From a virus, in IMG/VR virus record IMGVR_UViG_3300047558_000150, positions 1 through 43,011 of that record: a stretch of DNA of 43,011 nt; one strand, 5' to 3'. Position numbers and translations under genes: made by a program. The notes under the pieces were generated by a model. It was not told the origin of the DNA and searched no databases. It saw nothing but the letters and a program-made list of their open reading frames with translations. Positions 1-43,011 of this stretch are shown here, one piece after another (position 1 is the first letter of the stretch; every line of letters begins with the position of its first letter).

Positions 1-129
1 GATGTTGCAGACGCTGCTGCATTAGTAGCAGACGTAGAAGCATTGGTAGCCTGAGTGGTAGCTGTAGATGCGCTAGAGGCGGCACTGGTCGCACTGCCTG
101 CTGCAGCCGTAGCCGAAGTTGCAGAGTTG
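1..129. repeat. Left copy of the window-end repeat (circular overlap)
   Basis: Bases 1-126 are identical to 42883-43008; base 127 is T here and G at 43009, and the next two bases match again. The offset (42882) is a multiple of three and the repeat lies inside the tail-fibre gene, so joining the ends keeps that gene in frame. The simplest reading is the overlap of a circular or circularly permuted assembly. A repeat unit inside the alanine-rich fibre region, at which assembly broke, is the alternative. Confidence 0.85.
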
Positions 130-767
130 GTGGCTGAAGTAGCTGCAGCCGTAGCCGAGTTTCCCGCTGCTGTTGCCGAAGTTGCAGCATCGCTTGCCTT
201 AGTGGTGGCAGTGGCAGCTGAGGTAGAAGCTGCAGTAGCGCTATTGGCAGCATTGGTGGCTTGGGTTGTAGCAGTAGTAGCACTAGAGGCTGCATTGGAC
301 GCGCTTGAAGCGGCGTTGGTGGCACTAGTTGATGCAGATGATGCAGAACTTGCAGCTGCCGTTGCGGATGCCTGTGCAGCATTCTGAGCGGTCACAGCAT
401 TAGCTTGAGCAGTCTCAGCCAAAGCCTGAGCAGCCTGAGCAGCAACCTTGGCTGCCTCAGCGGCAATACGGTCACTAGCCACAGAATCGATGGCATCTTG
501 AGCCAAAGCCAAGGCATCTTCAGCAGCAGCTTGAGCAGCCAAGGCAGCTTCAAGAGCAGACTGTGCTTGGACCAATAAGCTTGATGTGGAAGTCTCAGAA
601 GCTTTAGCGCCATCAGCAGCAGCCTGAGCTGCAGAAGCGGCTTGCGTGGCATTGGTTTCAGCTAACTGAGCAATAGCAACTTTGGCCTCAAGGTCTGCGA
701 TGAGTTCATCAACAGAACTTTGAGAAGGGCCAGGGGTTGACCCATAAAAGAAACTAGAAGTGGCCAT
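1..767 (-). CDS. Tail fibre protein, N-terminal part (gene continues at the right window end)
   Basis: The ATG at 767 overlaps the TAA of the upstream adaptor gene (TAATG). The frame is open to base 1 and continues in frame at 42882. After collapsing the end repeat, the full gene is 767 + 1705 bases, giving 823 residues. The N-terminus (MATSSFFYGSTPGPSQSSVD) resembles virion-anchoring starts of podoviral fibres. It is followed by an Ala-rich coiled segment (residues ~20-140) and then a long, low-complexity Ala/Thr/Ser/Asn repeat, probably a trimeric fibrous shaft. The C-terminal head is at 41178-42638. The role, host recognition by a tail fibre, is inferred from composition, position after the capsid and adaptor genes, and the receptor-domain-like C-terminus. 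Confidence 0.85.
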   Translation of the reverse strand, partial: MATSSFFYGSTPGPSQSSVDELIADLEAKVAIAQLAETNATQAASAAQAAADGAKASETSTSSLLVQAQSALEAALAAQAAAEDALALAQDAIDSVASDRIAAEAAKVAAQAAQALAETAQANAVTAQNAAQASATAAASSASSASTSATNAASSASNAASSATTATTQATNAANSATAASTSAATATTKASDAATSATAAGNSATAAATSATNSATSATAAAGSATSAASSASTATTQATNASTSATNAAASAT

Positions 768-1378
768 TAGTACTCCGGATAAGTGTATGCAGGAGCAATT
801 GCTGCTCCGTCTTGAGTCATTTCCATCTGATAGGCTTGATCCATTACTTCGCCGTAGATACGATTGAAGGAATCTTCAAAGGCTTGTTTTCGGTCATCAA
901 CATAATAGTCGGCTGCGAAGGTGAGAGCACCATAGACAAGCAGATCAGGGGCAATAGCAGTAAGGAAGTTTTCATCGGTATCAGAAACTAGGTCAGGGAT
1001 CTCGCCATAGTAGGTCATGTAGATCTTGAAATCGACCCTAGGCGTGGGCTTCACTTTGTAAGCGCCCTGAATACGAGTGTAATAAATTGGAGTACCAACG
1101 GCCAAAGGATAACGCTGGAATGAATTCAGGTCCTTGAACGTCAGTGTACCATTATCGGTGTAGACATCACGTGCCTGGAGGAAGTCATTAGGTAGGACCA
1201 AAAGCTCAGGTGAAACATCTGTAGCTGTGTAGATGATCTGCTTTTCCATTGCAGGGACACGCAAGGTACGCTGAATGCGTGCCACAGCCTGATCAATGAA
1301 TGTATCGGCAATCGCGTCCGTGATGTCGTTGCGATTGAGCAAAGCTTTAAGTTGGGAGCGAATGCCAAGTTTGTTCAT
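767..1378 (-). CDS. Head-tail adaptor / tail tubular protein A-like
   Basis: 203 residues, starting MNKLGIRSQL. It lies between the small post-capsid gene and the tail fibre, where T7-like phages place tail tubular protein A (gp11) and other podoviruses a portal-adaptor. It is a mostly helical acidic protein with segments such as VARIQRTLRVPAMEKQ and LLVYGALTFAADYY that resemble the phage adaptor family that connects portal to tail. The stop overlaps the fibre start by one base, suggesting translational coupling. Family membership is by similarity of pattern; a head-completion protein is the alternative. Confidence 0.6.
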   Translation of the reverse strand: MNKLGIRSQLKALLNRNDITDAIADTFIDQAVARIQRTLRVPAMEKQIIYTATDVSPELLVLPNDFLQARDVYTDNGTLTFKDLNSFQRYPLAVGTPIYYTRIQGAYKVKPTPRVDFKIYMTYYGEIPDLVSDTDENFLTAIAPDLLVYGALTFAADYYVDDRKQAFEDSFNRIYGEVMDQAYQMEMTQDGAAIAPAYTYPEY

Positions 1379-1671
1379 AGTTGTTTGTTCGTTGTAATGA
1401 AGTAATCAAGATTCTCTGCACGTAATTTGGCCAGAGTCTTCGATACAGGTTCACGGTAAATGTCGTAACCTTCAGCAAGCCACTTCTCAGCCACTACCTG
1501 TGGGACTGAGGCTGCACGATGATATTCACCAGCAGGTTTGCTGTTTGAATCTTCACGGGCTTGTTTGAGTGAAGCAAGGAATTCTTGTGGAATGGCTTGG
1601 TACTTTTCAATGAGAAGTCCGTCGCTATTCTCGTGGACATTGAAGCCCATCTCAACGTATTTTTGTGTCAT
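1375..1671 (-). CDS. Small virion-region protein, unknown function
   Basis: 98 residues from the ATG at 1671 (MTQKYVEMGFNV). Its stop overlaps the ATG of the adaptor gene (ATGA at 1378-1375). The frame is open further upstream to 1722, but that extension would begin close to the capsid terminator region and is less protein-like. No strong Shine-Dalgarno is seen before 1671. The protein is soluble and charged, with no cysteines, signal peptide or membrane segment. Its place between capsid and adaptor suggests a minor head or head-completion role, which is inference only. Confidence 0.7.
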   Translation of the reverse strand: MTQKYVEMGFNVHENSDGLLIEKYQAIPQEFLASLKQAREDSNSKPAGEYHRAASVPQVVAEKWLAEGYDIYREPVSKTLAKLRAENLDYFITTNKQL

Positions 1672-1728
1672 AGGAATAAAAGTGTGTGAGGATGGTAGGA
1701 GAGAGACCAGAGCCCCACACAAAAACTG

Positions 1729-1747
1729 GTGCTTAGGCTTATGCCTT
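1729..1747 (-). promoter_or_regulatory. Weak copy of the GGC-loop-GCC/CACC dyad
   Basis: Minus strand reads GGC-ATAA-GCC followed by TAAGCACC. This is a loose match to the RGC...GCY-ACACC motif found at 19.0-19.1, 22.0 and 37.6 kb. It sits between the capsid terminator and the next gene, where a late promoter or processing site would make sense. The match is degenerate and may be chance. Confidence 0.25.
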
Positions 1748-1750
1748 GTA

Positions 1751-1782
1751 AAAGAAAAAGGGACCCCCGAAGGAGCCCCTTT
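1751..1782 (-). terminator. Rho-independent terminator after the capsid gene
   Basis: Reading the minus strand, an 11-bp stem (AAAGGGGCTCC / GGGGTCCCTTT) closes on a TTCG tetraloop and runs into TTTTTCTTTT. All 11 positions pair, with two G-U pairs. It lies directly after the major capsid stop codon, like the T-phi terminator after T7 gene 10, and would favour high capsid expression with partial read-through to the tail genes. Confidence 0.9.
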
Positions 1783-1795
1783 GTTACTGCACTAA

Positions 1796-2755
1796 TTAAG
1801 GCAGAGTAGCGTTAGAACCAGTCAGGTTCGTAATACGGCCAGTAGCCTTGTAGTTGCGGTGCTTCAACGAGAACTCGCCAACGATCTGGTGCTTGTCAGC
1901 ATCGCCAGTCTTAGCCAAGAGTTCACGAGTGTAAGGACGCAGGGTCACGATAGACCACATTGCGGGATCGAACACCAAGCACTCAGTCGCCTTCTGGAAG
2001 CGGTTGATCAGAACCTTCTGCTCACCGAAAGGAGACACATACAAATCGATCACGTTCACGATAGTCTTGTTCGTGTCGTTGATCTCACGGTAACGGCCAG
2101 CAGACTTGTCGAAACCAGCGATGATGAGCGAGTCAGCAGGCTTCACCATGATGTAGGTAGCCTCGGCACCAGCTTCATAGAGCTTCTGGTTCACAGCCAA
2201 GATGTTGGCTTCAGTCAAAGGACCAGCTTGGTTGCCAGCAGAACCGCCATCGCTGTCAGTAGTCACAGTCACAGCAGAGCTGATCATGGCTGTACCAGCA
2301 GCATCGTTACCAAAGGCGTTACCGAAGGTACGAGCAGTCGAGCTGTCGCCAGCTGCAGCGCTCTGAGCCTTACCAACCAAGTGGTATTCGAATTCACGCT
2401 TCAGTTCGGCAGACTTCTTGGCCAACTGGTATGCGGTTTCCTTGGCACGGCCATAGGTAGACACAGCATCAGCAGTGCCAGAGACCTTGATGGTCTTCTG
2501 CAGAATCTGAGTGTAGTTCGAACGCATCACGGTAGGAACCATGTCGCTCAAAGTGGCATCAGCGCCTTCAACGGCAGAGTTGTCGCCAACAGATGCCAAT
2601 TCGTCTTCCTGCCACTGGAACACAGTGTTAGTCGTACGCTCATTCTTGATCAAAGTCTGGAATGGGGTAGTGGTAGGAGAGATGTTAGTGATAACGTCAG
2701 AGACGTCTTCTTTCTTGCCAACTTGGTCGTAGGTCTTGAAGAATTGAGTAGTCAT
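1796..2755 (-). CDS. Major capsid protein, SU10-like (DUF5309 type)
   Basis: 319 residues, start MTTQFFKTYDQVGKKEDVSD. The N-terminal SDVITNISPTTTPFQTLI region, a central FEYHLVGKAQ segment and a C-terminal RPYTRELLAKTGDADKHQIV block are typical of the SU10-type HK97-fold major head protein. It follows a scaffold gene and is followed by a strong terminator, the usual capsid arrangement. It forms the icosahedral shell. T7 gp10 has a different sequence family, so the head module is not T7-derived although replication is. Confidence 0.88.
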   Translation of the reverse strand: MTTQFFKTYDQVGKKEDVSDVITNISPTTTPFQTLIKNERTTNTVFQWQEDELASVGDNSAVEGADATLSDMVPTVMRSNYTQILQKTIKVSGTADAVSTYGRAKETAYQLAKKSAELKREFEYHLVGKAQSAAAGDSSTARTFGNAFGNDAAGTAMISSAVTVTTDSDGGSAGNQAGPLTEANILAVNQKLYEAGAEATYIMVKPADSLIIAGFDKSAGRYREINDTNKTIVNVIDLYVSPFGEQKVLINRFQKATECLVFDPAMWSIVTLRPYTRELLAKTGDADKHQIVGEFSLKHRNYKATGRITNLTGSNATLP

Positions 2756-2778
2756 TTTTACTTTCTAGATAAATTAAA

Positions 2779-3864
2779 TTAGTCTTGCCAGCGGCTCAAA
2801 AAGAGATCAGCGGCATCGTCAACAGAGCGAGTCTTTTGGAACTTCTGAGTTGCTTTGGCCTGAGCATCAGTCTGGAATTTCTCAGACGGGTTTGATGCAG
2901 GTTTCATGACCTTCTTGGCTGTCTTTACTTTCTTCTTGGTCACAACCTTCTGACCTTCGTCATAGAGTCGTGCTTTGTTGATGAGTAAGATAGCTGCAGG
3001 ATCCACAAGCTGATTCACGGCTTCTTCTGGAAGACCTTGGCTAACGCCATAGTTCAGAATCTTGCCATAAACCTCTTGGTTCCAGCCAGGGATTTTCTCT
3101 TTAAGAACCTTCACTGCTTCTGCAGCGGCGGTTTTGAGGTTTTCTTGTTGCTTACTCTGAGTGTCTTTAATGTGAGCTTCCACCTCTTCGGTGATAAACT
3201 TGAACTCTTCGTAAGCTTCATTTGCAGCGGCTCGCAGGGCAGTAAACTCATCGGCTTCGAGAGTCTTGGCTGCCACAAGCATATCGACCTTGCTGTAGGG
3301 TTCCCATTTGGATTGTGCCTTCTGGTACATACGTTCCATGACGGCAGAAACCTTGGTGGCCTCAGCTTCGATCTCTTTGCGCTTTGCTGCTACTTGCTGC
3401 GACTTTTTGGTGAGAGCTGCTTCTTGCCCATAGAGGCGTTTCAGTTCCTTGACAGATACCTTAAGATTCTTGTCGTCCACCTTGATTTCAACAACGGCGT
3501 CGTCATCAAGCGTCTTGGCTTCAGGCTTATCGCCATCTTCCTCTTCGCCTTCTTCGCCGTCCTCGTTGTCTTCATCTTCAGTGTCGTCACCATCAGCGTC
3601 TTCGCCGTTAGTGTCTTCAGGGTCTGCAGAATCATCACCGTCTTCAGTGGGTTCATCAGTCTCTTTGTCCTCGGGTTCCTCTTCAGGTTCCTTTGGATCG
3701 GGGGTTTCGACCTCAGTCTCCGGTGCAGGCTTCTTGTCCTGGTCGTCTGTCCATCGGTCTAGAAAGGCAGCAGCCGTATCATCATTGGTCTCAAAGAGAT
3801 CCAATTGCGGTGCTGTGTTGTCAGTGTTCGACACGCCTGTTGGGGTAGTGTTCGTTTTAGCCAT
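2779..3864 (-). CDS. Scaffolding protein
   Basis: 361 residues, strongly acidic between residues ~45 and 120 (long runs of Asp and Glu), then a helical, Lys/Glu-rich middle and a basic C-terminal part (KKKVKTAKKVMKPASN). This charge pattern and its place between portal and capsid genes are typical of phage scaffolds that guide procapsid assembly. Two related short motifs bracket the protein: FLDRW near residue 34 and FLSRW at the extreme C-terminus; both end with acidic residues and may be capsid- or portal-binding pegs (inference). Confidence 0.8.
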   Translation of the reverse strand: MAKTNTTPTGVSNTDNTAPQLDLFETNDDTAAAFLDRWTDDQDKKPAPETEVETPDPKEPEEEPEDKETDEPTEDGDDSADPEDTNGEDADGDDTEDEDNEDGEEGEEEDGDKPEAKTLDDDAVVEIKVDDKNLKVSVKELKRLYGQEAALTKKSQQVAAKRKEIEAEATKVSAVMERMYQKAQSKWEPYSKVDMLVAAKTLEADEFTALRAAANEAYEEFKFITEEVEAHIKDTQSKQQENLKTAAAEAVKVLKEKIPGWNQEVYGKILNYGVSQGLPEEAVNQLVDPAAILLINKARLYDEGQKVVTKKKVKTAKKVMKPASNPSEKFQTDAQAKATQKFQKTRSVDDAADLFLSRWQD

Positions 3865-3871
3865 AAATTAT

Positions 3872-4120
3872 TTATTCCTGAGTATCATTGTCGAGTACTT
3901 GATCACGCATCATGATCCATTGCTGCATCACACCAAGTAAATCTTGGAGTGCACGAGACTGGTAATATGCCGCATCTCGTAAAGCAGCCTGCTCAGGGCT
4001 AGATGTAACGATCGTACTGATATAATGATCCATCAACTCTTTGAAAAGCTGATTGAAACTCGACTGATTCAGTAGTTCTTCTGAGGCATTGCCTCGTTCG
4101 ATAATAGTTTGATTGTCCAC
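3872..4120 (-). CDS. Small protein between portal and scaffold
   Basis: 82 residues, start MDNQTIIERG, preceded by an AAGGAGAGAAT-type ribosome site. It is Gln- and Met-rich and predicted helical (FNQLFKELMDHYISTI; LQDLLGVMQQWIMMRDQ). There is no membrane segment or known motif. Its position between portal and scaffold suggests a capsid assembly or minor head role, which is inferred from context only. Confidence 0.7.
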   Translation of the reverse strand: MDNQTIIERGNASEELLNQSSFNQLFKELMDHYISTIVTSSPEQAALRDAAYYQSRALQDLLGVMQQWIMMRDQVLDNDTQE

Positions 4121-4146
4121 ATTCTCTCCTTTTAATTATGTGGTTT

Positions 4147-4164
4147 GGTTTAGCTGTTTGGGCT
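4147..4164 (-). promoter_or_regulatory. Degenerate dyad-motif copy at the portal stop codon
   Basis: Minus strand reads AGCCCAAACAGCTAAACC, close to AGCC-AAA-AGCT-ACACC at 22.0 kb, with stem AGC/GCT. It overlaps the end of the portal gene, as the 19.1-kb copy overlaps the end of its gene. It would be well placed to drive scaffold and capsid genes, but the coding sequence alone could explain it. Confidence 0.25.
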
Positions 4165-6189
4165 AATGATTGCGTTCTTGTCTTCGTTAGGCACTGCCTT
4201 AGCCATCTCAAGTTCTTCAACTGCGATAGCGGCACGCGATGACGAATCAAAGTCTTTGCGTTCTTGTTCACGCTCTGTCTTGTAGCGTTGCAACTCAAGC
4301 GACATGCGCTGAAGTTCAATTCGCATTTGATCAAGTTCAGAGTTGACGCTGACCTTCTGTGCAGACACATCGGCTTGCTTCTCTTGGACGCCAACTTTGC
4401 GTTCCTCAAGTTCAACCTGTTTCACCATCATTGGATCTGGCTGCTGTGGTGGTACTTGCTCTGGATGCGTAATGAATTCAGAGATACCTTTAACACCTGC
4501 CTTCTCAAATGCAGCTTTCAACACGTTGTACTTATTCACAGCAGAGTACATGCCACCCATGGATGGATCTGCACTCATGAGCTGATGCATTGCCAAATAC
4601 TTCTGTGACTCACGGTCTTGTTCACCATAGCCAAGCTTCAGTTCAATGGTTGCGTCATTACGCTCCATCCAGTCTGAAGGCAGAATGCGCTGGAATGAAC
4701 CAGCAACCTTGATGACTGCTTCTTTGGTCTGGTTAGCCAGAACCAAGCGGTACACTTCAAGATAAAGTGGCTTGATGAATTGATCAGCAAAGTTACGCGC
4801 AATGATCTTCTCACGCTGCTGCGACAGGGTAACGAGGTTCTCAACGAGACCTTGGCTGTTCTGCTTCGAGATCGCATCCTTGTTCATGCCTTGCGACAAC
4901 TGAGAAACGCCAGTGGCTTCCTCTTTGTCAGCATCCAACAGCTGAATGGTCTGGAACACAAATGGGTTCAAACCAGCCTGCATAATTGGCATGATGCCAT
5001 CAGGGCGAGTTACGTTCACGATACCGCCAACGCGGTTCTCTAATAGCTCTTTAGGATTCGTCAGCGCACCTTTCACAACCTGATAACGTGGGTTGTTAGT
5101 GATGACAGTGTGGTCAAGAATACCACGTACAAGCGTAGTGCGAGCATTCTGAGTAGGTACAACACGATTTGCGTAATTGCTGCCATAGAATGCATGAGGC
5201 ACAGGCAATGGTGTGAATGAGACGAAGGGCTTTGTGTCCACTTCTTCTACATCGAGAATGACGTTGCCACTGCGCATGATCTTATAGAGACGCGTAGTGC
5301 CATCACCTTCCATGTCGAGCTTCGTATAGCACTCGTACACAACAACCTTCTTGGCCTGTTCCTGCACTTCACCATTGAGGTTCAGTCGGTCAGCACCAAT
5401 GTCGTCGAAACGGGCAAGCACCTCAGGGTGCAACGAAAGCTCAGACTCATCCTGTGCACCAATCTTCTGCACCAACTTTGGGTCGTAACCCATATCGATC
5501 AAGTCGCTGTAAGACTTCTTAGAGCGGTGGGCAACAAATGGTGCCTCTTCAATCGTACGTGCTTGTGGAGTGATCAGGAATTCTTCAGGTGGGATAACAT
5601 CAATGTTAACTTTGCCTGCATCTGCCTTGCGAGTGCCTTCGCCTTTAAACAGAAGCGTCTCAGGGTCTTGCTCAAGGTTTGTGATTTCAAAGTCATCACG
5701 TGCCAGCAACCCATCAACTTCGTCTTGAGATAGATTCTCAAACTCTTCATCGGTCTCTTCTTGCTTATCTTCCCAGTAAACTTTAGCGACGCCAACACGA
5801 GCCGTTAGGCCGTCGTGGATGACATCATGGAATACCTTGTAGCCATCATTCTGACGGAACACTAAGTAGTCACAGTACTCTGTGGCAACTCGTGACGATT
5901 CAATGTCGTCGTCATTCTGTGGGTCGAAGGAAACAATACGATTGCCTGCTGCAAAGGTCTCTAAGAGAACAGCTTTGAGCGATTCAACAGCATCAAACAC
6001 GTCCATAGAGACGTACTTACTGTTGCCAGCATGATGCGGCTTAGGCAGCATCGCATTGTAGTAGTCGAGGATCTTCTCGCGCTCTTTGGACAGCTTAGAG
6101 TCATAGTAGCCTACGCTATTACGAATCTGCCGGTCCATTAAGGCAACGAGTTCATCCTTCTTAATCGGTTTGAACCTAGTTTCTGCCAT
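4150..6189 (-). CDS. Portal protein
   Basis: 679 residues, start MAETRFKPIKKDELVALMD. It directly follows the large terminase and precedes small protein, scaffold and capsid genes, the canonical portal position. The N-terminal part (YYDSKLSKEREKILDYYNAM; HAGNSKYVSMDVFDAVESLK) resembles P22-like podoviral portals. A long C-terminal coiled-coil segment (residues ~590-660, VQEKQADVSAQKVSVNSELD and following) could be the barrel or crown helix that projects into the capsid. It would form the dodecameric DNA channel at one vertex. Confidence 0.85.
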   Translation of the reverse strand: MAETRFKPIKKDELVALMDRQIRNSVGYYDSKLSKEREKILDYYNAMLPKPHHAGNSKYVSMDVFDAVESLKAVLLETFAAGNRIVSFDPQNDDDIESSRVATEYCDYLVFRQNDGYKVFHDVIHDGLTARVGVAKVYWEDKQEETDEEFENLSQDEVDGLLARDDFEITNLEQDPETLLFKGEGTRKADAGKVNIDVIPPEEFLITPQARTIEEAPFVAHRSKKSYSDLIDMGYDPKLVQKIGAQDESELSLHPEVLARFDDIGADRLNLNGEVQEQAKKVVVYECYTKLDMEGDGTTRLYKIMRSGNVILDVEEVDTKPFVSFTPLPVPHAFYGSNYANRVVPTQNARTTLVRGILDHTVITNNPRYQVVKGALTNPKELLENRVGGIVNVTRPDGIMPIMQAGLNPFVFQTIQLLDADKEEATGVSQLSQGMNKDAISKQNSQGLVENLVTLSQQREKIIARNFADQFIKPLYLEVYRLVLANQTKEAVIKVAGSFQRILPSDWMERNDATIELKLGYGEQDRESQKYLAMHQLMSADPSMGGMYSAVNKYNVLKAAFEKAGVKGISEFITHPEQVPPQQPDPMMVKQVELEERKVGVQEKQADVSAQKVSVNSELDQMRIELQRMSLELQRYKTEREQERKDFDSSSRAAIAVEELEMAKAVPNEDKNAIISPNS

Positions 6190-6192
6190 ATA

Positions 6193-7764
6193 TTAAATCA
6201 TGTCGATGTAAAAATCGTCAGTCACTTTGATTGGTTCAAAGCGTCCTTCGTGAATGTGATTGACCAAAGCTAAAGACATAACGCAGTCATCGTGGCATCC
6301 ATTCTCAGCTTCCATGTTGCCACTTTCGTTGACAATATATGTGAGCATTTCTCGAATGGTCGTCTTATCGTTAAGCTCAATCTCGTTTTCACGCATTGAG
6401 GCTCTTAACTGATCGATGATGAGCGGTTTTGTTTTTGCTGTGGTTGTGAAGCCTAACTTGATCGTCTCTCGGTCTGTAAGCTTATCCATTTGCACTTCAG
6501 TGTAGAAGTTTGGATAAGCCATATCTTTGCCGAGGCGAGTGCAGGTCAAAATACCGTGGTTGTTGTTCTCAGCAATGATTTTGCCTTCGTTGAAGAACAC
6601 ACCTAGGTTGTAAAGAATCTCTGCGTAATAGTCAGGATGAATTTGTGCCCTATAGACAGCGACTTGTCGTTTCTTTGAGTCGAACACTTGGGCAACTGAC
6701 CAGTCGCCGCCACGTACACCCATGGCAACGTCAGCACCAATGTAGTAGGTTTCACCAGGAACATGGTTGCGGTACAACGTAAGCTCACCACGTTGATGTG
6801 GCCGCCATTCTCCATCTTCCCATGCCAAACGGGCGACAGGATCAAGGGTCTCATCGAGACGCTTCTGGAGTTGCTGACTGTTAAAGACTGGTCGGCCTGA
6901 TGTGAGGAAAGCTTCATCAGCTGTTGCAGGATATTCTTGGTTCCAAAGATCCAAGCCGTTCTGTGCCACCTTACGGCGACGGAACATCAACTGCTCATCA
7001 TCAAGTCCAAACTTATCTACGAGGTCCTGTTCATCAGGCGTACGTTCAAAGCCTTCAGTGACTGGTTCGCGATACTCTGGCTGAATGTACCAAGGAAGGA
7101 AAATAGGAATGAAACCGTTCTTACCTTCAACAGCACCACGCCACATCTCATAGAACACACCAGACACGCCATTTGCAGTGCTCTCAATAAAGACTGCTGT
7201 CCCTGGCGCGTTTGGAATAGCCTGCAAGATACCGTTCAAGTTCTCATTGGCAGTCGATGCTGACCAGAAGGCCAACTCTGACAAGTGAGCTTGGGTGATG
7301 GTTTCACCACGAGCAACGCTATCACCACCTGCTGTAGCCACAACATAAGACGAATCTAGAACGTCAAATGACAGTTCACGTCGGCTTGAGTATTTTGTGT
7401 GTGGCTTCAACATGGCCGGGGTATTCTCAAAATACCGCTTGGTCATATCGAACAAGGCGCGTGTGGAGTCGCTGTGGTGGGTTACCACTAGGCCCTTTTG
7501 AGCCTTATGTTGACTAATCCACCAGTACAACCATCCACCAATGGCTGTGGAAAGGCCCATCTGACGCGCTTTGAGTACCACTGCCCGCACTTTGCCTTCA
7601 CGGTGTAGTTGTTCACTCACCTGATCGAGCATGCGCTTCTGGGCCTCATTCAGCGCGAATGGCTTAACTTCACCTTCCTTTGTACGGATCTTCAGTGCAT
7701 GTTTAGCGTAAAACTCAAAGTCTTCGTATAGTCGCTTTCGGATCTCAGCTAACTTCGGATCCAT
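6193..7764 (-). CDS. Terminase large subunit (packaging ATPase/nuclease)
   Basis: 523 residues. The Walker A-like segment is VVLKARQMGLSTAIGGWLYW (residues ~60-80), followed by a Walker B-like region AHLSELAFWS and the coupling motif ESTANG near residue 190. The C-terminal nuclease half contains YIGADVAMG and later acidic residues (NGCHDDCVMSLALV). It drives ATP-dependent DNA packaging with the portal and cuts the concatemer. Its start overlaps the end of the putative small terminase by 20 bases. Confidence is high from motifs and context. Confidence 0.92.
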   Translation of the reverse strand: MDPKLAEIRKRLYEDFEFYAKHALKIRTKEGEVKPFALNEAQKRMLDQVSEQLHREGKVRAVVLKARQMGLSTAIGGWLYWWISQHKAQKGLVVTHHSDSTRALFDMTKRYFENTPAMLKPHTKYSSRRELSFDVLDSSYVVATAGGDSVARGETITQAHLSELAFWSASTANENLNGILQAIPNAPGTAVFIESTANGVSGVFYEMWRGAVEGKNGFIPIFLPWYIQPEYREPVTEGFERTPDEQDLVDKFGLDDEQLMFRRRKVAQNGLDLWNQEYPATADEAFLTSGRPVFNSQQLQKRLDETLDPVARLAWEDGEWRPHQRGELTLYRNHVPGETYYIGADVAMGVRGGDWSVAQVFDSKKRQVAVYRAQIHPDYYAEILYNLGVFFNEGKIIAENNNHGILTCTRLGKDMAYPNFYTEVQMDKLTDRETIKLGFTTTAKTKPLIIDQLRASMRENEIELNDKTTIREMLTYIVNESGNMEAENGCHDDCVMSLALVNHIHEGRFEPIKVTDDFYIDMI

Positions 7765-8266
7765 TTTCTGTCTTGGCTAGTACCTCTGCAAGGAAGTCTT
7801 CTGCGCGCTGCACAGTTACTTCAGACTTGGTTGAGGGTTTCTCTTTGGTAAATTCAAGGATGAGTTTAGAAGCAGCGAGCCGATCCCGTGCGCTGCCAGG
7901 CATACGCATCAGTTCGACTGCAGTTTCCAAGGCTTCCTTGGCGTACCCGTCTTCGATTTTCAGTTCTTTGCTCATAATTTCTACAATTAGTTTGGCCTCA
8001 CGTTTATAACGGACGCGGGCTTCGAAAAACTCATTCTTGAGCATACCATCAGGTTGCCCAGGCTTTCGCCCTGTTCCAGTTTCTTTTTGCTTCTTGCGCC
8101 ACTCGGCAATCTTTGCTCGGCCTTCTTCAGTGCGGTACATCTGACTAAAGACGTTGTTACTTCCCGACACTCCGGTCTTTTTCTTGCCGCTTCCCGGTCC
8201 TGACCGTGGCTTTGACTTCTTTCGGGGCGCTCGGTTTGTCGGTGTTGGTTCCTGTTGAGGTTCCAC
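7745..8266 (-). CDS. Putative terminase small subunit
   Basis: 173 residues from a GTG at 8266, with GGAG six to ten bases upstream. The N-terminal third is very basic and Pro/Lys-rich (RAPRKKSKPRSGPGSGKKK), fitting DNA binding. The C-terminal half is helical (ALETAVELMRMPGSARDRLA). It immediately precedes and overlaps the large terminase. The assignment rests on position, size and charge; no helix-turn-helix is certain by eye. Confidence 0.6.
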   Translation of the reverse strand: MEPQQEPTPTNRAPRKKSKPRSGPGSGKKKTGVSGSNNVFSQMYRTEEGRAKIAEWRKKQKETGTGRKPGQPDGMLKNEFFEARVRYKREAKLIVEIMSKELKIEDGYAKEALETAVELMRMPGSARDRLAASKLILEFTKEKPSTKSEVTVQRAEDFLAEVLAKTENGSEVS

Positions 8267-8462
8267 GATAGTTCTCCAGTTCTTTCTTAATCAGTTTCTC
8301 AATGATGCCATGTGTCTGTGTGCTAGAAGTACAGACCATGATCGGCGGGAGGCTTCTACGAACCTCCTCAACGACCACGGCCTTATCTTCATTAGACAGT
8401 TTGGGATCACTAAGGAAAATCTGTAAGTCGGACCAGAGCTTGATTAGCTCGATTGGTTTCAC
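8157..8462 (-). CDS. Small protein upstream of terminase, unknown
   Basis: 101 residues from a GTG at 8462 that follows directly on the TAA of the upstream virion gene; GGAGAGTAA supplies the ribosome site. The first ~70 residues are helical (IKLWSDLQIFLSDPKLSNED); the tail is basic. It overlaps the putative small terminase by 110 bases in another frame, so its C-terminal portion may be little constrained. Function is unknown. Confidence 0.6.
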   Translation of the reverse strand: MKPIELIKLWSDLQIFLSDPKLSNEDKAVVVEEVRRSLPPIMVCTSSTQTHGIIEKLIKKELENYRGTSTGTNTDKPSAPKEVKATVRTGKRQEKDRSVGK

Positions 8463-10373
8463 TTACTCTCCTTTTGTAGCCATACCACGCAATTCAATGC
8501 GCGTAGGCTCTTCTTTCTTTAATGCCTCTTTGAGCGCATTAGCAATCGCAGCAGCTTGGTATTTCTCAGGGTTCTTGACAGGTGCAGTACCTACCAAGCC
8601 CTTTTCTTGTAGCTTACGCAATGCGTTCTGGACGCCATAGAAGACATCATCATTTAGCAACTCTTTGGGTGACTTCAGAATCTGCTTAGCACCATCACCA
8701 ACGGCACCGCCTTTGCGAGACAATAGGCGCAAGCCTTGAATCGCTTCATCAGTGTTGAGGTTAAGGCCAGATCTGCCACCAGTTAGTAGCTCTTGGAAGC
8801 CACCACCAAGTGGCATGCGAGTGTCTTTGAGGACCTCGTTGCGAGTAGCCAAGTTCTGTGACTCAAGTGCAGCCGCAGCTTGCTTCTGTGCGAGTGCTTT
8901 TGCAGTAGCACCTTTGATAGCGTCTTGGCCAACAGCGGCAAGGTCGCCTACAGTGTCACCAGCTGCAACACCTGCTTCATCTAAACCTTGTGCAACGCGT
9001 TCCATGCTGCGCTTTAAGACAGGTGCAGTACCTTGCTGCAAGAGAACCGTGTCAACGAGACGACCAGCACCACCACCAACCGCTTTACCGGCTAGTTGTC
9101 CAGGCATTCCACCTACAGTGCCAACAGTCTTACCTGCCATAGAGCCAAGGGCTTCAAAAATACCACCCTGGTTCTTCTTCATCGAGTTGAAGGTGACTGT
9201 ATCTAGGTCTTTTACAGCGGCTTTGATTGCAGCCTTAGCTTTATCGCTAACATTTAGTGCATCAATGATTGCATCATCAGTTCGGAAGCCACGTGCAAGC
9301 TCTTTGGCGAGTTCTTCGTCTTTGATTTCGCCTGTGATAGCTCGATTATGGCGAGCAGCACGTGAAACGATGGCTTTTGCCTCTTTGGCAGCTTCAGTAT
9401 CGATCTCGCCCGACTTGCGCAGCGATTCAACTGTGCTAACTGCCGTCTGTTTGAGCTTATCTCCAACGTTCTTGAAGATTTCATCATCTGGAATTGCTCG
9501 TTGTGGGTCCGCCGCTGCGACTCGTGCCTTCTCAGACAAGAAAAGCTCACGCACACGGATGTCAGAAGCAACTGAGTTGGGGTTCTCAGAGAGTTTCTCA
9601 AGAGCTTTCGCTGCTTTCGAGGACACTTCTGTAGTGCCAGGAGCCTGGGCCTTAACCAAGGCTTGTGCTTCAGCTGAAAGTTTATTTACTGGGACAGCTA
9701 CACCGGCAATGTCTTTGACCTTATCGACAACAGCACCACTGGCTTGCGCCAACTTATTCACAACAATAGGTGCAGCGCCACCAAGGGCAGCACCAAGAGG
9801 AACAGCTGTAGCACCTTCGATAGCTCGGTCAGTTAAGTCACCTTCAGCGGACCCAGAGCCATACAAGCCAGCACTAGCGCCACCAGTGACCATGCCTGTT
9901 TTCACAGCAGTTGGGGCAATGCCTAACTTAGTGAGCCCTGCTTTAGCTAGAGAAGCACCTTTCGTGATGGGCAAGAATGCACCACCAAGTTGGCCTACTG
10001 TACGTGCAGTGCCACCTTCAGCATCACGGGCACGATGAGCTTGTAAGCGTTCATCATAGGAGGCATCAGGCTTTACGTCTTTGCCAGTGGTATTCAGTCC
10101 AGTGAGTTGATCGAGCTTAGCAGCGATCTCATCAGAGTAACCAAAGGTCAAAGTATCAGCAGCACCCCGCACAGCATCATCGATGGTCTTCAAAAGAGAA
10201 CCACTTTGCTTAGGTACAGGTGCTGCAGGTGCAGACGCTGGAGCTGGAGCTGCTTTAGGTTTTACGGAAGTAGCGATCTCTTCCACCGTCTTGGCCTGAT
10301 CCTCAGGCGACAGCTTTAAGAAGGCATCATCGACTGTGACACGGCCAACACCATCAATGTTTAGTGTTGCCAT
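8463..10373 (-). CDS. Internal virion / DNA-ejection protein candidate
   Basis: 636 residues, extremely Ala-, Gly- and Lys-rich. The N-terminus (MATLNIDGVGRVTVDDAFLK) resembles the short start domain found in several podoviral internal virion proteins. There follows a Pro/Ala linker (residues ~38-55) and Gly/Ala-rich stretches that could be membrane-active (e.g. GGASAGLYGSG, AVPLGAALGGAAPIV), then long amphipathic helices. In a podovirus this composition and a location among structural genes fits a protein released into the host during genome entry. This is inference; no enzymatic motif is seen. Confidence 0.6.
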   Translation of the reverse strand: MATLNIDGVGRVTVDDAFLKLSPEDQAKTVEEIATSVKPKAAPAPASAPAAPVPKQSGSLLKTIDDAVRGAADTLTFGYSDEIAAKLDQLTGLNTTGKDVKPDASYDERLQAHRARDAEGGTARTVGQLGGAFLPITKGASLAKAGLTKLGIAPTAVKTGMVTGGASAGLYGSGSAEGDLTDRAIEGATAVPLGAALGGAAPIVVNKLAQASGAVVDKVKDIAGVAVPVNKLSAEAQALVKAQAPGTTEVSSKAAKALEKLSENPNSVASDIRVRELFLSEKARVAAADPQRAIPDDEIFKNVGDKLKQTAVSTVESLRKSGEIDTEAAKEAKAIVSRAARHNRAITGEIKDEELAKELARGFRTDDAIIDALNVSDKAKAAIKAAVKDLDTVTFNSMKKNQGGIFEALGSMAGKTVGTVGGMPGQLAGKAVGGGAGRLVDTVLLQQGTAPVLKRSMERVAQGLDEAGVAAGDTVGDLAAVGQDAIKGATAKALAQKQAAAALESQNLATRNEVLKDTRMPLGGGFQELLTGGRSGLNLNTDEAIQGLRLLSRKGGAVGDGAKQILKSPKELLNDDVFYGVQNALRKLQEKGLVGTAPVKNPEKYQAAAIANALKEALKKEEPTRIELRGMATKGE

Positions 10374-11477
10374 TTAATTTCCTTCGACAGTGAATCCGAT
10401 TCCAGATTTAGTTTTGCCACTAGGTGCAGCAATTGCGGGTTGGTTACCAAATAAAGGCTCGACGCCTTGTGATGTACGGCGACGATCAACCAATGCGGCT
10501 TTGTCTTTAGCAATTTTCGTTTGAGCAGTTGCCCAACGCTCTAATGCATTACGCATTGCGGTTGTATCATTGCCTGCAAAAGCAGCAGTTAGTTCTTCAG
10601 CGGCTCGGATGGCATCACCCTCAGTCTGCACGCCCTTGTTCATACGCAAGGATTCATTGCGAATCTGTGTGACTGTGGACTGCAGTTCCTGATAGCGTTG
10701 GCTTTCAGGTGAAGACTTGCCAAACCAGTTCTGTGACTTCTTGTAGGCATTGGCCAATGGACCAAGTTCGAGCTGCGCTTTACCACTTTCATCTGGAGTG
10801 AGCTGAGCAATGATAGGCTGCAACTGATTTACGTTGCGTGTGGCTGTTTGCACAGTCTCAATATCACTATCTTCAGACTTCTGAAGTGATGGATTGAGTT
10901 TACCGCCACCAGCCAGCTTACGTTCAAGCAAAGCCAATTGGGCAGCCTGAGAGCCAGCAGCACGGCGGTCTGCAGCATCAATCGCCATCTGCGAGCGTCG
11001 TTCAGCAGAATCAAGCTGAGCCTGTTGGCGTGCATCAACACGGCCTTGCTGAGCTTCATAAGCTTGAACAGCAGCATCGTTGACAACAGTTTCTGTACGA
11101 CCATCAGGATAGGTTAAAAGCACATGGCCAGGAACGCCTGCTGGAGTGACTGAGGGTTTATTCGCCTTCAGCTCTTCAAGGCTTAACTTACGTGCAGCGA
11201 TGCGACGCTGTGCGCCTTCATCCAAGCCTTTGTTGAAGCCTGTAAGACCAGCTGACAGTTTCTGACCAGTAGTGCCAGGAGCTAGCAAGCCAGCACCGGC
11301 CTGAATCATGCCGTCATAGACATCATTAGGGTCAGTAGCACTTAAAATGCCACGTGGTGCTTGAGGCTGTTGTGGTTGTTGACCACCCAAATACTGAGCC
11401 AAAATGGCTTGCTTGGATGGCGCATTGGGGTCCTGTGTCTGTTGCGGAGTACCCAACCATTCATCTAAAAATCCCAT
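10374..11477 (-). CDS. Virion-associated helical protein (ejection-type), unknown
   Basis: 367 residues, start MGFLDEWLGTPQQTQDPNAP, with AAGGAGAAACC upstream. A Gln/Pro-rich N-terminus is followed by a long coiled-coil region (residues ~120-200, rich in Ala, Gln, Arg) and more helices. It is adjacent to the other two ejection-type proteins and probably belongs to the same internal or tail complex. There are no catalytic motifs. Confidence 0.65.
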   Translation of the reverse strand: MGFLDEWLGTPQQTQDPNAPSKQAILAQYLGGQQPQQPQAPRGILSATDPNDVYDGMIQAGAGLLAPGTTGQKLSAGLTGFNKGLDEGAQRRIAARKLSLEELKANKPSVTPAGVPGHVLLTYPDGRTETVVNDAAVQAYEAQQGRVDARQQAQLDSAERRSQMAIDAADRRAAGSQAAQLALLERKLAGGGKLNPSLQKSEDSDIETVQTATRNVNQLQPIIAQLTPDESGKAQLELGPLANAYKKSQNWFGKSSPESQRYQELQSTVTQIRNESLRMNKGVQTEGDAIRAAEELTAAFAGNDTTAMRNALERWATAQTKIAKDKAALVDRRRTSQGVEPLFGNQPAIAAPSGKTKSGIGFTVEGN

Positions 11478-11486
11478 GGTTTCTCC

Positions 11487-12527
11487 TTAAAGACCAAAGA
11501 CGCCAGTGCCTTTGAGTTTGCCCATTGTGCCGAAAGCACCGAGGCCACCACCCAAAGCACCAGTGAGTGCACCACCAAGTCCGCCACCAACAGTAGGTGC
11601 AGTAGACGAGCTCGTGCCACCATAATTGCCACCAACGGCACCCATGTACTGTTGAATGTAATTGAGAGGGTTCTGATTGGCTTCGTTGAATTGAGCCATG
11701 TTGGCGTTGATTTGGTTCTGATCCTGATTCTGATACAAACCACCAGCTGCATTAAGGGCATCAAAGTTGCCAGCAGCGTAGTTCTGACCAGCGCCCAAAC
11801 CAGTGAGACCAGAATTGAATGAATTTAGGAGGCCACTATTGGCACCCAACATGTTCGTCAAGTTCTGATTGTACTGACTCTGACCTTGCGCCAGACCTGT
11901 ATTGAACAAGTTGCTACGAATGCTGCTGCTCAAGTCAGTTAGACGATCAGCGGCACCACGTTGCAGAATTGCAGACTCTACGCCAGCGCGAGTGGAGTTA
12001 GTGTTACCTGTACCGCTGGCGCGAAGACCAGCACCAGGCAACTGATTCTCATACAGGTTGCGTGTGACATCGCGTGAAGATGCATCAATGAGACCATTGG
12101 CATAAGGGCTGCTAGCATAAGCGTTAGCTGTAGAGAGGATTGATTGAGTAGGGTCTTGGCTTGCACGATTGAAAATCGCATTGGCATTGTTGCTGTAATC
12201 AGCAGCACCATTCAACATACTAGTTGAGGCATTGTTGATTAGGTTTGCATTGCCAAAGCCTTGACCTTGTGTGACATTACCAAGCCAGTTTGCACCACTG
12301 GTCTGGAAGGGGTTCAAACCAGCTACGCGCTGGCCTGTGTAAGCGGGGTTCTGTAGTGCATTGCCAAGCGCATCCTTGGCTGAGCTAAAACCGTATTTGA
12401 GATAATCCTGTTGTGGTTCCCAAGGGTTGCTCGAAGAAGTAGTCGTGCCACCACCAGAGCCTTGGCTACCGGCAAGACCACCTAATACGGAGGCACCAAT
12501 GCCTACGGTTACTGGGTCCATTCCCAT
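11487..12527 (-). CDS. Gly/Asn/Ala-rich virion protein (DNA-ejection type)
   Basis: 346 residues. The N-terminus (MGMDPVTVGIGASVLGGLAG) is a hydrophobic Gly-rich segment; the middle is rich in Asn, Gln and Ser; the C-terminus is a Gly/Ala/Leu membrane-active-like stretch (GGGLGGALTGALGGGLGAFG). Proteins of this composition in podoviral structural modules are usually injected or internal virion proteins. Together with the next two genes it forms a three-gene set comparable in position to T7 gp14-gp16, though sequence similarity is not evident. Confidence 0.6.
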   Translation of the reverse strand: MGMDPVTVGIGASVLGGLAGSQGSGGGTTTSSSNPWEPQQDYLKYGFSSAKDALGNALQNPAYTGQRVAGLNPFQTSGANWLGNVTQGQGFGNANLINNASTSMLNGAADYSNNANAIFNRASQDPTQSILSTANAYASSPYANGLIDASSRDVTRNLYENQLPGAGLRASGTGNTNSTRAGVESAILQRGAADRLTDLSSSIRSNLFNTGLAQGQSQYNQNLTNMLGANSGLLNSFNSGLTGLGAGQNYAAGNFDALNAAGGLYQNQDQNQINANMAQFNEANQNPLNYIQQYMGAVGGNYGGTSSSTAPTVGGGLGGALTGALGGGLGAFGTMGKLKGTGVFGL

Positions 12528-12529
12528 AA

Positions 12530-12823
12530 TTAGTTCCTAACGTATAATTCTCTATATTTGAGATCTGATCCCAACACCCGTTCGACAAATACAAAGCCGA
12601 ACAGCTCTAAAAATTTCTTGTGTTTTTTATCGCCAATCTCGTGAAAGGCATAAATCGGGTCGTCTTTGAGATAGACCAACAAACCGAAGTCCTCTTGCAA
12701 ACTCCTGCGAATGGCAGGGGTCCACTTGTAGACATCGCAGTGAATGATACTGGCGTCCCTATAGTTCTCTAGGAAAACAGTGTAGAAGGGCTTCACAATA
12801 ACCGGTACTCTAGTTTTGCGCAT
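12530..12823 (-). CDS. GNAT-like small virion-region protein
   Basis: 97 residues, start MRKTRVPVIVKPFYTVFLEN. The C-terminal half (KFLELFGFVFVERVLGSDLK) resembles the last strands of GNAT acetyltransferase-like proteins that many podoviruses carry beside ejection proteins (the T7 gp13 / DUF2833 area). It is too short for a full GNAT fold, so enzymatic activity is doubtful. Its ATG overlaps the TAA of the upstream coiled-coil gene (TAATG). Confidence 0.6.
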   Translation of the reverse strand: MRKTRVPVIVKPFYTVFLENYRDASIIHCDVYKWTPAIRRSLQEDFGLLVYLKDDPIYAFHEIGDKKHKKFLELFGFVFVERVLGSDLKYRELYVRN

Positions 12824-12996
12824 TAGGGCCCCTCTAGTGTAGTCACCCTCGAATCAAGTTCTTTAAGGGCGTCCACCACAGTCTGAAGCATCTGCTCAAT
12901 TTTCTTCAGCTCAAGCTGCAGATACTGCAACTGAGATTCTGGCAAAGCGGGCTGTGGGCCGCGTGCATAAGACTGCAGTGGAACGGTGAATGACAT
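12823..12996 (-). CDS. 57-residue coiled-coil protein
   Basis: Start MSFTVPLQSYARGPQPALPE, then a clean heptad coiled coil to the C-terminus (LQYLQLELKKIEQMLQTVVD and on to LEGP). The stop overlaps the next ATG by one base. It fills the gap between the large tail protein and the GNAT-like gene. It is probably a small structural or assembly factor; function unknown. Confidence 0.7.
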   Translation of the reverse strand: MSFTVPLQSYARGPQPALPESQLQYLQLELKKIEQMLQTVVDALKELDSRVTTLEGP

Positions 12997-12999
12997 AAA

Positions 13000-14715
13000 T
13001 TACCTGTGACTCAAAATTAGAATATCGGCATCAAAGCCAGAGATCCTGAAGTTCTCGATATTGTTTGTGCTGATCCTATAGGCCAAATACCGGCCTGCCA
13101 CTTTGGTATCGACACGGTAAGCCTCATCAGGCTTATAGTCGAACTGAGTAGCATAGACGATTGCACCACCAGGGAGATCCGTAGACCCTAGTTCCCAATG
13201 GAATGAACCATCAGTCACTTCAAATTCAGCCTGAGGAATGATGCCACGAATTGTCTTGTAGCCACGCAAACCAGCCTGGATCTCATCTAGGTCAATACCA
13301 GAACGAGATACGTAAGCAGGCTTGAAGGTCTCCAAAGCTGCAGGAAGGTTCACTGCACCAACTGTAGGGAGGTCAATGGCATAGACACGGGATTCAGTCA
13401 GGCCATTTGCATTGTCAGTGATGCCCAACATAATTGGGATCTTTGGCGTTGAAGTCTCAAACGACACATAGTCTGTGTTGTAGTTCTCGTAGCTATCAGT
13501 GACATCAGGGAACAGCGTCTTGTTCAGATTGACCTGAGCCTCAGCACCGCCAACTACGTTGGGCACATCCATGAAGGACCAAGTGTCCTCACGGTAGTTA
13601 TAGATTGCTGCCCTATTACAGAATTGTGTATTTGTGAAGTTGGCTTCGTTCTGGCGTGTGTAGTAACAGAAGTAGATGAAGTTGGCGACCGAATCATGGA
13701 GTACAAAGAAGCGATTCTTCTTATTCAAGTCCAGGTTCTTAAAGATTCGACGACGGACACGACCATCAGCAATAGACTTCTTCGTACTGCCATCATGAAC
13801 ATACAAGTCATCTGTACCAAAGACAAAGTGCTTGCCTTCAACCTCGGCAACGCAATTGACGTTGATCAAACCACCAGTCGGGAATAAACGACGGAAGTTG
13901 AACACATAGCTTGAGCCTGTGTATTCCATAAGCCAAACTTGGTCTGAGCTATAGATGACAAACTGAGTACCAAGAGACAAACCATCCACAATGGGGTTCT
14001 TCATCTCACCCAAGACGTTCTCACCAGCCACATTGGTTGTGCTTGTGGGGTCCCAAAAGACATCAGTAGTGGCAGACCCATAGGGAACTGGATCACTCCA
14101 CTTGACCATGGTTGGGTACGTATTGGCACCCTTGGTCACATTCAAGGCGATCAAGAAGTCATTGTAGGACCGCATGACTGCGCATGAATCTGTGGTCGGC
14201 CATTGGGTTGTATTGAAGTAACCATAGGTCGTATCAGACTGCAGATTACGTGCATAAGGGACCATGCCCTTACGGGACAAGACTGACATGCCAGCAACCT
14301 GGCAAGATGCCCAAGGCTGCTCATTGGTGGCCAGTGAACCTGTAGATGGGGTTACAACCTGTAGCTGACCTGCTGGGTAACTCCTGACGGTACCATCATT
14401 GTCACAGACAAAAACGGTCTCACCAGTCGAAGGGTCCGCTACGGAACCCACATACCGAGAGGCATTCGTATTGTTACCCTCGGCAGACTCAAAGTTATTT
14501 GTTTCAGCAGCCCATGTGGTAGACCCAAAGTCTGCCCAGGTCTTGACTGATTTCACAGCCGAATAAAGCTGCTTGAAGACAGGAGCACGGGAAATACGGC
14601 CTTCATCGAAAATGACATTATTGCCATCAGAGAAGGCATTAGCTGGAAGATCGTAAGGGTTTGCATCAGTAATTACCCCTACCCCACCAAGATTTCGTAA
14701 GGGTACAACTGCCAT
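13000..14715 (-). CDS. Large tail protein (tail tube / stabilisation type)
   Basis: 571 residues, start MAVVPLRNLGGVGVITDANP. It is beta-rich with many repeated short blocks (GMSVLSRKGM; FVIYSSDQVWLMEYTGSSYV; YNYREDTWSFMDVPN) suggestive of a beta-propeller, as in podoviral tail-tube/stabiliser proteins such as T7 gp12 or P22 gp10. The opening phrase about a 'NPYDLPANAFSDGNNVIF' segment is typical of these. The start follows the preceding stop by one base. The exact tail part is inferred. Confidence 0.65.
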   Translation of the reverse strand: MAVVPLRNLGGVGVITDANPYDLPANAFSDGNNVIFDEGRISRAPVFKQLYSAVKSVKTWADFGSTTWAAETNNFESAEGNNTNASRYVGSVADPSTGETVFVCDNDGTVRSYPAGQLQVVTPSTGSLATNEQPWASCQVAGMSVLSRKGMVPYARNLQSDTTYGYFNTTQWPTTDSCAVMRSYNDFLIALNVTKGANTYPTMVKWSDPVPYGSATTDVFWDPTSTTNVAGENVLGEMKNPIVDGLSLGTQFVIYSSDQVWLMEYTGSSYVFNFRRLFPTGGLINVNCVAEVEGKHFVFGTDDLYVHDGSTKKSIADGRVRRRIFKNLDLNKKNRFFVLHDSVANFIYFCYYTRQNEANFTNTQFCNRAAIYNYREDTWSFMDVPNVVGGAEAQVNLNKTLFPDVTDSYENYNTDYVSFETSTPKIPIMLGITDNANGLTESRVYAIDLPTVGAVNLPAALETFKPAYVSRSGIDLDEIQAGLRGYKTIRGIIPQAEFEVTDGSFHWELGSTDLPGGAIVYATQFDYKPDEAYRVDTKVAGRYLAYRISTNNIENFRISGFDADILILSHR

Positions 14716-14716
14716 A

Positions 14717-15382
14717 TTAGACCTTCATAATGTAAGCAAGAGCGTAGTAAGGAGGACGGTTCTCATGGGAGAGACCACCACCTGTAGTGGCTGCAGAGGC
14801 AGACACATTGTGAGTGTGAGCTGCTGCGGTACCAAGGGAAATACCAGTAGTGGCTGTGGATGTTGAGGCTGAGCCACCTTGACCATAGAAACCACCTGAG
14901 GAGGCCGAGGTAGAACCAGCGACAGGCTGAATGGTGCTATGGCTGTGCCCAGGGTCAGAGACACTATGGGAGTGAGCGCCAGCAGAAGCTGTGGTCGCTG
15001 AGATCACATGGGTATGCCCAGGGATCTGGCTCTCAGACAGGGTTACCGAATCAGCACCACCAGTGGCACCGACAGCATACGCATCACCAGCACCTACAAT
15101 AAATCGATTCTTGAGGTTAGGGGTCCCATTGGTACCATCACAGAGCGCCCACCCAGCAGGGACAGCACCAACAGCACCTGACCACATGGCAATAATACCA
15201 GCGGCAATAGGTGTGTTTAGGGTTCCAGGGGTTGCTGTGACTGGGGCATCCAGATTGGGAAAGGTATTCTTCAGGACCGACTTAATAAGACGCAAATGGT
15301 CATCGGCCTGGGAAACAGCATCAGTAGAAAGGGGATTGGCTACATTAAGCTGTGCAATATAAGAAGCAGTTTCAAGAGCCAT
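14717..15382 (-). CDS. Tail collar-domain protein, copy 2
   Basis: 221 residues. It has the phage tail collar signature GWALCDGTNGTPNLKNRFIV (residues ~77-96) followed by His pairs (GHTH, AHSHS, GHSHS, AHTHN) that in T4 short-fibre-like proteins bind metal along the trimer axis, and it ends PPYYALAYIMKV. It shares start, collar and C-terminus with the gene at 15384-16067; they are tandem paralogues. Stop and next start are separated by one base. It is likely a receptor-binding or short tail-fibre component. Confidence 0.85.
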   Translation of the reverse strand: MALETASYIAQLNVANPLSTDAVSQADDHLRLIKSVLKNTFPNLDAPVTATPGTLNTPIAAGIIAMWSGAVGAVPAGWALCDGTNGTPNLKNRFIVGAGDAYAVGATGGADSVTLSESQIPGHTHVISATTASAGAHSHSVSDPGHSHSTIQPVAGSTSASSGGFYGQGGSASTSTATTGISLGTAAAHTHNVSASAATTGGGLSHENRPPYYALAYIMKV

Positions 15383-15383
15383 A

Positions 15384-16067
15384 TTAAGCTTTCATAATGT
15401 AGCACAAGGCATAGTAAGGGTTTCTGATGTCAATAGCTGAGCCAGAACCTGTGGAACCTGTAGTACCTGAGACACTATGGGTATGGTTGGCGCTTTGAGT
15501 ACCGGATGAGGCAGTGATACCTGTAGTGGCACCAGCCGTCTGACGGGTACCTGTGTCAGTATCTTGGGCAGTAAAGCCTGGGCCAGAACCATTGCTTCCA
15601 CCAGTGTAAATACCATGGACGTGCCCTGGGTCACTGATGGTGATACCGTGATTGTGGGTTGCACTCTCAGTGCCAGTAGTGGCTGAGAAGCTGTGGGTAT
15701 GGCCTGGGATCTGGGAACTGCTCAGGGTTACCGAGGCATTGCCTCCAGTGGCCCCTACGGCATAGGAATTACCTGCACCAACGACAAACTTGTCCTGGAG
15801 ATTAGGGGTCCCGTTGGTACCATCACAAAGGTACCATCCAGTAGGGATCGCGGTCTTTGCGCCTGTCCAGAGGATCACGCCTCCAGATGGTACCGGAGTA
15901 TTCAATTGGTCCTGGGTCAGGGTTACTGGTCCAGTGACATTGGGAAAGGTTGCCTTGATGGCAGACTTAATGAGACGGATATGGTCATCACCAGCAGAAA
16001 TTGGGTCAGACCCTAAGGGGTTAATGGCATTCAGCTGGTTAATGTAGGTTGCAGTTTCAAGTGACAT
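15384..16067 (-). CDS. Tail collar-domain protein, copy 1
   Basis: 227 residues from the ATG at 16067 (MSLETATYINQLNAINPLGS), chosen because it aligns with the start of the downstream paralogue. The open frame extends 26 codons further upstream but without similarity. It contains GWYLCDGTNGTPNLQDKFVV, GHTHS, THNHG, GHVHG and NHTHS, and ends NPYYALCYIMKA. No strong ribosome site precedes 16067. It is the first gene of the structural block after the noncoding segment, so a late promoter should lie just upstream. Confidence 0.82.
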   Translation of the reverse strand: MSLETATYINQLNAINPLGSDPISAGDDHIRLIKSAIKATFPNVTGPVTLTQDQLNTPVPSGGVILWTGAKTAIPTGWYLCDGTNGTPNLQDKFVVGAGNSYAVGATGGNASVTLSSSQIPGHTHSFSATTGTESATHNHGITISDPGHVHGIYTGGSNGSGPGFTAQDTDTGTRQTAGATTGITASSGTQSANHTHSVSGTTGSTGSGSAIDIRNPYYALCYIMKA

Positions 16068-16510
16068 ATAGGGACTCGGGGAGTGATTAAGGGGACTAGG
16101 GTGAATCCCCAGGCCTATCTGTTGAGAAAGGACAGACGACGACAACGACGCCGGGCTTTAGTGCTCATTCATAAGACGAGCCGACGAGGGCCAGTGGCGG
16201 TACTTCCCAGGGCGGGGTAAGGTACCGCAGGTTACCACAAATGCCGCAGTGTTTGCTGTTGTCGTACCATAAGTTGTTGATTGGTATAGCATTACTCTAG
16301 ATAATACATCTAGTGCTGCTAATAGTTGGCATTTGGAATTGGAAAATCGGAGGCAAAACACCGGGACATTTCACCCCATAAAACGGGCGATGTCCGGACC
16401 TAGGCTCTTCGCGCTTAAAAAAAGACAGACGCAGGACCGCTTAGGACGTGCCAGGTTGCGCGTAAGCTACCTCTGAGTATCAGCGCACATACTCATGGTA
16501 TGCATGGTTG
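16068..16510. other. Noncoding interval between virion genes and tRNA-Trp
   Basis: No convincing protein gene. A weak minus-strand frame at 16158-16361 lacks a ribosome site and a good start. Hairpin-forming segments include 16364-16395 (GGACAT...ATGTCC) and a run of seven T on the minus strand at 16414-16420. That run is preceded by a bulged stem (CGCAACC / GGTCCTGCG), possibly a terminator after the tRNA. A late promoter is expected here but none of the clear dyad motifs is present. Confidence 0.5.
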
Positions 16511-16585
16511 TGGCACACCGAGAAGGACTCGAACCTCCTACCATGGTTTTGGAGACCATTGCTTTGCCTGTTAAGCTATCGGCAC
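16511..16585 (-). tRNA. tRNA-Trp (anticodon CCA)
   Basis: Reading the minus strand, a cloverleaf folds with D stem GCTT/AAGC, anticodon stem ATGGT/ACCAT with loop CTCCAAA (anticodon CCA), T arm GGAGG-TTCGAGT-CCTTC, and an encoded CCA end. The acceptor stem GTGCCGA/TCGGTGT has four Watson-Crick pairs but three consecutive G-U pairs at its end. This is odd and may reduce charging or stability. It lies between reductase and virion genes with no protein gene overlapping. Confidence 0.82.
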
Positions 16586-16689
16586 GTGTTGTGTGTTCAT
16601 ACGGCTGAGGACTACTACCCACCTAGTGGAGCTGGAAGCCAGCATTATCTTGTTAATCCTCATGCGTATAAGCACGGTTGTTGTACATA

Positions 16690-16724
16690 CATGAACAAGA
16701 GGGACAAGGCCGAAGCCAAGTCCC
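16690..16724 (-). terminator. Hairpin after the reductase gene, possible terminator
   Basis: Minus strand: GGGACTTGGC-TTCG-GCCTTGTCCC, five outer and three inner pairs around a TT/TT mismatch with a TTCG tetraloop, followed by a T-rich but interrupted tract (TCTTGTT). The tetraloop and GGG/CCC design match the capsid terminator. The U-tract is weak, so attenuation or RNA protection is also possible. Confidence 0.5.
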
Positions 16725-16776
16725 TTTGTCGCTTAATGCGTATTTAGTATTGCTCAATCATGTGAGCATCGCGCTT

Positions 16777-16797
16777 CATTAGCCATTTGGCAATGAC
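16777..16797 (-). repeat. 21-bp hairpin repeat downstream of the reductase gene
   Basis: Matches 18858-18878 at 20 of 21 positions; the core on the plus strand is GCCATTTGGCAATGAC. It directly abuts the reductase stop codon at 16798. Both copies can form a short stem (CATTG..CC / GG..CAATG type), and the single difference keeps pairing through a G-U. Confidence 0.7.
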
Positions 16798-18723
16798 TTA
16801 TCTAATTGGACATGCACCTGTTGCACACTCATTGTCATCCAAGCCTAAATCTATGGCTTCAATGGCTGTGATTGTACGGGTGTTTGCCACCATTTCATCG
16901 TATTGTTCTTTGCTGATCTCTTCGAGTGGTGCTTGTTTAAAGCCATGCTCGTTATGCAGCAGGAATGAAAGGCTCTTGTGTGAGGTCTTGTAGTTCTTTT
17001 TCAAGTACTTCTTGATCTCATCTAATTCTTCTAATCGGTAATAAACGGTGCAACTGACACTGTTATCAGACCATACCTCTTGCAACCATTTGACTGTTTC
17101 AAGTTGTTGAATGGCTGTGACATCCTTGGCCAATACGGCATGATCAGGATGACGGAATGGGAATGACACCACAACAGTTGAGTGATCCTCAGAACCATCA
17201 AAGTTCTGTTGGTACTCTACGTGGTAGCCATGGTCCTTACAGGTTTGCACCAATGCATGGTTAGCTGAGATACGGATACGACGGATCATGTATCGAGCAT
17301 AAGCAGGATGACAGCCTGGAGTCACACCGGGAAGCAATGACAGCGTACCTGATGGTTTCACTGTAGTCAGCTTAATGCTTCGATTGAATCCATGTGCATC
17401 ACTATACTCGTTGTCGAATTGACGCAGTAATGGATAGGTCTCATCCAACCAGCTCTTCTGTTCCTCAGTTGCCTGAAGCACACCAGTCACACCAATGCCC
17501 ATACGCATATTCTCATGCACAATGGCTTCGGTACTCTTTTGGTGACACTCAAGTGCCAAGGAATGCTTGTTGATACGGTACAGCAGCTTGGCCACATCCA
17601 AGAATTCTTCCTTGCTCTCAATGTTGGGCAAGAAGATCTCAGCTAGGCAGCAGGTTTCTTTGTCAGCAAGGCTTTGTTCTGCGCAAGGATTATAGCCTTG
17701 AACGCTTTTATCAGGGTATTGTGTTTCTCCCAGGCGGCCAATCTTTCTGGACAGGTCGAGATTGATGAGTCCGTAAGGCTCTCCCTTACCTTGGTAGCCA
17801 TCCCAGAAGTAATCATGAAGCTCTCCGATGTCTTTGCAGACGACAGAGTTATTCGACATAGCTCTCCATGATGGAATATTCCCCAAGTCCCATCGTTTAG
17901 CCAATAGGTACTCAATGTCATCAGCATCTCCAATAGCAATCTGAGCACTACGGCGTACATTACCTGCAACCACCACAGCGCCAATGATGTTCATGATGTC
18001 CAAGGCATCGATAGGGCGTAACTTCTTGCCAGCCCTCTTCTCAAGGACCTTGGAGATCTCAGCAATGCCCCATACTAAATCCTCAGGGCCTGAAGCTGTC
18101 CCACCAAAACCCTTAATAGGAGCACCTTTGCTACGGATGAGCTGTGTGCTGTAACTAAAAGATTGCTTACCGCTGCTATGGGCCAAGAATGCTGCCTTCA
18201 GCGTCTTGCCTAGTAATGCAACCCAGCCTTCTCTGGTATCTGGAACAATGAACTCAGCGCTGCTGTTGTCCAATCGCTTAGGTGCCTTGAAGTCTACATT
18301 GACCATTGGCAGCTTATCGATATTCTCTTTTTGAATGTTGTAGCCAACGCCACTGCCTAACATGAGCAGGTCCATAGCCCATGTAAATGGTTCTACTGGC
18401 TTATCGACTACGGTAAAGGCACAGTTCTGGAGACTAGACAGACCAAGCTTATCGACTGTAGCTGTGCCCAATTGCCACCAGAAGCGACCTGCAACTGAGC
18501 CCTTAAGACCCAATAAGTATTTCTTTAGTCGTTCCTGTTCAATGACATCAAAGTCACAGCCTAATTGCTGATTGCTTGCTTTAATGACACGATTGACAGT
18601 ATCTTCAAATTCTTCTGTAGGACTATTAATGTCCTGTTCGTCTAAACGTCTAGCATAGGTTCTTTTGTAAGTGAGGTAGCCTACACTAGACCAAGGTGTT
18701 TTTGTTTCTGTGGTTGAATCCAT
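16798..18723 (-). CDS. Class II (adenosylcobalamin-dependent) ribonucleotide reductase
   Basis: 641 residues. It aligns by eye with monomeric B12-dependent ribonucleoside-triphosphate reductases: N-terminal KRTYAR block, SLQNCAF (first redox Cys), LMLGSGVGYNIQ, AGNVRRSAQIAIGDADD, YNPCAEQ (radical Cys, residue ~346), VKPSGTLSLLPGVTPG, and the C-terminal redox pair CATGAC near the end. It supplies deoxynucleotides for phage replication; such reductases are common in aquatic podoviruses and need host cobalamin. It has its own long leader with repeated dyads and is flanked by two near-identical hairpin repeats, suggesting an independently regulated or acquired unit. Confidence 0.92.
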   Translation of the reverse strand: MDSTTETKTPWSSVGYLTYKRTYARRLDEQDINSPTEEFEDTVNRVIKASNQQLGCDFDVIEQERLKKYLLGLKGSVAGRFWWQLGTATVDKLGLSSLQNCAFTVVDKPVEPFTWAMDLLMLGSGVGYNIQKENIDKLPMVNVDFKAPKRLDNSSAEFIVPDTREGWVALLGKTLKAAFLAHSSGKQSFSYSTQLIRSKGAPIKGFGGTASGPEDLVWGIAEISKVLEKRAGKKLRPIDALDIMNIIGAVVVAGNVRRSAQIAIGDADDIEYLLAKRWDLGNIPSWRAMSNNSVVCKDIGELHDYFWDGYQGKGEPYGLINLDLSRKIGRLGETQYPDKSVQGYNPCAEQSLADKETCCLAEIFLPNIESKEEFLDVAKLLYRINKHSLALECHQKSTEAIVHENMRMGIGVTGVLQATEEQKSWLDETYPLLRQFDNEYSDAHGFNRSIKLTTVKPSGTLSLLPGVTPGCHPAYARYMIRRIRISANHALVQTCKDHGYHVEYQQNFDGSEDHSTVVVSFPFRHPDHAVLAKDVTAIQQLETVKWLQEVWSDNSVSCTVYYRLEELDEIKKYLKKNYKTSHKSLSFLLHNEHGFKQAPLEEISKEQYDEMVANTRTITAIEAIDLGLDDNECATGACPIR

Positions 18724-18857
18724 GGGTATCTTAGGAATACATCAAGAATACCATAGACCCTAAGGGACCTATGGCTTTGACATATATGGTTATTACTATT
18801 GTTGTTCTTCACCTAAGATCTGCCTACAGCACTAGGGGTAGACCAGGAGTCAGTGTC

Positions 18858-18878
18858 CATTGGCCATTTGGCAATGAC
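18858..18878 (-). repeat. 21-bp hairpin repeat upstream of the reductase gene
   Basis: Partner of 16777-16797 (20/21 identity, same orientation). It lies about 135 bases upstream of the reductase start, so the pair brackets the gene. Confidence 0.7.
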
Positions 18879-19008
18879 CAGAAGATTACACTAAGTGTAA
18901 CCTTTGGATGACTTGAGGTCTGCCCCCTACCCCCAAGAGATCATTCTTTGTGCAGCCCGCCCCCAGCAGCTGCAGATAAATCAATGGGTTTTGATGTAGG
19001 GTTCATTA

Positions 19009-19024
19009 GGTGTAGCTTTAAGCT
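19009..19024 (-). promoter_or_regulatory. Dyad motif copy D (AGCTTAAAGCTACACC)
   Basis: Minus-strand match to RGCYWAAAGCYACACC, with stem AGC/GCT. It is one of three copies within 120 bases upstream of the reductase. Candidate promoter for the phage RNA polymerase or RNA hairpin signal. Confidence 0.6.
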
Positions 19025-19071
19025 AAGTACCACAGAGTCAGCCCATACCAGTGAAGATATAGCTTGTCTGT

Positions 19072-19087
19072 GGTGTAGCTTTTAGCT
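19072..19087 (-). promoter_or_regulatory. Dyad motif copy B (AGCTAAAAGCTACACC)
   Basis: Minus-strand copy with stem AGC/GCT, followed by ACAGACA, a continuation shared in part with the copies at 22.0 and 37.6 kb. Same interpretation as the other copies. Confidence 0.6.
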
Positions 19088-19111
19088 CTCTTTGGCACAC
19101 AATGGTGCCTT

Positions 19112-19128
19112 GGTGTGGCTTTTAGGCC
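19112..19128 (-). promoter_or_regulatory. Dyad motif copy C (GGCCTAAAAGCCACACC)
   Basis: Here the stem is GGC/GCC: the outer pair has changed on both sides relative to copies B and D, supporting a selected dyad. The motif overlaps the stop codon of the DUF3310 gene. Confidence 0.6.
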
Positions 19129-19535
19129 TGAGTTAACTTGGTGACATACCAAAGAGCCTTCTTGTAGTCCTCAGCAGGGTCCTCATGTTTGAAATTGGAC
19201 CGACTGAGATACTTCAAGGCATTGCCCTTGAGATAGCCTTTGTATTCCTCAGATGACAGTTTGGCCTTAAGGTAATCAATAGTTTCCATTCCACCAACTT
19301 TGTAGTGGTCAGGATTGATCATATCAGCACTGACACCAGGGAGTTGGTCTTTGAAGTCAGTCTTCTTCATCCACTTGATCTCATTCTCCCAGCAATCCTT
19401 GGTGCCTGTGAGTTGGGTACAGAGATCCATCCCATCATCCATGTCGTAAGCCACACAGCCCTCACAACCAACGTCGCCTGGGTCTGGAATGGAGACGTAT
19501 GTCACGCCATCAATTGTCTTTGTATGTGTATTCAT
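19122..19535 (-). CDS. DUF3310 protein, T7 gp1.7-like
   Basis: 137 residues. The C-terminal domain (INPDHYKVGGMETIDYLKAK, then KGNALKYLSR and DYKKALWYVTKL) is the DUF3310 signature shared with T7 gp1.7, reported as an unusual nucleotide kinase. The N-terminal half has cysteines (VGCEGCVAYD, DLCTQL, KDCWEN) that could bind a metal. The gene closes the early/replication block just before the reductase leader. Kinase activity is inferred from family. Confidence 0.75.
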   Translation of the reverse strand: MNTHTKTIDGVTYVSIPDPGDVGCEGCVAYDMDDGMDLCTQLTGTKDCWENEIKWMKKTDFKDQLPGVSADMINPDHYKVGGMETIDYLKAKLSSEEYKGYLKGNALKYLSRSNFKHEDPAEDYKKALWYVTKLTQA

Positions 19536-19545
19536 ACTCGCTCAA

Positions 19546-19845
19546 TCAATACGCGCAACCTGGGCAATTCTGAGCGGCCGTGGCGCTGTCACGGCCAGTG
19601 GCCTCAGCATCAGTCTGAATGCTATCCAGAGGCACACCATTAACAGACACAAGACGGGTGAGGTCGTAGCCATAGGCAGAACCAAGCCAAGTAGTGAAAC
19701 TACGCAGAATGTCTTCATAGGTATGGAAGTCATCATTGACAGTGAAGATCTTGACGTTGGTGTGTTGCTCACCATCATTGTAGGTCTTGTTATGTTCGAA
19801 CTTGTAGGTCTCTTTTACATCTGAGGCGTTTGTCATTTCATCCAT
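19546..19845 (-). CDS. Hypothetical protein with C-terminal CPGC
   Basis: 99 residues from the ATG at 19845, preceded by AAGGAT. It is acidic with no membrane segment. The middle resembles a small alpha/beta domain (HTNVKIFTVNDDFHTYEDIL) and the C-terminus ends CPGCAY, a lone Cys pair. No family recognised. Confidence 0.6.
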   Translation of the reverse strand: MDEMTNASDVKETYKFEHNKTYNDGEQHTNVKIFTVNDDFHTYEDILRSFTTWLGSAYGYDLTRLVSVNGVPLDSIQTDAEATGRDSATAAQNCPGCAY

Positions 19846-19856
19846 TTTCAATATCC

Positions 19857-20162
19857 TTATTCAAATTCAGCAGTTTTAATCACTTGGTACAAAAGACCAG
19901 CCAAAGCATCAACGAAGGCTTCATCAGCATCCAACTCTTGGCGACCCAAGCTCCCTAAGAGAACATGGACCACCTCATGGTAGTAAGTGTGCCACAACTG
20001 GTCACCATCAAGAGTGGCATCAACAAGGATCTCATTCTCATTGTGTCGAGTCTGCCCCATGCAATTGGCCAAACGCATCAACTCAGGCTGACGGACCACT
20101 TGGTAGTCTGTGCCCATGCATGAGAACCCCACAGGAATAGGGTTAGTCTGTTTCTTCTTCAC
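19857..20162 (-). CDS. Small HExxH metalloprotease-like protein
   Basis: 101 residues from a GTG at 20162 with AAGGAG eight bases upstream; the GTG overlaps the previous stop (GTGA). It carries a zinc-peptidase motif HEVVH in WHTYYHEVVHVLLGSL (residues ~56-72), followed by the acidic DADEAFVDALAGLL that could supply the third ligand. It is minimal in size for a peptidase. Phages carry similar short HExxH proteins of unknown target. Confidence 0.65.
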   Translation of the reverse strand: MKKKQTNPIPVGFSCMGTDYQVVRQPELMRLANCMGQTRHNENEILVDATLDGDQLWHTYYHEVVHVLLGSLGRQELDADEAFVDALAGLLYQVIKTAEFE

Positions 20163-20374
20163 TTCTTCTCCTTCAATGGAACAACCACATGCCAACCAGC
20201 AATGTGATAGATGATGCCTTCATCATTGGTGCAATAGCTATACATGCCATCCAAATGGTCAAACCAAAGGATCATGTTAGTTTCTGGCTCCAAGATCCAG
20301 GACTTGGCAGGAACATTGTAGAGTGGTTTAGGCTCTAGTTTGTCCCAGTCTTTGATGTCAATTTCACTGATCAT
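20159..20374 (-). CDS. Hypothetical protein
   Basis: 71 residues, start MISEIDIKDWDKLEPKPLYN, with AAGGAGAAGG-type ribosome site. Trp-, Tyr- and Asp-rich small beta-type protein. Overlaps neighbours at both ends (ATGA upstream, GTGA downstream). No recognised family. Confidence 0.65.
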   Translation of the reverse strand: MISEIDIKDWDKLEPKPLYNVPAKSWILEPETNMILWFDHLDGMYSYCTNDEGIIYHIAGWHVVVPLKEKK

Positions 20375-20580
20375 TCCTTCTCCTTCTTCAATTCTTCCAA
20401 CACTTCAATGACAATCTCTTTGATGTGCTGTTTTGTGATGAACTGCTGACCAGGGATTGCTACAGGCTGCACCGGAACTGGAGGATGATATGGACCAATC
20501 CACATTCCACCCATGCCACGTTGAGTCAGCCTACAGCCATTGGTCATACACCAAGGGTCGGCACAACTACACACCTGCAT
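20371..20580 (-). CDS. Small Cys-rich protein
   Basis: 69 residues from the ATG at 20580 (MQVCSCADPWCMTNGCRLTQ), chosen for the AAGGAG upstream. Four cysteines in the first 16 residues suggest metal binding. A Pro-rich linker leads to a Lys/Glu helix at the C-terminus (IKEIVIEVLEELKKEKE). Function unknown. Confidence 0.65.
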   Translation of the reverse strand: MQVCSCADPWCMTNGCRLTQRGMGGMWIGPYHPPVPVQPVAIPGQQFITKQHIKEIVIEVLEELKKEKE

Positions 20581-20794
20581 TTGTGGTCTCCTTAAAGGGA
20601 ACATACAGAGTGTTCAAAGTCTCAAAACTACCATCATCATTCTTCTTCAAGACCGAACTGGTCCTGACAAAGTTACTACCCCAGACATAATGATCGGCTG
20701 TGCGAACATGAGCAACCTCATGGCCAGGGTACATCTCAGTATCAAACCTAGGGTACCCAAAGAACTGAACTGTGGGTTTCTCTCTTGCTTCCAT
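20567..20794 (-). CDS. Hypothetical protein
   Basis: 75 residues from the ATG at 20794 (MEAREKPTVQFFGYPRFDTE), with AAGGGGAAA upstream. Soluble, mixed alpha/beta, no recognised motif. Its end overlaps the next gene by 14 bases. Confidence 0.65.
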   Translation of the reverse strand: MEAREKPTVQFFGYPRFDTEMYPGHEVAHVRTADHYVWGSNFVRTSSVLKKNDDGSFETLNTLYVPFKETTNAGV

Positions 20795-20804
20795 ATTTTC
20801 CCCT

Positions 20805-20876
20805 TCAATCCAAATGATAACCAATAAGCAGTCCCACTAGGAAACAGCCACCACAGATTACAAAGAGCAATCCCAT
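20805..20876 (-). CDS. 23-residue single-pass membrane peptide
   Basis: MGLLFVICGGCFLVGLLIGY plus HLD. It has a perfect Shine-Dalgarno (AGGAGGTGATCCT then ATG) inside the end of the exonuclease gene, which it overlaps by 19 bases. Nearly the whole peptide is one membrane helix with a C-terminal acidic residue. Function unknown; compare the other tiny membrane proteins at 26.5-26.8 and 29.4-29.8 kb. Confidence 0.6.
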   Translation of the reverse strand: MGLLFVICGGCFLVGLLIGYHLD

Positions 20877-21607
20877 AGGATCACCTCCTGCTTCTCAAAG
20901 TCCCAATCCTTGTGTGTCAGCATCCTTGCACAACGGGCTTGGACCAGAGCATCCTCAGGAGTGAGCTTCTGACGCGCGTAGAGGTCCACCACGGCCTTCC
21001 ATGCTGCCTGAGTATAGTTCTCAACATCGATGAAACGGATTGAACCAAGAGCCTTCTGAGCGGTCACAGCACCAATCCCTGGGCACCCTGGGTAACCATC
21101 GGTAGGATCCCCAGTCAGGACCTGTGTAAAGAAGTACTCCAAGCCTTGATGGTCAGTGATGGTCTGGATCTCGTTGTCACGGAACAGAAGACCAGGGATC
21201 TGCTTCAGGTCCTTATCATCAGAGACAATGATGTATTCCCCAGGGCTCTTGGTAGACATGATGCCCATCACATCATCAGCTTCTAAAGTAGGCCGCATCT
21301 CACAAGGGAAGGTGTCTAAGCACCATTCCTTCAGGTGACCATAGGCCAATGGCTTACGCTGACCACGACGATTCCCTTTGTAGTCTGGGTAGACTGACTT
21401 ACGGAAATTGACACCATCTGAGAAACACAGGATGGCATAGTCAGCCTCAAGCCGTTCTTCAATGGCTTTGATGGAGTCTTTGAGTTTCTCTTTGATTTGC
21501 TCAGGGTCTGAATGCAAAGTATGGAGATCGGGTGTCCATCTGATTTCTACTTCCGAACTGGCCGCCAGCCGGTAAAGCAGAATGTCAGCGTCGACTAGTA
21601 AACGCAT
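20858..21607 (-). CDS. 5'-3' exonuclease (FEN / T7 gp6-like)
   Basis: 249 residues. The FEN-type metal-binding acids are visible in LVDADILLYR (residues ~4-13), SVYPDYKGNR, LEADDVMGIM (~107-117) and IIVSDDKDLKQIPG. The helix-hairpin-helix DNA-binding part is GDPTDGYPGCPGIGAVTAQK. In T7-like phages this enzyme removes RNA primers and degrades host DNA. It sits next to endonuclease VII and DNA polymerase, consistent with replication and recombination. Start overlaps the endonuclease gene by 23 bases. Confidence 0.9.
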   Translation of the reverse strand: MRLLVDADILLYRLAASSEVEIRWTPDLHTLHSDPEQIKEKLKDSIKAIEERLEADYAILCFSDGVNFRKSVYPDYKGNRRGQRKPLAYGHLKEWCLDTFPCEMRPTLEADDVMGIMSTKSPGEYIIVSDDKDLKQIPGLLFRDNEIQTITDHQGLEYFFTQVLTGDPTDGYPGCPGIGAVTAQKALGSIRFIDVENYTQAAWKAVVDLYARQKLTPEDALVQARCARMLTHKDWDFEKQEVILWDCSL

Positions 21608-21995
21608 AATGTTCCTTGGTTAGGTAATCGATTGCCTTTTTAAGACTTTCAACGTTGTCTTTGAAATGGCCTAGAGCATGGTTGCAATTAGCACACAGAA
21701 TACCGCGCACCTTCATAGTTTCGTGGCAATGGTCAACAGCCATGAACTTCTGATGAGGCGGCATCTGAGTATCACCGCAGATAGCGCACCCACCTCCTTG
21801 GTCCTTCAACATTTGATCGTACTGTGCTTCTGTCATTCCATATCGTGAAAGACCATCACGTCGGGATGTAGAGTCACTATAGGCCTTGTAGCAAGCCTTG
21901 CAGCTGGCATTAAGACCGTACTTACCACCAATACGTGGATTGAAGTCAGTGAAGGGTTTGTGCTGAAAGCACTTGGTGCATTGTTTAGTTTCCAT
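21585..21995 (-). CDS. Recombination endonuclease VII family HNH nuclease
   Basis: 136 residues. N-terminal Cys pair (TKCF) and CKACY precede the T4 endonuclease VII-type core: CAICGD, AVDHCHETMKVRGILCANCN, ALGHFKDN. The Cys pairs bind structural zinc and DHCH supplies catalytic His. It could resolve branched DNA; it may be redundant with endonuclease I at 33.9-34.3 kb, or act as a homing-type nuclease. Confidence 0.88.
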   Translation of the reverse strand: METKQCTKCFQHKPFTDFNPRIGGKYGLNASCKACYKAYSDSTSRRDGLSRYGMTEAQYDQMLKDQGGGCAICGDTQMPPHQKFMAVDHCHETMKVRGILCANCNHALGHFKDNVESLKKAIDYLTKEHYAFTSRR

Positions 21996-22027
21996 AGAAT
22001 TCCAATGGGGTAGTTACTGGGGTCTAT

Positions 22028-22043
22028 GGTGTAGCTTTTGGCT
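22028..22043 (-). promoter_or_regulatory. Dyad motif copy A (AGCCAAAAGCTACACC)
   Basis: Minus-strand copy of RGCYWAAAGCYACACC followed by ATAGACC, about 30 bases upstream of the endonuclease VII start and at the end of the preceding gene. Position suits a promoter for the 22.0-19.1 kb block. Confidence 0.6.
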
Positions 22044-22311
22044 ATACTGCTCCATTATCATAAACTTCAGATGCCAATGTCAGAGCATCATCCAATTCAT
22101 CAATCAAAGCCTTCAGCTCAGCAGCATCTTCAGCATCGAGGTGATAGTTCTCTGTGCCAATGATTTGGTGGCCCTCAAGGTAGTCCTTAATCAGGTCATA
22201 AACACTGAAGCTCTTCTCATCTACGATCTCACTTTCAGAGTCATAGACGTACAGCTTTACATCTTTGCCTTCGATGCAAACATCCAGGTCAACAGAAACA
22301 TCGATCTTCAT
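22042..22311 (-). CDS. Acidic hypothetical protein
   Basis: 89 residues, start MKIDVSVDLDVCIEGKDVKL. Very acidic, with a C-terminal amphipathic helix (AEDAAELKALIDELDDALTL). The charge would suit a DNA mimic or a partner of a basic protein, but nothing more can be said. Start overlaps the previous stop (ATGA). Confidence 0.65.
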   Translation of the reverse strand: MKIDVSVDLDVCIEGKDVKLYVYDSESEIVDEKSFSVYDLIKDYLEGHQIIGTENYHLDAEDAAELKALIDELDDALTLASEVYDNGAV

Positions 22312-22646
22312 GAAAACTCTCCTTCGTTAAAAAACATTGAAATACCTTTTGGTGTAACACGCCAGATATTACCAAACTTCCCATCTGGTAGTGCTGTAGT
22401 GATTAGCCCAAGACTGGCGGCACAAGCCACATGGGTAGCCTGTTCCCTAGCAAGATTAGACTTAGTGCTGAAGCCATTGAGATAAGCCACAACAATGACA
22501 GCTTTAGTATCATCATGTAATTGTATCTCAGTGGGTGTCGTACCAGGTTTGACCTGATTTGAACTCAGCGTCGATGGGACACTTGAATCCAAAAACTTCA
22601 CCGGCTGTTTGAGCAGCTCTAACAACCATTTGACCGAATTCTTCAT
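22308..22646 (-). CDS. Winged-helix-like small protein overlapping DNA polymerase
   Basis: 112 residues if started at the ATG at 22646, which has AAAGGAG five bases upstream but lies inside the polymerase gene and overlaps it by 119 bases in another frame. The distal part (STKSNLAREQATHVACAASL then GNIWRVTPKGISMFF) resembles a winged helix-turn-helix ending. The first ~40 residues may be incidental, but no other in-frame start is evident. Possibly a regulator. Confidence 0.5.
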   Translation of the reverse strand: MKNSVKWLLELLKQPVKFLDSSVPSTLSSNQVKPGTTPTEIQLHDDTKAVIVVAYLNGFSTKSNLAREQATHVACAASLGLITTALPDGKFGNIWRVTPKGISMFFNEGEFS

Positions 22647-24324
22647 AATCTCCTTTTGCTGTGAAACCTAATTGTACCTCATCATGAATCCAGCCAAGCA
22701 TGACCCAATCGCCATCCCAGCCATACTTCAATCCTTTTGCTGTTGCAGCTTTATCAATCTCAATCAGCCATTGTTTGCTGATAAGTGCTCCTGCGCTTTG
22801 TAGGAGTGTATTGAGTGCAGCATGCTCCGATCTGACATGGAGCTTTCGGCCGTCCAAACCAAGGAGATAACCTCGTTTTGAAGCCATAACAACTGCATCA
22901 CGGAGTCTTGCAAGTGCCGGAGTAGCAGCGAGGAAAGCTTCTTTAAGTCGCTTCCCCTCCTTTGCTCCAGCTCCAACCACTGAGCCAATCTTGTCATCTC
23001 CAGCTCCATACAGGAATGAGTAAATGAAAGTTTTGGCATTGTCTCTTGTAGGCAGACCTGCAGCTGTTTGGTTTTTGGTGTGGATGTCTCCATTAACTAC
23101 CTCCTCGGCATATTCGCCATTATCCCATTTGAACATGTAGTGAGCAAGACAACGCAGCTCGAGGCCAGACAAGTCCGCGCCGACCAACCTGAATCCAGGG
23201 CGCACGGTAAAGAGGCCTCGGCATTCAGGTCCATAAGGACTTCGCACACTGGGCACCTGCGCAAGGTTTGGTGCTTGGTGGGTTGCTCGTCCAGTAACGG
23301 CACCATTGGTATTGTACGATCCATGGATATGGCCATTGCGTTCGAGCTTAAGCCATGCATTGTCTCCCTCTGCGATTTGTCCAATTCGTTTCTCCAACAT
23401 GAAATAGTCTGCAAGCTCTTGGGCCTCAGGGTACTTAAGGCTCTTCAGAATCGTTTCATCGATCTTTGGCTGCCCATTGGGTGTGTACTCTTTGGGCTTC
23501 CAGCCATACTTACGGATCAACCGCTCACCAATCTGTTGGCGAGAACTTGGGTTGAACTCAATGACCTTATCCTTGAGAGCTTTGCCTGTTTTCTCTGAGA
23601 CTCGTTTGATAACCTCAGGTTCAAAGGTTTCCTTCATCTTGTCCAAGATCACTTGGCGTTGACCACTCAGTTTGCCATACAACTCGCCAGCTGCAGCAAC
23701 ATTGAATGGCCAGCCTGAGCGTTCCATACGAGCACAGATGTAGGCTGTCTCATGTTCAAGCTTGATGGCTTCAGGAGAATACTCTTTGGCTATGGCTCGC
23801 TCATAGAGGGCTTGGGTGACCTCAACGTCTTGGATGCAGTAGTCCAACATCTCTTGGTTTAAGTGCTTCCACTCATCACCAGGGACATAGCCATCACCTG
23901 CTTGCTGTTTGAACCAATCAATGTATTCACCCTTCATTTTCTCAAGGCGATAACCCCAAGCCTCAAGGGAACGTGAACCCCACTTCTTGCCAGGGAGAGT
24001 GCCGTTGTGAACTAGCTTGGAATCCCATTCACCAATGTTTGGCCAAATGAGACGAGACAGGACCAGAGTGTCTATAACCTTTTCAAGAGGGATCGTGAAG
24101 TTAGGGTAGAGCTTCTGGATGACTGGAATGTCATACTTGATGATGTTGTGACCAACGACCACATCTCCACTAGAGAGATGATCGAGGCCTTCCTCAAGTT
24201 CATAAGGCCAGCCACTACGATACGTGTAGACTTTATTGTCTGTAGTATCTTTGATGACTAAGCAATGGAGCTTTGTGACGTTCTCTAGGAATCCGTCTGT
24301 TTCAATATCGCAAATTAACGGCAT
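22528..24324 (-). CDS. DNA polymerase I-family replicative polymerase (T7 gp5-like)
   Basis: 598 residues. The N-terminal 3'-5' exonuclease begins with DIETDG (residues ~6-11), then HNIIKYD and LDYCIQDVEVT. The polymerase domain shows TGRATHQAPNLAQVPS, motif A GADLSGLELRCLAHY (~380), motif B DNAKTFIYSFLYGAG (~425; Tyr retained) and motif C IHDEVQ (~545). It is about 100 residues shorter than T7 gp5 (704), so the thioredoxin-binding insertion may be reduced or absent; processivity may rely on another factor. Confidence 0.95.
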   Translation of the reverse strand: MPLICDIETDGFLENVTKLHCLVIKDTTDNKVYTYRSGWPYELEEGLDHLSSGDVVVGHNIIKYDIPVIQKLYPNFTIPLEKVIDTLVLSRLIWPNIGEWDSKLVHNGTLPGKKWGSRSLEAWGYRLEKMKGEYIDWFKQQAGDGYVPGDEWKHLNQEMLDYCIQDVEVTQALYERAIAKEYSPEAIKLEHETAYICARMERSGWPFNVAAAGELYGKLSGQRQVILDKMKETFEPEVIKRVSEKTGKALKDKVIEFNPSSRQQIGERLIRKYGWKPKEYTPNGQPKIDETILKSLKYPEAQELADYFMLEKRIGQIAEGDNAWLKLERNGHIHGSYNTNGAVTGRATHQAPNLAQVPSVRSPYGPECRGLFTVRPGFRLVGADLSGLELRCLAHYMFKWDNGEYAEEVVNGDIHTKNQTAAGLPTRDNAKTFIYSFLYGAGDDKIGSVVGAGAKEGKRLKEAFLAATPALARLRDAVVMASKRGYLLGLDGRKLHVRSEHAALNTLLQSAGALISKQWLIEIDKAATAKGLKYGWDGDWVMLGWIHDEVQLGFTAKGDYEEFGQMVVRAAQTAGEVFGFKCPIDAEFKSGQTWYDTH

Positions 24325-24357
24325 AAACCTCTCTCTGGAGTGAATGGAAAATAGATC

Positions 24358-25077
24358 TTACACTGAAAGTAGTGCTTGAAACGAAACAGGGAACAAATTG
24401 CGCATTTCTTTTGCAATCAATTCAGCCACATCACGTGACTCTTTTTGTGCATGTGGATCAAGACGAAGCTTGCACATGTCGGCAAAGGCACCAAGGGAAC
24501 CTGACCAGATCCACTCGGTCATAGTGTTCTGTGGGAGAACCATACGAGCTTGCTCGGCACAGACACCAGCCTCAAGCATATCGTTGTATAGGATCAAAGA
24601 GTGTTCCACTAAGTTGGTAGACCCATTCTCAATGGTTTGCTCAGTGAAGCCCTGCATACGTAGGAAGGTTACAGGCTCGTCAGAACTCCCCTGCTTCACA
24701 TCCGCTGCCTTAGCTCGGTAGGTCTCTGGAAAGAAGAACTCAGGCTCATCATCCACATAACGACGGCTCACTTCATTCCAAGGTAAGAACTTGTGCTTGA
24801 CCAATTGACGAGCAACGAAGATCGGTGCCTTCACTCTGAATGACAGGAACGCATGGTTGAATGGAGACTTATGATTGTGCTTGGCCAAGTACGTGATGAG
24901 CTTCTTGTCTTGCTCAGAGAGCTTGAGATCATACACGATACCATGCTGCTCAAATGCAGGATGCGGTGAACGGTCCCAATCACTTTGCTTGTCAAATGAA
25001 ACACGGGCAGCATTCACAACACTCAAGTCAGAACCCATGTAATCTAAGAGTGTAACTTCAATATTGGCTACTTTCAT
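24358..25077 (-). CDS. thyX: Flavin-dependent thymidylate synthase ThyX
   Basis: 239 residues. Visible ThyX features are SVVNAARVSFDK near the start, KHNHKSPFNHAFLSFRVKAP, and the signature region RQLVKHKFLPWNEVSRRY (residues ~88-105, variant of RHRxxSxNExSxRY), then EPEFFFPE. It methylates dUMP to dTMP using FAD and methylene-tetrahydrofolate. A second, ThyA-fold enzyme is at 32.6-33.4 kb, so the two probably make different pyrimidines. Its ATG overlaps the stop of the PLP-enzyme gene. Confidence 0.92.
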   Translation of the reverse strand: MKVANIEVTLLDYMGSDLSVVNAARVSFDKQSDWDRSPHPAFEQHGIVYDLKLSEQDKKLITYLAKHNHKSPFNHAFLSFRVKAPIFVARQLVKHKFLPWNEVSRRYVDDEPEFFFPETYRAKAADVKQGSSDEPVTFLRMQGFTEQTIENGSTNLVEHSLILYNDMLEAGVCAEQARMVLPQNTMTEWIWSGSLGAFADMCKLRLDPHAQKESRDVAELIAKEMRNLFPVSFQALLSV

Positions 25078-26000
25078 ACTCTCCCTTTTTCTAAGTCAGT
25101 CATATCGTGCCACTCTCGTTGGCTGTGGATCTTGGCCTTATCGACCATGCCCAACCGAGCCTCAATCACAGCATCAGCACCAACGTTGATGAAGATCGAT
25201 CCTGGTTTGCCTTCAGTAACAAACCTGTTCCAAGCCTTGGCATCATAGGTTGCCGTGGTCTGGAATGGAGGAGTGTCTTTAGATGGCTTCAGGAACGGTA
25301 TGGTTGCCGAGATCACATCACCACGGCCAATCTCACCATCATGGATGTTACGAGACACAGCCACAGAGACTGGGTTTGCATTAGGCCAACCAATTTGTAG
25401 ACCACGGATCATGGTGCCAGTTGAGGTAGCACAATAGAATTCCGTAGGTTCACCAATCTTCTCAGTGACACGGTTGGCAAGGTTCACGATGCCGGCGGTA
25501 ACCTCAGGCACACCGCTCAGTCCAAATGGCAGGAACTTGGCTCCATTCTTCTCAGCCCAGCGCTTGGCATAGACATTGAGAGTGGGCATGGCCGCGATCT
25601 TGATGAACCGCAGGTCAGCACCATAGGAATCCAAAACAGCCTGATGATTGCTCACCTCTTTGGATGCTGGGCAGAAGAACACGACCTTCTTATTGTACAT
25701 CTTGCCAAGGACGCAGATGGCCTCAGGTGCATGGCCAACACGAGGTGCACAATAGACTAGGGTGTCTTCTTGGATCTCACTGATCATCTTCTCGGCAGCG
25801 AAGGCCTTGAAGCCTGCTGGAGACAGATCACAACGCAAGACCCACTTGTCTTCAAAGCGCTCAAGGAGATCCTCAGGGCGTGGCAGCTTTGGGTCAAAAG
25901 AACCATACATGTTTGTGTAATAGTCCTTGGCCTCAAGCACAGTCATCCCTTGTGGAATGTCCTTATTGCTTTGATCGTTGGTGATTGAAAATAGACTCAT
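25074..26000 (-). CDS. Fold-type II PLP-dependent enzyme, possible base-modification enzyme
   Basis: 308 residues. Pattern of the tryptophan synthase-beta/cysteine synthase fold: candidate Schiff-base Lys in LSPAGFKAFAAEKM (residue ~63), a substrate loop APRVGHAPEAI, a second-domain GLSGVPEVTAGI, and the phosphate-binding STGTMIRGLQ (~192). This fold performs beta-replacement or elimination on amino acids. Phage metabolism rarely needs it, but phages with amino-acid-derived hypermodified thymine carry PLP enzymes. Its position between ThyX and the putative pyrophosphorylase-family gene favours that role (inference). Substrate unknown. Confidence 0.75.
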   Translation of the reverse strand: MSLFSITNDQSNKDIPQGMTVLEAKDYYTNMYGSFDPKLPRPEDLLERFEDKWVLRCDLSPAGFKAFAAEKMISEIQEDTLVYCAPRVGHAPEAICVLGKMYNKKVVFFCPASKEVSNHQAVLDSYGADLRFIKIAAMPTLNVYAKRWAEKNGAKFLPFGLSGVPEVTAGIVNLANRVTEKIGEPTEFYCATSTGTMIRGLQIGWPNANPVSVAVSRNIHDGEIGRGDVISATIPFLKPSKDTPPFQTTATYDAKAWNRFVTEGKPGSIFINVGADAVIEARLGMVDKAKIHSQREWHDMTDLEKGRV

Positions 26001-26306
26001 TCAATTTCCTGAAATTTGTTTTGCATATTCTACTACTTCAGCGCTGTAGCTACTCGGAAGGGATGAACCAACTCCTTGCACTGGCGAATCAGCAGAACAC
26101 ACAGCACGGGCTTTACGCTCAAGAACGTCGTAGTCCAGATCTGGCAAAATAGGTTCTGCAAGAACGTAGTAGAGATAGCGATGGGCCAACACTTGCTTCT
26201 CAAGGTCTGCTGCTTCGTCATTCTTTTTCTTACCAAATGTTAGTTCCCAATTGCTCTCAAACCCTTTACGGTCTGGGATGGGACGTGGAACTGATCCTTT
26301 ACCCAT
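26001..26306 (-). CDS. Stand-alone NAD-dependent DNA ligase domain Ia-like protein
   Basis: 101 residues from the ATG at 26306, which overlaps the previous stop (TAATG) and has AGAGGAA upstream. The second half, AHRYLYYVLAEPILPDLDYD, ERKARAV and DSPVQGVGSSLPSSYS, closely resembles domain Ia and the following linker of LigA, which binds NAD. The adenylation core with the catalytic Lys is absent, so it cannot ligate alone. It could be an NAD-binding remnant or a modulator of host ligase. Confidence 0.65.
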   Translation of the reverse strand: MGKGSVPRPIPDRKGFESNWELTFGKKKNDEAADLEKQVLAHRYLYYVLAEPILPDLDYDVLERKARAVCSADSPVQGVGSSLPSSYSAEVVEYAKQISGN

Positions 26307-26473
26307 TACATTTCCTCTTCCATTGAATCTGTGCGATAGCCACAAGTGTGGCACTCAAATTGAAATTTCACAAAGCCAACCCCTAGTTCTTCGCTATATG
26401 CACGAGACAACACTCGTAGAACTAGATCGTCACGGCAATGTGGACATGTTTGCGGTTCATCATCTTCATCCAT
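26306..26473 (-). CDS. Small zinc-ribbon protein
   Basis: 55 residues from the ATG at 26473, chosen for TAGGAGATTGT upstream. Two CxxC pairs (TCPHCRDD near residue 9 and ECHTCGYR near 44) form a zinc ribbon, followed by an acidic end SMEEEM. Possible nucleic-acid or protein binder; function unknown. Confidence 0.72.
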   Translation of the reverse strand: MDEDDEPQTCPHCRDDLVLRVLSRAYSEELGVGFVKFQFECHTCGYRTDSMEEEM

Positions 26474-26481
26474 ACAATCTC

Positions 26482-26628
26482 CTATTTCAAATTCATGTAT
26501 AAGCCAATCTGAGCCGCAGCGTACCCTATCCACATCACAGCGTTGCCCACTGCACCTTTGGAAAGCTGCAAGACACCAACAATGAAATAGCTAAGGCCTG
26601 TGGCACCAACTAAGAACTGCTCGATCAT
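26482..26628 (-). CDS. 48-residue membrane protein
   Basis: MIEQFLVGATGLSYFIVGVL, then a turn with QLSKGAVG and a second hydrophobic stretch MWIGYAAAQIGLYMNL. Probably two membrane helices with a short positive loop. Ribosome site GGAGG eight bases upstream; start overlaps the stop of the 35-residue upstream gene (ATGA). Function unknown. Confidence 0.65.
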   Translation of the reverse strand: MIEQFLVGATGLSYFIVGVLQLSKGAVGNAVMWIGYAAAQIGLYMNLK

Positions 26629-26732
26629 AAGGGAGCCTCCGGCAGCTGTTGACGTTGCTGACGCTCGTACTCATGCTTTTGTGCAGGAGTCCAAGGCTTC
26701 AACGGATTTTCTTTGGTTGGGAACGGCCACAT
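26625..26732 (-). CDS. 35-residue Pro/Gln-rich peptide
   Basis: MWPFPTKENPLKPWTPAQKH then EYERQQRQQLPEAPL. Start overlaps the previous stop (TAATG) and the end overlaps the next start (ATGA), so it is framed exactly between two tiny membrane-protein genes. Translation is likely coupled. No known family. Confidence 0.5.
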   Translation of the reverse strand: MWPFPTKENPLKPWTPAQKHEYERQQRQQLPEAPL

Positions 26733-26809
26733 TATGCTGTCATCCATACAACGAGAATGGTAATAAAGCCCAAAACATAAATGATGCGATCAGTAAGTTG
26801 GTTGTTCAT
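26732..26809 (-). CDS. 25-residue membrane peptide
   Basis: MNNQLTDRIIYVLGFITILV plus VWMTA: one membrane helix after a short polar head. GGAG lies eight bases upstream of the ATG. First of three overlapping tiny genes between the ligase-like and pyrophosphorylase-like genes. Confidence 0.5.
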   Translation of the reverse strand: MNNQLTDRIIYVLGFITILVVWMTA

Positions 26810-26907
26810 TTGAAATCTCCAAAAGAGTTGTTGCGATGGATGAATATTACCACTAACTGATCAGCACCACGATAAATGTTTTTAATCGAGCCGATATAGA
26901 GAATTTA

Positions 26908-27921
26908 TCAGGGCTGACGGCCCTTGGGATGGCTCTTGATCGCTGAGTTGTTCCATACAGCAGCACGATCTAAGTGTGCGTAGGTTTGCTCACGATTGTC
27001 TGGGATGTAGTTCTCAACGTACCGAATGTAATCACACATAACGTCTTCAAGATCGCGTGGTGCGCCACCTGTGCGGCTCACGGCTAACTTCATGACTGCA
27101 TCGTAGAACTGGTCTTTGGTGCCCTTGCCAACCTTAGTTGCAAAGAGATCCATGGCTTCCTTGGCATTCTTGCCGTAGTACATGTGGCTATCTTCATCTA
27201 CCAATTCAGGGTAGTAGTCAGCCAAATCAGCAGCTATAGCTGTGAATACAAAATGGAAAGCATTGATCCCACTCGACTTGTTAAAGGCACACATATAGTC
27301 CGCAAGCTCACGAATGGTGACTTTACGGCCAAATAGTTGTCCGTTGTTCTGTATGTAATCTACAAGTTCACGAGCAAGCATTGGGGCCAATTCACAGAGA
27401 TAGAGTTTGCCACCAGTCTTGTACCCAAAGTTTGGCTTAGGAAACGCAGGGATCTGGTTGCCAATTGAAGTGAACATAGGTCGATCATAGACCTTGATGA
27501 ATTGCTTCATCTGATCGATGCCATCCATTTCAACTAACTGAGGCAGGATCGTATTGCGGTAACCATGGTCAGACTCAAAGGAAGCACCAGAGCCTGTAAG
27601 ACGATGCAACAAGAAGACGTAGATCCAATCTTCCATCTGCCAACGATCATGGAGATCTTCAGCACGAAGGCAGACTTCACGCTGCATACCATTGAGCTTG
27701 TGGAACTTTGGTGTGTTTGTGCCGTGCCACAGGTCTTGCAGCATATTGCTGAAGCCAGCATAGCGACGTTCGACAGTATCGTAGATGTGCACTTGCTCCA
27801 TCAGATCATCATTGACTTGGCCTAGGTAGCTTTGGCCACCTAGGTTGCAGAAGTTCTGAAGGACTGTGGCCTTATCGTAGTAGGTCAGGAAATCATCAAA
27901 GTAAGGCGTAGGCTGGATCAA
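26908..27921 (-). CDS. Possible alpha-glutamyl/putrescinyl-thymine pyrophosphorylase-family protein
   Basis: 337 residues, start MIQPTPYFDDFLTYYDKATV. All-helical pattern with conserved-looking blocks DWIYVFLLHRLTGSGASFES, HGYRNTILPQLV, GYKTGGKLYLCELAPMLARE, NAFHFVFTAIAADLADYYPE and MYYGKNAKEA. These recall the helical protein family tied to alpha-glutamyl/putrescinyl-thymine formation in phages with hypermodified thymine, in which a kinase phosphorylates hydroxymethyl-uracil in DNA and this family transfers an amino acid or amine. Context (PLP enzyme, hydroxymethylase-like ThyA, kinase, deaminase) agrees. Assignment is from memory of the family pattern and needs a profile search. Confidence 0.5.
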   Translation of the reverse strand: MIQPTPYFDDFLTYYDKATVLQNFCNLGGQSYLGQVNDDLMEQVHIYDTVERRYAGFSNMLQDLWHGTNTPKFHKLNGMQREVCLRAEDLHDRWQMEDWIYVFLLHRLTGSGASFESDHGYRNTILPQLVEMDGIDQMKQFIKVYDRPMFTSIGNQIPAFPKPNFGYKTGGKLYLCELAPMLARELVDYIQNNGQLFGRKVTIRELADYMCAFNKSSGINAFHFVFTAIAADLADYYPELVDEDSHMYYGKNAKEAMDLFATKVGKGTKDQFYDAVMKLAVSRTGGAPRDLEDVMCDYIRYVENYIPDNREQTYAHLDRAAVWNNSAIKSHPKGRQP

Positions 27922-28145
27922 TTGAGTCCCCTTGCTACGATAGCGTTGGAGTAAAGTGTCACGCCAAGCCGATAAGCTTTGTATTCAGCCATTGTTGCAA
28001 ACTCTGCTGGTGACCTAGCCAACTCATACTGAAGGTCAATGCAGTCCAAGCGCTCTCGTTGAAGAGCATTACTCAAAGAGGTGTGGTGATCAGCTGCTCG
28101 AATCCACAGCGCTTCATCAATGATTTTTGCTTCAATTAAATTCAT
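27918..28145 (-). CDS. Small helical protein
   Basis: 75 residues, start MNLIEAKIIDEALWIRAADH. Entirely helical, no cysteines or membrane segment; central LQRERLDCIDLQYELAR. Its stop overlaps the start of the next gene (ATGA). Likely co-expressed with the modification-type gene; function unknown. Confidence 0.65.
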   Translation of the reverse strand: MNLIEAKIIDEALWIRAADHHTSLSNALQRERLDCIDLQYELARSPAEFATMAEYKAYRLGVTLYSNAIVARGLN

Positions 28146-28294
28146 GGTTGGAATTGGCTTTCGTCTACTGCAATGATGTATTCCTTGGAAGCCTCGATCT
28201 CATTGACCACTTCATTCAGGACTTCAAGAACGTGATTGATGTGATAGCCACTACGCAGCTTCAGCAAACAAATCTTCTTGATCTCGTTTTTCAT
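28142..28294 (-). CDS. 50-residue helical protein
   Basis: MKNEIKKICLLKLRSGYHIN then HVLEVLNEVVNEIEASKEYI. The ATG lies within the end of the SGNH-like gene (44-base overlap), with GAGAAACGAG-type purines upstream; the end overlaps the next ATG. Amphipathic helix pair, function unknown. Confidence 0.55.
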   Translation of the reverse strand: MKNEIKKICLLKLRSGYHINHVLEVLNEVVNEIEASKEYIIAVDESQFQP

Positions 28295-29288
28295 GTTGTC
28301 TTGTAGGTTTGTCATGCAACTTCCAAAGATAGAACTCAGGGCTAATGTGCACCGAGCGGGGTTTTTCCATTACAGCGAAGTCTAATTCGCCTTGATCGTT
28401 CTTGAATGACTGAGGCCACTTGATGAAGTTGAAGCCATACTCACGGCAACCAACCTCAAGCTCATGAGCAAAGATACGGCGAAGGTTGTTTCGCTCAGAC
28501 CATGTGCCATAGAACGGTGTACCTTTGTACCAACCAGTCTTGGGTAGTACTCGGCTCTCATTTTCGATTGGCAGAGGCTCAACCACATCGATGGCATCAA
28601 GTTTGTACTTGGTCGCCATAGTCACTAGCTGATGGATGTACTCAGAAGCCAGTACCATAGTGTCCACGATAGGCGATGGGCTACGCATCAAATGATGACG
28701 AATGTCGATGTTGCCAAAGTAGGTCCGAAGGTACCGAACATCTGGATGAAGACTCAGCTGCTGATCGATCAGTCCAGACTTCAAGGCTCCATAAAGAGTT
28801 TTACCATCATTACGGCTGATAGAGGCAGAAGGCACCCAAGCGCTAACAGAATGACTATCCCCAATGACCAGTGTTGACGTAGGGATTGAAGCCATCGTGA
28901 CCGTTTGAGCCTGTCTGCACACAGCATCAATACGTGCGAAATCAAGACTTTTGTAGCGAGCAGAAGCCCCATCGCACAAACGAGACTTAGCCCTAGTGCC
29001 ATATAGAGGACAGTCAATGTCCAAGCTATAGAGTCTTCCAGTGAAGTTTTGAATGAGCTCCAAGCGAGCTGCAAGTTTGTCATAACTCTCCTCAGTTTTC
29101 AGGAAGTAATTGAGGCCTTTGGAATCCTCATTGAACTCCATGCCGTGGTCAAAGTAGACCTCAGGTGCACTGGTGTAGTCGTTAGCGTAGGCCATCTTCT
29201 GATTCAGCTTAGTGGACCAGAGATGGCCCCATCCTGCTCGGTGTGAGTAGATGCGCTCTGAGTGAGGCGTGATGGGGCTGACGATCAT
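28251..29288 (-). CDS. SGNH-like hydrolase-fold protein
   Basis: 345 residues. The block TLVIGDSHSVSAW (residues ~138-150) is the GDSx nucleophile motif of the SGNH superfamily; YFGNIDIRHHLM resembles the Gly/Asn block III region (GxND), and the C-terminal VHISPEFYLWKLHD could give the catalytic His. The N-terminal ~130 residues are a separate domain. SGNH enzymes are esterases or acyltransferases; inside this gene set it might add or remove an acyl group on a modified base, or act on a host surface polymer. Substrate unknown. Confidence 0.55.
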   Translation of the reverse strand: MIVSPITPHSERIYSHRAGWGHLWSTKLNQKMAYANDYTSAPEVYFDHGMEFNEDSKGLNYFLKTEESYDKLAARLELIQNFTGRLYSLDIDCPLYGTRAKSRLCDGASARYKSLDFARIDAVCRQAQTVTMASIPTSTLVIGDSHSVSAWVPSASISRNDGKTLYGALKSGLIDQQLSLHPDVRYLRTYFGNIDIRHHLMRSPSPIVDTMVLASEYIHQLVTMATKYKLDAIDVVEPLPIENESRVLPKTGWYKGTPFYGTWSERNNLRRIFAHELEVGCREYGFNFIKWPQSFKNDQGELDFAVMEKPRSVHISPEFYLWKLHDKPTRQHEKRDQEDLFAEAA

Positions 29289-29289
29289 C

Positions 29290-29433
29290 TTAGGCTGCCG
29301 TGAAGTATGTGATCCAAAGCAATCGCAAGATGCCTAGGTCAATGATGAAAGCCTCACAGCCATCATCTTCACCACGAGCCCACTCAAAACCTACGTTGAA
29401 ACCAGTAATCCAGTAGTGTTGAAATTCAGTCAT
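29290..29433 (-). CDS. 47-residue hypothetical protein
   Basis: MTEFQHYWITGFNVGFEWAR then GEDDGCEAFIIDLGILRLLW. AAGGATTGAT upstream of the ATG. An aromatic, partly hydrophobic peptide; the C-terminal half could be membrane associated. Function unknown. Confidence 0.55.
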   Translation of the reverse strand: MTEFQHYWITGFNVGFEWARGEDDGCEAFIIDLGILRLLWITYFTAA

Positions 29434-29434
29434 A

Positions 29435-29593
29435 TCAATCCTTAGAAGCAATAAACAAAGCACCGGCCAAAACGAAGATGACCATAAACAAATTTACGAT
29501 AGATGGTGCCAATACCAGCCACCAAGACCAATCAATGAAGTCAAACAGACGCGCTGCTACAAAGATCAGGGTCAAAATATTCAAAAATCCCAT
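29435..29593 (-). CDS. 52-residue membrane protein
   Basis: Started at the ATG at 29593 (MGFLNILTLIFVAARLFDFI) because AAGGATTGAACTC precedes it. Two membrane helices separated by DWSWW, with the second APSIVNLFMVIFVLAGALFI and a charged end ASKD. Holin-like in shape but far from the lysis genes; could also be an antitoxin or exclusion peptide. Function unknown. Confidence 0.6.
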   Translation of the reverse strand: MGFLNILTLIFVAARLFDFIDWSWWLVLAPSIVNLFMVIFVLAGALFIASKD

Positions 29594-29598
29594 GAGTT

Positions 29599-29757
29599 CA
29601 ATCCTTAATAGATTTAATATCGCTGACAATTTCTTCAACAGCTTCTGCTACTGGTTCCAAGACAGCATTTGCAAGTTCTACCACAGCCTCAACAGGCGCA
29701 GCAGCAATCTTGACTGTGTTTTCTACTACGTCAAAAAGTGATCCAAACAATCCCATA
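29599..29757 (-). CDS. 52-residue amphipathic/acidic protein
   Basis: MGLFGSLFDVVENTVKIAAA then PVEAVVELANAVLEPVAEAV. AAAAGGAGAAACT gives a strong ribosome site. Val/Ala/Glu-rich continuous helix with an N-terminal hydrophobic patch, suggesting membrane-surface association. It precedes the membrane protein by six bases and may act with it. Confidence 0.6.
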
Positions 29758-29767
29758 GTTTCTCCTT

Positions 29768-31378
29768 TTAGAATGGGTCTACAGCCATCTCTTCAGTTAG
29801 ACGGCCTGTGTGTCGATTGTAATGCAGTTCTCCAGCAACTCCTGTGTCGCCAGTGAAGCGGTTTTTAAGTACTCGTACTGTCGTTTTGTTAGGTGTATCG
29901 GACTGCTGATCTCGTTCAAGACCAATAACAATATCTGACAATTGCGCAATAGAGTGGCTTCCTCGGAGTTGAGAAAGCGAGGTCGTTGCCCCTTCTTCGT
30001 GTCCTTTATTTCCATCTGGCCTTTTCAAGTGAGAAACTAAAATCATGCCCACGCCAGTTTCTTCAACCAACGTACGCAGCATTGTCATTGCGTTGTCTAA
30101 AAGCCTGCGCTCATCACCGTCACCAAGGCCCGACACGACAATAGACAAGTGATCGAGCACAATCCAACTACAGCCCAAACCTTTGGCCATATACCGGACT
30201 CGTTCAACCAAGTTCGAGACATCAGTACTACCGAAATGGTCATATAGATATAAGCGACCAGACCCGCACACGCTATCAAAAGCATTTCTAAGTTCATCGT
30301 CATTCACTCCTTCTTTTGAAATATGAATTGGCTTGTTCAATTCGATGCCCATCATGCCAAGCAATGTGCGCTTAGGGTTCTCCTCAAGCATCAACATTCC
30401 TACGGTTTCTTGATGAGCAAGAAGATGGTGTGCAATCTCACGTACAAAAGCGCTTTTACCAATGCCTGATCCTGCAGTGACCGTGATCAGTTCACCACGA
30501 CGAAGGCCTTTGGTTTTCTCTGTGAGACCAAGGTAAGGATAGGGAACTGAATCAGTCTCTTCCTCTTTGGACACAGAGTCCCAAAGGTCGCCAGCACTCA
30601 CAATGCCATCAGGACGGTATTGCTTGGCTTGCCATACTGCTGAGACGAGTTCTTGCACTCGGCCTTGCAACAGCATGTCGTTAGGATCTTTGAGTGGTAG
30701 GTGAGCAACCTTGGCCTTACCAGGGGATAACAGTGCAGCACACTCTGATGCTGCCTTCTGGCCTGGTTCATCCATATCGAACATGAACACGACAGTCTCA
30801 AAACCTGAGAAGAAGTCGAGGTTCTGTTGGATCGAACGCTTAGCGCCTTGGGCTCCGTTAGGTACACTCACAACAGGCCACTTGTTGCCAAGAGCCTGAC
30901 TCACTGAAAGGCAATCAATCTCACCCTCAGTGACCACAAGCATTTTGCTAGATGTAAAAAGCTGTTGGCCAAATAGTGATAGCTTAGCGCCTTCACCAAT
31001 GATCTTGAACTTTTTGTCCTTATCCCGAATCTTACATGCCACGACAGCACCATCGCTGTAGTATGGAGCAAAGTGAACCTTGCGACCCTCATACTCACCA
31101 ATGCGATAGCCATAACGACGGCACGTATCTTCAGAGATACCGCGGGCCTTAAGCCCGATAACTTCAGCTTCATTGTAACCAGTCACACTACTCGGTTTCT
31201 TGTTGCTTGTTGCTGCTTGTTCCATGTCTGATGATTTCTCGTAGTGTCCACAGCCAAAGCAGTGGCCATGCCCATCTGAGTACCGAGCTAGATTGTCTCG
31301 GCTACCACATGCAGGGCACGGCTCACGCCTGATGAACGTGGACTCCACATTTTCTGAGGAATTCAATACCACTCCCAT
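29768..31378 (-). CDS. Primase-helicase (T7 gp4-like)
   Basis: 536 residues from the ATG at 31378 (start uncertain; the frame is open to 31507). Zinc-binding primase domain CPACGS...CFGCG (residues ~20-42), TOPRIM-like MLVVTEGEIDCLSVSQAL and VFMFDMDEPGQKA, then the RecA-type helicase with Walker A TAGSGIGKSAFVRE (~298), Walker B WIVLDHLSIV and LRGSHSIAQLSDIVIGLERD. It ends in Phe after acidic residues (MAVDPF), like T7 gp4, whose terminal Phe contacts the polymerase. It unwinds DNA and makes primers at the fork. Confidence 0.93.
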   Translation of the reverse strand: MGVVLNSSENVESTFIRREPCPACGSRDNLARYSDGHGHCFGCGHYEKSSDMEQAATSNKKPSSVTGYNEAEVIGLKARGISEDTCRRYGYRIGEYEGRKVHFAPYYSDGAVVACKIRDKDKKFKIIGEGAKLSLFGQQLFTSSKMLVVTEGEIDCLSVSQALGNKWPVVSVPNGAQGAKRSIQQNLDFFSGFETVVFMFDMDEPGQKAASECAALLSPGKAKVAHLPLKDPNDMLLQGRVQELVSAVWQAKQYRPDGIVSAGDLWDSVSKEEETDSVPYPYLGLTEKTKGLRRGELITVTAGSGIGKSAFVREIAHHLLAHQETVGMLMLEENPKRTLLGMMGIELNKPIHISKEGVNDDELRNAFDSVCGSGRLYLYDHFGSTDVSNLVERVRYMAKGLGCSWIVLDHLSIVVSGLGDGDERRLLDNAMTMLRTLVEETGVGMILVSHLKRPDGNKGHEEGATTSLSQLRGSHSIAQLSDIVIGLERDQQSDTPNKTTVRVLKNRFTGDTGVAGELHYNRHTGRLTEEMAVDPF

Positions 31379-31883
31379 CTCTGTATGAGTCTCGATAGAA
31401 AACCTGCTTGATGCCAGCCTGATAGATAGACTTGGCACATTCAAAGCAGGGCGATAGGGTGAGGACCAACGTGCAGCCTTCAGTTGCCAATCCGTTGCGT
31501 GCAGCAAACATCATGGCATTCATCTCAGCGTGCAGGACTTCCTTCTTGGTTTCTAGGAAGGCTATATGACCACTAGGCCACGAAAGCTCTTCCTCACAGT
31601 TGTTGTCCCAGCCAGAAGGCATCCCGTTGTAACCAACTGAGATGACCCTGTTGTCTTTGACAATGACTGCACCAACCTTGGCTCTACGCGAGTGGCTCAA
31701 AGCTGCGTATGCTTCCGCTGCTTTCAAATGGGCATTCAGCAAAGAGGGCTTTAAGTCGGCCGTGGTTGCCTGAGTGATCAGGTCCAGTCCAACCGGGTGG
31801 TTTAATAAGGTCGAATCCCCCAGAAGACTCTCGTCCAGGTTTGACTCCACGCTCTTTGGCCATATTGGCTTTGTGAACTTCAT
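31323..31883 (-). CDS. dCMP deaminase
   Basis: The catalytic domain is clear: VGAVIVKDNRVISVGYNGMP, zinc ligands in HAEMNAMMF and SPCFECAKSIYQAG. It converts dCMP to dUMP, substrate for ThyX or a hydroxymethylase. The start is uncertain: the ATG at 31883 gives 186 residues but makes a ~200-base overlap with MazG in another frame. Recognisable homology starts near 31742 (LLNAHLKAAEAYAALSHSRR), where a TTG could be the real start. The distal end overlaps the primase-helicase start by about 56 bases. Confidence 0.85.
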   Translation of the reverse strand: MKFTKPIWPKSVESNLDESLLGDSTLLNHPVGLDLITQATTADLKPSLLNAHLKAAEAYAALSHSRRAKVGAVIVKDNRVISVGYNGMPSGWDNNCEEELSWPSGHIAFLETKKEVLHAEMNAMMFAARNGLATEGCTLVLTLSPCFECAKSIYQAGIKQVFYRDSYRDGSGIEFLRKCGVHVHQA

Positions 31884-32121
31884 TCCATGCTTTCTGAATA
31901 TCAACGCCACAAATGGCGAGTGTGCCTAGGGCAACCACGGTCAAATCAACGAGAGCATCAACGGTACCTTCAGCGTCACGATCACGGACAGCTAAGAGGT
32001 ACTCATCAAACTCTTCTTCAAGCAGCTTTCCACGGAAGTAGAGCTTGGCAATATCAAGCTTCTCTTTGTCGAAACCGTACTTAGTTGTGAGTTGTTCGAT
32101 GTCCTCGATTAGAGTACTCAT
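31684..32121 (-). CDS. MazG-like nucleoside triphosphate pyrophosphohydrolase
   Basis: 145 residues from the ATG at 32121. Helical MazG core with metal-binding acids in KLLEEEFDEYLLAV and TVDALVDLTVVALGTLAI, then VHKANMAKERGVKPGRE and FDLIKPPGWTGPDHSGNHG, a tail typical of phage all-alpha NTP pyrophosphatases. It may hydrolyse unwanted dNTPs (for example to exclude a canonical or non-canonical nucleotide) or ppGpp. Next to hydroxymethylase, kinase and deaminase, it fits pool control for a modified base. Confidence 0.82.
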   Translation of the reverse strand: MSTLIEDIEQLTTKYGFDKEKLDIAKLYFRGKLLEEEFDEYLLAVRDRDAEGTVDALVDLTVVALGTLAICGVDIQKAWNEVHKANMAKERGVKPGRESSGGFDLIKPPGWTGPDHSGNHGRLKALFAECPFESSGSIRSFEPLA

Positions 32122-32605
32122 GTGCAATAGCCTTTACGTATGAATTTAATTCGTATTTGTTGAAATCGTACACCAGCCACTTACCCCATTTGTTTGATTG
32201 GAGAAGGGAATCGTACAGTTGTGCCACTAGTGAAATGTCATCGAACATCTCTTCACGCTCTGCAGCGTTCTTCTTGTGATTCTCGATTGCATTGTCATTG
32301 CGGCAGTAAATGAAAATTGGATTGTACTCGTTCTGAGCCATCTCCAACATTCGGTTCACATCATAAGCAGGGCCACCACGGAAAGCCGTGCCATAGACCT
32401 GCTCAGAGAGTGCCCATCGATCAATGATGGTTGGGCAGCCAGCATTCTCATAGAAGTAGGCAGACGTAATGATGGCAGCATGGTACTGCCGAATGTCCCA
32501 CTGCTTATCAAAGCCAGCATGCAAGACCATGCCATTGAGTTCTTTAGCTAGAGCATTAGCCAAGGTAGTTTTGCCTGTGCCATCGGCACCTTCAAGAATA
32601 ATCAT
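32081..32605 (-). CDS. P-loop nucleotide/nucleoside kinase (thymidylate-kinase-like)
   Basis: 174 residues from the ATG at 32605 (MIILEGADGTGKTTLANALA); an in-frame TTG two codons upstream is less likely. Walker A GADGTGKTT at residues 6-14, a DRW motif in TIIDRWALSEQVYG and the following FRGGPAYDV. It is related to dTMP kinases and to the kinases that act on hydroxymethyl-dU in phages with modified thymine. It overlaps the ThyA-family gene by 14 bases, indicating tight co-expression. Specificity cannot be read from the sequence. Confidence 0.8.
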   Translation of the reverse strand: MIILEGADGTGKTTLANALAKELNGMVLHAGFDKQWDIRQYHAAIITSAYFYENAGCPTIIDRWALSEQVYGTAFRGGPAYDVNRMLEMAQNEYNPIFIYCRNDNAIENHKKNAAEREEMFDDISLVAQLYDSLLQSNKWGKWLVYDFNKYELNSYVKAIAHEYSNRGHRTTHN

Positions 32606-33362
32606 CTGCAAGCATTTTCAAAGTATGGACAAAGAAGCGTGGTGAGGTTGCTTCAGCCAACAGGATAGTCCAATCATCTTGAACATCTCGGTGCTGTGCA
32701 TCAGGCATCACATCGTGCAACCACTCATCTACTTTGTCGAAATGGGTTTCATACAAATGCAATGAACCAACGTGAACATGGAGAAAACCAAGCTCAACAT
32801 TGATACCGCGTAGGATCAACAAGGATCGCACCAGGGCCGCCACAGCACTGAATGTGAATACATCATAGGTGAAACCAAGGACCACATCCTGGGACCTCAT
32901 ATTGGTCACCATGTGCAGCTTATGGTCACGAATGAAGAACTGCATGTTGATTGTGCATGGAATGTCCTTGCTTGATGCAGGACGCTCACGCCAAATGTTA
33001 ATGATGGCTTGGCGACTATCTCGGTCTTTCGACAGGGTGTCAGCCGCGTAGGCAACTTGTTCTGCTACCTTTACGCCATATGCGCCGTTCAAAAAGACGC
33101 CATCATCACTGAAATCGGCATATCGCTTCATGTATGGTGTGAGATCAGCAAGCCAATTAGAGCCACCACAGATCCATGCAGCTTCAGCAAACATAAATGC
33201 GTGATTGACTTTACGTGAGGCAAGACTGATGATGGGCTTGTTCATATCCACTCGGTATGAAGAGCCAATCAGTTCCTTAACAGGGATGCCACGAGGACGG
33301 ACCTCAGAACCACCAGCAGTGATGTCGATCAGTAACTCTTTCCAAACTGAATCTGTATTCAT
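32592..33362 (-). CDS. ThyA-family enzyme, probable dCMP/dUMP hydroxymethylase or synthase
   Basis: 256 residues from the ATG at 33362 with AAGGAG upstream. ThyA-fold active-site elements: catalytic Cys in DIPCTINMQF (residue ~134), MRSQDVVLGFTYD (~155-167) and VGSLHLYETH. The position equal to Asn177 of E. coli ThyA, which selects uracil, is Asp here (FTYD). T4 dCMP hydroxymethylase also has Asp at this site, so dCMP hydroxymethylation is plausible. As ThyX is present, a role in making hydroxymethyl-pyrimidine rather than dTMP is inferred. It may still be a synthase. Confidence 0.8.
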   Translation of the reverse strand: MNTDSVWKELLIDITAGGSEVRPRGIPVKELIGSSYRVDMNKPIISLASRKVNHAFMFAEAAWICGGSNWLADLTPYMKRYADFSDDGVFLNGAYGVKVAEQVAYAADTLSKDRDSRQAIINIWRERPASSKDIPCTINMQFFIRDHKLHMVTNMRSQDVVLGFTYDVFTFSAVAALVRSLLILRGINVELGFLHVHVGSLHLYETHFDKVDEWLHDVMPDAQHRDVQDDWTILLAEATSPRFFVHTLKMLADDYS

Positions 33363-33496
33363 ATACTCCTTAACAAAGAAAAGATAGGGTCGGATCGTCA
33401 ATCTAGTCACATCACTTTAGAGTTCATGATGCAACATCAGATGAGTAACTAGCTCATCGTCCTGATGCGGACTTCTACCGCAAACCCCGGAAAACA
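33363..33496. other. Short intergenic with hairpins
   Basis: On the minus strand, GATGAG-CTAGTTA-CTCATC and GCGG-TAGAAGT-CCGC can form small stems between the HTH gene and the ThyA-family gene. No T-tract follows, so processing or translation control is more likely than termination. Confidence 0.35.
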
Positions 33497-33691
33497 TTAT
33501 AGCACGTAACGAGCGTACTTCTGGCCAGTCACAGGATGCTGCTTGTGCAACGTCTTGATCTTGAAGCCACGCTTACGCAGCGTATGGATACGGGCGGTCA
33601 GGCATTGAATGCTGTAGTCAATCAGAGCTTCACGCTGGCTGATGCTACCGTTCTTACGAATGTGCTTGAGGATCAAAGCTTCTTGGTTCAT
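33497..33691 (-). CDS. Small helix-turn-helix protein
   Basis: 64 residues, MNQEALILKHIRKNGSISQR then EALIDYSIQCLTARIHTLRK. A winged-helix pattern (ILKHIRKNGSISQREAL / CLTARIHTLRKRGFKIKTL) as in the small HTH proteins common in phage early regions. It could be a transcription or lysis-lysogeny regulator; it is the only clear small HTH candidate in the genome. Start overlaps the upstream stop (ATGA). Confidence 0.75.
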   Translation of the reverse strand: MNQEALILKHIRKNGSISQREALIDYSIQCLTARIHTLRKRGFKIKTLHKQHPVTGQKYARYVL

Positions 33692-33906
33692 TCTGCAATA
33701 TCCTCACGGTTACGGAAGGCTTCCAAAAGCTCGATAAGTTCACCGAGGCTTTCACGACCAAAAAAGTAACCATCGATACCGAGTTTTACAAGTCTATCTG
33801 AGCAAACGCGGTACTCTACGCTTGCAGAATTGCTTAAGCGAGCCTTGCCACAGTCAGGATTGAGAAATACCTGTTCTTCCTTTTCTCCAAAAACAAACTT
33901 AGTCAT
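33688..33906 (-). CDS. Hypothetical early protein
   Basis: 72 residues, start MTKFVFGEKEEQVFLNPDCG, with AAAAGGAGAAGA upstream. Beta-rich first half and an acidic C-terminal helix (LGELIELLEAFRNREDIAE). Overlaps neighbours by 4 and 8 bases. Resembles no family I recognise. Confidence 0.65.
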   Translation of the reverse strand: MTKFVFGEKEEQVFLNPDCGKARLSNSASVEYRVCSDRLVKLGIDGYFFGRESLGELIELLEAFRNREDIAE

Positions 33907-34300
33907 TATCTTCTCCTTTTAACCAATCAATTGGAACGTGTTTCTCTGCGTATGGAAACCCATACTTGTCACACCATTCCCCGTATGTCGTTTTCGACGT
34001 TTTAGAAAGCCGAGAGCTTGCCCGAGTAAACACAAAGCGGATGTCAAGCTCAGGATGTTGATCCTTGACCTTGCGCATCTTCGATCTGTCTTCTTGGGTC
34101 AGTCGCCCTTTGGCTTCTACGATTATACCATTAGGCAAGATGAAATCAGGAATGTATTTGGACTGGCTTTGGTATGGAATCCGTTTGGTCTCATACTCAA
34201 AGACTACACCCTGAGCTTCTAACTGCTTGGCAACATCAGCTTCAAGTCCACTACGATAACCGTTGGTGAACTTGATCTGGCTAGTCCAGTGCTTCTTCAA
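33899..34300 (-). CDS. Endonuclease I, Holliday-junction resolvase (T7 gp3-like)
   Basis: 133 residues. The catalytic triad of the T7 endonuclease I fold is visible: SGLEADVAKQLEAQGVVFEY (Glu), YIPDFILPNGIIVEAKGRL (Asp and Glu-x-Lys). Length (T7: 149) and position beside SSB match. It cleaves branched DNA during packaging and helps degrade host DNA. Confidence 0.93.
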   Translation of the reverse strand: MKKHWTSQIKFTNGYRSGLEADVAKQLEAQGVVFEYETKRIPYQSQSKYIPDFILPNGIIVEAKGRLTQEDRSKMRKVKDQHPELDIRFVFTRASSRLSKTSKTTYGEWCDKYGFPYAEKHVPIDWLKGEDND

Positions 34301-34302
34301 AA

Positions 34303-34830
34303 TTAGAAGTCAGAAGAACCTGCTTCAGCTTTTTCAGCAGGAGCATCGAAGGAATCGTCAGCAACGAATCCACCGTCTTCTTCACCGAACGCACTGGAGC
34401 CAGCCCACTCCACGAGGTCAATAATCTGTACTGAGTTCAAGTACAACGTCACGCCAGTGTTGGCACCCTTATCGTAGGGACCAAAACCACCAGCCACCTT
34501 GATCTTAGAACCGTTGCCGATCTTCACATCACCAGTGATTGGTTTGCCCTTGCTGTCGAACAGCTTGGGTTTCATCTTGCTCTTGAATTTGAAGCTGACA
34601 GTGCCATCTTCGTTTTCATCGTAGCTCAGTTGAGCCTTAGCAAGTTTCTTAGCACCGAACTCATCAACAAAGACTTCCTTGATGGCCTCAATGAATGGCG
34701 CTGCTGCAGCAGGATCATCAACAATGACAGTGGTCTTATAGACACCCTCAGGGTTGAACTTCACATCAGGCTTGGTAATCCAAGCGTAAGCGGCGGTGCC
34801 CTTAGGGCTAACAAAAACTTTCTTTCCCAT
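34303..34830 (-). CDS. Single-stranded DNA-binding protein (T7 gp2.5-like)
   Basis: 175 residues, MGKKVFVSPKGTAAYAWITK. OB-fold-like strands (FNPEGVYKTTVIVDD; SFKFKSKMKPKLF; GSKIKVAGGFGPYDKGANTG) followed by an acidic tail ending SSDF. A terminal Phe after acidic residues is the gp2.5 hallmark used to contact polymerase and helicase. It lies between RNA polymerase and endonuclease I, as in T7-like genomes. Confidence 0.9.
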   Translation of the reverse strand: MGKKVFVSPKGTAAYAWITKPDVKFNPEGVYKTTVIVDDPAAAAPFIEAIKEVFVDEFGAKKLAKAQLSYDENEDGTVSFKFKSKMKPKLFDSKGKPITGDVKIGNGSKIKVAGGFGPYDKGANTGVTLYLNSVQIIDLVEWAGSSAFGEEDGGFVADDSFDAPAEKAEAGSSDF

Positions 34831-35001
34831 TTAATCTCCAATTAGTTCCATTTGGTCGATGAGTTCATCAATGGAAAACCCATCGATCTTGTTAGTGAAC
34901 TCAGCAACGTCAACTCCTTGATTCATCATACCTACGTACAAATCCAAGGAAATAGGATAGCCCTCTTCCAAACACACTTGTGCAATATCAGTCAGTCTCA
35001 T
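34831..35001 (-). CDS. 56-residue acidic protein
   Basis: MRLTDIAQVCLEEGYPISLD then LYVGMMNQGVDVAEFTNKID. Predicted helical, acidic; TGGAG upstream of the ATG. It fills the gap between RNA polymerase and SSB. In T7 the equivalent place holds small inhibitors of host enzymes (for example gp2), but no similarity is seen. Confidence 0.6.
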   Translation of the reverse strand: MRLTDIAQVCLEEGYPISLDLYVGMMNQGVDVAEFTNKIDGFSIDELIDQMELIGD

Positions 35002-35037
35002 TTCAACTCCAGGTTATGGCTTGTCATAGCCAATCGT

Positions 35038-37545
35038 TTAAGAAAACGCATAGTCGGATAGAAGCACTTCACTCAGGTCAAGGTCGCCCTTTGACGGTGG
35101 CAGAGGTACTTTGTCTCTGTTCTTCTCATCAATGTTGGCCCAAGTCTTCCAGTAGAAGTCCTCAAACACATCATGTTGGGAATACATCTTAACAAATTCA
35201 TCTCTGATGATCACCGCCCAAGCGCCTGTATTGCACGCATGAGTGGAGAAGCTATCGTGAATTAAGAGGAAGTCATTGATTCCCTCTTTCTTCGCTCTTA
35301 GCACTGTCAGCATCAGGTGGGATGCATCGAGGCTGTGAATGAAGTTTGGAGCTACAGCGTTCTTTTGCTTGTCCTTGTTGATCTTGCCAGTTGGCTTGGT
35401 TCTGAGATTGAGCACCACATGCTTTTGGACCTCTCCATTTATCACTTTGTCCTTAGTAGTGGCTTCAGTCACAGGAACCTTACGATCATGCAAGTACATG
35501 CTCACACGCTTGACATCCCATTCTTCATACTTGTGGACCACTGGAAACCCAACGGGTGTGGTCCATACGAGAGGTTTCGTTTCATGTGCCAGTAGCTGTG
35601 CACACTTCTGCAGAAACTTCATACCATCGGCAGCTTTAGCAACGACCTTGTTGACTGAGATCCATACCTTCTCAGCCAGATACGATGCTGCTGCTCTTCC
35701 ATTATCAGCACCAAACGGATGCTCTGTTCTTTGTCCTGATAGAACCTCATCTTCTAGAGGCTTCATCAAGTCATCGATCAGTTGTTGACGAAATCCGAAT
35801 TGCTCTGAGGCATAGGCGAATGTCATCACATTCCGTTTGACCACCTTCCTGTTGATTCCATAGTTAAGCCAAAGCTTGGCCAAGTCGGTGTCAGCTTCAG
35901 CTTCAACCATGGACACCACCAGATCAGCCACGGCCTGATAGACGTCTTGTGGCTTTGGTGTGGCAGTTAGGTTCACGAAGCTACCACCAACCTCATCTCT
36001 GAGAGCTGCTGAGTAGTGTTGCAAACCTGAATTGGAACCATCTAAAGCAATGGGGCAGTGAGAAACAAAGGTCTCACCCTCACGCTTATATCCAGCCCAT
36101 TCGACACACGCTGCAAGGAAGCTGAAGGGTTTATCTGCAGCTAGCCAGAGTTCTCGGGTTTCCTCAGGGTCATTCCCGATCTCTTCAAGCATATCCGAGT
36201 TGGCAAGTACCCATTGATAACGGTCTTCAAAGGGTTTCTTGCTAATCTTGTCGAAGTCACCGCAGTTGGCCAAGTGGACAGCCAACCAGTAAGGACCCTC
36301 TTTCCCTAATGGCAAGCCATTGGCAAACTCAAAGAGTGCTCGGATATGATCAGCTCGTTGGTGATTAAATACAGGGACAGGGTAAACACGACCCCTAAAG
36401 TCAAGGCTATGAGGTAGATAAAAGTCCCCCATATCAAAATAGGATTTAGCCGTGGCCAAGTCGTGAGCCATGTTGGCAGCATCAGCATCAATAGATCGGT
36501 TCCTTAAAATGATCTTCTCTTTGTTACGCTTCCAAAGACGCTGAACATCTTTGTCTAATTCAAACCAGTTCTCTGGTGGCTTAGGGATGGCAATGGTTTC
36601 CTTGCTAGGGAACTTGCCAATCTTAATGCCAATCTCCCAGCAGCGTTGAACCTGCTCCAGAACAACCTCATTGACGCGCAATGGGACACCCTGGATAGCG
36701 TTCAGAGCGTCGAGAACAGGTTTACATGTACCTGCCTCGATCGCGCCTTGGACGAGTCTCTGGTGGGTCTTATCTTGTGTTCTGACTAATGGCACCCGCA
36801 TGGAGAGCTTAGGATTGTTGTAGCAACCCGTTCTGCCATCCACCCAGTCGTTGGGCTTGGTAGCCATAGGCTTGAAGTAGGGCATCATCCATTGCTGGAT
36901 GTCGTTCATCTTACGGATTTCTTCAGACGCTTCAGGAGTGAACCCAAGAAGCTTCTTCGTCTTCTTGAGTCCCTCGTTGGTGTCGTAGACTTCGAAGATG
37001 TTGGCACTAGCCAAGACCGAATTGAGGATGGCACCACCAACCCTCAGTCGGTACTCATCAGTCCAAGGATCTGGCTTGTAGCCTTCCTTGGCTGCTGTGG
37101 CAGTGACTGCATTCTTGCGGTAGCGGTAGGTGGTGTGCTTAGCAATGGCACGCTTGGAGATACGCTCTAGGAGCTTTGGGTTCTCAGCCTTCAAACCACT
37201 AGCCCAGATCTCCATCTCGATGGCAGACCCGATGCTCTTGCTGATACGCCTTACATCCCAAGCCGCCGAGACCCCCGTGAAGCTAATGTTGAGCCCGATG
37301 TAGGCGAGCAGGTCAGGGTCCAACGCCGTGCATGGGAGAACCCATTGGGCTGTACGACCAGTGCCTTCATTGTTGCTGTGGGCGAGGTCGAGCCTGATCC
37401 TGGCTGAGACAAGAGTAATGCTACGCTTAAGAAGTCGAGTTGACGCATTGTCGAGTAAACCATTCTGCCTAAGTTGGTCGTTGGTCTTTCGGTGTCTCTC
37501 TGCACCGAGGTCTAGCATCTCATTTTCAAAGTTGACTGCTTCCAT
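35038..37545 (-). CDS. Single-subunit DNA-directed RNA polymerase (T7-type)
   Basis: 835 residues (T7: 883). Conserved elements: DGSNSGLQHYSA (catalytic Asp, ~500), KVVKRNVMTFAYASEQFGFR (Lys and Tyr of motif B, ~570), NFIHSLDASH (~745) and IHDSFSTHA (catalytic Asp, ~765), and a C-terminus ending DYAFS, comparable to the FAFA end of T7. It would transcribe later phage genes from phage promoters; the dyad motifs listed here are candidates. AGGAG lies five bases before the ATG. It follows the attP/leader region, so integration would separate it from integrase. Confidence 0.95.
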   Translation of the reverse strand: MEAVNFENEMLDLGAERHRKTNDQLRQNGLLDNASTRLLKRSITLVSARIRLDLAHSNNEGTGRTAQWVLPCTALDPDLLAYIGLNISFTGVSAAWDVRRISKSIGSAIEMEIWASGLKAENPKLLERISKRAIAKHTTYRYRKNAVTATAAKEGYKPDPWTDEYRLRVGGAILNSVLASANIFEVYDTNEGLKKTKKLLGFTPEASEEIRKMNDIQQWMMPYFKPMATKPNDWVDGRTGCYNNPKLSMRVPLVRTQDKTHQRLVQGAIEAGTCKPVLDALNAIQGVPLRVNEVVLEQVQRCWEIGIKIGKFPSKETIAIPKPPENWFELDKDVQRLWKRNKEKIILRNRSIDADAANMAHDLATAKSYFDMGDFYLPHSLDFRGRVYPVPVFNHQRADHIRALFEFANGLPLGKEGPYWLAVHLANCGDFDKISKKPFEDRYQWVLANSDMLEEIGNDPEETRELWLAADKPFSFLAACVEWAGYKREGETFVSHCPIALDGSNSGLQHYSAALRDEVGGSFVNLTATPKPQDVYQAVADLVVSMVEAEADTDLAKLWLNYGINRKVVKRNVMTFAYASEQFGFRQQLIDDLMKPLEDEVLSGQRTEHPFGADNGRAAASYLAEKVWISVNKVVAKAADGMKFLQKCAQLLAHETKPLVWTTPVGFPVVHKYEEWDVKRVSMYLHDRKVPVTEATTKDKVINGEVQKHVVLNLRTKPTGKINKDKQKNAVAPNFIHSLDASHLMLTVLRAKKEGINDFLLIHDSFSTHACNTGAWAVIIRDEFVKMYSQHDVFEDFYWKTWANIDEKNRDKVPLPPSKGDLDLSEVLLSDYAFS

Positions 37546-37578
37546 TCATACTCCTGTTGCTGTTGATCCTGAGGCTGT

Positions 37579-37594
37579 GGTGTGGCATTTAGCC
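37579..37594 (-). promoter_or_regulatory. Dyad motif copy E (GGCTAAATGCCACACC)
   Basis: Stem GGC/GCC with loop TAAAT then ACACC-ACAG. It lies about 35 bases before the RNA polymerase ATG. A phage promoter here would allow positive autoregulation; alternatively it is an RNA processing or attenuation hairpin. Confidence 0.6.
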
Positions 37595-37686
37595 AGTCCG
37601 TGTAGCCAGTTGGTATAGGCCGAGTGGCCTAATAAACATTTGATGGTCTGATAGATTGTACCTATCGCCACATTGGTCAGAACTTC

Positions 37687-37750
37687 CGATGACATCACTA
37701 GAGAACCTCAAGGTCCACTTAACTCATGGTTCCGTGTGGCCCTCTAGTGA
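37687..37750. repeat. Inverted repeat TCACTAGAG...CTCTAGTGA
   Basis: Perfect 9-bp arms at 37695-37703 and 37742-37750 with a 38-base spacer, about 50 bases from the tRNA-Leu fragment. The left arm is extended as CGATGACATCACTAGAG, and a related CGATGACACTAGAG lies in front of integrase at 38756-38769. Candidate integrase arm-type sites or repressor operators. Confidence 0.55.
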
Positions 37751-37795
37751 ACGTATTGTCATTCCTTAGCCTTAAGTGCTAAGGGCAAAGCCTTC

Positions 37796-37841
<46 letters not shown>

Positions 37842-37870
37842 TAATGCCCGTAGTTTCAATAGCTTAGACC

Positions 37871-38719
37871 TCATAAACGCTCTCGTTTTCCATGCATCTT
37901 GTTGATGGCCTCTAGCAGCTGCTGAGGGTTGGTATGCGCATATTTTACCGTGGTCTGGATGTTAGAGTGACCTAGTAGGTCCTTGACCAAGGCCAGATTG
38001 TTGGTGGCCTCAAGCATCCTCGTGGCGGCTGTGTGTCTGAGCGTGTGGAGGACAAAGTCCTTATCCTCAGCCAGACCCATGGTGCTCTTAGCCTTATCCC
38101 ATGACCATCTGATCTTGTTCAGGCTGAGCTTGAAGGGGATGTACTGGTAGGCCAGAAGCTTCGCTCGTGGTGACAGTGGGATCGACCTCTCCTTTTTGGT
38201 CTTGGTCTGGTTTGGCCACAGTCGGATGAAGTCGCCATCGAGGTTCTCTTTGGTCACCTTGAGCAGCTCACCACGGCGCATGCCAGTGTCGATCAGGATC
38301 GTGCAGAAGGCGCGTACATCAAGGGGAAGACGTGCCAACAACTCTGTCTCTTCGTTGCCCTTGAGCCACCGTAGGCGCGTCCTGGACTGCTCACGCCATG
38401 GAACCATAGGCATCTTATCGATCCAGTCCCTGTGATAGGCATAGCGTAGCATCATAGACAGGCTAGAGAGCTTCTTGTTGACTGTGGACCCAGTGCGGCC
38501 AATGTTCAAATCATCAGCCAACTTATCTAGCATCACCGTGGTAATGGTGTGGATCTTAGGGTTCTTCAGCAGCTCAGCTATCTCTTCAACATTGGCACAG
38601 TTTAAGGCTTCGCTAGCTTTGCCCTTCCAGACGCTGCGTGCAATCTGGTAGAGATCTAGGAGTCGCTCTGGCTTCTCCTGCTTGTTTGTGCGTTCGGCTC
38701 TAGACCATTTGTAGCTCAT
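37871..38719 (-). CDS. int: Tyrosine-family site-specific integrase
   Basis: 282 residues from the ATG at 38719 (MSYKWSRAERTNKQEKPERL), chosen for AGGAGAACTCAG upstream; the frame extends 20 codons further but without a ribosome site. A core-binding SAM-like domain (residues ~30-110) is followed by the catalytic domain with Arg in IDTGMRRGELL (~147), Lys in TKTKKERSIPLS, HTLRHTAATR (~224) and the nucleophile Tyr in TVKYAHT (~257). It would integrate the genome at tRNA-Leu. Its promoter region carries a CACTAGAG repeat. Confidence 0.93.
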   Translation of the reverse strand: MSYKWSRAERTNKQEKPERLLDLYQIARSVWKGKASEALNCANVEEIAELLKNPKIHTITTVMLDKLADDLNIGRTGSTVNKKLSSLSMMLRYAYHRDWIDKMPMVPWREQSRTRLRWLKGNEETELLARLPLDVRAFCTILIDTGMRRGELLKVTKENLDGDFIRLWPNQTKTKKERSIPLSPRAKLLAYQYIPFKLSLNKIRWSWDKAKSTMGLAEDKDFVLHTLRHTAATRMLEATNNLALVKDLLGHSNIQTTVKYAHTNPQQLLEAINKMHGKRERL

Positions 38720-38755
38720 CTGAGTTCTCCTTTGTTGCGTACAAGGAGAATCATA

Positions 38756-38769
38756 CGATGACACTAGAG
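38756..38769. repeat. CGATGACACTAGAG repeat before integrase
   Basis: Shares CGATGACA and CTAGAG with 37687-37703 in the same orientation. It lies about 40 bases upstream of the integrase ATG, overlapping a possible -10 (TATGAT on the minus strand). Candidate operator or integrase-binding site. Confidence 0.5.
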
Positions 38770-38837
38770 GTAAGTACACAGCACCAAGAATAGTTGACTA
38801 AACTGTGTGACTATTAGCTGAAAAAACACCGATACAG

Positions 38838-38874
38838 AAAAAACACTGATACGACTTTTGATCATACCAGTGTT
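38838..38874 (-). terminator. Strong terminator of the late operon
   Basis: Minus strand: a stem of about 13 pairs, AACACTGGTATGA / TCGTATCAGTGTT, with a short loop, followed by TTTTTT. It begins a few bases after the stop of the last late gene (38880) and separates late transcription from integrase. A second GGTGTTTTTT run follows at about 38821-38830. Confidence 0.92.
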
Positions 38875-38879
38875 GTTCT

Positions 38880-39236
38880 TTAGCTCAGGAATTTGAGCTT
38901 ATACATTGTAGAGTCTACCTGACCAGCAATGTTATCGATCATGTTCTGGATCTCACTATCTTCACAAATGTCACGATAGGTAAGAATGAACGATGACAAC
39001 TCAGTCACGAATGCCACAGGATCTTTAGGGATCTCAATAGTTGCTGGGTAATTCGTGATGATTCCATATTTGCCTTGGTAGGCTTCAGCAACACCATCAA
39101 CCAAACCTGGGAGAGCTTCATAGAGTTCACCAAGGGCCATGTGCTGTGCAAAGCTACGGGATTGCAAATGCAGAATGTGTGCGACCGTTGCTGCATTGAG
39201 CAAGGTCATAATAAATTTTGCTGCTTGTTTGTTCAT
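38880..39236 (-). CDS. Helical-bundle protein, DUF5856/Dps-like
   Basis: 118 residues. The N-terminal ATVAHILHLQSRSFAQHMAL (residues ~16-35) with spaced His, and later YEALPGLVDGVAEAYQGKYG, resemble the small phage four-helix proteins related to Dps/ferritin-like folds (DUF5856). The ferroxidase ligands are not convincing. It is the last gene of the lysis/late operon, just before a strong terminator. Function unknown. Confidence 0.6.
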   Translation of the reverse strand: MNKQAAKFIMTLLNAATVAHILHLQSRSFAQHMALGELYEALPGLVDGVAEAYQGKYGIITNYPATIEIPKDPVAFVTELSSFILTYRDICEDSEIQNMIDNIAGQVDSTMYKLKFLS

Positions 39237-39601
39237 ATCAATTCGAAGTGTGGGCTATCAAAGAAACCCTTGAAGTCACCACCCCAACGGATAGGAATAT
39301 CAAGCTCTTTAGATGCCTGTTTGAATGCGGCTGAGATCTGCCTGTAGTATTTCTCTTCCCAAGTGATCTTGCCGTCAACCAGGGCTGCCACATCCACAGC
39401 TCGGCCAATCAGATGATTAGACTTGAGTGTGCGGCTAGCGCCTTTGGCAACTAGTTCTTTTTGTCGCTCAAGAGACCGAAGGCCCTCAATCACAACGAAA
39501 TCAACCGGAGTGATAGTGATAGCCTTGCGGACAACTGCGACAAGCTTGGGGTCAACACCTTTCAGAGAGTTCTCGCTACGCTGCGAGAGACTAAAAGTCA
39601 T
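39233..39601 (-). CDS. Endolysin, L-alanyl-D-glutamate peptidase (M15 family)
   Basis: 122 residues. The VanY/M15C zinc site is present: SNHLIGRAVDVAALVDGK (His ~63, Asp ~70) and the C-terminal SPHFELI (His ~118), with Arg in IEGLRSLERQKELVAKGAS. It cleaves the peptide stem of murein to release progeny; the T5 lysin is a characterised relative. No signal peptide, so it needs a holin, and two candidates are just upstream. Start and end overlap neighbours by four bases. Confidence 0.9.
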   Translation of the reverse strand: MTFSLSQRSENSLKGVDPKLVAVVRKAITITPVDFVVIEGLRSLERQKELVAKGASRTLKSNHLIGRAVDVAALVDGKITWEEKYYRQISAAFKQASKELDIPIRWGGDFKGFFDSPHFELI

Positions 39602-40002
39602 TTTGTTACGCCTTGAATTTTCTCAATGGTCCTCAAGCCACCAATACCCAACATGCCACCAAGGACCGTGAGCAGAGTCGTCATGTCAAATGCAATGAGA
39701 ATCTGTGTGTGACCAAAGGCTACAAGAATGAAGTTGATGATAGGGAAGAAGACGAAGTGAAGACAGAAGGCAACACCACAGATCCAGCCAATGAATGGCC
39801 GCCAGCCTGAGACAAACACATTGGAGCTTTTGGCTTCCTCAGCGTTGATGTTCAGCTGCCCTGCGATGACCTGAAGTTCACCTTCTTGTTGAAGTTTAAG
39901 TAGCTCAAGTTTTGCCTTGGCTGCTTCTGTAGGATTAGGCCACAGTCGATCTATAAGTTTGCCACCAATGTCGAGTGCAGCACTGATGGGATCAAATGCC
40001 AT
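39598..40002 (-). CDS. Holin, 3-TM type
   Basis: 134 residues. An N-terminal amphipathic region with helix (EAAKAKLELLKLQQEGELQV) is followed by WRPFIGWICGVAFCLHFVFF, INFILVAFG and a last hydrophobic stretch LLTVLGGMLGIGGLRTIEKI. This layout (long N-terminal helix, then WRP and three membrane segments) is that of the 3-TM holins first noted in gene transfer agents. It would form membrane lesions that release the endolysin. Confidence 0.85.
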   Translation of the reverse strand: MAFDPISAALDIGGKLIDRLWPNPTEAAKAKLELLKLQQEGELQVIAGQLNINAEEAKSSNVFVSGWRPFIGWICGVAFCLHFVFFPIINFILVAFGHTQILIAFDMTTLLTVLGGMLGIGGLRTIEKIQGVTK

Positions 40003-40005
40003 AAG

Positions 40006-40215
40006 TTAGTTCCAATGTGTGGTAAACCATTCTTTAAATAGAGTAAAAGATACGGTCACTCCTGAGATTAAGAAGGCCACGCCTCCTAGGAAGCCCTTGT
40101 AGCGTGTCATCTCATCTTTGATGGAGTGCATGCAGTCTAGGATTTCCTTTTGATTCTCTTTCAGTGTTTGTACCTCTGACTCTAAGACGGCAATGCGTTC
40201 TACGTGTTCAGTCAT
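40006..40215 (-). CDS. Coiled-coil plus single-TM holin-like protein (XhlA-like)
   Basis: 69 residues. Residues 1-42 form a coiled coil (ERIAVLESEVQTLKENQKEI), followed by one membrane helix (FLGGVAFLISGVTVSFTLF) and a short tail. This is the shape of XhlA-type lysis proteins. It lies directly before the 3-TM holin. It could be the second holin component or an antiholin; no separate spanin pair was recognised. Confidence 0.72.
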   Translation of the reverse strand: MTEHVERIAVLESEVQTLKENQKEILDCMHSIKDEMTRYKGFLGGVAFLISGVTVSFTLFKEWFTTHWN

Positions 40216-40218
40216 TTG

Positions 40219-40989
40219 TTAAAGTTCTGCTGATAGGAAAATGCGGTTACCACTGCTGAGTGGCCATGTAGCTCCAACTGTTAAGCCAGAGAACCCCGAA
40301 ATAAAAATGCGCCCGCCATTAACAGCCATAGCCTGAGCGTTTACTGCAGGACTTGCTGAAGTGACAGAGGCAGACCCGTTGTCCGCAATAACACTACCAG
40401 AGATTAGACTTGCAACTGGCGCTGCACGCATAGGCTCAAAGGATGCGAAGAATGCTATAATGTCGACGGCTGTGGCTCTTCCAATAGTGCCAAACGAAAC
40501 TATGCGTCCATATCGTTCACATGATGTCAACTCGGCACCATATGAGCGGTAATCAAATGAAGTGGCTAGTAGACCTTTTTCAAGTTGAGGAAGAGACAAA
40601 GTACCAGTGTTAAATTCGACGTTGGTATCTGTTCCACCTGTGATGGAACCTGTCACACCAGATGCTGAATAAGAACCTGCGCCAATCTTTCCTTGGGCAG
40701 TACCTGTCCAGCTCAAACAATAAGTGCCTGTCTCTAAGTTTAATCCCTCAACTACCTGAATCAAAGATCCAGCGGTAATTGTGAATGTTGTCACATTACC
40801 AGATGTTGAGAATGTATAGGTACAGCCGCTTGCGCCAGCTTTGAACCTATCGTGACCATAAGCACCTGCAGCTAATGTGACAGTACCTGAAACACTCCGT
40901 TGGTTGATCAAGCCCTGTGCATTGATTAGACGGTTTTTGAAAACAAGGTTAGCTACTGGGTAGGTCGATAAGACTCTTGCATTACTCAT
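40219..40989 (-). CDS. Second tail-fibre / receptor-binding domain protein
   Basis: 256 residues, MSNARVLSTYPVANLVFKNR. It is related to the C-terminal head of the main fibre: KNRLINAQGLINQRSVSGT versus KNRIINGNFDFWQRGTTGT, and QLEKGLLATSFDYRSYGAEL versus QLEKGSTATSFDYRQYGIEL. Between these lies a beta-sandwich, carbohydrate-binding-like segment. It has no shaft or anchoring domain, so it may bind to the fibre or be a spare receptor module. Start overlaps the 59-residue gene (ATGA). Confidence 0.75.
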   Translation of the reverse strand: MSNARVLSTYPVANLVFKNRLINAQGLINQRSVSGTVTLAAGAYGHDRFKAGASGCTYTFSTSGNVTTFTITAGSLIQVVEGLNLETGTYCLSWTGTAQGKIGAGSYSASGVTGSITGGTDTNVEFNTGTLSLPQLEKGLLATSFDYRSYGAELTSCERYGRIVSFGTIGRATAVDIIAFFASFEPMRAAPVASLISGSVIADNGSASVTSASPAVNAQAMAVNGGRIFISGFSGLTVGATWPLSSGNRIFLSAEL

Positions 40990-41165
40990 AGACCTCCCTG
41001 GTTAATGTTGTCAGCTGGTTTAGGAGTGTTGCCTTCTTCCAGCCATTTCAAATACGCTTGGTAGTCTGTGTTGGCTGGGTCGAACGGGATGAAGGCATTA
41101 TCCTCAATCCTAACTAAACTGCTGACCTGTCCCCAAGGCGTTTCTGATTTGATTATGTTATACAT
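40986..41165 (-). CDS. 59-residue fibre-associated protein
   Basis: MYNIIKSETPWGQVSSLVRI then EDNAFIPFDPANTDYQAYLK and WLEEGNTPKPAD. The IPFDPANTDYQxYLxWLxxGNTP pattern is common in small phage proteins encoded beside tail fibres. AGGAAAG precedes the ATG. It probably assists fibre assembly or caps the fibre, by context only. Confidence 0.75.
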   Translation of the reverse strand: MYNIIKSETPWGQVSSLVRIEDNAFIPFDPANTDYQAYLKWLEEGNTPKPADNINQGGL

Positions 41166-41177
41166 GATCGCTTTCCT

Positions 41178-43011
41178 TTATAGCTCAGCAGAACAAGAAA
41201 TAAACCCAGAAGACATGACAAACTCAGAAGTTATCCGGCCAGCTGCAGCAAGACTACCGGCCAAGTTGTAATCGATGCTTCGGTTATAAATTGAAGAGTT
41301 GTTATTAATAACACTCGTAACAGCCACTTGGTTGCCATCCCATAGCTCAACGTTTGCATAGGCAAATGTAGGCGTTGCCCGCATCGTTACTGGATGGGGT
41401 GCTTTGCAACGATAGCAGATAGTCCCACCACTGCTCCATCCGTTACCTCCCGTGGCTTCTGCGGTATATGGGGCGGATTGGCCCATGTAGTTGCGAATGG
41501 CATAAAAATACCGCTGACACAGAGCCAACTCAATCCCATACTGACGGTAGTCAAAACTCGTTGCTGTTGAGCCTTTTTCTAGTTGAACTTGCGATAGCAA
41601 GAACGTCTGAGTGGAAGTGTTATAGAAGAACAGCGCAAGGCCGTTCACCACGTTGCTGTTCAGTGCATTGAACGTAAACGTATATTTAGTCCATGTTGTT
41701 GATAGCGTGACCGTAGAACCCTGCATGATGGTCATGCTTGCAAAGTTGTCCAACGCAGTCGCATACCGCACATCGAAGTTTAGGGTTGGCGTCCCGCTCG
41801 CGGCCTTTGCATAGAACGACAAAGTAACCTGTTGGCCAGCAAGGTCCCTTACGTTTTTCGATTCAATCTTTTGAACTGTGGCATTCGTTCCAGACGACGC
41901 TGAAACCTGCAACGAGTAGTCAGCTCCAACACCACTTGGCACATCAGTAGAACGCGCTTGTGTCGTGTTTGTTTGGTCTGTTGCCCATCGGTCTGCTACA
42001 TAAACAGCACCAGTTCCTGTTGTTCCACGCTGCCAGAAGTCGAAGTTGCCGTTGATGATGCGGTTCTTCATCATCGCAAGACCAGCAGTGCCAGTGATCG
42101 CATTTACGTAAGCCGTAGATGCAGACTGGGTACTATTGGTGCCAGCAGCAGCTGTAGGAACTGTAGGAGTACCTGTGAACGCTGGAGATGCCAAAGGTGC
42201 CTTAGCGGCAAGTAAGCTATCAGTCTGAGTAGTGGTATATGTGTTAGCTACAGTAAACGTACCAAAAGCCTGAACAACCAACTCTTCATTCAGAGCAGCA
42301 GCAGCACTAAGGACAACACTTGATCCATTGGTAGCTGTATAATCAGTACGATCAAGCAAGGTGCCATTGAGAAACACATTCAAGAAACCAGCAGTGTATG
42401 CCAGAGTCTTTGAGTTAGCATCGGTACCAGAGAACGTGGTCTGACCAGCGGTAGCATTGAACTTGAAAAAGTCAATGTTGGCTTTGCCTACATCCTGCCA
42501 AACTGAACCTGAGTATACCTTCATCACATTAGAAACTGTGTTGAAATACAGGTCACCTGCTCCCATATCGTTACCGTTAGGGTCAAGCGTAGGATCAGCA
42601 GAGAGGTTACCGTAATATTGACCCTTGAATGTGGTCAAAGAAGCAGCAGCATTGGTAGCTGAAGTAGCAGCAGCAGTGGCAGAGCTTGCAGCATTGGTCG
42701 CCGAGGTAGCCGCGTTGGTCGCTTGAGTAGTGGCTACCCCTGCCTGTGTGGTAGCTGTCGTAGCGGACCCTGAGGCACTGGTTGCTGAACCAGCAGCAGC
42801 AGTCGCTGAACTAGCTGCATTTGAAGCCTGAGTAGTAGCAGTTGTCGCTGATCCTGAGGCACTTGTGGCTGAGCTTGAAGCTGATGTTGCAGACGCTGCT
42901 GCATTAGTAGCAGACGTAGAAGCATTGGTAGCCTGAGTGGTAGCTGTAGATGCGCTAGAGGCGGCACTGGTCGCACTGCCTGCTGCAGCCGTAGCCGAAG
43001 TTGCAGAGGTG
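41178..43011 (-). CDS. Tail fibre protein, C-terminal part (gene enters from window end)
   Basis: Open from 43011 to the stop at 41178; in frame with 767-1 when the end repeat is collapsed. From 43011 to about 42650 it encodes the Ala/Thr/Ser/Gln/Asn repeat shaft (units such as SATTATTQA and NAASSATAAA), then ASLTTFKGQYYGNLSADPTL starts a globular region: a PTLDPNGNDMGAGDLYFNT block, a second linker with tandem Ala repeats, and a C-terminal beta-sandwich (KNRIINGNFDFWQRG; LSFYAKAASGTPTLNF; QLEKGSTATSFDYRQYG) resembling receptor-binding carbohydrate modules. TTG at 42638 is internal, not the start. Confidence 0.85.
   Translation of the reverse strand, partial: TSATSATAAAGSATSAASSASTATTQATNASTSATNAAASATSASSSATSASGSATTATTQASNAASSATAAAGSATSASGSATTATTQAGVATTQATNAATSATNAASSATAAATSATNAAASLTTFKGQYYGNLSADPTLDPNGNDMGAGDLYFNTVSNVMKVYSGSVWQDVGKANIDFFKFNATAGQTTFSGTDANSKTLAYTAGFLNVFLNGTLLDRTDYTATNGSSVVLSAAAALNEELVVQAFGTFTVANTYTTTQTDSLLAAKAPLASPAFTGTPTVPTAAAGTNSTQSASTAYVNAITGTAGLAMMKNRIINGNFDFWQRGTTGTGAVYVADRWATDQTNTTQARSTDVPSGVGADYSLQVSASSGTNATVQKIESKNVRDLAGQQVTLSFYAKAASGTPTLNFDVRYATALDNFASMTIMQGSTVTLSTTWTKYTFTFNALNSNVVNGLALFFYNTSTQTFLLSQVQLEKGSTATSFDYRQYGIELALCQRYFYAIRNYMGQSAPYTAEATGGNGWSSGGTICYRCKAPHPVTMRATPTFAYANVELWDGNQVAVTSVINNNSSIYNRSIDYNLAGSLAAAGRITSEFVMSSGFISCSAEL
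42883..43011. repeat. Right copy of the window-end repeat
   Basis: Matches 1-129 with a single difference (43009 G versus 127 T). See the left copy for interpretation. The surrounding fibre-shaft DNA is itself made of degenerate repeats, so an assembly break here is unsurprising. Confidence 0.85.

Follow-up and report, generated by a model that had tools for sequence, protein, structure and literature searches.

Genes of the locus

The window, a viral record of 43,011 bases, carried between positions 24,358 and 33,362 a group of genes that had been proposed to form a 9-kb island for the hypermodification of DNA bases. Every gene named in that original prediction was present near the place given for it, and all were on the minus strand. 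The gene set was there, but the island was not a pure one: a primase-helicase (29768-31507) and small unrelated ORFs were interspersed in the interval. A DNA search of the whole region against named phages matched nothing. No glycosyltransferase was recognised within the interval, and no C5-methylase was found in the record or in 14 other records.

The nucleotide genes were supported by Pfam profile matches. They included a predicted flavin-dependent thymidylate synthase, ThyX, that would make dTMP from dUMP (24358-25077; PF02511, 5.6e-46), a predicted dCMP deaminase that would convert dCMP to dUMP (31323-31910; PF00383, 2.1e-22; phrog_174, 6.7e-53), a MazG-like all-alpha NTP pyrophosphohydrolase with a proposed role in clearing dCTP/dUTP (31684-32127; PF01503, 8e-10; PDB DR2231, 6e-5), a P-loop kinase (32081-32611; PF02223 (Thymidylate_kin), 28.5 bits, cut-off 27; phrog_761, 1e-19), and a ThyA-fold enzyme (32592-33410; PF00303, 2.3e-22). 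The start codon of the deaminase is uncertain, and its ORF is probably overlong. The kinase, proposed to act on hydroxymethyl-dCMP, had no match to PF18748 and was not of the HMUDK_HMUD1 family; despite the absent match it may have a divergent role. Its gene adjoined the hydroxymethylase gene both here and in HTVC119P, and a kinase was recognised in only a few of the phages carrying the cassette described below. The adenosylcobalamin-dependent class II ribonucleoside-triphosphate reductase, which is predicted to supply dNTPs, was real (TIGR02505, 359 bits, cut-off 340) but was encoded outside the interval, at 16798-18723.

The gene at 25074-26000, which overlapped the ThyX gene by 4 nt, had been read as encoding a fold-type II PLP enzyme, and sequence homology agreed with that assignment. 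The protein matched phrog_7093 'threonine dehydratase' (5.1e-55), as did gp52 of M6, part of the thymidine-modification cassette of that phage (PMC9476957), and hhalign found the two to be homologous (97.3%, E 2.8e-11). The candidate Schiff-base residue, Lys65, was invariant in 40/40 sequences, and the phosphate-binding STG loop was present in 39 of the 40 relatives. The enzyme is predicted to tailor a DNA-linked amino acid.

No such sequence link was obtained for the helical protein at 26908-27921: Pfam, PHROGs, NCBIfam and hhalign all returned no match, nor did a comparison with 50,697 phage records, and PF18724 and PF18723 matched none of its 45 relatives at E 1, nor anything in six frames. 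The suggested likeness to the aGPT-Pplase family was recovered by structure comparison instead. With an AF2 model of pLDDT 90.3, Foldseek (BFVD) matched it at a probability of 1.00 with aGPT-Pplase1 proteins, with ADDT-named proteins and with one HMUDK_hel, and at 0.89 with a phiW-14 protein, with full-length TM scores of 0.43-0.50 for matches beyond the direct family. In the PDB, the structural matches were to helix-hairpin-helix (HhH) AGOG DNA glycosylases (Z 8.6, 213 residues). The model confirmed an HhH fold of the aGPT/ADDT group, and the protein is predicted to flip and modify hydroxymethylcytosine. When the HhH family was aligned by hhalign with those of M6 gp51 and gp55, no link was found, which says little because the control, gp51 against gp55, both named aGPT-Pplase (PMC9476957), also gave none.

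Structure prediction likewise bore out the SGNH-like protein at 28251-29288. Its AF2 model (pLDDT 89.7) matched 50 SGNH entries in the PDB, esterases and O-acetyltransferases among them, with Z from 14.9 to 12.4, confirming the modelled SGNH hydrolase fold. The nucleophilic Ser145 (GDS) and the catalytic His314 were invariant in all 43 relatives, as was the oxyanion residue G192, while N193 was kept in 35/43 and was Ser in the remainder. The protein matched phrog_13881 (6.1e-57), annotated as function unknown in PHROGs; neither it nor the PLP protein matched any Pfam family, and profiles of the HhH, SGNH and PLP families gave nothing useful against sequences of solved structures.

A conserved HhH, SGNH and PLP cassette

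Relatives of the HhH protein were found on 180 viral contigs. In all 23 non-redundant loci with sufficient flank, the HhH gene was near an SGNH gene, and the PLP enzyme was present in 22 and a ThyA-fold hydroxymethylase in 19 of them. The reverse was also seen: when SGNH served as the anchor and 5 kb was available on either side, 21 of 24 loci had an HhH protein and the other three had an HMUDK_hel-like protein, which passed the Pfam cut-off in two loci and scored lower in the third, L213. None of 67 M6-type control loci contained an SGNH protein or a member of the 26908-27921 family. Because neighbourhood was conserved reciprocally and was absent from these controls, the association is beyond chance, and the three unusual genes form a unit.

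Nor was the set peculiar to a small temperate phage: at least 578 IMG/VR contigs had SGNH relatives and at least 597 had PLP relatives, many of them large phages, with the neighbouring cassette genes conserved across tens of non-redundant phage lineages. This conservation in diverse phages agrees with the expectation that the genes act as a set. Several cassette contigs (G013, G015, G027 and others) had no hydroxymethylase, though these contigs may be incomplete; a search in them for TET/JBP as an alternative origin of hydroxymethylcytosine gave no match, and no control matched either. A tie of SGNH to hydroxymethylcytosine in which PLP has no part was limited to the Aeromonas phages and a small number of further ones. 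The idea that the cassette had decayed in the present phage was dropped because its catalytic residues were intact.

The probable target base and a proposed pathway

The ThyA-fold enzyme had been assigned a hydroxymethylase-type Asp, and the alignment agreed: the residue, D183 of RSQDVVLGFTYDVF, lay opposite the 'FRND' stretch in T4 dCMP hydroxymethylase, at the position of Asn177 in E. coli thymidylate synthase and Asp179 in T4. The best PDB matches to a profile of the protein and its relatives were T4 dCMP hydroxymethylase (1b49, 3.4e-48) and the CMP hydroxymethylase MilA (5jnh, 1.2e-44), and thymidylate synthase structures scored more weakly, from 1.1e-33. The catalytic Cys152 was kept in 38/38 aligned cassette homologs and was directly followed by Thr (Thr153 here) in 37 of them. 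Asp occupied the pyrimidine-specifying position in all 38, as well as in 107 distinct sequences; only controls had Asn there, namely M6 and SPO1, whose enzymes are dUMP hydroxymethylases in phages making hydroxymethyl-dU, and the ordinary thymidylate synthases of 44RR and contig L257. Asp at this position selects dCMP, as in T4 gp42. A scan for hydroxymethylase relatives found just one close relative. MetaGPA showed that two positions, 147 and 177, set apart the ThyA-fold enzymes of environmental phages with modified cytosine, the modified set having Asp177 and co-occurring PRA-PH (MazG) and dCMP deaminase domains (PMC8670742). On these sequence features, 32592-33410 is predicted to be a T4-type dCMP hydroxymethylase.

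Thymine had been the expected target. Hydroxymethylcytosine is favoured instead because of the Asp, because of the Thr after the Cys, because the record had no match to the 5-hmdU DNA kinase family PF18748 or its helical partner PF18723 in a search in which M6 was positive, because ThyX would make dTMP, and because of the restriction pattern of Stenotrophomonas phage AXL3. Of the enzymes tried on the DNA of that phage, 35 recognise sites that include G/C and all of these failed to cut; TasI and Tru1I, whose sites are A/T-only, were the sole ones that did (PMC7504290). Like the present phage, AXL3 has an Asp-type hydroxymethylase together with ThyX, dCMP deaminase, MazG and a P-loop kinase, and it differs in that searches for a PLP match and for the HMUDK kinase and HMUDK_hel families found none in it; in both AXL3 and HTVC119P the nucleotide module was present and the cassette absent.

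The gene set is much best explained by a function in the hypermodification of DNA bases, and we propose, with a probability of roughly 0.7, a two-stage cytosine hypermodification in which hydroxymethylcytosine replaces cytosine and the HhH, SGNH and PLP proteins add and trim an amino-acid-derived group. In the first stage, the ThyA-fold enzyme would convert dCMP to 5-hydroxymethyl-dCMP, the P-loop kinase would assist its conversion to a triphosphate, and dCTP would be removed by the MazG-like enzyme, while dCMP deaminase, ThyX and the class II reductase would provide dTTP and the remaining precursors. From this pool the T7-like polymerase would make 5-hydroxymethylcytosine DNA. In the second, the HhH protein would recognise and flip the modified base, and its partner, the SGNH enzyme, would carry out acyl or ester chemistry on the hydroxymethyl group, a step for which thymine systems use a 5-hmdU DNA kinase. 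Hydroxymethylcytosine would thereby receive an amino acid, and the PLP enzyme would act on this amino acid, for example by decarboxylation to an amine-bearing group. We infer that all of these steps act together and that DNA is the substrate, and the nature of the attached group and of the SGNH reaction is proposed on the same footing. The SGNH step is the least certain part; we know of no SGNH chemistry acting on DNA bases.

Known systems and competing explanations

The M6 cassette shares with this one a ThyA-fold hydroxymethylase, an HhH-type aGPT/ADDT protein, the homologous PLP enzyme, a dCMP deaminase, a nucleotide kinase and an expected post-replicative amino-acid chemistry. It differs in its Asn-type (dUMP) hydroxymethylase, in its HMUDK kinase gp54, HMUDK_hel gp55 and radical-SAM-type gp53, and in having neither an SGNH protein nor a relative of the present HhH family; its modified nucleoside is 5-(2-aminoethyl)deoxyuridine. 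T4 shares an Asp-type dCMP hydroxymethylase, dCMP deaminase, thymidylate synthase and kinase followed by modification on DNA, as well as a phage dCTP-clearing step, which for the present phage is proposed, but T4 adds glucose by glucosyltransferases where the present phage has HhH, SGNH and PLP proteins. The 5hmC carbamoyltransferase phages share the Asp177 ThyA-fold enzyme, with deaminase and MazG-type genes nearby, and they too devote an enzyme to decorating 5hmC, theirs being a carbamoyltransferase and not an HhH/SGNH/PLP set (PMC8670742). The CmoA/CmoX/CmoY carboxymethylcytosine system also hypermodifies cytosine and ends in an amino-acid conjugate, but it uses Cx-SAM, a C5-methyltransferase homolog and an ATP-dependent ligase (PMC12783734).

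Aeromonas phage 44RR2.8t has a T4-type dCMP hydroxymethylase and an SGNH domain, in ORF233c, that is 34% identical to 28251-29288. It differs in that this domain is fused to an HMUDK_hel-like domain and that no PLP relative was found. The HMUDK_hel-like call rests on the Pfam match; the A10 profile score was unused because that profile includes the 44RR sequence and would be circular. A gene for UDP-galactopyranose mutase adjoins that for SGNH in Aeromonas phage 25.

It is unlikely that the locus instead hypermodifies thymine as in M6, ViI and phiW-14, with 5-hydroxymethyl-dUMP, a P-loop DNA kinase, an HhH protein that attaches an amino acid and a PLP enzyme that trims it. The homology of the PLP enzyme to gp52, the place of the HhH protein in the ADDT and HMUDK_hel structural group and the kinase beside the hydroxymethylase would fit such a route, but it is opposed by the Asp where M6 and SPO1 have Asn, by the absence of PF18748 and PF18723 from the record, by the lack of SGNH in 67 M6-type loci, by the continued production of dTMP that ThyX would bring, and by AXL3, which with the same nucleotide genes has resistance specific to G/C sites (PMC7504290). 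Rather improbable, too, is an arrangement in which the DNA contains hydroxymethylcytosine only and the HhH, SGNH and PLP proteins serve host takeover, counter-defence, or sugar or lipid chemistry. AXL3 and HTVC119P do keep the nucleotide module without the cassette, SGNH proteins have many further roles, and phage 25 has its sugar mutase neighbour; against this, the three genes are closely and reciprocally linked, both with one another and with hydroxymethylases of the Asp type, the HhH fold is a base-handling one, an SGNH-HMUDK_hel fusion exists, and the PLP enzyme is akin to one of thymidine hypermodification.

We consider it very improbable that PLP and SGNH are no more than common auxiliary metabolic genes, for a threonine dehydratase and a lipase or esterase, that are neighbours of the nucleotide genes by chance. 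The PHROGs label of the PLP family and the lack of Pfam matches for both proteins are in keeping with this, but their adjacency was kept in tens of non-redundant phage lineages, the PLP family is that of the M6 cassette, and all relatives had intact catalytic residues.

Amino-acid-type hypermodification is known for thymine, and no description of an HhH, SGNH and PLP hypermodification gene set was found in the literature searched. More tentatively, the two-stage cytosine pathway could belong to a new route, which we regard as possible but somewhat doubtful, in which an SGNH serine enzyme and an HhH base-flipping protein replace the DNA kinase, activate or acylate the 5-hydroxymethylcytosine of the DNA and, joined by a PLP enzyme, build amino-acid-derived cytosines; elsewhere, inositol-phosphate synthase or UDP-galactofuranose donor modules would join the SGNH/HhH core, giving a class of cytosine modifications. 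The purpose of the modification is probably to protect the DNA against bacterial defences. If the proposal is true, amino-acid-type hypermodification extends to cytosine by way of SGNH chemistry, and because the cassette is on hundreds of environmental phage contigs, bases of this kind would be widespread in nature yet unseen. Its enzymes would then be new tools for 5hmC labelling and would offer clues to how phages escape restriction and CRISPR.

Gene content and predicted folds

The 43,011 bases make up an entire IMG/VR virus record, and all of the genes discussed in the window are encoded on the minus strand. The 835-aa single-subunit RNA polymerase (~32-34% to autographivirus polymerases) and the T7-like replication genes, whose relatives occur in Pelagibacter phage HTVC119P, support the T7-like label of the original prediction; an integrase relative among the replication genes indicates that the phage is possibly temperate, as had also been proposed. 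The top terminase match was from Roseobacter phage CRP-7 (38%), a lineage separate from that of the polymerase and replication genes, indicating a mosaic genome.

Profile searches bore out the ThyX (24358-25077), dCMP deaminase (31323-31910), MazG-like (31684-32127), P-loop kinase (32081-32611) and ThyA-fold (32592-33410) genes. The PLP (25074-26000) and SGNH (28251-29288) proteins matched phrog_7093 and phrog_13881, respectively. The predicted gene set was present at about 24358-33362, but because a primase-helicase and small ORFs interrupt this interval, it is a nucleotide-and-modification region rather than a pure island, and the class II ribonucleotide reductase, though a genuine gene, lies outside it (16798-18723). 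A tRNA-Trp (CCA) gene (16511-16585) adjoins the reductase gene. The 117-aa ORF at 26001-26354 looks like a fragment or lone domain of NAD-dependent DNA ligase, matching the N-terminal part only (PF22745, 8e-5, below cut-off).

Profile searches against Pfam, PHROGs and NCBIfam yielded no family match for the protein at 26908-27921. An AlphaFold2 model built on an alignment of 45 relatives was all-helical (pLDDT 90.3). Among solved structures, HhH 8-oxoguanine glycosylases led, with Z up to 8.6; a Z of 8 is attainable by chance for a helical model, but the leading rows were nearly all from one superfamily. Among viral structures, the top matches beyond the direct family were an amino acid:DNA transferase (ADDT) domain protein, aGPT-Pplase clade 1 and 5-hmdU DNA kinase helical (HMUDK_hel) proteins, including that of phiW-14, and all named matches came from this functional group, in agreement with the earlier likening of this protein to the aGPT family. 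One direct relative is named 'Amino acid:DNA transferase domain-containing' in UniProt, so the likely activity of the family had already been guessed by annotation. A second helical protein (~329 aa; L089:6716-7705 and 32 other loci) usually adjoins the HhH gene and shows weak similarity both to the HhH protein (hhalign 61%) and to ADDT proteins (E 0.12).

The SGNH-like fold was confirmed in a model (pLDDT 89.7) with Z of 12-15 to SGNH esterases and O-acetyltransferases, and Ser145 and His314 were kept in 43/43 sequences. The PLP family has a C-terminal signature in common with gp52 of Pseudomonas phage M6, which sits between gp51 (ADDT) and gp53. The M6 cassette genes around gp52 are the same as those named for the related phage SN1: pyrimidine hydroxymethylase, aGPT-Pplase1, kinase, rSAM, PLP enzyme and aGPT-Pplase2 (PMC9476957). 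M6 (NC_007809.1) gp54 (L017:26686-27249), labelled terminase small subunit, belongs to the 5-hmdU DNA kinase family (PF18748, 7.7e-18). PLP relatives with 27-31% identity in an Erythrobacter phage (L011:15001-15678) and a Microcystis phage (L012:12001-12645) are labelled 'DNA modification methylase'; the latter adjoins ParB/sulfiredoxin genes.

Conservation of the cassette

With 26908-27921 as the query, an initial scan returned nine relatives and an alignment-based scan returned 180 viral contigs, among which a gene order recurred (for example MazG, hydroxymethylase, dCMP deaminase, HhH protein, PLP, SGNH; sometimes ThyX). Reverse scans found at least 578 contigs for SGNH and at least 597 for PLP. 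Of 23 non-redundant HhH-anchored loci flanked on each side by 4.5 kb or more, all 23 contained SGNH, 22 contained PLP and 19 contained the hydroxymethylase. SGNH and relatives of 26908-27921 were absent from 67 control loci around M6-type proteins. The 26908-27921, SGNH and PLP genes belong together.

Where SGNH-anchored loci had flanks of 5 kb on each side (24 loci), 21 contained the HhH family and the remaining three contained an HMUDK_hel-like protein instead (Pfam 3e-13 in L184 and 3e-7 in L188, both above cut-off; 6e-4 in L213, below). Aeromonas phage 44RR2.8t (44RR) encodes a fusion of SGNH with an HMUDK_hel-like domain, for which Pfam gave 0.0036 with the whole protein and 0.0009 with the C-terminal part. 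SGNH therefore has an HhH-type base-handling partner in every locus of the set with flanks sufficient for the test.

No cultured phage with the full cassette was found when the HhH protein was searched against 50,697 phage records. Three contigs (G013, G015 and G027; loci L034, L041 and L036) contained HhH, SGNH, PLP and the second helical protein, and no hydroxymethylase was found within 45-93 kb.

Predicted base target

Residue 177 of E. coli thymidylate synthase governs the choice of pyrimidine, uracil being selected by the native Asn177 and cytosine by Asp at that site (Graves 1992; Hardy and Nalivaika 1992; Liu and Santi 1992, as cited in PMC8670742). The predicted hydroxymethylase-type Asp was present in the window enzyme as Asp183, aligned with T4 dCMP hydroxymethylase, and Asp occupied this position in 38/38 aligned cassette homologues and in 107 distinct sequences. 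Asn was found only in the dUMP enzymes of M6 and SPO1 and in the ordinary synthases of 44RR and contig L257; a regex match for Asn in L054 was false, the alignment showing Asp. Thr follows the catalytic Cys in 37/38 homologues, as in T4. A metagenome study selecting modified-cytosine phage DNA linked both positions, as well as neighbouring PRA-PH/MazG and deaminase domains, to cytosine modification (PMC8670742), and the cassette shares all of these features. The nucleotide gene set of the window (Asp-type hydroxymethylase, kinase, MazG, dCMP deaminase and ThyX) also occurs in the cultured Stenotrophomonas phage AXL3, whose DNA was cut by the two A/T-only enzymes but by none of 35 enzymes whose sites contain G/C (PMC7504290). 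ThyX fits a cytosine target because dTMP would still be needed. Neither of the 5-hmdU DNA kinase families, PF18748 or PF18723, had a match in the window record, whereas the same searches found both in M6.

The evidence points to cytosine as the probable target and away from the thymine analogy of the original prediction, of which the HhH/SGNH/PLP linkage and folds stood. Thymine hypermodification is improbable, as it would require the Asp rule to fail across the whole hydroxymethylase family. Slightly less probable still is that hydroxymethylcytosine is the only product and the SGNH, PLP and HhH proteins have unrelated functions. The linkage in the HhH-anchored loci all but rules out metabolic genes that lie together by chance.

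Proposed pathway and variants

The cassette probably works as a two-stage system. In the first stage, hydroxymethyl-dCTP would replace dCTP, much as in T4, through the action of the hydroxymethylase, the kinase, a dCTP-clearing pyrophosphohydrolase (for which the MazG-like protein is a candidate), and the deaminase with thymidylate synthase. The second stage would act on DNA: the HhH protein would flip and hold the base, SGNH would carry out an acyl or ester reaction on the hydroxymethyl group, and the PLP enzyme would act on an attached amino acid. The SGNH step might be activation of the hydroxymethyl group, its acylation or the hydrolysis of an intermediate. The HMUDK_hel domain usually neighbours a P-loop kinase but here accompanies SGNH, suggesting that SGNH substitutes for the 5-hmdU DNA kinase. 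Such a kinase has been proposed for M6 and ViI (PMC6449724), and phiW-14 uses a pyrophosphoryl ester as its activated intermediate (PMC5977210).

Variant cassettes were found in other phages. At L184:6771-10597, L188:6379-14914 and L213:6399-15015, SGNH occurs without PLP, together with the HMUDK_hel-like protein and myo-inositol-1-phosphate synthase (PF01658; 7.5e-22 in L188, 5.5e-23 in L184); L188 and L213 also encode an FkbM-type methyltransferase, a C5-methylase homologue and an NDP-sugar epimerase. These variants perhaps produce inositol-bearing cytosine. In Aeromonas phage 25 (L171:2767-6038), UDP-galactopyranose mutase (PF03275, 5e-54) and a further gene, which may encode a glycosyltransferase, precede the SGNH gene, suggesting a galactofuranose-related variant. 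A C5-cytosine methylase homologue (PF00145, 1.2e-15) directly follows SGNH in nine cassettes (L031:7574-8782 and 8 other loci).

Thymidine hypermodification and the glycosylation, pentosylation and carbamoylation of hydroxymethylcytosine are already described in the literature, as is carboxymethylcytosine-glycine (PMC12783734). The proposed HhH/SGNH/PLP cytosine cassette, of which no description was found in the literature searched, would be new relative to these modifications.
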